NCBI GenBank assembly: GCA_009886115.1
Contig: VFJJ01000048.1
Coordinates: 1 to 36,948, forward strand
Direction: 5' to 3'
DNA: 36,948 nucleotides
Source: Actinomycetota bacterium
Lineage (GTDB): Bacteria; Actinomycetota; Acidimicrobiia; IMCC26256; VFJJ01
Under the pieces are notes generated by a model. The model saw nothing but the letters and a program-made list of their open reading frames with translations. It was not told where the DNA came from and did no database searches. Both the position numbers and the translations under genes were made by a program. Positions 1 to 36,948 of this stretch are shown here, one piece after another (within the stretch, counting starts at the first letter, position 1; the number at the start of each line of letters is the position of its first letter).

Positions 1-171
1 AGCATGGTCTCGTCGTTCGGGAACAACCGGAAAAATCGGTTCGAGGAAGCGTACGGCGACGCCAAGAATGTCCGCGGTCGCTACCCGCTCGTGTCGATGG
101 GCTTCCTGTCCGAGTCCGCAATGACTTGGTCCCCCCGGATCTTCAAGCCGGCCGATTCCTCGGGGCGTTGA
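1..171 (+). CDS. C-terminal end of an unrecognised protein (partial at window edge)
   Basis: An open frame enters from the left edge and ends at TGA 169-171, giving 56 C-terminal residues. The piece is rich in Asn, Arg and Ser (it reads SFGNNRKNRF early and ends KPADSSGR) and has no membrane segment. I do not recognise the family, and the missing N-terminus prevents assignment. It is on the same strand as the FNT gene but is separated from it by about 210 bases that contain a palindromic regulatory candidate, so it probably belongs to a different transcription unit. Confidence 0.45.
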   Translation, partial: SMVSSFGNNRKNRFEEAYGDAKNVRGRYPLVSMGFLSESAMTWSPRIFKPADSSGR

Positions 172-310
172 TCGGACGCCTCCTGGAGCGGACGCCCATC
201 TCGATTCATGTTCCTGTCCGCGAGGCTCGTGAGGGTCGTCGCATCGAGCTCGCCGAGTAGACGCTCTGCTTCGCCAGAGCCCTGTCGCCGGCCCGTCAGC
301 AGCTCCCGCC

Positions 311-324
311 GGGACGGAGGTCCT
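311..324. promoter_or_regulatory. DosR-like box upstream of the FNT channel gene
   Basis: The bases read GGGACGGAGGTCCT: half-sites GGGAC and GTCC separated by four bases, the spacing of the mycobacterial DosR box GGGACTWWAGTCCC (10 of 14 positions agree). A longer inverted repeat, CCGGGA (309-314) and TCCCGG (324-329), encloses it. It lies about 60 bases before the preferred FNT start. That DosR/DevR binds it is inference, supported by the DevR-like regulator encoded at 15708-16376. Confidence 0.4.
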
Positions 325-381
325 CCCGGTGAGCGCCGAACGCCTCATGCGCACGAGTCGCCGGGAGGCTTGACTGGCGTC

Positions 382-1269
382 GTGAATCCCGAGCCGAACG
401 CGTTCGATGCCTTGGTTCCCCGGCACATGGCCGTCAAGGCCGAGGAGTCGGGGGTGGCCAAAGCCGAGATGGCCTGGGACCGGATGCTGGTGCTGGCCAT
501 GCTGGCCGGCGCGTTCATCGCGTTCGGGGCCCTGTTCTCGACCGTGGTGTCGACGACCGGCGTCGGGGTCACGCCGACGGGCCCGATCAGGCTGGCGGCG
601 GGCGTCGCCTTCTCGCTGGGGCTCGTCCTGGTCGTGGTCGGCGGCGCCGAGCTGTTCACGGGCAACAACCTCATCGTGATGGCGTGGGCCAGCCGGCGGG
701 TCTCGACCCGCTCATTGATCCGCAACTGGGTCATCGTCTACGTGGGCAACTTCGTGGGCGCCATCGTCATCGCCTACCTCACCTACCGGAGCGGGCACTT
801 CGACACCGCCGACGGCGCCCTCCGGGTCCGGGCGCTCGGGATCGCCACGGCGAAGACCGAGCTGTCGTTCACCGACGCGCTCCTCCGAGGGGTGCTGGCG
901 AACGTGCTCGTGTGTCTCGCCGTCTGGATGTGCGCCAGCGCACGGTCGGTCGTCGACAAGGTCGTGATCGTGATCCTGCCGATCAGCGCCTTCGTGGTCG
1001 CCGGCTTCGAGCACAGCGTCGCGAACATGTACTTCATCCCTGTCGGGCTGTTCCTCGACGACGGCACAACCGGCAGCGGACCGCTCACGTGGAGCCGATT
1101 CCTCACCCACAACCTGGCGCCGGTCACCCTCGGCAACATCATCGGCGGAGCACTGCTCGTCGGGCTGGTGTACTGGTTCGTCTACCTGCGCCACGACGCG
1201 GAACAGGCCACCACACCAACCTCCGCTTCGGGCTCGGCACCGATCCCGCAAGCGGACACCCACGAATGA
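382..1269 (+). CDS. formate/nitrite transporter (FNT) family channel
   Basis: Predicted inner-membrane channel for small monovalent anions (formate, nitrite, hydrosulfide or lactate in known FNT members). The protein is about 295 residues with six hydrophobic segments. It carries the FNT N-terminal helix (DALVPRHMAVKAEESGVAKA), the ELFTGN motif near residue 92, and GFEHSVANMY, whose His (about residue 211) is the conserved central pore histidine. The frame is open from an ATG at 208, but the family N-terminus begins near GTG 382, which follows GGGAGG at 363-368; TTG 370 is an alternative. The stop overlaps the start of the SulP gene (ATGA), indicating translational coupling. The exact substrate cannot be read from sequence. 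Confidence 0.85.
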   Translation: MNPEPNAFDALVPRHMAVKAEESGVAKAEMAWDRMLVLAMLAGAFIAFGALFSTVVSTTGVGVTPTGPIRLAAGVAFSLGLVLVVVGGAELFTGNNLIVMAWASRRVSTRSLIRNWVIVYVGNFVGAIVIAYLTYRSGHFDTADGALRVRALGIATAKTELSFTDALLRGVLANVLVCLAVWMCASARSVVDKVVIVILPISAFVVAGFEHSVANMYFIPVGLFLDDGTTGSGPLTWSRFLTHNLAPVTLGNIIGGALLVGLVYWFVYLRHDAEQATTPTSASGSAPIPQADTHE

Positions 1270-2954
1270 CGGCAGCCACGCCCGATCCGATCCGGACGGT
1301 CGGACCGTCGCCCGTGCTGGGATGGGTGCGCGGCTACCAGCGACGATGGCTCCGGGCCGATCTCACCACCGGGGTGCTGATCGTGGCGATCGCCGTTCCC
1401 CTCTCGATGGGGATGGCCGAGGTCGCCGGCATGCCCCCGACAGCCGGCCTGTACACGTGCGTCCTCCCGCTCGTCGCGTACGCCTGCCTCGGCTCGTCGC
1501 CCCAACTCGTGCTCGGGCTCGACGCGTCCACCGCGGCCATGCTGGCTGCTGCGGTCGGCCCGCTCGCCGGCGGCGACCCTGCGCGGTACGCAGCCCTGGC
1601 CGGGATGGTCGCCGTGCTCGCCGGGGTCGTCCTGCTGCTCGCCGGCTTCGTACGCCTCGGGATCCTCGCCGAGCTGCTGTCGCAACCGGTCCTCCTGGGA
1701 TTCCAGGCCGGGCTGGCGGTCACCGTGATCGTGAGCCAGCTCCCCCGCCTCCTCGGCATCCGGGTGAACGCCGACGATCCGGTTCCTCGCGCCTGGGAGC
1801 TGGCCCGGCATCTCGACGACACCCGGATCGCCGCAGCGATCGTCGGCGGGGCGGTGATCGCCGTGATCGTCCTCCAGCAACGGCTGGCCCCGAGGGTTCC
1901 TGGCGTCCTGGTGGCGGTGGTGGCGGCCACGGTGATCGTCGAGCTGGCGGGTCTGGGCGACCGGGTCGCGGTGATCGGCTCGATCGACAGCGGCCTCCCG
2001 AGCCTGGCCTGGCCCGATGTCGATCTCCGTGACGTCCTCGATCTCCTGGCCCCGGCGGCGGCCATCGCGCTGGTCGCCGCTGGCGACACCACGGCGACGT
2101 CGCGGGCGTTCGCCGTCCGCAACGGCTACCGGGTCGACGCCAACCGTGACCTCGTGGGGCTGGGCGCGGCCAACGTCGCGTCGGGGCTGTCGGGGGGCAT
2201 CGCCGCCTCGGCCAGCGCGGCGCGCACCGCGGTCGCCGAGCATGCGGGCTCGCACACGCCATTGGCCTCGTTGAGCGCGGCGGCGATCCTCGTCGCCGTG
2301 TTGGCGTTCCTCACCCGCCCGCTCGAGAACGTCCCGGTCGCCGCGCTGGCGGGCGTGGTGATCGTCGCCGTCAGCCGCATCATCGACATCGCCGGGCTGG
2401 CCCGCCTGTGGAGGCATCGACGCAGCGAGCTGCTCGTTGCCGTCGCCACGGTCGTGGGCGTCGTGGCCATCGGGGTGCTCGAGGGCATCGCGGTGGCGGT
2501 CGTGCTGTCGCTGCTCGACGTCTTGCGCCGAGCTGGCCGTCCGCACGACGCCGTGATCGGGCGCCTCGCCGACACCGGGCACTTCGCCGACGTCGACATC
2601 GCTCCCGCGGCGCTGACCGAGCCGGGACTGGTGCTGTTCCGTTTCGACGCTCCCCTGTTCCACGTCAACGTGGAACGGTTCCGCGACCGCCTGCTTCAGA
2701 CCGTTGCCGACGCGTCCCAGCCGGTGCACTGGGTCGTGATCGACGCCTCGCCCATCAACGACGTCGACGCGACCGCCGGCGACGTGCTGGAGGCACTGGC
2801 CGAGGAGCTCCGCTCGACCGGTGTCACTCTGGTGATGGCCGAGGCCGCGCACCCGGTCCGTGAGCTCCTCGAACGCTACGAGCTCGGCACGACGATCCCG
2901 CAGTACGCGACCCTCGACGACGCCGTCGCGGCATACCGGTCGCAGCGCTCCTAG
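1266..2954 (+). CDS. SulP-family anion transporter with STAS domain
   Basis: Predicted inner-membrane SulP/SLC26 transporter (sulfate, bicarbonate or other anions), 562 residues. The transmembrane part runs from about residue 25 to 425 and begins with the family-like RADLTTGVLIVAIAVPLSMG; it contains GLDASTAAM and the Gly/Ala/Ser-rich SGLSGGIAASASAARTA stretch. A cytoplasmic STAS domain follows (about residues 445-560), with the phosphorylation-loop-like IDASPINDVDATA. The ATG overlaps the stop of the FNT gene, so the two anion transporters are probably made together. It converges with the dehydrogenase gene, with only 3 bases between stops. Known SulP proteins differ in substrate, so sulfate is only one possibility. 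Confidence 0.88.
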   Translation: MTAATPDPIRTVGPSPVLGWVRGYQRRWLRADLTTGVLIVAIAVPLSMGMAEVAGMPPTAGLYTCVLPLVAYACLGSSPQLVLGLDASTAAMLAAAVGPLAGGDPARYAALAGMVAVLAGVVLLLAGFVRLGILAELLSQPVLLGFQAGLAVTVIVSQLPRLLGIRVNADDPVPRAWELARHLDDTRIAAAIVGGAVIAVIVLQQRLAPRVPGVLVAVVAATVIVELAGLGDRVAVIGSIDSGLPSLAWPDVDLRDVLDLLAPAAAIALVAAGDTTATSRAFAVRNGYRVDANRDLVGLGAANVASGLSGGIAASASAARTAVAEHAGSHTPLASLSAAAILVAVLAFLTRPLENVPVAALAGVVIVAVSRIIDIAGLARLWRHRRSELLVAVATVVGVVAIGVLEGIAVAVVLSLLDVLRRAGRPHDAVIGRLADTGHFADVDIAPAALTEPGLVLFRFDAPLFHVNVERFRDRLLQTVADASQPVHWVVIDASPINDVDATAGDVLEALAEELRSTGVTLVMAEAAHPVRELLERYELGTTIPQYATLDDAVAAYRSQRS

Positions 2955-2957
2955 CAA

Positions 2958-3968
2958 TCAGCGCTGGGCGCGTAGCTCGTTCGGGCACGGGCGCCCGGCC
3001 TCGAGGTCACCCAGGGTGGCCAGGGTGGTCTCGGCGATGGCCGCCAGGGCTTCCCGGGTGAGGAACCCCTGATGCGCGGTGATCAACACGTAGGGAAACG
3101 TGAGGAGCCGAGCGAACACGTCATCGGTGAGCACTTCGCCCGACCGGTCCTCGAAGAAGAGCTCGGCCTCCTCTTCGTACACGTCGAGGGCGAGTGAGCC
3201 GATCTGGCCGGTCTTGAGCCCGTCGATCACGGCAACGGTGTCGACCAGGGCACCCCGCCCGGTGTTCACCAGCATGACCCCGGGTTTCATGGCGTCGACG
3301 GCCGTGGCCGAGACGAGATGGTGGGTTCCGGGCGTGAGCGGGCAGTTGAGGCTGATGAGGTCGCTCCGGGCCCACAGCTCGGCGATCTCCACGTAGCGCA
3401 TGCCCAGCTCGGTCACCCGTGGGTTCTCGATGGGATCGAAGCACACGACCTCGGAGCGGAAGTGCCACAGCAGGCGAGCGACGATCGCACCGATGCGGCC
3501 CGTGCCGACGATCCCTGCGGTCTTGCCGGCGAGGTCGAAACCCACCAACCCGTCGAGCGAGAAGTTGCCGTCGCGAACGCGGTTGTAGGCCTTGTACACG
3601 CGACGGTTGAGCGCCAGGATCAGCGCGATCGTGTGCTCGGCCACGGCGTTCGGCGAGTACGCGGGCACCCGCACGACGGTCAGGCCGAGCCGGGCCGCGG
3701 CCTCCAGATCGACGTTGTTGAACCCAGCGCACCGCAGCGCGACATGGCGAACGCCCAGTGAGGCGAGCAGGCCGAGCACCTCGGCGTCAGCGACGTCGTT
3801 CACGAAGATGCACACGGCGTCGGCACCGGCGGCGAGTGCAGCCGTACGAGGGCCGAGCCTGTTCTCGAACGCCTCGAGCACATGAGCGTGTCGAGCGTTG
3901 GCCTGCTCGAAGCTCGCCTCGTCAGTGGCCGTGCCTGCGCCGGGCGGTCCAGGTGAGGCGGGCGCCAC
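2958..3968 (-). CDS. D-lactate dehydrogenase-type 2-hydroxyacid dehydrogenase
   Basis: Predicted cytosolic NAD-dependent D-2-hydroxyacid dehydrogenase, probably reducing pyruvate to D-lactate when respiration is limited. The LdhA-type signature CAGFNNVD is present, as are the NAD-binding GTGRIG (about residue 154), the substrate-binding and catalytic Arg in NTGRGALVD (about 237), Glu in DVYEEE (about 266) and the catalytic His in TAHQGF (about 298), matching the family order. The 336-residue length is close to E. coli LdhA (329). The GTG start lies 47 bases inside the upstream kinase gene. The usual first beta strand (KVAVFSTKxYD in the family) is replaced by a Pro/Gly-rich stretch, so the start or N-terminus may be unusual. 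A fermentative role fits the hypoxia-like neighbourhood. Confidence 0.85.
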   Translation of the reverse strand: MAPASPGPPGAGTATDEASFEQANARHAHVLEAFENRLGPRTAALAAGADAVCIFVNDVADAEVLGLLASLGVRHVALRCAGFNNVDLEAAARLGLTVVRVPAYSPNAVAEHTIALILALNRRVYKAYNRVRDGNFSLDGLVGFDLAGKTAGIVGTGRIGAIVARLLWHFRSEVVCFDPIENPRVTELGMRYVEIAELWARSDLISLNCPLTPGTHHLVSATAVDAMKPGVMLVNTGRGALVDTVAVIDGLKTGQIGSLALDVYEEEAELFFEDRSGEVLTDDVFARLLTFPYVLITAHQGFLTREALAAIAETTLATLGDLEAGRPCPNELRAQR

Positions 3969-6276
3969 CTTGAGCCCGACGGGTGAGGGTGGCGCTGCCC
4001 CCGACGCTCGCCGCTCGTTGGTGCAGGTTGGTGAGACCCTCGCCGCGACGCAACACGCCGGGCTCGGGTGGGCCGACCCCGTCGTCGTCGACCGTCATCT
4101 CGATCGAGGCCGGGTCGATCACGATGACGACCTCGACCCGGGTCGCGTTGGCGTGCCGGGCCACGTTCGAGAGCGCCTCGCGCAGGCTCGTGACCATCTG
4201 GGCCGACGTGGCCGCCTCGATGTCGGAGACCGGTCCGTCGATGCGGAGCGACGGTGCGAACCCGAGGGACCGGCTGGCCTCGTCGAGAACGGCACCGATG
4301 GCGTCGATGACGGTCGACGCCGACGTTCGGGTCGAGTGGTGGAGCTCGAAGATCGAGACGCGCAGCCGCCGGATGGTCTCGTCGATCTGGTCGATCATGC
4401 CCGAGCAACGAAGGCGCAGATCGTCGTTCGGGAACGCCGGCAGGGTCGCTGCGAGCTGGAGCCCGATGCCGAACATGTCCTGAATCACGGTGTCGTGGAG
4501 ATCGCGGGCGATGCGCTCGCGATCCTCGAGCACCACCAGGCGCTCGTGGGCCGTGCGCGCAGCGGCCAGCTCGAACGAGAGGCCGACCTGGTGAACATAG
4601 GCCTGGAGGAATAGCAGGTCGGTCGCGTCGAAGGGCTGTCGGCCCGTGCGGCGGTTGACCACGACGACACCGCGTGGCTCGCCGCCGACGCTGATCGGAA
4701 CCGACAGGACCGGCCCCACCAGGTGCCTGACCGACGGGTCCGAGCTCTCGGGCGGCCGTTCGAGCAGGACCGTCTCGACCGAACCGACTCCGTCCAGGAA
4801 CTCGGGGCTCATGGCGACCCCGGCTCGCTCGAGCTCCTCCATGAGCGCGCCCGAACGAGCGATGACGTCGGCCCGACCGGACCCGGGCGCATGGACGATC
4901 ATCGCGGCGCCGTCGGCGGCCAGCAGCTCGAGCGCCGACGAGGCAACCAGCTGGTGCGCCGAATCGATCTCGACACCGGCGAGGAGCTCGACCGTGAGCG
5001 ACACGGCCAGCTCGTGCAGCCGAACCGCGCCCTCGCGCTGAACCTCGATCGCGTGTCGCTCGCTGATGTCGATGACGTGGGCCAGCGTTCGGGCCGCATC
5101 GCCGGGGGACGCCTCGATCGCAGCAGCACGCAATTCGGCCCACACGGCGCTGCCGTCGGCGTGCAGGTACCGCTTCTCGGTGCGGTAGGTGGGCGTGGTC
5201 CCGTCACGCAGGCTTCTCGCAGCCGCGAGGCTCGACGCCCGATCGTCGGGGTGGGTGAGGTCGGCGAAGTCACGGCCGATCAGGGCCTCGACTGTGGAGC
5301 CCAGGAACCCGGCGAGGGCTTCGTTGGCCTGCACGATGGTGCGCCGGTCGTCGTGGCCGATGGCCGTGACCGCCATCCCGATCGGGGCCTGCTCGAAGGC
5401 GATCCGGAACGCCTCCTCGCTCGCGCTGAGCTGGGCCTCCCACGCCCGCCGCTCGCGGACGTCTCTGACGATCACGGTGTAGAACGCCGCCCCGGTCGTG
5501 AGCTCGATCGATCGTTGGAAGTGCGCCGCCACGGGAACGTCGTCGCCCGAGCGTGTGCACACGACGAGCTCGATCTCGATCTGCCCGCCCGGCGCCCCCT
5601 CGATGCGGTGCCGGAACTCGTCGGCCCCGTCCTCGGTCGAAAACGGGCAGTAGTGGAACCAGGTCATCAACAAGAGCTCGTCGCGGTCGTACCCGAGGAG
5701 CTCGGTCGCCGAGCGATTCACGTACTCGTTCCGGAACGTCGCGCTGTCGCACACGAACACCGCCTCGGGGACCTGGTCGAGCAGGTCGAGCAGACGCCGG
5801 CGGGCCCGGTCGTCACTCCGACCTCGACTCACGTCGCGGACGCTCACCGCCGTCAGCACGCCCGAGCTGGTGGCGACGGGCGACAGCGAGATCTCGACCG
5901 GTATCTCGGTGCCGTCGCGGTGGCGAGCGACGAGTTCACGACCCTGACCCATCTCCCGGTTCGTGGGCGCGGCCCGGTACCGGAGCCGATGGGCCCGATG
6001 ACCACCTCGGACCGCGGCAGGGACCAGGACCTCGACCGCCTGCCCGAGCAGCTCGGGCCGGTCGTACCCCAGGAGCCGCTCGAGCTGACCGTTCACGAAG
6101 ATGATCGACCCTCGATCGTCGGCGATCAGCATCCCGTCGGGTGCAGCCTCGAGGACCGCCCACACCGCGGCGTCGTCGAGCACCGGCTCGCCCAACGGCC
6201 GGAAGTCCGCCAGTGCCGCCGACCCTGCGCTGTCCTTCCCGGTGATCGACCCGACCTTCGGGATGTCGTCCACCAT
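3922..6276 (-). CDS. PAS-PAS-PAS-GAF sensor histidine kinase (DevS/NarL class)
   Basis: Predicted cytosolic sensor kinase of about 784 residues with no obvious membrane segment. Three PAS domains (about 33-150, 165-285, 300-430) are followed by one GAF domain (about 440-590), a HisKA_3 dimerisation helix with the phospho-acceptor in ARDLHDTVIQ (His about 594), and an HATPase_c domain with N-box (SLREALSNVARHANA, about 700), VDDDGVG and GEGLTNL. This is the arrangement of kinases that pair with LuxR-type regulators, and the DevR-like regulator at 15708-16376 is a plausible partner although not adjacent. ATG 6276 begins MVDDIPKVG; GTG 6348 is an upstream alternative. No heme-binding residue can be assigned with confidence, so the signal (oxygen, NO, redox) is unknown. 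Confidence 0.88.
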   Translation of the reverse strand: MVDDIPKVGSITGKDSAGSAALADFRPLGEPVLDDAAVWAVLEAAPDGMLIADDRGSIIFVNGQLERLLGYDRPELLGQAVEVLVPAAVRGGHRAHRLRYRAAPTNREMGQGRELVARHRDGTEIPVEISLSPVATSSGVLTAVSVRDVSRGRSDDRARRRLLDLLDQVPEAVFVCDSATFRNEYVNRSATELLGYDRDELLLMTWFHYCPFSTEDGADEFRHRIEGAPGGQIEIELVVCTRSGDDVPVAAHFQRSIELTTGAAFYTVIVRDVRERRAWEAQLSASEEAFRIAFEQAPIGMAVTAIGHDDRRTIVQANEALAGFLGSTVEALIGRDFADLTHPDDRASSLAAARSLRDGTTPTYRTEKRYLHADGSAVWAELRAAAIEASPGDAARTLAHVIDISERHAIEVQREGAVRLHELAVSLTVELLAGVEIDSAHQLVASSALELLAADGAAMIVHAPGSGRADVIARSGALMEELERAGVAMSPEFLDGVGSVETVLLERPPESSDPSVRHLVGPVLSVPISVGGEPRGVVVVNRRTGRQPFDATDLLFLQAYVHQVGLSFELAAARTAHERLVVLEDRERIARDLHDTVIQDMFGIGLQLAATLPAFPNDDLRLRCSGMIDQIDETIRRLRVSIFELHHSTRTSASTVIDAIGAVLDEASRSLGFAPSLRIDGPVSDIEAATSAQMVTSLREALSNVARHANATRVEVVIVIDPASIEMTVDDDGVGPPEPGVLRRGEGLTNLHQRAASVGGSATLTRRAQGGARLTWTARRRHGH

Positions 6277-6355
6277 GGGAGTGTCGCAGGGTCCGCGATC
6301 TCGGACAAGCCGTGAAGAGACGATTCCACATCTACACCGGGTGTTCACTGTGACG

Positions 6356-6707
6356 TCAGAGAGCGACAGGAGGGCTCACGCCCCCTTGCCCGATGTACCG
6401 GCGGCGGACAATCAGGAGATGCGCGTCGGCTCGACCGGGTCGGTGCCGTCCCCGAGCGACGAAGATCGCCGAGTAGGGGTCCTGCACCGACACCGACAGC
6501 GGCTCCGGGGCCTCACCGTCGATCCAGAGCTCGAAATGGGACACATATCGGGTGTCGAGCAGGAACAGCCCCTGGGGCCCCCCCGGGTCGGACATCACCG
6601 CCGCGACCGGACAGGCAGAATGTGGAGCCTTCGACGAGCGTGACCAGGCCCGAGGCCCCGATCGACGGGCTTTCGCCTGCGAACGTCCAGGGACTCGGTC
6701 CGTTCAT
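6356..6707 (-). pseudogene. truncated, frameshifted amylo-alpha-1,6-glucosidase (glycogen debranching N-terminal domain)
   Basis: From ATG 6707, which overlaps the otsA stop as ATGA, the reading gives LVTLVEGSTFCLSGRGGDV and then loses homology. The next frame continues with PQGLFLLDTRYVSHFELWIDG and ADAHLLIVRRRYIGQG, the conserved start of the GDE_N_bis domain. The switch lies at a run of seven C on the plus strand (6578-6584); removing one base restores GDVRPGGPQGLFLLDTR. The frame then ends after about 110 residues, where the family continues for some 600 more. The gene is therefore both frameshifted and 3'-truncated. Its place behind otsA fits an original trehalose/glycogen operon. The single-base shift could be a homopolymer sequencing error, but the truncation could not. 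Confidence 0.72.
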
Positions 6708-8230
6708 GCGCCACTCAGCACGGGCAGCGATGCATGGTCGAGGGCGCTCAGGAACCGGTCGGCCCACTGGTGGACCGTCGAGCTCCTGACTGTAGAGCGC
6801 AGGCGCGCCATCCGCCGACGGGCTTCGTCGACGGGCATGGAGACTGCGTCGACGATCGCGGTGCGGAGGTCGTCACCGTCGTGTGGGTCGACCAACCTCG
6901 CTGCGTGGAGCTCCCGAGCGGATCCGGCGAACGTGCTGAGCACGAGAACCCCCGAGCCGTCGATCCGGGACGCCACGTACTCCTTGGCCACCAGGTTCAT
7001 GCCGTCACGAAGGGGGGTCACGAGCATGACATCCGCAGCTCGGTACAGGGCGATCAGCTCGTCGAACGGCAGCGAGCGGTGCAGGTAGTGAACAGCGGGT
7101 CTTCCCATCGGAGCGTTCTCGCCGTTGATCTCGTCCACCAGCCGTTCGATCCGCTCACGCTCGGCGCAGTACTGGACCAGCCCTTCCCGGCTCGGGACGG
7201 CGACCTGGACCATCACGTGATCGGACACCGACAACACGCCCGCTCGCAGCAGGTCCCTGAACGCCTCCAGCCGGGCCACGATGCCCTTGGTGTAGTCGAG
7301 ACGATCGACTCCGAGCAGGACATGCCGTGGAGCTCCGAGCTCGTCGCGGATCGCTGCGGCGCGCCTGACGGTCTGGTCGCTCGATGCAGCCCGCTCGACC
7401 TTCTCGACGTCGATCGAGATCGGGAAGGCGCCGATGTCGACCGCACGCCCATCGAACCGGAGCCGACGCGAGCACACGTCGACCCGAGCCAACGCTCGTG
7501 CGCTCCTCACGAAGTTCGCGGCGTCGTTCGGGACCTGGAAGCCCACGAGATCGGCGCCGAGGAGACCAACGATCACCTGTCGCCGCCACGGGAGCCCAGC
7601 GAACAGCTCGGGGGATGGAAAAGGGATGTGGAGGAAGAACCCGATCTTGACGTCGCTGCGGAGTCGTCGGAGCAGCGCGGGGACGAGCTGGAGCTGGTAG
7701 TCGTGAACCCAGACGGCCGCTCCGGGGGCCGCCACCTCCGCGGCCGCGGCCGCGAACCTTTCGTTCACGCTGACGTAGGCGTTCCACCAGTCGAGATCGA
7801 GCTCCGGGGCTCGGATCGCGTCGTGATACAGCGGCCAGAGCGTTCGATTCGAGAAGCCCTCGTAATAGCGCTCGTGCTCGAGGGGCGTGAGCGCGACCGG
7901 GTGCAACGCCATGTGCGCGTGGGAGAACGGCAGGGTGAGCCCGGTGGTGCCCGGCCAACCCACCCAGGCGCCCCCACGCGCCGCGAGCACCGGGGCGAGG
8001 GCGCCCACCAGCCCGCCCGGGCTGATCTCCCAGCCGGTCGGCACGGCGTCGATGCTCCGTCTGCCGTTCGACGGCGAAGAGGGTCGGCACAACGGGAGAC
8101 GATTGGCGACCACGACGAGATCCGCCGCCCCCGGGTGGCCAACCGAGACGAAGGGCGCCTCAGTACCGTCGAGCCGGGACCGCTCAGCTGGCGCCCCACG
8201 CAGTGGCTGACCGAGTACCAACGATGTCAT
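6704..8230 (-). CDS. otsA: trehalose-6-phosphate synthase (GT20)
   Basis: Predicted cytosolic glycosyltransferase making trehalose-6-phosphate from UDP- or GDP-glucose and glucose-6-phosphate. The 508 residues include VVANRLP near the N-terminus, GGLVGALAPVLAARGG (sugar-phosphate loop), VWVHDYQLQLVPALLR, HIPFPSPELF, GVDRLDYTKGI (about residue 315) and RDGMNLVAKEYVA, all family signatures. It is slightly longer than E. coli OtsA (474) because of an N-terminal extension of about 40 residues. The start overlaps the stop of the upstream small gene and its stop overlaps the start of the broken debranching gene, both as ATGA. No trehalose-phosphate phosphatase is seen in the window. A role in osmotic or starvation protection is inferred. 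Confidence 0.93.
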   Translation of the reverse strand: MTSLVLGQPLRGAPAERSRLDGTEAPFVSVGHPGAADLVVVANRLPLCRPSSPSNGRRSIDAVPTGWEISPGGLVGALAPVLAARGGAWVGWPGTTGLTLPFSHAHMALHPVALTPLEHERYYEGFSNRTLWPLYHDAIRAPELDLDWWNAYVSVNERFAAAAAEVAAPGAAVWVHDYQLQLVPALLRRLRSDVKIGFFLHIPFPSPELFAGLPWRRQVIVGLLGADLVGFQVPNDAANFVRSARALARVDVCSRRLRFDGRAVDIGAFPISIDVEKVERAASSDQTVRRAAAIRDELGAPRHVLLGVDRLDYTKGIVARLEAFRDLLRAGVLSVSDHVMVQVAVPSREGLVQYCAERERIERLVDEINGENAPMGRPAVHYLHRSLPFDELIALYRAADVMLVTPLRDGMNLVAKEYVASRIDGSGVLVLSTFAGSARELHAARLVDPHDGDDLRTAIVDAVSMPVDEARRRMARLRSTVRSSTVHQWADRFLSALDHASLPVLSGA

Positions 8231-8625
8231 GTGAGCTCCCCGCCCTGGAGCCGTCCTTGGGCACCGGTCATCGAGCTCGTGCCTGCGATCGAGAGACGGC
8301 TCGATGACGATCGGCGAAGCTGACGAACCGCTCGCGGAAACGTCTCGATCGTGCGCTGGTAGAGCGACACGTGGGCGCCGGCCAAGCGATCGAGCACGAC
8401 ATCGAGGAGCTCACCGAGACGGGACTTCGGAGGGTCACCCCACGCGGGATCGACAACGAGCTCGATCTTGCGACGGTTCATGCGGTCCGAGATCAGACGC
8501 ACCCGCATCCCTCGGGCCTCGAGCTCGTCGACGACCAGACCGGCGGCCCTGTCGAGCGCCGCGTTCTCGGGGCCTTGGAAAACCCTCGGCGCCGCATCAC
8601 CTGGGGAATCCGCCGTGTCAGGCAC
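8227..8625 (-). CDS. small uncharacterised protein in the otsA operon
   Basis: A 132-residue protein with GTG start directly after the DUF1918 stop and an ATGA overlap with otsA, so it sits in a tight operon. The middle (about residues 20-95) looks folded, with alternating hydrophobic positions and motifs LVVDELEARGMRVRLISDR, RKIELVVDPAWGDPP and LLDVVLDRLAGAHVSLYQR. The C-terminus is Ser/Arg-rich. There is no signal peptide or membrane segment. I do not recognise the family. Linkage to otsA and a stress-island DUF1918 gene suggests a stress-related role, but that is only context. Confidence 0.65.
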   Translation of the reverse strand: MPDTADSPGDAAPRVFQGPENAALDRAAGLVVDELEARGMRVRLISDRMNRRKIELVVDPAWGDPPKSRLGELLDVVLDRLAGAHVSLYQRTIETFPRAVRQLRRSSSSRLSIAGTSSMTGAQGRLQGGELT

Positions 8626-8829
8626 TCACGTGGGGTGCACGACCGCGGGCAGATGCTCGACGACGACATCAGAGCCGGGAAAGAACAGGGCCTCGTGACC
8701 GTCGTCCCACACGACACGATACGGCGGCGAACCTTCAGCTCCCCTCACACCGATGATCACCCCGCTCCGGTCGGGCTGGCCCACACGATGACTCGGCACG
8801 ACGAGCCGATCTCCCATTGCAGCATGCAC
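8626..8829 (-). CDS. DUF1918 domain protein
   Basis: A small protein of 67 residues beginning VHAAMGDRLVV and containing GVIIGVRGAEGSPPYRVVWDDGHEALFFPGSD, the characteristic DUF1918 core: a compact beta-barrel-like domain common in actinobacteria, of unknown function. GTG 8829 is preceded by AAGGAGG four bases upstream; ATG 8817 is an internal alternative. It is the first gene of a minus-strand operon with the small unknown gene and otsA. A half-site resembling a DosR box (GGTCCCGAG on the plus strand, 8918-8926) lies about 90 bases upstream. In mycobacteria DUF1918 genes occur among stress-responsive genes, but no reaction is known. Confidence 0.82.
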   Translation of the reverse strand: MHAAMGDRLVVPSHRVGQPDRSGVIIGVRGAEGSPPYRVVWDDGHEALFFPGSDVVVEHLPAVVHPT

Positions 8830-9061
8830 TGCGCCTCCTTCGAGCTCCGGGCACCATCTCGGTACCGCCTCATTCGACCGCATCTCCGTCCGGTTGTTCA
8901 GAGGCCTTCGTCCTTTCCGGTCCCGAGCATGGCCCTCAGCGACGCCGCCCGGGCGAGCACACCCTCCGAGTACCGAGCAACCGACGCGACAGGACCCCGT
9001 ACCGACCGAGCGGACCCCGGGACCGCGGCGATCGTCGACGACGTCGTGGACGAACCACCGG

Positions 9062-9452
9062 TCACGAGGTGACGACAGCCGGGGGTGGCGACGTCGACGA
9101 GTCCGAGAAGCGCCTCCGACCCACGATGCCGCCGAAGGCCTCGAGGGCTTCCGGATCGGCCACTCGCACCGTCGCTCCCTGAGCGATGACCGTGTCGATG
9201 ATCAGCTCGACGACATCGGGCACGGGTCGGGTGCCGGCACCGCAGCGCGGGCACACCGATGTCGGTGTGAGCACAGCACCGCACGCCGAGCACTGCGCTC
9301 CGGCTGCGCAGTGAACGGGCCACCACGAGCCTGTCGACGTTGCCCAGTGCCATCGCTCCGAGGCACGCGTCCAACCCGGTGAACGACCGGCCCGTGGCAC
9401 CCCGGTCCTCGGCCAGGCGGCGACCGCCGTGGTCTGGCCGGCCGAGCCGCAC
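9062..9452 (-). pseudogene. frameshifted eRF1-like (bacterial archaeo-eukaryotic release factor) C-terminal fragment
   Basis: Two frames together give the C-terminal half of a bacterial eRF1-like protein. The first reads GRSFTGLDACLGAMALGNVDRLVVARS. It is followed after a shift near 9300-9310 by AGAQCSACGAVLTPTSVCPRCG (two CxxC zinc-ribbon pairs) and then VVELIIDTVIAQGATVRV and ALEAFGGIVGRRRF, the family's conserved end. Neither frame alone makes a full domain. The N-terminal half, expected further upstream, is not recognisable. Known relatives bind ribosomes and are found beside stress genes. The frameshift may be genuine decay or a sequence error; loss of the N-terminal half favours decay. 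Confidence 0.6.
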
Positions 9453-9883
9453 CGAGGCATCGCCAACGCTGGGACCGGGTCCTGAACACGGCCACCGATC
9501 CTCGGCTCACCACGTGAACGCGCACCGGCGGCGCCGAGACGCTGAGGAGCAGTTGAGGTACGGCTCGTCGGGCCCGGAGCTCGATCGTGAGCCGCCTCCA
9601 CCACGACACCGATCGAACGGGGACGCTCGGATCATGACCCGACGGCACCCGGGCTGACGGTCGGGCCCAGGGCCCGGGAGCAGGCCGATACCGTCGGTCC
9701 TGGCGTGCGAACCTCATGACCAGACGCTCCTCACTCAGGTCTTCACGATGCGGCCTTCGACGGCGCAACCTCGGCACGGCGCCAACGCTCGTGCTGGGCT
9801 CGAGCACGGTTCGGTTCCGGCCCTGACTCAAGTCCACACACGACAGACCCGAACAGAAGCCAACGACCCGTCCTGGGGGCAGA
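9453..9883. other. stretch without a supported gene
   Basis: About 430 bases between the eRF1-like fragment and the DosR-like box upstream of the universal stress gene. Long open frames cross it on both strands, but their products are Arg/Pro/Ala-rich without recognisable motifs and look like composition artefacts. It may hold the decayed N-terminal half of the eRF1-like gene, which I cannot demonstrate. Confidence 0.4.
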
Positions 9884-9897
9884 TGGACCTTGGTCAC
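9884..9897. promoter_or_regulatory. DosR-like box upstream of the universal stress gene
   Basis: TGGACCTTGGTCAC matches 10 of 14 positions of GGGACTWWAGTCCC, with half-sites GGAC and GTC at the expected spacing. It lies about 126 bases before the universal stress protein start and also upstream of the oppositely oriented eRF1-like fragment. Universal stress genes are classical DosR targets in mycobacteria, which makes the site plausible; binding is not shown. Confidence 0.35.
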
Positions 9898-10023
9898 GTT
9901 CCCGTTTCGACCGAGGTGCACCCAAGCGGTTGGTCGACGGCGACCACAACGGGTCGGTCGGACCGGTCGGGCAGGGCCGCGCGACTCTCACGCCACCGAG
10001 CGGCGACGGGGCACCATCCAGCC

Positions 10024-10491
10024 ATGGACATCGACACGATCGTGGTTGGCCTCGACGGCTCGACCGGCTCCGCACGAGCACTGGGTTGGGCGATCGGCCT
10101 GGCCGAGTTGGTCTCGGCCGAGGTGGTCGCCGTGCACGGCATCGGGCTCCTGAGCCGGGGCGACGACGGGCTGCCCGTCCCCTCCCGGACGATGAGGGCG
10201 GAGATCGAGCGGCGCTGCAGCGAAGAGTGGTCCGAGCCCTTGCGATCATCCGAGATCGCGAGCCGGGTCGAGATCCGTGACGGGCATCCGGTGTCGGTGA
10301 TGCTCGCGGTCATCGAGGCCCTGGGCGCCGATCTGGCCGTGGTGGGATCACGAGGGGTCGGCGGGTTCCCGGAGCTGCTCCTCGGCAGCACGAGCCACCA
10401 GCTGACCCAGCACTGTCCGGTGCCGGTCGTGATCATCCCGCCCCGCGACGGCCCGGTGGGTCGCTCCGAGCTCGGAGGCCGACGGCCATGA
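10024..10491 (+). CDS. universal stress protein (UspA family)
   Basis: A single-domain Usp of 155 residues. It begins MDIDTIVVGLDGSTGSARAL, where the Asp after the first beta strand contacts nucleotide in family structures, and ends with ADLAVVGSRGVGGFPELLLG followed by STSHQLTQHCPVPVVII. The G-2x-G-9x-G(S/T) ATP-binding pattern is recognisable in GSRGVGGFPELLLGSTS. The frame is open upstream, but ATG 10024 fits the family start exactly. Its stop overlaps the ATG of the lipoprotein gene. Single-domain ATP-binding Usp proteins are linked to growth arrest in mycobacteria; the same role here is inferred from the DosR-like neighbours. Confidence 0.9.
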   Translation: MDIDTIVVGLDGSTGSARALGWAIGLAELVSAEVVAVHGIGLLSRGDDGLPVPSRTMRAEIERRCSEEWSEPLRSSEIASRVEIRDGHPVSVMLAVIEALGADLAVVGSRGVGGFPELLLGSTSHQLTQHCPVPVVIIPPRDGPVGRSELGGRRP

Positions 10492-11129
10492 ACGCCAGGT
10501 TCTCGCACCATTGCGGGTCGCTCGCCGTTGCCGTGGTCGTGGCCCTGATCGTGGCAGCGGCGTGCGGCGATGACGACGAGCCCTCGTCGGCCGACTCGAC
10601 CAGCACCAGCACCAGCACCAGCGCCAGCACCAGCCCCAGCGCCACGACGGCCACCACGGGCGGCGCCACGACAACACCGACGACCCTCCCGCCGGAAACG
10701 GGCCCGAGCACGGCACCATCGCCGACCACACCGGCCACCCCCACGGGCGACGCCGGCGCGGCCACGGCCGAGATCACCGACGCCTTCACCGTCTTCTTCG
10801 ACGGCCTGAACCTCGACGTCGACGCGAAGGTCGCCCGCCTCGAGGACGGCGAGCGGTTCCGAACGATGCTCGAGGACGCCACGGCCGATCCCCAAGCCCA
10901 ACAGCTCAGCGTCCGGGTCGAGTCCGTCACGCTCCTGAGCGACGATGCATGCCCGACCCGGGGCGTGGCGGCACCATGCGCCGAGGTGGTGCACGACCTG
11001 ATCGTGGGTACCCTGCCGGCGCTCGTCGGCAACGTCGGCCTGGCCGTGGCAACCGACGACACCTGGAGGGTGTCGGCCCGGACGTGGTGCGAGCTCGTCG
11101 TGATCGGCGGTGCCGAGTGCCCAGGGTGA
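10488..11129 (+). CDS. secreted lipoprotein with Ser/Thr-rich linker (Mtb12-like C-terminal domain)
   Basis: A 213-residue predicted lipoprotein. The signal peptide ends in a lipobox, AAAC, with the acylated Cys about residue 26, followed by GDDDEP and a Ser/Thr/Pro-rich linker of about 70 residues encoded partly by AGCACC repeats (about 10600-10640). The folded part, from about residue 95, reads AEITDAFTVFFDGLNLDVD and later WRVSARTWCELVVI, resembling the low-molecular-weight antigen Mtb12 domain; this is a moderate match by eye. It overlaps the universal stress gene as ATGA, so both come from one transcript. It probably sits outside the cytoplasmic membrane with unknown function. Confidence 0.78.
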   Translation: MNARFSHHCGSLAVAVVVALIVAAACGDDDEPSSADSTSTSTSTSASTSPSATTATTGGATTTPTTLPPETGPSTAPSPTTPATPTGDAGAATAEITDAFTVFFDGLNLDVDAKVARLEDGERFRTMLEDATADPQAQQLSVRVESVTLLSDDACPTRGVAAPCAEVVHDLIVGTLPALVGNVGLAVATDDTWRVSARTWCELVVIGGAECPG

Positions 11130-11196
11130 GCACCCCGGTGCGTCGCCCGTTCGCCGTCACACGACCGGCACGAGTGCGAGGGCCCGACCGGTGACC

Positions 11197-12309
11197 ATGT
11201 TCAGCCTCGTGGTCAAGAACCTCCTGACCAGGCGCGCTCGTTCGATCCTGACCGCGTCGGCCGTCGCCATCGGGGTGATGACCGTCGTGGCCTTGGGCGT
11301 GCTGACGTTCAGCCTGCGGGAGACCGCGATCTCGATCCTCCGCACGGGCAAGGCCGATTTCACGGTCGCCCAGGAAGGCGTCTCCGACCTGCTCTACAGC
11401 GCGCTCGACGTCGGTGATCTCCAACGGATCTCGGCGCACCCCGAGGTCGAGAGCGCGATCGGGGTGCTCGTGGCCACCGTCGACCTCGACGACGAGCACC
11501 CGCTGTTCCTCGAGCTGGGACTCGAGCCGGAAGGGTTGGAGGAGTTCGGTGTACGCGTGGTCGACGGCCGGCGCTACGCGGCCGACGCCGAGAACGAGGT
11601 GATGCTCGGCTACCGGATCGCCGCCGATCTCGACAAGGGCGTCGGGGACTCGATCGACATCGACGACAGCGCGTTCGAGGTCGTCGGGCTCTTCGCGACC
11701 GGCCAGGTGTTCGGCGACTCGGCGGCGATGATGCCGTTGCGGCCGCTCCAGGCCCGCGAGCGCAAACCGGGTGCGCTGACGCTGGCCTTCGTGCGGGTCG
11801 ACCCCTCAGCCGACATCGAATCACTCCGCACGGCGATCGAGGACGAGAGCCCCCAACTCGCGACCGTGCGGACCGAGTCGGATTTCGGGCGGGTCGATCG
11901 GAACCTGGCTCTGCTCAACGCGGCCAACTTCGGCGGATCGATCCTGGCGCTGTTGATCGGCGCCGTCGGGGTGATGAACACCACCCTCTTGTCGTTCTTC
12001 GAGCGCACCCGGGAGTTCGGAGTGCTCAGAGCCATCGGCTGGAGTCGACGCCGGCTGCTGGTGTTGGTCGTCGGCGAGGCCCTGATCGTCAGCCTCTTCG
12101 GAGCCGGCGCCGGGGTGGGTCTGGGCTTCGCCGCGGTGGCGTTCCTCGAGCGCCTCCCCGACCTGCTCGGCGTCTTCCGCCCGGAGTTCACCTCGGCGGT
12201 GTTCGGACGGGCACTCGGCTTCGCGTTCGGGATGACCTTCCTCGGAGCCCTGTACCCGGCGTTGCGGGCCGTGCGCCTCCTCCCGATCGAGGCCGTGCGC
12301 CATGAGTGA
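11197..12309 (+). CDS. ABC transporter permease, MacB/FtsX family
   Basis: A 370-residue membrane protein with one N-terminal transmembrane segment (about residues 18-40), a large extracytoplasmic domain (about 45-240) and three C-terminal segments, the MacB/FtsX layout. Family features include FSLVVKNLLTRRARSILTA at the N-terminus and GVMNTTLLSFFERTREFGVLR followed by AIGWSRRRLL in the C-terminal part. ATG 11197 is preferred, with GTG 11191 two codons earlier; GAGGG lies just upstream. The 3' end overlaps the ATPase gene by 8 bases. With that ATPase it should form a mechanotransmission-type or lipoprotein-export ABC system. The substrate is unknown. Confidence 0.88.
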   Translation: MFSLVVKNLLTRRARSILTASAVAIGVMTVVALGVLTFSLRETAISILRTGKADFTVAQEGVSDLLYSALDVGDLQRISAHPEVESAIGVLVATVDLDDEHPLFLELGLEPEGLEEFGVRVVDGRRYAADAENEVMLGYRIAADLDKGVGDSIDIDDSAFEVVGLFATGQVFGDSAAMMPLRPLQARERKPGALTLAFVRVDPSADIESLRTAIEDESPQLATVRTESDFGRVDRNLALLNAANFGGSILALLIGAVGVMNTTLLSFFERTREFGVLRAIGWSRRRLLVLVVGEALIVSLFGAGAGVGLGFAAVAFLERLPDLLGVFRPEFTSAVFGRALGFAFGMTFLGALYPALRAVRLLPIEAVRHE

Positions 12310-12994
12310 CCTGGCGCAACCGATGATCGAGGTGTTCGACGTGGCCAAGGACTACGACCACGGGACGATTCGCGCCCTCGACGGGGTCTCGCTGACGGTG
12401 GATCGCGGCGAGTTCGTCGCCGTGACCGGACGTTCGGGCTGCGGGAAGTCGACCCTGTTGCATCTCCTCGCCGCGCTCGACCGGCCCAGCCGGGGACGGA
12501 TCGTGGTCGACGGCCGCGACCTCGTCCAACGAGGCGACCTCGACGAGTTCCGGCGCCGGGAGATCGGCCTGGTCTTCCAGCTCCACCATCTCCTTGCCCA
12601 CCTGGACGCGACCGAGAACCTCGAGGTCGCCATGATGGGAACCCACCGCAGGCGCGCCGAGAAGCGGGTGCGGGCGTTGGAGCTGCTCGATGCCGTCGAT
12701 CTCGGCGCTCGGGCGACCATGCGGCCCCCGCGCCTCTCGGGGGGTGAGCGCCAACGGCTGGCCATCGCCCGGGCCCTGGTGAACGAGCCCGGGATCCTGT
12801 TGGCCGACGAGCCGACCGGCGCGCTCGACACCCGTTCGATCGACAGCGTGCTGGCGCTGTTCCGCCGCATCCGGGACGAGCGGGGGACGACGATCGTCCT
12901 CGTGACCCACGATCCCACGGTGTCGGCCGCCACCGACCGGATCGTCGAGATGCGAGACGGGCGCATCGTCGACAGGGGGGTCTCGACGGCGTGA
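12302..12994 (+). CDS. ABC transporter ATPase, MacB/LolD family
   Basis: Cytoplasmic ATPase subunit of 230 residues. It has Walker A GRSGCGKST, the Q-loop (VFQLHHLLAHL), signature LSGGERQRLAIARAL, Walker B ILLADEPTGALD and the H-loop VTHDP, all intact. LADEPTGALD is typical of the LolD/MacB/FtsE class. The ATG lies within the last codons of the permease gene, so the pair is co-translated. It is followed after 11 bases by the end of a convergent membrane-protein gene. Confidence 0.93.
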   Translation: MSDLAQPMIEVFDVAKDYDHGTIRALDGVSLTVDRGEFVAVTGRSGCGKSTLLHLLAALDRPSRGRIVVDGRDLVQRGDLDEFRRREIGLVFQLHHLLAHLDATENLEVAMMGTHRRRAEKRVRALELLDAVDLGARATMRPPRLSGGERQRLAIARALVNEPGILLADEPTGALDTRSIDSVLALFRRIRDERGTTIVLVTHDPTVSAATDRIVEMRDGRIVDRGVSTA

Positions 12995-13005
12995 GGCGAT
13001 CGCGG

Positions 13006-13704
13006 TCAGATCAGGACGGGCATCGGGATCGGGGTCGGCGCATCGGCTTCGAAGCGAGCCATCGCGTAGCGGAACGAGACGACCGATGCCACGACGGCCC
13101 CCCCGACGAGCACCAACGACAGCACCCCCTTCAACATGACGAACTGGGCGAACGGCACGCGCTCGAACATCCAGATCGTGACCGCCGCCTTGGTGACGTT
13201 GACACCCGCCCATCCGAGCGAGAGTCGGCGAAAGTAGCGACCCACGTGCAGATCGCCGAGGAGGTGCCCGGGTACCGGGCAGAAGTCGTTCGCCAGCCGC
13301 CACGCGAGGGGGCGGGCGGTGAACGCCGACGCGAAGAAGATCAGGCCGACCAGCAGCGTCACCACGACCGGCTGGAGGAAGTACACGAGCGTGTCACCGG
13401 TGACCACGGCGAAGAGCGTTCGAGCCGTGAGCGTGCACGTGCTCAGCACGAGGAGCCCCGAGACCCGTCGCCGCCTCGCGGCTCTCAGCCCCACCGCTGC
13501 GAGCGTCCAGGCCAGCGCCGCCAACAGCCCGAACCGCAGCCCCGAGAGGTGCAGACCGCCGGCGAGCACGAGATAGGGGACGAGCGAGCCCTCGATCAGG
13601 CTCGGTGTCGCCCGCCGTCCGATACCTCGAAGCGGGGGCATCGAGAACGCCACGGGAGGGGCGGCGCAGGTGTCGAGGTCGTCCTCCAGCGTGGCGGCGC
13701 TCAT
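13006..13704 (-). CDS. VC0807-like multi-spanning membrane protein
   Basis: A 232-residue protein with about five or six hydrophobic segments. Family features include PSLIEGSLVPYLVL, the basic loop LRAARRRRVSGLL, TGDTLVYFLQPVVVTLLVGL, and RPLAWRLANDFCPVPGHLL, the pattern of the VC0807/intracellular-septation-A-like membrane proteins. No reaction is known for the family. The start region overlaps a weak DosR-like sequence (13704-13717). It is divergent from the PAP2 gene, with about 70 bases between starts, and may share a control region with it. Confidence 0.72.
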   Translation of the reverse strand: MSAATLEDDLDTCAAPPVAFSMPPLRGIGRRATPSLIEGSLVPYLVLAGGLHLSGLRFGLLAALAWTLAAVGLRAARRRRVSGLLVLSTCTLTARTLFAVVTGDTLVYFLQPVVVTLLVGLIFFASAFTARPLAWRLANDFCPVPGHLLGDLHVGRYFRRLSLGWAGVNVTKAAVTIWMFERVPFAQFVMLKGVLSLVLVGGAVVASVVSFRYAMARFEADAPTPIPMPVLI

Positions 13705-13772
13705 GGACCTCGGGCCCTCGTCCCTGTCGTCGGTACCGAATCGTGAACCGGCACCTCATGGGAGCGGGCTCG

Positions 13773-14549
13773 ATGTTGCGACGAATTCTACACCCGTTCC
13801 AGCCCCTCCCCTCCGCGGGCGTGAGCACCGCTCCGAGGCGGCGCTGGCGCGACGGCGATCGACTGGTCCTCCGACAATTCCTCTTCGTCGGCGTGGCCAT
13901 CGCCGTGTACTTCGGTGTCCGCGGCCTCACCGAAGGCAGCCGCGCCCTCGCCGTCTCCAATGCCCGGCACCTGGTGCGTCTCGAGGAGCGGCTGGGGCTG
14001 GCCTGGGAGCCGGACCTGCGAGAGCTCGTCCTCCGACATCACGAGCTCGTGACCCTGGCCAACTGGGTCTACATCTGGGGACACTGGCCCCTGATCATCC
14101 CGAGCCTGATCTGGCTCTACACCATGCGGCGCATCAACTACTTCTGGCTCCGTGACGCCATGGTCATCTCGGGGGCGATCGGGTTGCTGGTGTTCGCGGC
14201 CTTCCCGGTGTCGCCGCCCCGCCTGACCGACCGCGCCGTCGTCGACACCGTCACCGAATGGTCGCACGCGTACCGTGTTCTGCAGCCTCCCGGTTTCGTG
14301 AACCGCTACGCAGCGCTGCCGAGCCTGCACGCCGGCTGGAACGTGATCCTGGGAATCGTGATGTTCCGCTCGGTTCGCAGCGTGACAGCGCGGGTCTTCG
14401 CGATCGTCGCGCCGATCGCCATGAGCGTCGCGGTGATCGCCACGGCGAACCACTATGTGATCGACGTCGTGCTGGGGATCGCCTTCGGCCTCGGCGGCCT
14501 CGCGCTGTCGGCCCGGCATCACAAGGTGGAGCAGGCACGCTCGGGCTGA
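13773..14549 (+). CDS. PAP2-family membrane phosphatase / Aur1-like phospholipid enzyme
   Basis: A membrane protein of about 258 residues with around six hydrophobic segments. The PAP2 catalytic motifs are visible: AALPSLHAGW (motif 2, catalytic His) and ATANHYVIDVVLG (motif 3, second His and Asp). FPVSPPRL is typical of the Aur1/inositol-phosphorylceramide-synthase-like branch. ATG 13773 is preferred because GGGAG lies eight bases upstream; ATG 13758 is an alternative. Probable activity is transfer or hydrolysis of lipid phosphate groups at the outer membrane face. The neighbouring phosphodiesterase (14574-15236) suggests phospholipid turnover. Confidence 0.82.
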   Translation: MLRRILHPFQPLPSAGVSTAPRRRWRDGDRLVLRQFLFVGVAIAVYFGVRGLTEGSRALAVSNARHLVRLEERLGLAWEPDLRELVLRHHELVTLANWVYIWGHWPLIIPSLIWLYTMRRINYFWLRDAMVISGAIGLLVFAAFPVSPPRLTDRAVVDTVTEWSHAYRVLQPPGFVNRYAALPSLHAGWNVILGIVMFRSVRSVTARVFAIVAPIAMSVAVIATANHYVIDVVLGIAFGLGGLALSARHHKVEQARSG

Positions 14550-14573
14550 GCGTCAGCCGAGATCGGTGCCTCC

Positions 14574-15236
14574 TCAGCTCCCTCGACGACGATCGTCGAT
14601 CACCCGGCGGGCCAGATCGAGGTCGTCGGTGATCAGGCCGTTCACGCCCAACGCCAGGAGTCGACCTGCGGTTTCGGGATCGTTGACGGGCCACGTCGCG
14701 ACAAGATCGGCCATGGCGCGCAGGGCCCCGACCGTCTGCGAATCGAGCGCCCTGGCGTGAACCGAGACACCGTGGACGTGCCGGCCGTGCAGGTGGCGAC
14801 GAAGCCGCTCGACCTGCCTGAGCGTCCCGGCCGAGTAGATCACGTCGACACCGGCGACGTCGACGATGGCATCGAGGTACGGCCACCACCGGGCGCACAC
14901 GCTCACCTGCTCGACCCCGTGGGCGCGGACGGTGTCGACGATCATCGCGGGCAGACGCCGGTTGCGGCCCTTGAGATCCAACAGTAGGTGGGTGCCCCGC
15001 GCGGCGTCGAGGAGCGAACCCAGGTACAGGCGCGGGCTCCACGGCGATCGCACCTCCCAGCGATCCCACAGCAGCGGGACGGGTCCCAGGGTCTTCAGAT
15101 GCCTGACCTCGAGCCGCCCGCGGAACAGGTGGATGTCGGCCTCGACCAGGTCGACGGCCGTCGCCCGAGCCCGGTCGAGCCGATCGAGGTCGTTGCCGGC
15201 CCGGTGGGCGATCACGACGGGGCCTTCAGCGACCAC
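14574..15236 (-). CDS. glycerophosphodiester phosphodiesterase (GDPD) family
   Basis: Predicted TIM-barrel phosphodiesterase of about 220 residues hydrolysing glycerophosphodiesters to glycerol-3-phosphate and an alcohol. The start of the domain is VVIAHRAGND (catalytic His about 11, Arg 12), then VEADIHL (metal-binding Glu 32, Asp 34), with EVRHLKTLGPVPLLWDRW where most members have a His-Asp pair. Later motifs are LLLDLKG and a final NGLITDDLDLARRVI. GTG 15236 places the family start correctly; longer N-terminal reading to 15362 lacks homology. No signal peptide is seen, so it is probably cytosolic. It converges with the PAP2 gene. Confidence 0.82.
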   Translation of the reverse strand: MVAEGPVVIAHRAGNDLDRLDRARATAVDLVEADIHLFRGRLEVRHLKTLGPVPLLWDRWEVRSPWSPRLYLGSLLDAARGTHLLLDLKGRNRRLPAMIVDTVRAHGVEQVSVCARWWPYLDAIVDVAGVDVIYSAGTLRQVERLRRHLHGRHVHGVSVHARALDSQTVGALRAMADLVATWPVNDPETAGRLLALGVNGLITDDLDLARRVIDDRRRGS

Positions 15237-15350
15237 GGGGTCCCGACCGCCCTGCCCTCGCGACTTCGGGAGACGAAGCGACGTTCGACCCTGCCCGACC
15301 CGGGCGACCGAGGAGCACCATGGGACCAGTTCATCACGAGAGGAGCGGTC

Positions 15351-15649
15351 ATGGTGGTTCACAGGTTCCTGGACCGGGTCGACGCCGGGCGACGCCTCGC
15401 CGAGCGGCGCGAGGCGGGCGCCCCGACCTGGCGGCCGAGCACCTCCACGACGTGCGCTCCCCCACCCTGCTCATCGTGGGGGGCCGGGACTCGATCGTGG
15501 TCGACCTCAACCGGGTCGCAGCACGACACCTCCGGGCCGAGCATCGACTCGAGATCGTCCCCGGCGCGACCCACCTCTTCGAGGAACCGGGCGCGCTCGC
15601 CCAGGTGGCGCATCTCGCCACGAGCTGGTTCCTGGCCCACTGCACGTGA
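15351..15649 (+). pseudogene. collapsed phosphoribosyltransferase-dienelactone hydrolase fusion gene
   Basis: ATG 15351, preceded by AGAGGAGCGG, opens with FLDRVDAGRRLAERREAG, the typical first 20 residues of actinobacterial phosphoribosyltransferases of the Rv0571c type. After about 15413 the neighbouring frame continues with PDLAAEHLHDVRSPTLLIVG, GGRDSIVVDLN and VPGATHLFEEPGALAQVAHL, the C-terminal alpha/beta-hydrolase end of the same fusion family, including the final catalytic His. Some 300 or more central residues are missing and the ends are out of frame, so this is a deletion remnant. In M. tuberculosis the equivalent fusion is a DosR-regulon member, which fits the neighbourhood. GGGACC at 15322-15327 may be a leftover DosR half-site. 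Confidence 0.68.
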
Positions 15650-15656
15650 TCAACCA

Positions 15657-15679
15657 CCGGGTCCGTGCTGGCGACCCGG
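15657..15679. terminator. hairpin between convergent genes
   Basis: CCGGGTC (15657-15663) pairs perfectly with GACCCGG (15673-15679) across a nine-base loop, between the remnant ending at 15649 and the DevR gene ending at 15708. It has no U-tract on the plus strand. It could act on either strand. Confidence 0.4.
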
Positions 15680-15707
15680 GCTGCCAGCTTGCCTCAGCGA
15701 GCCCTGG

Positions 15708-16376
15708 TCACCTCGGTGAGCGCGCAATCCGCTGGTGGGCGTGGCGCTCGTCGAGCCTCGCCGCCAGCGCGGCGACCTCGGTGCGCCGGCTCAGGCCCAG
15801 CTTGGCGAGCAGGTTCGACACGTAGTTCTTGATCGTCTTCTCGGCCAGGTACATGCGCTCGGCGATCTGCCGGTTGGTGAGGCCCTCGCCGATGAGGACC
15901 AGGAGGCGGCGCTCCTGCGCGGTCAACGCCGACAGCTCGCCGCGATCGCCATCGGTCGCGGCGACGCGCTCGAGCGCCGCCGCCATCACCCTTGCGTCGA
16001 GCAGCGATTCGCCGGCGGCGACGCGCCGGATCGACGAGACGAGCTCCGATCCGCGGATCTGCTTGAGCACGAATCCCGATGCTCCGGCCATGATCGCGCC
16101 CAGCAGCGCCTCGTCGTCGGCGTACGACGTGAGCATCAGGCAGCGCACCTCGGGGTGAAGCGACCTGATCTCGCGGCACACCTCGACGCCGTTGCCGTCC
16201 GCGAGGTTCACGTCGAGCACCGCGACGTCGGGTCGGGTCGACGAGACCCCGCGGAGGGCATCGTCCGCTGTTGCCGCCTCGCCGACGACCTCGAGGTCGT
16301 GCTCCAGGTCGACGAGCTCTCGGACGCCGCGTCGCACGATCTCGTGGTCGTCGAGCAGGAAGACACGAGTGCCCAT
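15708..16376 (-). CDS. devR: DevR/DosR-like LuxR-family response regulator
   Basis: A 222-residue response regulator very close to mycobacterial DevR/DosR in order and motifs. It has the receiver domain with acidic pair LLDDHE (Asp 9-10), phospho-acceptor in VAVLDVNLADGNG (Asp 55), MLTSYADDEAL, Lys in GFVLKQIRGSEL, and a C-terminal LuxR helix-turn-helix (LTNRQIAERMYLAEKTIKNY, then SNLLAKLGLSRRTEVA). ATG 16376 aligns with the DosR start and has AAGG eight bases upstream; ATG 16382 is two codons earlier. The likely partner is the PAS/GAF kinase at 3922-6276. It is divergent from the GNAT-synthetase gene, and the 200-base gap carries DosR-like half-sites, suggesting autoregulation. The symbol is by similarity. 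Confidence 0.88.
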   Translation of the reverse strand: MGTRVFLLDDHEIVRRGVRELVDLEHDLEVVGEAATADDALRGVSSTRPDVAVLDVNLADGNGVEVCREIRSLHPEVRCLMLTSYADDEALLGAIMAGASGFVLKQIRGSELVSSIRRVAAGESLLDARVMAAALERVAATDGDRGELSALTAQERRLLVLIGEGLTNRQIAERMYLAEKTIKNYVSNLLAKLGLSRRTEVAALAARLDERHAHQRIARSPR

Positions 16377-16479
16377 GGCCATCGCCTTGGTCGAGAAGGC
16401 GAGGCGCGACGGCCTCACCTTCGAGGTGGCTGCCGCACCCATCAGCGCGGACCGGTCTCTCGATCATCGTCTGCACCGG

Positions 16480-16533
16480 ACCGGCCGGGAAGTCCCGAAG
16501 GTCATGCTCGAAGTGCCGAAAGGCCCAAGGGAC
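16480..16533. promoter_or_regulatory. cluster of DosR-like half-sites between devR and the GNAT-synthetase gene
   Basis: Three candidate elements lie in 54 bases. AAGTCCCGAA (16490-16499) is an exact match to the right half of the extended DosR box. GTGCCGAAAGGCCC (16513-16526) resembles the GGCCC variant. GGGAC (16529-16533) is a further left half-site. They stand about 105-155 bases upstream of devR and 50-105 bases upstream of the synthetase gene. Several adjacent boxes are usual at DosR-controlled promoters; here only half-sites match well. Confidence 0.38.
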
Positions 16534-16582
16534 CGGAGTTGCGGCCCTGGAGCCGACGGTGCGACCGCCCTAGCGTGCGCTC

Positions 16583-19303
16583 ATGACCGACAACGCACCC
16601 GATCCGCTCCGACCGTCGGAGTATCCCGCCCAGTGGGAGAGCGACGTCGTGCTGAGCGACGGGGGCACGCTCCACGTGAGGCCGGTACGACCCGAAGACA
16701 TCGCCGAGATGGAGGCCCTGCTCGCACGGACCTCACCCGAGTCGGTGTACTTCCGGTTCTTCTCACCCGTGCGCCAACTGTCGCGCTCGACCCTGGAGCG
16801 CTTCGCCAACGTCGACTACGTCGATCGCATGGCCTTCGTGGTCGAGGACGACGGTCGGCTCGTGGCCGTGGCCCGGTACGAGCGCACCCCCGGCAGCGAC
16901 GAGGCCGAGGTGGCGTTCCTCATCGAGGACCGTCACCATGGACGGGGCCTGGGCACACTCCTGCTCGAGCACCTCGCCGCTGCCGGACGGGCGCACAACC
17001 TCACGCGATTCTTCGCCGACACCTTGGCCGAGAACCAGAAGATGCTCGGCGTGTTCCGCAACGCCGGTTTCTCCATGACGACGTCGTCCGACGGAGCGGT
17101 CGTCACCGTGCGCTTCCCGATCGAGGAGACACCGGCCGTGGCTCGGGCCATCGAGGAGCGCGAGCACCGCTCGGAAGCCCGCTCGATCGCCCGAGTGCTC
17201 GCGCCCACGTCGATCGCCGTCGTCGGAGCAGCGCGCCAACCGGGCACGATCGGGCACGAGATCTTCCGCAACCTCATCATCGGGGGCTTCACGGGTCCGG
17301 TGTTCCCGGTGCACCCGAGCGCCCGGTCCATCGCCGGGGTTCGGGCCTACCCCCGGCTCGACGACATCCCCGACGACATCGATCTGGTGATCGTGGCCGT
17401 CCCGTCCGAAGCCGTGATGGACGTGCTGCGGAGCTGTCCGGCCAAGAACGTCCACGGGGTGGTGATCATCTCGAACGGCTTCGCCGAATCCGACGCCCAG
17501 GGCCGTCAGGCCGAGCACGAGATCGTCGCGTTCGCGCTCCGCCACGGCATCCGCATCATCGGGCCCAACTGCCTCGGCATCGTGAACACGGCGAGCAGCG
17601 TGATGATGAACGCCACTTTCGCCCCGGTCCGACCCGTGCCCGGTCGAGTCGCGCTCATGTCGCAGTCGGGCGCGATCGGCATCGCCGCGCTCCAGCAGGC
17701 CGCGGCGTCGGGGCTCGGGTTGTCGAGCTTCGTCTCGGTGGGCAACAAGGCCGACGTGAGCGGCAACGACCTGCTCCAGTATTGGGAGGACGACCCCGAG
17801 ACCGCCGTCGTCATGCTGTACCTCGAGTCGTTCGGCAACCCTCGGAAGTTCGCGCGGATCGCCCGCCGGGTGGCTCGCACCAAGCCGATCGTCGCGGTGA
17901 AGGCAGGCCGGTCGACCGCCGGAAACCGTGCTGCCGCTTCGCACACCGCGTCGGCAGCCACCAGCGATGTCGCGGTCGACGCGCTGTTCCACCAGACCGG
18001 CGTCATCCGGGTCGACACGCTCGGCGAGCTGTTCGACACGGCCCGCCTCCTGGCCACGCAGCCGGTGCCGAAGGGCCGACGGGTGGCGATCGTCGGCAAC
18101 TCCGGTGGCCCCATGATCCTCGCCGCCGACGCCTGCGCGGCCGGGGCGTTGCTGGTGCCCGAGCTCAGCCCCGAGACCCAGGCGGCGCTCCGGTCGTTCC
18201 TCCCCCCCACCGCGGCCGTGCGCAATCCCGTCGATCTCGTCGCCGCGGCATCGGCGGCCCAGTTCGAGCAGGCCGTCCGCACCCTGCTCGCCGATCCCGA
18301 GATCGATGCGCTCGTCGCCGTGTACACACCTCCGATCGTCACCCGCACCGAGGACATCCTCGCCGCGGTGAGCCGCGGGGCCACCTCGGCGCGCTCCGAC
18401 GTGCCCGTGCTCGCTGTCGTGCTCTCGGGCGAGCACCCCGATCCCGACGCATCGGGATCGGTACCCGTGTACCCGTTGCCCGAGCCGGCGATCCGCGCTC
18501 TCGCCCGGGCCGCCGATCACGGCGCCTGGCGGGACGCTCCCGTCGGTCACATGGCTCCCGTCGATCGTGCAACGGTGGGCTCGGCTCGCGTGATGGTCGA
18601 CGATGCTCTCGCCGGGCATCCCGACGGGACCTGGCTCGATCTCGATCGCAGCCGGGCCCTGCTGGGCTGCTTCGGGATACCGGTCATCGAGAGCCGCACG
18701 GCCGGCACGGCCGACGAGGTCGTCGCGGCGGCCAGGGCGATCGGCTTCCCCGTGGCGCTCAAGGCCGCCAACCCTCAGCTCGTCCACAAGACCGACGTGG
18801 GCGGGGTGCGCCTCGGCCTCGTCGACGCGGTCGCGGTCGAGCGCGCCCATGCCGAGATGATGGCCTCATTGGGCGATCGGCTCGGCGGGGTGCTCGTGCA
18901 GCCCATGGCTGGGAGTGGCGTCGAGACCATCGTCGGCGTGGTGAACGACCCGTCGTTCGGGCCGCTGGTCATGTTCGGTCTGGGTGGCATCGCCACCGAG
19001 CTCCTCGGAGATCGCCAGTTCCGAGTGCTCCCCCTGTCGAGCATCGACGCCACCGCGCTCGTGGCGTCGCTGCGCACTTCGCCGCTGCTGTTCGGCTATC
19101 GGGGAGCACCCCCGGTCGCCGTGGCCGCGCTCGAGGACCTCCTGGTTCGGGTTGCTCAGCTGGCCGAGCACGTGCCCGAGCTGGCCGAGCTCGACCTGAA
19201 TCCGGTGATCGCCCGGCCCGATGGGGTGCTCGCGCTCGACGTGAAGCTCCGCCTGATTCCAGCTCGGCCCCATCCCGAGTTGGCGGTTCGGCGACTCGAC
19301 TGA
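16583..19303 (+). CDS. N-terminal GNAT acetyltransferase fused to NDP-forming acyl-CoA synthetase (PatA-like)
   Basis: A 906-residue protein related to bacterial protein acetyltransferases of the Pat family, of the type with GNAT first. The GNAT domain (about 1-195) has the acetyl-CoA loop HHGRGLG (about 118-124). The CoA-binding Rossmann domain starts near 205 (SIAVVGAARQPGTIGHE), followed by ligase domains with GPNCLGIVN, SQSGAIG and the phospho-histidine loop AASHTAS (His 454). A C-terminal ATP-grasp domain (about 680-890) contains FPVALKAANPQLVHKTDVGG. All expected motifs are present, so synthetase activity may be retained. In known Pat proteins this part is regulatory and the enzyme acetylates acyl-CoA synthetases, but the target here is unknown. 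Divergent promoter with devR. Confidence 0.88.
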   Translation: MTDNAPDPLRPSEYPAQWESDVVLSDGGTLHVRPVRPEDIAEMEALLARTSPESVYFRFFSPVRQLSRSTLERFANVDYVDRMAFVVEDDGRLVAVARYERTPGSDEAEVAFLIEDRHHGRGLGTLLLEHLAAAGRAHNLTRFFADTLAENQKMLGVFRNAGFSMTTSSDGAVVTVRFPIEETPAVARAIEEREHRSEARSIARVLAPTSIAVVGAARQPGTIGHEIFRNLIIGGFTGPVFPVHPSARSIAGVRAYPRLDDIPDDIDLVIVAVPSEAVMDVLRSCPAKNVHGVVIISNGFAESDAQGRQAEHEIVAFALRHGIRIIGPNCLGIVNTASSVMMNATFAPVRPVPGRVALMSQSGAIGIAALQQAAASGLGLSSFVSVGNKADVSGNDLLQYWEDDPETAVVMLYLESFGNPRKFARIARRVARTKPIVAVKAGRSTAGNRAAASHTASAATSDVAVDALFHQTGVIRVDTLGELFDTARLLATQPVPKGRRVAIVGNSGGPMILAADACAAGALLVPELSPETQAALRSFLPPTAAVRNPVDLVAAASAAQFEQAVRTLLADPEIDALVAVYTPPIVTRTEDILAAVSRGATSARSDVPVLAVVLSGEHPDPDASGSVPVYPLPEPAIRALARAADHGAWRDAPVGHMAPVDRATVGSARVMVDDALAGHPDGTWLDLDRSRALLGCFGIPVIESRTAGTADEVVAAARAIGFPVALKAANPQLVHKTDVGGVRLGLVDAVAVERAHAEMMASLGDRLGGVLVQPMAGSGVETIVGVVNDPSFGPLVMFGLGGIATELLGDRQFRVLPLSSIDATALVASLRTSPLLFGYRGAPPVAVAALEDLLVRVAQLAEHVPELAELDLNPVIARPDGVLALDVKLRLIPARPHPELAVRRLD

Positions 19304-19426
19304 CGCGGGGCGCGGACTCGTCGGCACTGGGCGCGGCACACTCGAGGCGGCCGGTCGGCGCGTGGAGCGCGTCGACGGGGGCCGGTCTGATGCCGAAACG
19401 GGCTCGACTGATCAGAATGGCGAACC

Positions 19427-20191
19427 ATGCAGACCCATCGATACCTCGACAAGGTCGTCGTGATCACCGGCGGCGGCGCCGGCATCGGTCGCCGTTACGC
19501 GCATCGGTTCGCCGACGAGGGCGCACACATCGTCGTGGCCGACCGCGACCTGGCCGCAGCACAGCAGGTCGTCTCCGAGCTCGCCGCTCTCGAGCGACAG
19601 GCCCTCGCCTGTGAGATGGACGTCACCGACCAGGCGGCCGTCGACGCCATGGTCTCGGCCACCGTCACCCGCTTCGGCGGTATCGACGTGCTCGTCAACA
19701 ACGCGGCGATCCACCACGACGATGCGCAGCTCCCGTTCACGGCCGAGGCCATCGCACTGTGGCGGGCGGTGCTCGACGTGAACGTGATCGGGGCGCTGAT
19801 CTGCGCGACGGCCTGCCGAGCGGCCATGGCGGGTCGCCAGGCGTCGATCATCAACCACTCCTCGATGGCTGCCTGGCTCGGCGGGTCGGCCTACGGGGTG
19901 TCGAAGCTGGCGCTCAACGCCCTCACCGTCGGATTGGCCGAGGCCTTCGCCGTCGACGGTGTCCGCGTCAACGGGATCGCCCCCGGCCTCGTCGACTCCG
20001 AGACCTCGGTGGCGTGGATGGGCCGCCACGAAGGCATCGAGCAGGCCCTCGTGGGGCACCAGATCATCCAGCGACTCGGCCGGATGGACGACCTGGCCGA
20101 CACGGCCCTCTTCCTGTGCTCCGAGGCCGCCAGCTTCATCACCGGCCAGACACTGCTGGTCGACGGCGGCTACACGCGCAAGGCGTTCTGA
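19427..20191 (+). CDS. short-chain dehydrogenase/reductase (SDR)
   Basis: A classical SDR of 254 residues, NAD(P)-dependent. It has cofactor loop TGGGAGIG (14-21), an acidic residue after the second strand (VADRDL) that favours NAD, CEMDVTD, VLVNNAA, catalytic Ser in INHSSMAAW, Tyr 156 and Lys 160 in YGVSK, and the C-terminal ITGQTLLVDGGYTRKAF. ATG 19427 is the family start. No strong ribosome-binding site is visible. The substrate cannot be predicted. It is followed by three short direct repeats and converges with a helix-turn-helix regulator gene. Confidence 0.9.
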   Translation: MQTHRYLDKVVVITGGGAGIGRRYAHRFADEGAHIVVADRDLAAAQQVVSELAALERQALACEMDVTDQAAVDAMVSATVTRFGGIDVLVNNAAIHHDDAQLPFTAEAIALWRAVLDVNVIGALICATACRAAMAGRQASIINHSSMAAWLGGSAYGVSKLALNALTVGLAEAFAVDGVRVNGIAPGLVDSETSVAWMGRHEGIEQALVGHQIIQRLGRMDDLADTALFLCSEAASFITGQTLLVDGGYTRKAF

Positions 20192-20219
20192 CACCGATCG
20201 TTCTGACACCCGTTCTGAC
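20185..20219 (+). repeat. three GTTCTGAC direct repeats at the SDR stop
   Basis: GTTCTGAC occurs at 20185, 20200 and 20212; the first two extend to GTTCTGACAC. The first copy contains the SDR stop codon. The spacing (15 and 12 bases) is uneven. They may reflect slippage duplication of the gene end or a binding-site array; neither can be decided by eye. Confidence 0.55.
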
Positions 20220-20305
20220 CCGATGAAACCCTGACGGGGCTGCTCATCGTCACTCCATGACACCGGGGAGCCGTGTGCTCCAAGCCGTTCCGGTACATCG
20301 GGTGA

Positions 20306-20620
20306 TCAGCGGGTCGCGCCCTTGCGGCTCGGTGTGGTCGACTCGAGGAGGTCGAGCAGGTCCCCGATGTTGTGGTTGCGCTCGAGCGCGTGACGTAACG
20401 GGCGTCGCGACTCGATCGTGTATCGGTTGCGGCGGCCAACCCGTTCCACCTGGACATATCCGGCCTCGGCCAGATCGGCGACGATCTTCTGGGCCGCCCG
20501 CTCGGTGATACCCACGACGGTGGCAACATCTCGAAGGCGGATCTCGGCGTCGCGACGGATGCACAGCAGCACGTGCGCGTGGTTGGTCAGGAAGGTCCAA
20601 GAGCTCGGGTGCTCACTCAT
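20306..20620 (-). CDS. winged helix-turn-helix transcriptional regulator
   Basis: A 104-residue DNA-binding protein. After MSEHPSSWTFLTNHAHVLLC it has a winged-helix core: IRLRDVATVVGITERAAQKI is the helix-turn-helix, followed by VADLAEAGYVQVERVGRRN and RYTIESRRPLRHALE as the wing and final helix. This resembles ArsR/MarR-like small regulators found in actinobacteria. It has no metal-binding Cys cluster and no ligand domain, so the signal is unknown. ATG 20620 fits; a longer reading upstream lacks homology. It converges with the SDR gene and is divergent from the LIV-type transport operon, which it could control. Confidence 0.8.
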   Translation of the reverse strand: MSEHPSSWTFLTNHAHVLLCIRRDAEIRLRDVATVVGITERAAQKIVADLAEAGYVQVERVGRRNRYTIESRRPLRHALERNHNIGDLLDLLESTTPSRKGATR

Positions 20621-20980
20621 CAGCGGCCAGTGTACGACCGAGGCGTCGACATGTGAAGGATGATTCGCTACTCCGGTATCGCTCACCGTTGCGCCGGTCC
20701 CGTCGGAGGAGGCGTCTTGGCCGCGGCGAGGCGCCCAGAAGGGCACGGGCGCCTCGAGCCAGCCAGCGGGACCCGGACGCCGAGGGGGCTCCCCGTCGGG
20801 TTGCAGCCACGAGTTGCTCGATCCTAGGGTTCGACCGTATTCCAGGGTCGAGCGGCACCGGTCGCAGCATCAGCTGCATCAGCTGAGGGGCGACATGGGG
20901 TGTCCCCGGCCTGGAACAGCGGCGCCGCCGTGCCGATGGCGCGGCGGATGTAACCAACGTCGATCAACAGGGGGAAACAC
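20621..20980. other. intergenic control region of the transport operon
   Basis: About 360 bases with no convincing gene between the regulator and the binding-protein gene. It contains a tandem copy of GCATCAGCT (20867-20884), which includes the palindrome CAGCTG and is a candidate operator. TTGCTC at about 20814 followed by a GTATTC-like hexamer near 20837 is a possible promoter. AGGGGG shortly before ATG 20981 is the ribosome-binding site. Confidence 0.45.
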
Positions 20981-22471
20981 ATGCGGGTCAGGTCAGGGAG
21001 CAGGTGGGCGCGATTGCTCACGCTCGGAATGGTCATGGCACTTGCCGCCGCGGCATGCGGCGACGATGACGACGACGCGGCGGGCAGCGGCGATCCCACG
21101 ACCGCACCGGTCGCCGACGACGCCACGACCACGGCGCCCGCGGCGACCACCGCCCCGGCAGCCACGACCACGGCCGCCCCGGGCGACCCGACGACGACCA
21201 CCGCGGCCGTCGACCCGTCGATTCCGACCGTCGGTGCCGACGAGCGACTCGTAGCCGGAACCTGCTCCGAAGGCACGGCCAACGCCGATGAAGATCTCGG
21301 TATCACCGAGGACACGGCGAACATCGCGCTCGTCAGCATCGACTTCAAGCCCTTGGCCGACATCGGCTTCGCGGCCAGCGGTCTCGACGTCACGCAGATC
21401 GCGACGCCGTTCATCGACGCGATCAACGACGCCGGCGGCGTCTGCGGCCGTCAGATCGACTACCAGCCGGTGCTCTACAACATCCTCGCCCGCGAGGGCG
21501 GCGCCGCGTGCCTCAAGGTCACCGAGGACCGGCGCAACCTCATGGTCTTCGGTCAGGGCGGCTGGAACGAGACCACCTGTGTAGCCGAGGCCGGCACGAT
21601 CGTCATCGGTCAGCAGGACTTCGCGGAGTCTGCCGTCGAGGCGGCCGGGGGTGATCTCGGCATCATGTTCGCCGTTCCCCCGAGCATCGAGCAGGCCTTC
21701 AGGGCCTCGGTCCAGAACTACCTCCCCGAGCTCGAGGGTAAGAAGGTCGGCGTGTTCTACGGCGCCGTCTTCCCCCAGCACGGTGACGCGATCGAGGAGG
21801 TCGTACTCCCCATCCTCGACGAAGCCGGCATCGACTACATCTCCTACCGCACCGACTTCACCGGCCCGAGCGACCCGCAAGGCGCGGCGATCCAGTCGGC
21901 CGCAGCAACCGACTTCGTCGGCCAGGAGGTCGACATCGTTCTCGGCTTCACCCAGACAACCCACCACGTCGGTATCCAGGGCGAGATGGCAGCGCAGGGT
22001 CTGATCCCGACGTGGCTGTGGTCGAACGTCGGCTCCAACTCGGCCAACGAGCTGTTCGCCAAGGCGTTCAACGTTCAAGAGATCGCCGACGGCGAACGGA
22101 TCATGAGCTACACCAACCCCCCGTCGCTGACCGGCGACAAGGCGTGGGCGAAGTCGTGCAACGAGCAGTACGTCGAGCTCGGCGGCGAGGAGTTCGAGCC
22201 CGGTACCTTCGACTTCTCGGCAGTGGCCAACATCTGCGCGCAGATCGACCTGATGGCCGCGGTGCTTACCCAGGTCGGCCCCGAAGTGTCGCAGGAGAAG
22301 ATCGTGGCCTCGCTCGAGGGTCTCCCGCCCTTCCACATGCAGGGAACGCTGGTCCCCAAGCAGTGGGGTCCCGGAGTGCGTTTCGCGAGCAGGGGAATGC
22401 AGGAACTCGTCTACGACGGCTCCACCAACACCTACAGCATCCAAGGCGAGCTCATCGAGATCGCTCCGTAG
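20981..22471 (+). CDS. LIV/urea-type ABC transporter substrate-binding lipoprotein
   Basis: A 496-residue extracytoplasmic binding protein. The signal peptide ends in lipobox AAAAC (Cys about 26), followed by an Asp run and a Thr/Ala-rich linker to about residue 80. The folded part is a periplasmic-binding-protein type I (Peripla_BP_6) domain, with TANIALVSIDFKPLADIGF, FIDAINDAGGVCGRQIDYQP, LMVFGQGGWNE and GKKVGVFYGAVFPQHGD. These proteins bind branched-chain amino acids, urea, amides or aromatic acids; the ligand is not predictable here. It is the first gene of the operon, and a strong hairpin 26 bases after its stop probably sets a higher level of this protein than of the membrane parts. 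Confidence 0.88.
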   Translation: MRVRSGSRWARLLTLGMVMALAAAACGDDDDDAAGSGDPTTAPVADDATTTAPAATTAPAATTTAAPGDPTTTTAAVDPSIPTVGADERLVAGTCSEGTANADEDLGITEDTANIALVSIDFKPLADIGFAASGLDVTQIATPFIDAINDAGGVCGRQIDYQPVLYNILAREGGAACLKVTEDRRNLMVFGQGGWNETTCVAEAGTIVIGQQDFAESAVEAAGGDLGIMFAVPPSIEQAFRASVQNYLPELEGKKVGVFYGAVFPQHGDAIEEVVLPILDEAGIDYISYRTDFTGPSDPQGAAIQSAAATDFVGQEVDIVLGFTQTTHHVGIQGEMAAQGLIPTWLWSNVGSNSANELFAKAFNVQEIADGERIMSYTNPPSLTGDKAWAKSCNEQYVELGGEEFEPGTFDFSAVANICAQIDLMAAVLTQVGPEVSQEKIVASLEGLPPFHMQGTLVPKQWGPGVRFASRGMQELVYDGSTNTYSIQGELIEIAP

Positions 22472-22496
22472 GGCTCGCCGATCTCCCATGTTGAAC

Positions 22497-22526
22497 GGGT
22501 GGCCGGTGCTCAGGCACCGGCCACCC
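22497..22526 (+). terminator. intra-operon hairpin after the binding-protein gene
   Basis: GGGTGGCCGGTGC (22497-22509) pairs perfectly with 22514-22526 across a TCAG loop, a 13-base-pair stem; GAAC and GTTC extend it with a two-base bulge. There is no long U-tract. In binding-protein-dependent operons such hairpins stabilise the upstream transcript or partly terminate, which is the likely role. Confidence 0.7.
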
Positions 22527-22566
22527 GCGTTCTTGCCGTCCGCACGAACGTTCCGAGGAGACATCA

Positions 22567-24765
22567 GTGGGTGACGAGCTCGAGGTTGACGCCGCGGATC
22601 TCACCGCAGCCGTCCTCGCCGAGGAGACCCAGCGCCGCGCCGAGCAGTCAGCCCGCGACGACGTGGTGCTGAGCAATCAGCTCCCGGGCGTCGGCGACAA
22701 ACGCATGTCGTTGCGGGAGTCGCTCGACGCGGGAGGTGGCGGACTCGTCGGCGTGCTGTGGTGTCACGGTGTCGTCGACGAGTGGCCGCGCGTCGCCATG
22801 CTCGTGTTGCTCCCCGACATCCAGGCGACGTTCGGTGTGAGCGACACCACCGTGCTCGGTGTCGCCGGCCTCTTCGGGCTGGTGCTGGTCCTCGGCTCAC
22901 TGCCGTTCGGGTGGATGGCCGATCGGCTCAACCGCATCCGCATCATGGCGGCCGGTGCCGCCATATGGGGCGCGTTCACGATGTTCATGGGCCTGGCCCC
23001 GTCGATCTTCATCTTTGCCCTGTTCGTGATCGGCAACGGGTTCGGCCAGGCCAGCCGCATCCCCAACTCGGCGTCGTTGCTCGCTGACGGCTATCCCCTC
23101 CAGGCCCGCAACACGATCTTCGCCATCGAGGCCTCGGCGCGACCGTTCGGACAGTTCACCGGTCCGTTCCTCGCCGGCGCGATCGCCGGGATGGCCGGCG
23201 GCGCCGAGGGTTGGCGCTGGGCCTTCTACATCTTCGCCATCCCGCCGATCATCCTCGTGTTCGTCACGCTGTTGCTCAAGCATCCCAAGCGCGGCCAGTA
23301 CGAGCAGCAGGATGTGCTGGGCGAGAGCCTGGGAACCGACAACGCAGGCCCGCCGATCTCGCTGTCGGCCGCGTTCGCTCGGCTGAAAAAGGTCCGGACC
23401 TTCTATTACATGGTCGTCGGCCTCGGGGCGATGGGCTTTGCCCTGTTTGCAGCACCGGGGCTCATGTCGCTCCTCCTCGAGGAGGAGTACGGCTACAACG
23501 CCGACAAACGAGGTTGGATCCTCGGCATCTCCTGGATACCGGCGATCATCATGGTCCCGATCGCCGGGCGTATCGGCGACAAGCTCTTCCGCAAGTCGCC
23601 GGAGCTCGTGCTGCGCCTGGCCGGGATTCTTATCGGGGTTTACGGCTTGGTCTTCACCGTGGGGCTCAGGTTCCACACGCCGGCCGTCCTCATCGTCATG
23701 TACGCCTTGGCCAACGGGTTCCAGGCCTCGGCGTTCGCGCTGACCGGCCCGACCATCGCCTCGGTGGTGCCCTACAAGATGCGATCGATGGCGTTCTCGC
23801 TCGTCGGTTTGTATCTCACGCTCATCGGAGGCGTGGGCGGGAACCTGCTCGGCGGGTCGATGAGCGACGAGTTCGGCGAGCGCACGGCGCTCACAGCGCT
23901 CGTCCCTCCGGCGATCATCCTCGGCTCGATCCTGGTCGTCTACGGCTCGCGCTACGTGAAGCGTGACCTCTCGCTCGTGGTCTCCGAGCTCAAGGAGGAA
24001 CAGCAGGAGCAGATCCGGATGGCCGATGACCCCGAGAACATCCCTGTGCTGCAGGTACGTAACCTCGATTACTCCTACGGCATGGTCCAGGTGCTCTTCG
24101 ACTGCCACCTCGACCTGGCCCAAGGTGAGGCGCTGGCCCTCCTCGGCACGAACGGCGCCGGTAAGTCGACCCTCCTCAAGGCCATCGCAGGACTGGGGAT
24201 CCCCGATCGCGGGGTCGTCAGGTTCCGAGGCCGCACGATCACCTTCGCGCCGGCCGAGTGGCGCGTCGGCCAAGGGATCATCCTCGTGCGCGGTGGGGCC
24301 GGCGTGTTCCCGGGCCTGTCGGTCGCCGAGAACTTCGAGATGTTCGCCACGTCGTTGAAGCTGTCGGCGGCCGAGTACCAGGAGCGATTGCAGTCGATCT
24401 TCGAGGTGTTCCCCATCCTCGAGGAACGCCAACGCCAGCGGGCCGGCAGCCTCTCGGGCGGCCAGCGCCAGATGCTGGCCCTGGCTCTGGCGCTCGTGCA
24501 CCGGCCCGAGGTGCTGATCATCGACGAGCTGTCGCTCGGGCTGGCCCCCATCGTCGTGCAGGAGCTGATCGGTGTCGTCGAACGCCTCAAGGAGCGGGGC
24601 CAGACGATGATCATCGTCGAGCAGTCGCTCAACATCGCGCTGGCGCTGTGCGATCGGGCCATGTTCATGGAGAAGGGCCGGATCCGCTTCGAGGGCCCCA
24701 CGAGCGAGCTTGCTGAGCGCGACGACATCGTGCACGCAGTGTTCCTCGGTTCGGCGCAGTCGTGA
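22567..24765 (+). CDS. MFS transporter fused to a LivF-type ABC ATPase
   Basis: A 732-residue fusion. After a polar N-terminus, residues about 60-470 form an MFS transporter of about twelve hydrophobic segments (GLVLVLGSLPFGWMADRLNR is the MFS loop 2-3 motif). From about residue 490 a complete LivF-type ATPase follows: VLQVRNLDYSYGMVQVLF, Walker A GTNGAGKST (527-535), signature LSGGQRQM (629), Walker B VLIIDE (649-654) and MIIVEQSLNIALALCDRA. No stop or frameshift separates them. GTG 22567 has AGGAG at 22556-22560. The stop overlaps the next start (GTGA). The ATPase should serve the LIV-type permease encoded downstream; the MFS part may be a second transporter or a membrane anchor, which is inference. 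Confidence 0.9.
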   Translation: MGDELEVDAADLTAAVLAEETQRRAEQSARDDVVLSNQLPGVGDKRMSLRESLDAGGGGLVGVLWCHGVVDEWPRVAMLVLLPDIQATFGVSDTTVLGVAGLFGLVLVLGSLPFGWMADRLNRIRIMAAGAAIWGAFTMFMGLAPSIFIFALFVIGNGFGQASRIPNSASLLADGYPLQARNTIFAIEASARPFGQFTGPFLAGAIAGMAGGAEGWRWAFYIFAIPPIILVFVTLLLKHPKRGQYEQQDVLGESLGTDNAGPPISLSAAFARLKKVRTFYYMVVGLGAMGFALFAAPGLMSLLLEEEYGYNADKRGWILGISWIPAIIMVPIAGRIGDKLFRKSPELVLRLAGILIGVYGLVFTVGLRFHTPAVLIVMYALANGFQASAFALTGPTIASVVPYKMRSMAFSLVGLYLTLIGGVGGNLLGGSMSDEFGERTALTALVPPAIILGSILVVYGSRYVKRDLSLVVSELKEEQQEQIRMADDPENIPVLQVRNLDYSYGMVQVLFDCHLDLAQGEALALLGTNGAGKSTLLKAIAGLGIPDRGVVRFRGRTITFAPAEWRVGQGIILVRGGAGVFPGLSVAENFEMFATSLKLSAAEYQERLQSIFEVFPILEERQRQRAGSLSGGQRQMLALALALVHRPEVLIIDELSLGLAPIVVQELIGVVERLKERGQTMIIVEQSLNIALALCDRAMFMEKGRIRFEGPTSELAERDDIVHAVFLGSAQS

Positions 24766-27677
24766 TCGGCGTCGCGGGAAACATCCTGGGCAACATCTTG
24801 GGCACGATCGTGGGCATCGACTCGTGGCTGGGTTGGCGGCTTCCCGGGCAGGTCATCTTCAACGGCGCCGTGCGGGGACTCGGTTTCGCCGTCATCGCCG
24901 CGGGTCTCGTGCTCATCTTCCGCTCGGCCGGGATCCTCAACTTCGCCCAGGCTGCCATCGGTGCGTTCGGCGTCAACCTGTTCGCGCTCGTGGCCGTGGC
25001 GCACGGGGTTCCTTATCCGCTCGCGCTGATTCTCGGTGTCGCCGGCGGAGCCGCGTTCGCCATCATCACCGAGCTGGTGGTCGTGCGCCGGCTGTTCGAG
25101 GCGTCGAGGGTCGTCCTGTTCATCGCCACGGTCGGTGTCGCTCAGCTCATCCTGGCCATCATCACCTTGGCCATGCCGGATGTCTTCGGAGAGATTCCGA
25201 TCGCTTTCACGGGCGCGTGGGCGAACTTCGAGATCTCCGACGGGCTCAGGGTCGGATCGCGCGAGACCTCGGCCCTGGTACTGATCCTCCCGGTGATCGC
25301 CGCACTCGGTATCTTCCTCACCAAGACCAAGTTCGGTCTCCACATCCGGGGCGTCGCCGACTCGCCCGAAAACGCCCGCCTGGTCGGGGTCAGCCCCCGG
25401 CGGGTCTCGACGATCGTGTGGGGGATCGCCGGAGGCCTGGCTGCGTACACCCAGATCGTGATGGCCCCCGTCAACGCCCGCACAGTGCAGGAGTTGATAG
25501 GGGTGTCGTCGTCGGGGCTGCTGCTGCGGGCCGTGCTGGTCGCGCTCGTGGCCCGGATGCGCTCGTTCCCCGTGGTGCTGGCCGCGGGCGTGTTCATCGG
25601 CGCGGCCGAGAACGCCATCGTCCTCAACCTGAACCAGAACGTCGGCATCATCGACCTGTTCATCCTCGTGGCCGTACTGGTGCTGCTGATGATCCAAGCC
25701 CGGTCGAGCCGGCCGGCCGACGAGACCGGGTTCCGGGTCGGCACCAAGGTCAAGCCCGTCCCCGAGCGGCTGCGCCAGATCTGGTGGATTCGCCACATGT
25801 CGCTGATGGGGATCGCGTTCTTGCTCCTGCTCTTGGGCCTCGGGCCGATGCTCTGGTTCAACGACTCGTCTCAGCTCCTGTCGTGGTCGCAGGTCGTGCT
25901 GCTTGCCGCGATCGCGCTCTCGGTATCGCTACTGACCGGTTGGGCGGGTCAGCTGTCGCTCGGCCAGGTTGCGTTCGCTGGTGTCGGGGGGATGGCCACC
26001 TTGGCGCTGAGCCAGGGCCACAAGGTGACGATCGGGGTGCTCGGCCACAACGCCTTCGACTTCTCGGTCGAGCTGCCGTGGCTGGTTGCGCTCATCCTGG
26101 GAACGCTCGTCGGCGTCGTGTTCGCTGTGCTCGTTGGCCTTCCGGCGCTTCGGCTCAAAGGCCTGTTCCTCGCCGCGACCACCTTGGCCTTTGCCGCCAT
26201 GGTCGCGAATTGGTTGCTGCGCCAGGATGCCTGGAACGGGGGCGAGCCGTCGATCGCCCGACAACCTCGTCCCAAGGTCGGCGGGCTCGACTTCACGCCG
26301 CCGCGCACCTACTTCATGCTGTGTATGGCGTTCCTGACGGTGTGTGTGGTCGTCGTATGCCAGCTCCGGCGCACCGGCGCCGGCCGGCGGATGATCGGCG
26401 TACGCGACAACGAAAGGATGACTGCGGCCGTCACGGTCTCACCGACGGTCGCCAAGCTCACGGCCTTCGCTGTCTCAGGCGGTATCGCGGCCATGGCTGG
26501 GGGCTTGCTCGTCTTCCTCTTGCCCGGGTTCGAGCCCGCCGGTGCGGAGAGCCCCTTCAATGTCGACACCTCGCTGCGGGTCGTGGCCATCGCCATCATC
26601 GGTGGTATCGGGTCGGTGGCTGGGCCGATCATCGGTGCACTGTGGGTCGTCGGGGTGCCCTTGCTCTTCCCCGACTGGGACGCCATCGAGCTTCTCACCG
26701 CCGACATCGGGCTCCTCGTCTTGTTGTTGTACTTCCCCGGCGGATTCGTGCAGGCCGCGTACAACGTGCGTGACGTACTCATCGGCATCGTCGAGAAGCG
26801 CTACGTCGAACGGCTCAGCTCAACGACCCGGCCGACGGTCAAGACCATCCCCGTCCGTGGCGATCGGGTTGTCGTTGCCGACGGGGTCCCCTGGCTCGAG
26901 ACCGTGGATGTGAGCGTGACCTTCGGCGGTCTCGTCGCTGTCGACAGCGTGAGCCTGCGGGTCGACGCCGGTGAGATCGTCGGCCTCATCGGCACCAATG
27001 GTGCGGGCAAGACGACGCTCATGAACGCGATCAGCGGCTTCGTGCCATCGCGTGGCCACATCTCCGTGCTGGGGCAGCGAATCGACTCGCTCAGCTCACC
27101 CCGGCGTCATGCCGTCGGCCTCGGGCGCGGATTCCAGGACGCCGGCCTGTTCCCGGCGCTCACGGTACGCGAAACGATCCTGATGGCGCTCGAGTCGCGC
27201 GAGCGCTCGAACACCGTGGCCAGCCTGTTCCACCTTCCCCCATCGCCGGCCTCCGAGCGGCGCAAGCGCAGCGAGTCGGAGGAGATCGTCTCCTTCCTCG
27301 GCCTCGGCCTGTTCGCCGACAACTTCATCTCCGACCTCTCGACGGGCACCCGGCGAATCGTGGAGCTGGCGTGTCTCATCGCCACCGAGGCCCGGGTGCT
27401 CCTTCTCGACGAGCCGACCGGCGGGGTGGCCCAACGCGAGACGGAGGCCTTCGCCCCCTTGATCAAGCGCGTGCAGCGCGAGCTCCAGGCCGCGGTCGTC
27501 GTGATCGAGCACGACATGCCGCTCATCATGTCGATCAGCGACCGGGTGTATTGCCTCGAGGCCGGCGCCGTCATCGCCGAAGGAACGCCCGACCAGGTGC
27601 GCAACGATCCCCGGGTGATCGCCTCGTACCTCGGCACCGACGAGCGGGCGATCCGCCGCAGCGGCGCCCTGGCTTGA
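24762..27677 (+). CDS. LivH-LivM-LivG single-chain ABC transporter
   Basis: A 971-residue protein joining three normally separate subunits. Residues about 30-305 are a LivH permease (FRSAGILNFAQAAIGAFG, AVVVRRLFE-like loop), about 345-680 a LivM permease (LLTGWAGQLSLGQVAFAGVG, GLPALRLKGLFLAATTLA), and about 708-971 a LivG ATPase. The ATPase has Walker A GTNGAGKTT (744-752), Walker B VLLLDEPTGGVAQRE and VVIEHDMPLIMSISDRV. Its signature reads LSTGTRR rather than LSGGQ; this variant keeps the essential Ser and Gly. The GTG start overlaps the upstream stop. With the binding protein and the MFS-LivF fusion it gives a full LIV-type importer in three polypeptides. Confidence 0.92.
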   Translation: MIGVAGNILGNILGTIVGIDSWLGWRLPGQVIFNGAVRGLGFAVIAAGLVLIFRSAGILNFAQAAIGAFGVNLFALVAVAHGVPYPLALILGVAGGAAFAIITELVVVRRLFEASRVVLFIATVGVAQLILAIITLAMPDVFGEIPIAFTGAWANFEISDGLRVGSRETSALVLILPVIAALGIFLTKTKFGLHIRGVADSPENARLVGVSPRRVSTIVWGIAGGLAAYTQIVMAPVNARTVQELIGVSSSGLLLRAVLVALVARMRSFPVVLAAGVFIGAAENAIVLNLNQNVGIIDLFILVAVLVLLMIQARSSRPADETGFRVGTKVKPVPERLRQIWWIRHMSLMGIAFLLLLLGLGPMLWFNDSSQLLSWSQVVLLAAIALSVSLLTGWAGQLSLGQVAFAGVGGMATLALSQGHKVTIGVLGHNAFDFSVELPWLVALILGTLVGVVFAVLVGLPALRLKGLFLAATTLAFAAMVANWLLRQDAWNGGEPSIARQPRPKVGGLDFTPPRTYFMLCMAFLTVCVVVVCQLRRTGAGRRMIGVRDNERMTAAVTVSPTVAKLTAFAVSGGIAAMAGGLLVFLLPGFEPAGAESPFNVDTSLRVVAIAIIGGIGSVAGPIIGALWVVGVPLLFPDWDAIELLTADIGLLVLLLYFPGGFVQAAYNVRDVLIGIVEKRYVERLSSTTRPTVKTIPVRGDRVVVADGVPWLETVDVSVTFGGLVAVDSVSLRVDAGEIVGLIGTNGAGKTTLMNAISGFVPSRGHISVLGQRIDSLSSPRRHAVGLGRGFQDAGLFPALTVRETILMALESRERSNTVASLFHLPPSPASERRKRSESEEIVSFLGLGLFADNFISDLSTGTRRIVELACLIATEARVLLLDEPTGGVAQRETEAFAPLIKRVQRELQAAVVVIEHDMPLIMSISDRVYCLEAGAVIAEGTPDQVRNDPRVIASYLGTDERAIRRSGALA

Positions 27678-27825
27678 CGATCTGACCTGTCCCACGTCGC
27701 CCCTCCGAGCGACGGACGGTCAGGACGAGATTGGCCGGTTTCGGTGCCACGTCGTCTCGTCGGTGGGTGCCAGCAGCTCTGCCCACAATGGCAGGTAGAA
27801 CCCCGGCATCTGCGTCGTGCCGAAT

Positions 27826-27861
27826 GGACGGTCGTCCCCTCGAGGGGATGATCGGCCGTCC
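27826..27861. terminator. long hairpin between the transport operon and the reductase stub
   Basis: A 36-base inverted repeat centred on the perfect 14-base palindrome TCCCCTCGAGGGGA, with outer arms GGACGGTC and GATCGGCCGTCC pairing with few mismatches. It lies between converging genes ending at 27677 and 27892. No U-tract follows, so it may be a bidirectional rho-aided terminator. Confidence 0.5.
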
Positions 27862-27891
27862 CATGAAGGCAGGCAGCGACAGGGCTCGGGC

Positions 27892-28275
27892 TCAGGGTCG
27901 GGGACCGAACTGGGCCCCGGCGGGCCGTCCGCGCTTGAGCTCGAAGAACCTCGGGTTCAGCGCGGCCTCGCAGACGAGATCGAAGAGGCGCACGGCCTCG
28001 GGTCCGGTGGGTGGCGGCGAGACGATCGGGCCGAAGATCCCGACGCGAGGATCACCAAAGGCGAGGACCGGCGATCCCACATCGGCTCCACCGAGCCCGA
28101 CGGCCTCGCCTGTGGAGGCTCTGACCGCATCGTCCCACGACGGATCGTCGATCGCCGACGGCCCACCCTTGGGCACCCACGCGGAGCCTCCAGAGGCATC
28201 AAGGGTGGTCGGTACGCCAGGCGGCGGGGGTGCCGTCGACAGCCACCTGGTCGCTGGCAGGTCGCGACCGCTCAT
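27892..28275 (-). pseudogene. N-terminally truncated DsbA-like mycothiol-dependent nitroreductase (Rv2466c type)
   Basis: The last 85 residues match the end of Rv2466c-type proteins: SWDDAVRASTGEAVGLGGADVGSPVLAFGD has the family's variable helical part and VG(S/T)P turn (the cis-Pro of the thioredoxin fold), followed by GIFGPIVSPPPTGPEAVRLFD-like residues and NPRFFELKRGRP. The first 110 residues or so, including the catalytic Cys-containing motif (CPWAW in the family), are absent; the 40 residues before the match are low-complexity. ATG 28275 could still start a 127-residue product, but it would lack the active site. It is divergent from a MarR regulator with an operator between them. Such regulator-reductase pairs are common, so the original pair probably detoxified electrophiles. 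Confidence 0.62.
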
Positions 28276-28296
28276 CGCCCACCTTACCTGAACAAT

Positions 28297-28307
28297 CAGA
28301 TAATCTG
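28297..28307. promoter_or_regulatory. MarR operator candidate
   Basis: CAGATAATCTG is a perfect palindrome (five-base arms around a central A) only five bases before the MarR start at 28312 and about 22 bases before the divergent reductase start at 28275. An overlapping inverted pair CTGA/TCAG sits just left of it. The position suits repression of both genes by the regulator. Confidence 0.6.
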
Positions 28308-28311
28308 GGTC

Positions 28312-28866
28312 ATGAGCAGCGCGCATGTTCCGACGACTGCCCGCCGGGGGGACCGGGCTCCGCGCTCTCACGGCGGTCATGCTGAGAAGATGCCTGACGA
28401 GCGCGCCCCCTGGCTCACTCCCGAAGAGCTCGACGCCTGGATCGGTCTCATCCGGCTCTCGGCCCGCATCGTCGCTCTCAGCGACGGCGAGCTCAGACGA
28501 CACCACGGTGTCACCGGGCGTGACTACGAGCTCCTGCACCACCTTTCGGGCGCGCCGACCGGCTACCGGATCAGCGACCTCGCCGACATGATCGACGATT
28601 CGTCGAGTTGCATCACCCACCGGGTCAATCGACTGCGTGCTGCCGGGCTCGTCGACAAGCGCGCCGATCCGTCCGACCGGCGCGCCCGACTCGTCGAGCT
28701 CGCCCCGGCCGGTCGGGCGGTGCTCGAAGCCGCCGCACCAGGGCACGTCGCTCGCGTTCGAAGCTGGATCATCGACGCCCTCGACCGCGACGACATCCAC
28801 GACCTGGCGCGCGTCACGCGCACCCTCAACGAGCATCTTCGAGCAACGGCTCCCCTCACCGACTGA
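28312..28866 (+). CDS. MarR-family transcriptional regulator
   Basis: A MarR-type winged-helix regulator of 184 residues (158 if started at ATG 28390). Motifs include LTPEELDAWIGLIRLSARI at the dimerisation helix, GVTGRDYELLHHL, YRISDLADMIDDSSSCITHR as helix-turn-helix, and GLVDKRADPSDRRARLVELA, the classical wing. ATG 28390 is near the conserved start; ATG 28312 adds a basic, low-complexity leader. It is divergent from the truncated reductase gene, with the palindrome at 28297-28307 between, so autoregulation and control of that gene are likely. The ligand is unknown. Confidence 0.88.
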   Translation: MSSAHVPTTARRGDRAPRSHGGHAEKMPDERAPWLTPEELDAWIGLIRLSARIVALSDGELRRHHGVTGRDYELLHHLSGAPTGYRISDLADMIDDSSSCITHRVNRLRAAGLVDKRADPSDRRARLVELAPAGRAVLEAAAPGHVARVRSWIIDALDRDDIHDLARVTRTLNEHLRATAPLTD

Positions 28867-28952
28867 GCGCGGCATCGTTGCTGTGTGTGCGCAGCGAAGG
28901 GTCTGCCAGACCACGATCGCCGTCGTGCTGCCCACGCTGAATGGTGGATCGC

Positions 28953-29597
28953 TCAGCGGCCGGTTGGGGCCGATCGTGACAGGCCGAACTGGCTGACCCC
29001 GAGATACCCGGAGCGAAACCCGGCTTCGCTGTATGCCAGGTAGAGCTCCCACATCCGCTTGAAGACAGGGTCGAAGCGTTCGCTCGCGATGGTGGGCCAG
29101 TTCGCCATGAAGCTCGATCGCCAACAAGCCAACGTCGCCGCGTAGTGCGGGCCGAGATCGCGTCGCTCGGAGATCGTGAGTGACGTGTGGGTGTCCAGCG
29201 CGCCGGCGATGGCCTCGACCGCCTCGTCGGACCGGGCCATGGGACGCAGGTGGCGAGCCTGCTGTTCAGGCGTGCCCCACTGCATGATCGACGGCCCGAT
29301 GTTCTGCAGGCCGATCGTGTTGATGTGGGCGGGGGCTCCGACGCGATCGAGCTCCTCGATCACGACCAGCTGCTCGTGCACGGAGGCGTTGCGCCCACCG
29401 AAGGCCTCAGGCCATGCCGCGGTCGCGTACCCCGCGTCGAACAGACGACCGTTCCACAGCCGATGCAATTCGATCAACTCGTCGTCCGGCCCGCTCGGGC
29501 CCGTCGACTTCGCCAGCTCGGAAGGGAAGCTCTGGGCGAGCCAGGTGCGGAGCTCGTCGCGGAGAGCCTCCGCCGCGGACAGCACCGTCGGGCTCAC
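28953..29597 (-). pseudogene. acyl-CoA dehydrogenase / cyclopropane-fatty-acid synthase chimera
   Basis: One open frame joins two unrelated enzymes. From GTG 29597, about 125 residues match the N-terminal helical domain of acyl-CoA dehydrogenases (LRDELRTWLAQSFPSEL, GYATAAWPEAFGGRNAS, GLQNIGPSIMQWGTPEQQ, RHLRPMARSDE). Directly after, at about 29200-29230, the frame continues with THTSLTISERRDLGPHYAAT and ANWPTIASERFDPVFKRMWE, LYLAYSEAGFRSGYLGV, the C-terminal end of a cyclopropane-fatty-acyl-phospholipid synthase. The dehydrogenase active site, flavin-binding half and the synthase SAM-binding domain are all missing. It looks like the product of a deletion that fused two genes in frame; activity is very unlikely. 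Confidence 0.7.
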
Positions 29598-29677
29598 GTC
29601 GTGGCCTCGGCCAACGAGATCCGATGGTCGGTGCTGTTGCTGAGCACTGCCGTTGCGCGCACGATCTGCCCCTTCAA

Positions 29678-29719
29678 CTTGTCCAGGCCGTCTTGTCCAG
29701 GCCGTCTTGTCCAGGTCGT
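29678..29719. repeat. three tandem 14-base repeats
   Basis: The unit CTTGTCCAGGCCGT occurs at 29678-29691 and 29692-29705, and with one change (T for C) at 29706-29719. It lies upstream of the chimera gene and downstream of the kelch-like fragment. The copy number may vary between strains. Confidence 0.75.
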
Positions 29720-29803
29720 CGCCGGAGATCGTCAGGTATGGAGCTGGCGAGTTCGCCAACCGTAGCGACCGAGCACCGGTCCCTCGGTTCCCCCGGGTGG
29801 CGA

Positions 29804-30115
29804 TCATTCCCCGCAGCCGGAGCCGGCTGTGATGGCTGCCCCGTCGAGGAACTCGACCCGCAGGCTCTTGCACCGCGTAGCCCGGTACCGATTACCGGAG
29901 CACGTGCCGAAACGGTTGAACGGGCCGATCCACCCGGTGTCGTCATCGGGAGGGCCGAGCCGTTCGGTGAGCACGGCGATCGTGGCGTCGGCATCGTCGC
30001 CGAAGCTGACGATGCCGAGGACGTGTCCACCGAAGACCCCTTCCGAAACACACGGTGTTCGGGGGAGCTCGTCCCAACGATCAGCGGCCAGGTCGTAGCG
30101 GTACCGCCCGAACAC
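29804..30115 (-). pseudogene. fragment with kelch-like start and secreted-protein-like C-terminus
   Basis: From GTG 30115 about 103 residues can be read. The first (VFGRYRYDLAADRWDELPRT) match a kelch blade, YxYDxxxDxWxxLP. The rest (VSFGDDADATIAVLTERLGP, DTGWIGP, with paired Cys in FGTCSGNRYRATRCKSLRVEF) resembles a small actinobacterial extracytoplasmic domain of unknown function. A single kelch blade cannot form a propeller and there is no signal peptide, so the piece looks like another deletion-joined remnant. It begins about 20 bases after the ERCC4-Lsr2 gene. Alternative: a short real gene of unknown role. Confidence 0.4.
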
Positions 30116-30137
30116 GCACCGCGATCGAGCGCCGGCA

Positions 30138-31124
30138 CTACCGATCGTCGACGAGCTCGGCCGGGTCGGTGTTCTGTGCAGCCTGATAGGCCGCCCAGAT
30201 CTCGGGACGGAGCCGGCCCTTGGCCGCGACCTCGAGCCCGGCGTCGATCGCCCAGCGGCGGACCTCGGCGATCGAGGGTTCGGATGCCGGAACCGGGCCG
30301 GGGCGAGGGAGCGCCCGTTCGAGGACGGCGCCGTGACGGTCATCGTCGTGGTGAGCGACCGCGGCGCCGAGGAACCGGAACGTCCATTCCTGGGCCAGCG
30401 CTCGGGTCTCGCAGAACACGATCGGCACGGTCGGGAACCGCACCTGGGACTCGGCGAGACCGTCGGCCACGACCGACGGCCGCACGCGGTCGAGCTTGAA
30501 CACCGACGACCAGCGATCCTCGATGACCAGCGCGGCACGAGGCATCGTCGCCAGCTCGGCCATGAGATAGCGCAACTTCCCGCTCGTCAACGTCGCGACG
30601 AGATCGGGCAGGCTCTTGCGTTCCACGGCCGCGACGATCAGACCATCGACCGCGACTGCGGAGTCGCCAGCCGTCAACGCCCGACGCTGCGTGGTGGCCT
30701 GTTGCGGGCTGAACTTCCAGGCGTACTGCTCATGGCTGTCGACGAGGATCTCCAGCCGCTGCCCCGAAGCCCGAGCGGTTGGCAGCGACACGCCTGGGCG
30801 GGCCTGCTTGGCGGTACGGGCGCTCTGCCAGAAGATCACCTCGCGGCCTCGGGCCGTCGTGAACACGAACTGCGACCGGTTCTCCCGGCCCCGGTCGAGC
30901 ACCAGATCGACCGCCGCGCCCCGCCGAACACACGAGCGCACGGCGACCCGCTCGACGATCTCCAGATCGTCAGGCCACACATCGGCCCGATGGCAATAGA
31001 CCTTCGTCGTCCTCGGCTACGTCTCACGGACTTTCAACGCCACACCCTCGAGCCCCAACGGCAGACGCACCAGGAACGGCAACGACGAGTCCGGGTCAGG
31101 GTTCAACGCGATCACGAACTCCAC
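30138..31124 (-). pseudogene. ERCC4-nuclease / Lsr2-like DNA-binding protein interrupted by one amber codon
   Basis: One frame of 328 codons is broken only by TAG at 31019-31017. The upstream part (FVIALNPDPDSSLPFLVRLP, then LEGVALKVRET) and the downstream part (PRTTKVYCHRADVWP, SCVRRGAAVDLVLDRGRENR) are the contiguous N-terminus of this actinobacterial family, where the stop replaces a conserved Trp (TGG to TAG). Then come the ERCC4 nuclease domain (EILVDSHEQYAWKF, then VAAVERKSLPDLVATLTSGK with the ERK catalytic motif) and an Lsr2-type DNA-binding tail (VRRWAIDAGLEVAAKGRLRP). GTG 31115 or 31124 follow GGAGG. Restart at GTG 30980 could still yield nuclease and Lsr2 parts (281 residues). A role in DNA repair or silencing of foreign DNA is inferred. 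Confidence 0.75.
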
Positions 31125-31230
31125 CCCTCCAGTGTGCCCCGACCGGGCTTGCCTCCGACAGACCCAGGAACTCCGCAGGCGGACCCCTCCCGTTCGCCCG
31201 GCCCTCGATCGTCGCGAGGACGACGACCAC

Positions 31231-31536
31231 GTGCACGACCCCGGCCAGCAGCAGGGTCGACACGCGGCGCACATCCGATTGAGACGCTCGGGGGGCACGA
31301 TTGTCGTCGCCGCCGTCCCCGAAACGACCGTCAGGGTGGAGGCCGTCGCGCTCCGAGCAGAACCACGCGAGCTCGCAATAGCCGACATTGCCGGTCCCGG
31401 GTTCCGGCTCGTGTTCGCCGACCTCGACGAGTTCATCCCGGATCGGCTCATCGCCTACGACGCCGCCGGTCCGCTCGCGACCGCCACCGTCGTCAGCACC
31501 GGCGGAGCGCCACCCGGATACCTTCCAACCGACTGA
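31231..31536 (+). CDS. possible C-terminal fragment of an unrecognised actinobacterial protein
   Basis: From about 31290 the frame gives GTIVVAAVPETTVRVEAVAL and ADIAGPGFRLVFADLDEFIP, DRLIAYDAAGPLATATVV, a beta-rich pattern like the C-terminal extracytoplasmic part of unknown actinobacterial membrane proteins. The preceding residues are low-complexity and there is no membrane segment, so the gene seems to have lost its N-terminus. GTG 31231 and GTG 31336 are possible starts. It is divergent from the interrupted ERCC4-Lsr2 gene. I cannot name a family. Confidence 0.35.
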   Translation: MHDPGQQQGRHAAHIRLRRSGGTIVVAAVPETTVRVEAVALRAEPRELAIADIAGPGFRLVFADLDEFIPDRLIAYDAAGPLATATVVSTGGAPPGYLPTD

Positions 31537-31643
31537 GCCTGAAACCCGACCCGCAGGAGTCACTCGGGCCGTGAGATCCATCGCCACCATCAAACCCCAA
31601 CCCTTGGAGCCTGGCCCCACATAGAGTTAATGTGAGATAACGC

Positions 31644-31672
31644 TTGCTAACAGTCACCAATGCGTGTAGCTT
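31644..31672 (+). promoter_or_regulatory. promoter of the excisionase-like gene, probably leaderless
   Basis: TTGCTA (31644-31649) and TAGCTT (31667-31672) are separated by 17 bases and fit -35 and actinobacterial TANNNT -10 boxes. The -10 ends six bases before ATG 31679, so transcription would start at or next to the start codon. There is no ribosome-binding site, and the local AT content is raised, in agreement with a leaderless mRNA. Confidence 0.6.
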
Positions 31673-31678
31673 CAGGCC

Positions 31679-32053
31679 ATGGATCTGACGACTGACCCTC
31701 GCTACGATGCCCTCCGGCGCGACTTTCCGCCGATCCTCTCCACGGCGCAGGTTGCCGAGATCCTCCAGCTCGACATCCGCACCGTCATGAAGGCCGTGCA
31801 GCTGGGCCACCTCAAGGCCAGCCGCATGCCCGGCGCCCGCAAGTGGCGGTTCCTGCTCGAAGACGTCATCGCCATGGTCGAGCAGAACTTCACCACCGTC
31901 GGCGCCGGCGAAGACGACACCGAAGACGACGACGCCCCCGCCGCTCCTCCGGCGGCCGCCCCGCCTGCCACCCGAGGCCGCAAGACCAAGCAGGCCCCAC
32001 CTCGCTCGACGCCGGCCCCACGAGGCCGGGGCGCAGGCACCCGCACCAAGTAG
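31679..32053 (+). CDS. excisionase/BldC-like helix-turn-helix DNA-binding protein
   Basis: A 124-residue protein. Residues about 15-70 form a MerR-like helix-turn-helix of the excisionase family: PPILSTAQVAEILQLDIRTV, then MKAVQLGHLKASRMPGARKW and RFLLEDVIAMVEQN. The tail changes from acidic (GEDDTEDDD) to Ala/Pro-rich and finally basic (TRGRKTKQAPPRSTPAPRGR), a disordered segment that could bind nucleic acid. ATG 31679 is fixed by the promoter just upstream. It stands alone between a gene fragment and the convergent Rieske gene. It could be a chromosomal regulator like BldC or a leftover of a mobile element; the conserved promoter favours the first. Confidence 0.82.
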   Translation: MDLTTDPRYDALRRDFPPILSTAQVAEILQLDIRTVMKAVQLGHLKASRMPGARKWRFLLEDVIAMVEQNFTTVGAGEDDTEDDDAPAAPPAAAPPATRGRKTKQAPPRSTPAPRGRGAGTRTK

Positions 32054-32186
32054 CTGAGCGCTCTGGCCCGACGATGTGTCCCCGTTCGACCGTTCGATCG
32101 GGCAGCGGTGCGCGACGACCCCGTGATGTCGATCCTCCTGTCCCCGCTCGGCATGGCGGAGACGATCCCCTGATCTCGTGGCGCGC

Positions 32187-33149
32187 TCAGGACGCGGCGG
32201 TGAACTGGCGGACCCACACGCGGTAGCGGCTGATCATCGTGTCGCCGTCGCACAGCAGCGGTGTGGGTCGGTAGGTCTTGTGCTCCCAGATCGGGATGTC
32301 CTGTTCGAACAGCTTGGTGGTCGCGATCGCGCTCGCCACTGAACGCTCCCCGGTGGGATCGTCCGGGGTGCTTCGCGGAGTCATGAACGAGAAGTTCGTC
32401 TCGACCGTGTGCTCGTCGACGGGTGTGTAGGTGGTGAAGAACGACTTGGTTCCGTGGCCGACCGAGCGGTTCACGGTGATCGCCGGTCCGTGCACCGTGG
32501 TGACGTGACTGGTCTTTCCGCCCACGAGCGGCACGTCGAGGCGGAAGTCGGCTGTCGCGGTGTGACCCGCGAAGTCGAACGTTGCGACCGCCGGTGCGGT
32601 GCCCTGGGCGTTGTGATGGACGAACTGACCGTGCGGTGTGTCGAAGATGTTCTCGACGATCTCTTGCACCATGGACGAGAACCGATACTGCTGGCACCGA
32701 TACCCGTCCCACGTGGCGTCGTCGAACTCGTCGAGGGTCGGTGGCTCCCAGGTTGGTTCGCGACCGCTCGACGAGTGCCACACGAACACGATCCCCGAAC
32801 GTTCGATCGTGGGCCACGCCCTCTGGTGCGCACCGCGCGGGATGCGCTCGGCGTAGGGGATGTCGACGCAGGTCCCGTCCGTGGCGTATGTCCATGCGTG
32901 GAACGGGCAGCGGATGCACTCCCCGACGACCTGTCCCCCGTGGCCGAGATGGGCCCCGATGTGCACGCAATGACCATCGAGCATCTGCGGCACGCCCGAC
33001 TCCGTACGGAACAGAACGAGCTCCTGTCCGAAGTAGTGCAGCGGCATCGAGTGCCCGACGCCCAGATCGGCGGCGTACGCGACCTGGAACCATCCCTCCG
33101 GGTACGCCAACGATCGCTTCTCCCCCATCTCCGGTTCCCCTTTGGTCAT
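32187..33149 (-). CDS. Rieske [2Fe-2S] oxygenase (KshA-like)
   Basis: Terminal oxygenase component of 320 residues. The Rieske cluster ligands are complete: Cys 61 and His 63 in CVHIGAH, Cys 81 and His 84 in CPFH, 17 residues apart. The catalytic domain has ENIFDTPHGQFVHH, the Asp-His-His mononuclear iron site of KshA/Daf36-like oxygenases. Substrates in this group are sterols or aromatic/terpenoid compounds. Its reductase partner is not in the window. ATG 33149 is 21 bases after the epoxide hydrolase stop, so it is the third gene of a minus-strand operon. Together the operon looks catabolic for a hydrophobic compound. Confidence 0.88.
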   Translation of the reverse strand: MTKGEPEMGEKRSLAYPEGWFQVAYAADLGVGHSMPLHYFGQELVLFRTESGVPQMLDGHCVHIGAHLGHGGQVVGECIRCPFHAWTYATDGTCVDIPYAERIPRGAHQRAWPTIERSGIVFVWHSSSGREPTWEPPTLDEFDDATWDGYRCQQYRFSSMVQEIVENIFDTPHGQFVHHNAQGTAPAVATFDFAGHTATADFRLDVPLVGGKTSHVTTVHGPAITVNRSVGHGTKSFFTTYTPVDEHTVETNFSFMTPRSTPDDPTGERSVASAIATTKLFEQDIPIWEHKTYRPTPLLCDGDTMISRYRVWVRQFTAAS

Positions 33150-33170
33150 GAAGACGAACGTCGCGCGTGT

Positions 33171-34319
33171 CTACCGCATCGCGCGGAAGCAGCCGCGCAG
33201 CTCGTGTACGAACAGCTCAGGCTGCTCGAACGCGGCGAAGTGTCCGCCACGATCGAGCTCGTTCCAGTAGCGCAGATCGGTGTAGGTCCGCTCGGCCCAG
33301 GCACGTTGGGGGCGGACGAGCTCCTTGGGGAAGATCGAGCCCCCCATCGGCACGTCGACCCGGGCGTCGAACGGCGCCGGTTGGCCCTCCCAGTACAACC
33401 GCGCCGACGACGTCGCCGTCGCGGTGAGCCAGTAGGTGCTGATGTTGTCGAGGAGCCGATCGGCGCCGAACGCTGCGACGGGATCGCCATCGCAGTCGGT
33501 CCACGCGTGGAACTTCTCGAGCACCCATGCGCATTGTCCCGACGGCGAGTCCGTGAGCCCGTACCCGAGCGTCTGGGGGCGTGTGCGCTGTTGGTGCACG
33601 TAGCCCATCTCCCAGTTCTGAAGACGCGCTGCCGACGAGACGTACGCGGCGAAACTCGCACGCTCATCGTCGGTAGCGGGTTCGTAGCCGGGCGGTGGTC
33701 CGACCGAGACGAGGTTCAGGTGAATTCCGTGCAGACGGTCGGGGTGTCGCACACCGAGATGGTTCGCGATGCTCGCGCCCCAGTCGCCGCCCTGAGCCGC
33801 GAACCGGTCGTAGCCGAGGCGGGTCATCAGCTCGGCCCAGGCGTCAGCGATGTGCTCGCGGTTCCATCCGGTGACGCGCGGTTTGCCGCTGAATCCGAAG
33901 CCGGGGAGCGACGGAATGACGAGGTGGAAGGCGTCGCGAGCGCTGCCGCCGTGGCCCGCCGGGTCGACGAGCGCGTCGATCACGCCGAGGAACTCCGTGA
34001 TGGTGCCCGGCCAGCCGTGAGTGAGCACGAGCGGAAGCGCGTCAGCTTCCGGCGAGCGCACGTGCAGGAAGTGGATGTCGACGTCATCGATGACGGTGCT
34101 GAACTGCGGATATCGGTTGAGCTTGGCCTCGCACGCCCGCCAGTCATACCGCTCGGCCCAGTGCCGACACAGGTCCTGGAGGTATGCGAGCGGGACACCT
34201 TGCGACCAATCGGCCACGGTCTGCGGCTCCGGCCACCGCGTGTTCGCCAGACGGGCGCGCAGGTCCTCGAGGTGCGAGTCGGGGACCGCGACGCGAAACG
34301 GAACGAGGGCGTCGCTCAT
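33171..34319 (-). CDS. epoxide hydrolase (EHN-type alpha/beta hydrolase)
   Basis: A 382-residue enzyme. The N-terminal EHN domain (about 1-110) has PFRVAVPDSHLEDLRARLAN and TRWPEPQTVADWSQG. The alpha/beta domain carries the oxyanion motif THGWPGTITEF, the nucleophile Asp 179 in QGGDWGASI, and the catalytic His 360 in DRGGHFAAFEQP. These are the residues of microsomal-type epoxide hydrolases, which open epoxides to diols. The start overlaps the stop of the broken monooxygenase gene as ATGA. An epoxidising monooxygenase followed by an epoxide hydrolase is a sensible pair, but the first enzyme is damaged here. Confidence 0.9.
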   Translation of the reverse strand: MSDALVPFRVAVPDSHLEDLRARLANTRWPEPQTVADWSQGVPLAYLQDLCRHWAERYDWRACEAKLNRYPQFSTVIDDVDIHFLHVRSPEADALPLVLTHGWPGTITEFLGVIDALVDPAGHGGSARDAFHLVIPSLPGFGFSGKPRVTGWNREHIADAWAELMTRLGYDRFAAQGGDWGASIANHLGVRHPDRLHGIHLNLVSVGPPPGYEPATDDERASFAAYVSSAARLQNWEMGYVHQQRTRPQTLGYGLTDSPSGQCAWVLEKFHAWTDCDGDPVAAFGADRLLDNISTYWLTATATSSARLYWEGQPAPFDARVDVPMGGSIFPKELVRPQRAWAERTYTDLRYWNELDRGGHFAAFEQPELFVHELRGCFRAMR

Positions 34320-35486
34320 GCGACAGCCTCCCATGGCGGCGTGCTCGGATCGGTGAAGCGCGGCGTGCGGCCGTCGGCGATCCACGCTTCCACCTTGGCT
34401 CGGATCTCGGGGGCGAACAACAGGGTTGGGTCGTACATCTGCGGTGCCAGCAGCAGAGCCTCGTTGACTGCTCGGTCCTCGGTGGCGAGTTGGGCGAGCG
34501 CTGCCATGTAGCGCGCACGTTCGAGCGTCTCGGGGGTCGGCTTCGAACGCTCCCCCACCGTCTCGGGGAACTGGAGGTCGTATCCGATCGCGAGCTGCCA
34601 TGGGAACTGCAGGCGCGCGGCCTGACGAGCGAAGAACTCCTTCGGCATGCCGTCGACGTTGCCGCTGAGGTCGGTCAGCGTCTGGCCGAGCGTCACTGCA
34701 CCCAGGCAGGCGGACGAGATGCCTTGGCCGAACATGGGATTTGCCGCGAGCGCGGCGTCGCCGATGGCCACGAACCCGGCGGGCGGCTCGGCCAACGATT
34801 CGTAGCGACGCCAGCGGTTCGCGGTGGCACGCGAGGTTCGGATCTCGCTGAGCTTTTCCGACTGGGAGTAGATCTGCCATAACAGGGGAAGCTCGCAGTT
34901 CCGGAGGAAATCGTCGAAGGCCCCTTCCTCACCGGGCGGGTAATCGCGCGACTGGCCGAACAGCGAGATGATGTAGAGACCGTTGTCTTGGGGGTAGATG
35001 ATGGCGCCCTTGGTGCACTTGGGTGACCGCAGCTGCGCGGCGAAGCGCACCGTGTCGGGCCAGGCCTCTTTGGGGATGCGGATCAACCGGCACGACGTTC
35101 GGCAGGGCCAGCAGTCGGCGACGGGCCACGAGCTCGAGCAGTGGGCGGCGCACGCCGTACCCCATGGCCTGGGACGGCCCGCGGGCGACCGACCAGCCGG
35201 CGCTTCCCCATCCGGCACCCCACGCGATCTGATCGAACAAGATCGCGCCTTCGCGCTGGGTCTCCTCGACGAAGCCCGGGGACAGTTCGTCGAGGACCTC
35301 ACGTCCGAGCTTCAAGATCCCGTGCACATGCCCACCTTGGGGCACGCCCTTGCGCTGCTCGGGTGACTCGGGCAGTTCGTCGCGCTCGATCACGGTGACC
35401 CGGTCGAAATGATCCGACAGCACCCGCGCGGCGACGATGCCAGCAAAGCTGTTCCCGACGACGACCGCGTGTTCGGCCTTGGTCAT
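34316..35486 (-). pseudogene. FAD-dependent monooxygenase with internal deletion and frameshift
   Basis: ATG 35486 opens with the FAD-binding VVVGNSFAGIVAARVL, ERDELPESPEQRKGVPQGGH and VHGILKLGREVLDEL, and continues to RRPLLELVARRRLLALPNVV. Near 35090 homology passes to another frame: TKGAIIYPQDNGLYIISLFG, then FVAIGDAALAANPMFGQGIS (the second FAD motif, GD) and a helical C-terminus ending at 34316. About 60-100 residues normally found between these parts (including the DATGRGS-like motif) are missing. The enzyme is therefore broken by deletion and not only by a sequencing slip. The downstream epoxide hydrolase overlaps as ATGA, so translation coupling may also be disturbed. Confidence 0.72.
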
Positions 35487-35682
35487 GGTGACGTGCACTC
35501 TCGTGTTCGCACAGCTCGTTCGTCGAGGCGTGGTGGAACGTCACTCTGGTCGAATCCGTCTCGGGCCGCCACAACCGTCCGTGAACCCCTGTGCGAACCC
35601 TGTGTGACCGATCGGTGACCACCCTCGGCATCCTTCATGGCAACGTCGGATGCCAACTCACGGAGCAGCTGTTCAATGCCGG

Positions 35683-35737
35683 TGCCCGGGACGGGAGTCG
35701 AACCCGTACGTCCTTGCGAACTGACGGGTTTAAGACC
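35683..35737 (-). other. 3' half of a tRNA-Leu(UAA): probable attachment site
   Basis: On the minus strand the bases read from the anticodon loop (CTTAAAC, anticodon TAA) through a class II variable arm (CAGTTCGCAAGGACGT) and a perfect T arm (ACGGG-TTCGACT-CCCGT) to the acceptor 3' strand CCCGGGC and A, followed by CC. The 5' half is absent: the bases before the loop do not pair with CCGTC and no GCCCGGG acceptor strand or D arm is found. A fragment that begins at the anticodon loop is the usual footprint of tyrosine-integrase integration into a tRNA gene. Confidence 0.78.
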
Positions 35738-35849
35738 GAAGAAACCATCCATGTGGTGTTATCGCATCCGCCCAGGTGCCTGTGACCTGCGGTTCTCGTC
35801 CGTGACGTCCGTCGAGTTATCGGTCGTGCGGCCGGCTGCCGGGAAATCC

Positions 35850-35868
35850 TGTGCACGATCTGTGCACG
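35850..35868. repeat. paired TGTGCACG repeats inside the presumed element end
   Basis: TGTGCACG occurs at 35850-35857 and 35861-35868, spaced 11 bases apart, one helical turn. The core GTGCAC is palindromic. The pair lies between the tRNA fragment and vapC. It could bind an integrase/excisionase arm or a regulator. Confidence 0.45.
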
Positions 35869-35901
35869 CGACAGCAACCATATTGAGAGCCGGACGAAGA
35901 G

Positions 35902-36321
35902 TTAACCCATCGCGGGAACGAGCTCGAACGCGTCGCAATGAACAGGCCGAACGACGGTGAAGTGCCGACGATCGACGGTCGCGATACGAGTCGACCCTTT
36001 GCGCTCGGCGACCGCGATCAGGCTCGCGTCGGTGACCCCGAGCCCGAGATCGGCGTACCTCCCGATGAGCTGATCGACGCGGTCCCAATCCGCCCCGGTG
36101 AGCGCCTCGACACCAAGGCTGCCGTCGCGGATCATCGCGATCAGCGCCAGCTCGGCAGCGACGCCCAGTCCACGCGACAACATGTAGCCCGCCTCGGCGA
36201 TCACCAACGCGGTCGTGACCAACGGGCCAGGGTCGGTCTCCAGCAGCTCACGACACGCTGCGTGGCTCTTGTCGTCCCGGTCGCCGAGAGCAACCAGTGG
36301 ACCGGTGTCGACGATCAGCAC
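35902..36321 (-). CDS. vapC: PIN-domain toxin, VapC family
   Basis: A 139-residue PIN-domain RNase. The acidic residues expected at the Mg-binding site are present: Asp 5 (IVDTGPLVAL), Glu 43 (VIAEAGYML), Asp 98 (VTDASLIAVAE) and Asp 117 (TVDRRHF). Known VapC proteins cut tRNA or rRNA and stop translation. It follows the antitoxin gene by six bases. The symbol is by family; the RNA target cannot be predicted. Confidence 0.9.
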   Translation of the reverse strand: MLIVDTGPLVALGDRDDKSHAACRELLETDPGPLVTTALVIAEAGYMLSRGLGVAAELALIAMIRDGSLGVEALTGADWDRVDQLIGRYADLGLGVTDASLIAVAERKGSTRIATVDRRHFTVVRPVHCDAFELVPAMG

Positions 36322-36327
36322 GACAGA

Positions 36328-36564
36328 TCAGTCGCGACCGAAGCCATCAGCGAGCATCTCGTCGATCCGATGCGACAGCCCGGTTCCCGAGGCACCGATT
36401 CCGGCGAGGACCAACCTACGGCGAGCCCCCGTTGGACGGGTTGGTTCGGGCGTGTGCTCGGCAAGAACCTCCACCGCGAGCTCATGGACACCGATGCCAC
36501 GTGCAGCGGCTGCAGCCTCCAAGCGGCGAGCGACATCATCGGGAACAGTCACGACGATCGACAT
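36328..36564 (-). CDS. vapB: antitoxin of the VapBC pair (ribbon-helix-helix)
   Basis: A 78-residue protein with a short N-terminal strand (SIVVTVPDDVARRLEAAAAA) and helix (RGIGVHELAVEVLAEH) typical of ribbon-helix-helix antitoxins that repress their own operon. The C-terminal part (LAGIGASGTGLSHRIDEMLA) would wrap the toxin. It comes first in the operon, six bases before vapC, the standard order. Assignment to the VapB group rests mainly on the partner. Confidence 0.82.
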   Translation of the reverse strand: MSIVVTVPDDVARRLEAAAAARGIGVHELAVEVLAEHTPEPTRPTGARRRLVLAGIGASGTGLSHRIDEMLADGFGRD

Positions 36565-36574
36565 GCCATCAATC

Positions 36575-36948
36575 CTACGCCTCAGCAGGCCACGCCCGGG
36601 CGAGCAGCGCAGAGCCGATGACGGACGGCTCGAGCTCGCGTCCGGTGTAGCCGTGCGGGCCGGCGAGGTACGCGTCGAGACGGCGGGTGTCGTCGGGGGT
36701 CCACAGCCGGGCTTGGGGAGCGGATGTCGCAGCGGTGAGGTCTCTCGGTCCGAACCCGACTGCGGCGAGCCGGTCGTGCCAACGGTCGCGAAGCTGGCCG
36801 GGTTCGACGCCGTGGTCTTTCGCGACCCGGGTCGCCGGCGCCGCGGCTTGGCGGGCTTGGGTCGTGGGGGCGCCGAGCTCCGCGGTCAAAGTGAGGATCT
36901 GCTCACGGCGGGTCGACATCGCCCGGATGGCGTCGTCGGACACACCGA
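36575..36948 (-). CDS. fragment of a TrwC/MobF-type conjugative relaxase (partial)
   Basis: The frame is open to the right edge and ends at 36575. The visible part (VSDDAIRAMSTRREQILTLT, ATRVAKDHGVEPGQLRDRWH, RLAAVGFGPRDL) matches the segment behind the relaxase domain of actinobacterial TrwC/MobF proteins. In these the helicase domain follows, but here the protein stops after about 35 further residues (WTPDDTRRLDAYLAGPHGYT and a short end), so it is 3'-truncated or a relaxase-only form. The catalytic Tyr and His cluster would lie outside the window. It supports conjugative ancestry of the element. Confidence 0.68.
   Translation of the reverse strand, partial: GVSDDAIRAMSTRREQILTLTAELGAPTTQARQAAAPATRVAKDHGVEPGQLRDRWHDRLAAVGFGPRDLTAATSAPQARLWTPDDTRRLDAYLAGPHGYTGRELEPSVIGSALLARAWPAEA

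Follow-up and report, generated by a model that had tools for sequence, protein, structure and literature searches.

The host genome has a single tRNA-Leu(UAA) gene, and the tRNA-Leu(UAA) fragment near the right end of the window is very probably its 3' half, displaced to the far end of a mobile element whose integrase is encoded on contig C210. The window is the entire contig C84 (36,948 bases); the draft genome comprises 224 contigs totaling 5.45 Mb. On the minus strand, a block of 54 bases (35681-35734) reads CTTAAACCC...CCCGGGCACC and is identical at 54/54 positions to the 3' part (C210:6118-6171) of an intact tRNA-Leu(TAA) gene located at 6087-6172 on C210. The block opens with C32, the first base of the anticodon loop, and closes with C75, the second C of the CCA that the gene encodes; the first base outside it at the anticodon-loop end is G in the C210 gene versus T in the window. 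A pattern search of the genome allowing up to 3 mismatches returned exactly two copies, one on C84 and one on C210, both with 0 mismatches; reversed patterns, used as the control, gave 0 matches. No complete tRNA was found in the window by ARAGORN, and the 5' half of the tRNA is therefore absent from it. A third tRNA-Leu fragment was found neither in the window nor in the rest of the genome. The initial annotation had described a 3' fragment that starts in the anticodon loop and lacks a 5' half, which these data bear out, but it had placed 55 bases at 35683-35737, so that its coordinates were off by 2 to 3 bases. The features of the window that bear on the element are collected in Table 1.

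Table 1. Features at and around the tRNA-Leu(UAA) fragment (window coordinates)
Feature	Position	Strand	Basis or remark
Motif GTCACCGATCGGTCACAC, similar to integrase arm sites, with GTCAC repeats spaced 11 bp apart	35602..35619	-	On the outer (left) flank, 61 bp past the fragment's 3' end
tRNA-Leu(UAA) 3' half, displaced attR-type attachment-site fragment	35681..35734	-	54/54 identity with the intact gene
Further GTCAC copies	35806 and 35786	-	Read from the sequence
Two TGTGCAC copies spaced 11 bp apart, possibly inner-side (P) arm repeats	35850..35867		Weak, spacing only
VapC-type PIN-domain toxin, 139 aa, inside the element	35902..36321	-	PF01850, E 5.2e-15
78-aa ORF, presumed antitoxin	36328..36564	-	Directly upstream of vapC, position only
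MobF relaxase piece, cut by the contig end	36575..36948	-	TrwC profile 221-285/286, E 3e-8

From the fragment alone, the initial annotation had predicted that an intact tRNA-Leu(UAA) with the same 3' half would be found next to an integrase, and had proposed searching for a second copy of the block and for a tyrosine recombinase. Both were located on C210. The integrase ORF runs from an ATG at 6284 to a stop at 7252, in the same direction as tRNA-Leu and starting 111 bp 3' of it, and the contig itself stops at 7266, 14 bp past the integrase. The predicted protein carries the domains Arm-DNA-bind_4, Phage_int_SAM_3, and Phage_integrase, and it retains the arginine, the HxxR box (HDLRH), the second histidine (GHAT), and the tyrosine (YSHV). 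Compared with the integrases of G057 and G008, however, it lacks 57 residues, including the loop PKTSRSRR. The lysine of that loop is catalytic in tyrosine recombinases, and the full catalytic set (R, K, HxxR, H/W, Y) is hence incomplete in the C210 protein, where an assembly error is possible. A search for named close relatives of the integrase in a collection of genome contigs gave only distant ones (30 to 38%), and phage integrases were all <60% identical to the C210 integrase, with 27 to 32% among the matches listed.

Across 58 genomes of the order, the C210 integrase has its four best-matching homologues in G043, G057, G008, and G044 (49 to 55% identity in the matched segment); their genes all start directly 3' of tRNA-Leu(UAA), and a broken copy occupies the same place in G023. 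More distant homologues adjoin tRNAs for Arg, Pro, Met, Ala, or Lys, or no tRNA. In a maximum-likelihood tree, the five tRNA-Leu integrases fell on one side of one branch with support of 99/96 and in 100% of bootstrap trees, and none of 500 shuffles grouped them as tightly (0/500 as low). Within this order, these integrases thus make up a clade confined to tRNA-Leu(UAA), and the recombinase sought on the strength of the fragment belongs to it.

The arrangement proposed for the window is seen whole in the relative G057, where both element ends lie on a single 1.65-Mb contig. There, the intact tRNA-Leu (810562-810648, minus strand) has the integrase alongside, and a tRNA 3' fragment that begins at the anticodon arm runs from 795419 down in the same orientation as the tRNA, 15.2 kb away. 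Exactly two copies of the tRNA 3' block are present in the G057 genome, and a MobF gene and the integrase lie between the tRNA and the fragment. Two of the features by which Islander recognizes islands, an intact tRNA gene whose terminal fragment also occurs in the genome and a tyrosine integrase adjoining the tRNA on its 3' side, were found in the genome under study; the third, spacing of 2 to 200 kb on one replicon in the same orientation, was found in the homologous G057 element. The integrated-element model of the initial annotation is therefore well supported.

On the 5' side of the intact tRNA on C210, a small ORF is kept in 19/19 relatives examined and a MATE transporter in 14/19. Because these neighbors are conserved across the order, the 5' side is ancestral and the 3' side is the place where elements enter. 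In a synteny search for the empty site, the left-flank genes of the window were not found 3' of tRNA-Leu(UAA) in order-level relatives, and homologues of the first left-flank gene occurred in only 12/61 genomes, this genome included. No close relative without the element was present in the collection, in which the window's family is represented by one genome.

In the mechanism that we propose, the C210 integrase would recombine the tRNA gene at the anticodon loop with an element-borne copy of the tRNA 3' half. The restored tRNA gene would combine the 5' half of the host with the 3' half brought by the element, and the 3' half native to the host would be pushed to the far end of the element, where it would now form the window fragment. 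The element would run rightward from the fragment through VapBC, the MobF piece, and an unassembled middle to the C210 integrase and the intact tRNA. Because the window is the whole of C84 and C210 ends just after the integrase, we infer, rather than observe, that the partner lies beyond the right edge and that C84 and C210 are physically joined. The fragment could instead be a relic of another, lost element, unrelated to the tRNA-integrase pair on C210, whose own element would end elsewhere. The lack of a physical link between the two contigs and an assembly contamination estimated at 3% speak for such a relic, but with just two identical 54-bp copies in the genome, another end would need to be unassembled, and the MobF content fits the element type of G057, which has the same integrase clade; we consider an unrelated relic improbable. 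That the fragment is a chance resemblance, or a tRNA pseudogene that never served as an attachment site, is scarcely credible given the 54/54 identity from the anticodon loop to CCA and the zero control matches, and no evidence favoring either was found.

The cargo right of the fragment had been annotated as a VapBC pair and a MobF relaxase piece. VapC stands on its PIN domain (E 5e-15), with a match to TIGR00028 that falls below the cut-off of that profile; the proposed VapB had no family match in Pfam or NCBIfam and is assigned by its place next to vapC. The relaxase piece was upheld by the TrwC profile, although the segment 36578-36946 matches only positions 221-285 of 286. It aligned with the MobF of the G057 element over 113 residues at 31%. 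The window gene stops just after the relaxase domain, without a helicase, whereas the G057 MobF continues into the helicase. The N-terminal part expected past the window was on no other contig of the assembly, and no plasmid match was obtained for the piece. The complete relaxase gene that characterizes a MobF-type ICE or IME was thus not found here. Since the integrase lacks the catalytic-lysine loop and the MobF lacks a helicase, the element is probably immobile, judging from these gene products as predicted, unless the assembly is at fault.

The left flank may be less simple than a border between element and host. The pattern GTCACCGATC[AG]GTCACAC, searched with up to 2 mismatches, occurs exactly twice in 5.45 Mb: at 35619-35602 (minus) in the window and at C210:6235-6252, the latter lying between the tRNA block, 63 bp away, and the integrase ATG, 31 bp further on. 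Random segment pairs from the genome matched as well at the same offset in 6/400,000 cases, or about 1.5e-5. Related integrases have GCTAACG repeats at 11-bp spacing at the corresponding place, between the tRNA and the integrase gene, and this analogy suggests that the GTCAC repeats are integrase arm sites. Plain host DNA on the left would not be expected to carry such a motif outside the fragment. Arm sites belong to an element, and the DNA just left of the fragment is thus probably derived from another element of the same specificity. As read from the sequence, the left flank would probably not be clean host DNA but the end, on the integrase side, of an earlier element at this site. The tRNA-borne element of the initial annotation accords with the G057 arrangement, but what it called the "left border" may separate two elements instead of element and host.

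We accordingly lean slightly toward a refinement in which the fragment marks the junction of two elements stacked at the tRNA-Leu gene. The right one, with VapBC, MobF, and the C210 integrase, would have inserted beside an older left one, a CIME-like relic that keeps its integrase-side arm and has lost the integrase. The 18-bp motif, whose only other genomic copy sits next to the intact tRNA at the same offset, argues for stacking, as do the low chance of such a match and the analogous repeats of related integrases. So does the single element of G057, in which the DNA outside the fragment is without that element's GCTAACG arm repeats, and so does G033, where arm-like sequence lies 3' of tRNA-Leu without an integrase. 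Against it, no integrase remnant was detected left of the fragment (the best tblastn match, E 0.009, was far away and unconvincing), a third tRNA-Leu fragment is absent from the assembly, and the genes on that side appear to be metabolic ones (Rieske oxygenase, epoxide hydrolase, and transporters). Given the missing remnant and third fragment on the left, a decayed or partly deleted older element is the likeliest form of such stacking. A broader reading, which we offer as speculative and rather unlikely, is that tRNA-Leu(UAA) is an order-wide integration hot spot for one integrase clade, at which elements stack and then lose their integrases; the fragment would be an element-element junction flanked on either side by integrase arms, and the older element would carry the left-hand metabolic genes as cargo.

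Among known systems, the closest are the tRNA-gene islands catalogued by Islander, 2083/3919 of which belong to class A, with crossover in the anticodon loop (PMC4383910). The case shares with them the intact tRNA, the displaced 3' fragment, the tyrosine integrase beside the tRNA, and the anticodon-loop crossover class; unlike theirs, its ends are on separate contigs that both stop inside the element, so that the interval is not measurable. Actinobacterial T4SS-type ICEs with MobF (TrwC) relaxases (PMC3218068) likewise combine a tyrosine integrase, a tRNA target, and a high-GC genome, but the MobF here is truncated, the likeness extends to the integrase, tRNA target, and MobF piece alone, with no VirB4, VirD4, or other transfer gene seen in an element whose middle is unassembled, and the integrase clade occurs within this order exclusively at tRNA-Leu(UAA). 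Elements that accrete in tandem and relics without an integrase have precedents (PMC5704250, PMC3218068), and the possible stacking at one target, with an outer element lacking an integrase, resembles CIMEs and tandem ICE/IME accretion (PMC5704250); in contrast to CIMEs, the outer element is backed here by the arm-like motif only, and its far end was not found. The case is an ordinary tRNA island of the anticodon-loop class, apparently decayed, whose sole twist is the sign of an older element at the site. It matters in that it confirms, from raw sequence, the predictive value of a displaced tRNA half for an integrase on a different contig. Should the left flank be an older element, the adjoining catabolic genes would have been acquired horizontally; apart from this, the biology is that of a routine mobile element.

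Several further observations were made in the left flank and at related loci. The FAD (flavin)-dependent gene adjoining the fragment (34316-35498, minus strand) is split over two frames and is ∼70 residues short compared with its G019 homologue; it appears to be a pseudogene or to reflect an assembly deletion. A single ORF at 28956-29873 (minus strand) joins an acyl-CoA dehydrogenase N-terminal domain to a cyclopropane synthase (CMAS) C-terminal end and looks like a deletion scar or an assembly join. Given the shortened, frame-shifted gene and the fused ORF, small assembly deletions are possible. A small HTH_17 protein, of a fold common to excisionases, is encoded 3.6 kb left of the fragment (31679-32050, plus strand). 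In G033 (locus L059), the repeat 3' of tRNA-Leu, TTTGCTCACGCTTTACG, is very similar to that of its congener G008, and it is likely a trace left at this tRNA by an element since lost. The genome under study also holds a second element (L119, G000:C85:5000-24921) with a tRNA-Ala(CGC), an integrase, and a MobF with the whole TrwC domain; this MobF was considered as the missing N terminus of the window piece and was rejected as a separate, complete MobF beside the tRNA-Ala integrase. Finally, at positions 271-1801 of L118 (contig C53), a tRNA-Cys is accompanied by the N-terminal remnant of an integrase and by a stretch with 76% identity to the window vapC; this is probably another decayed element.
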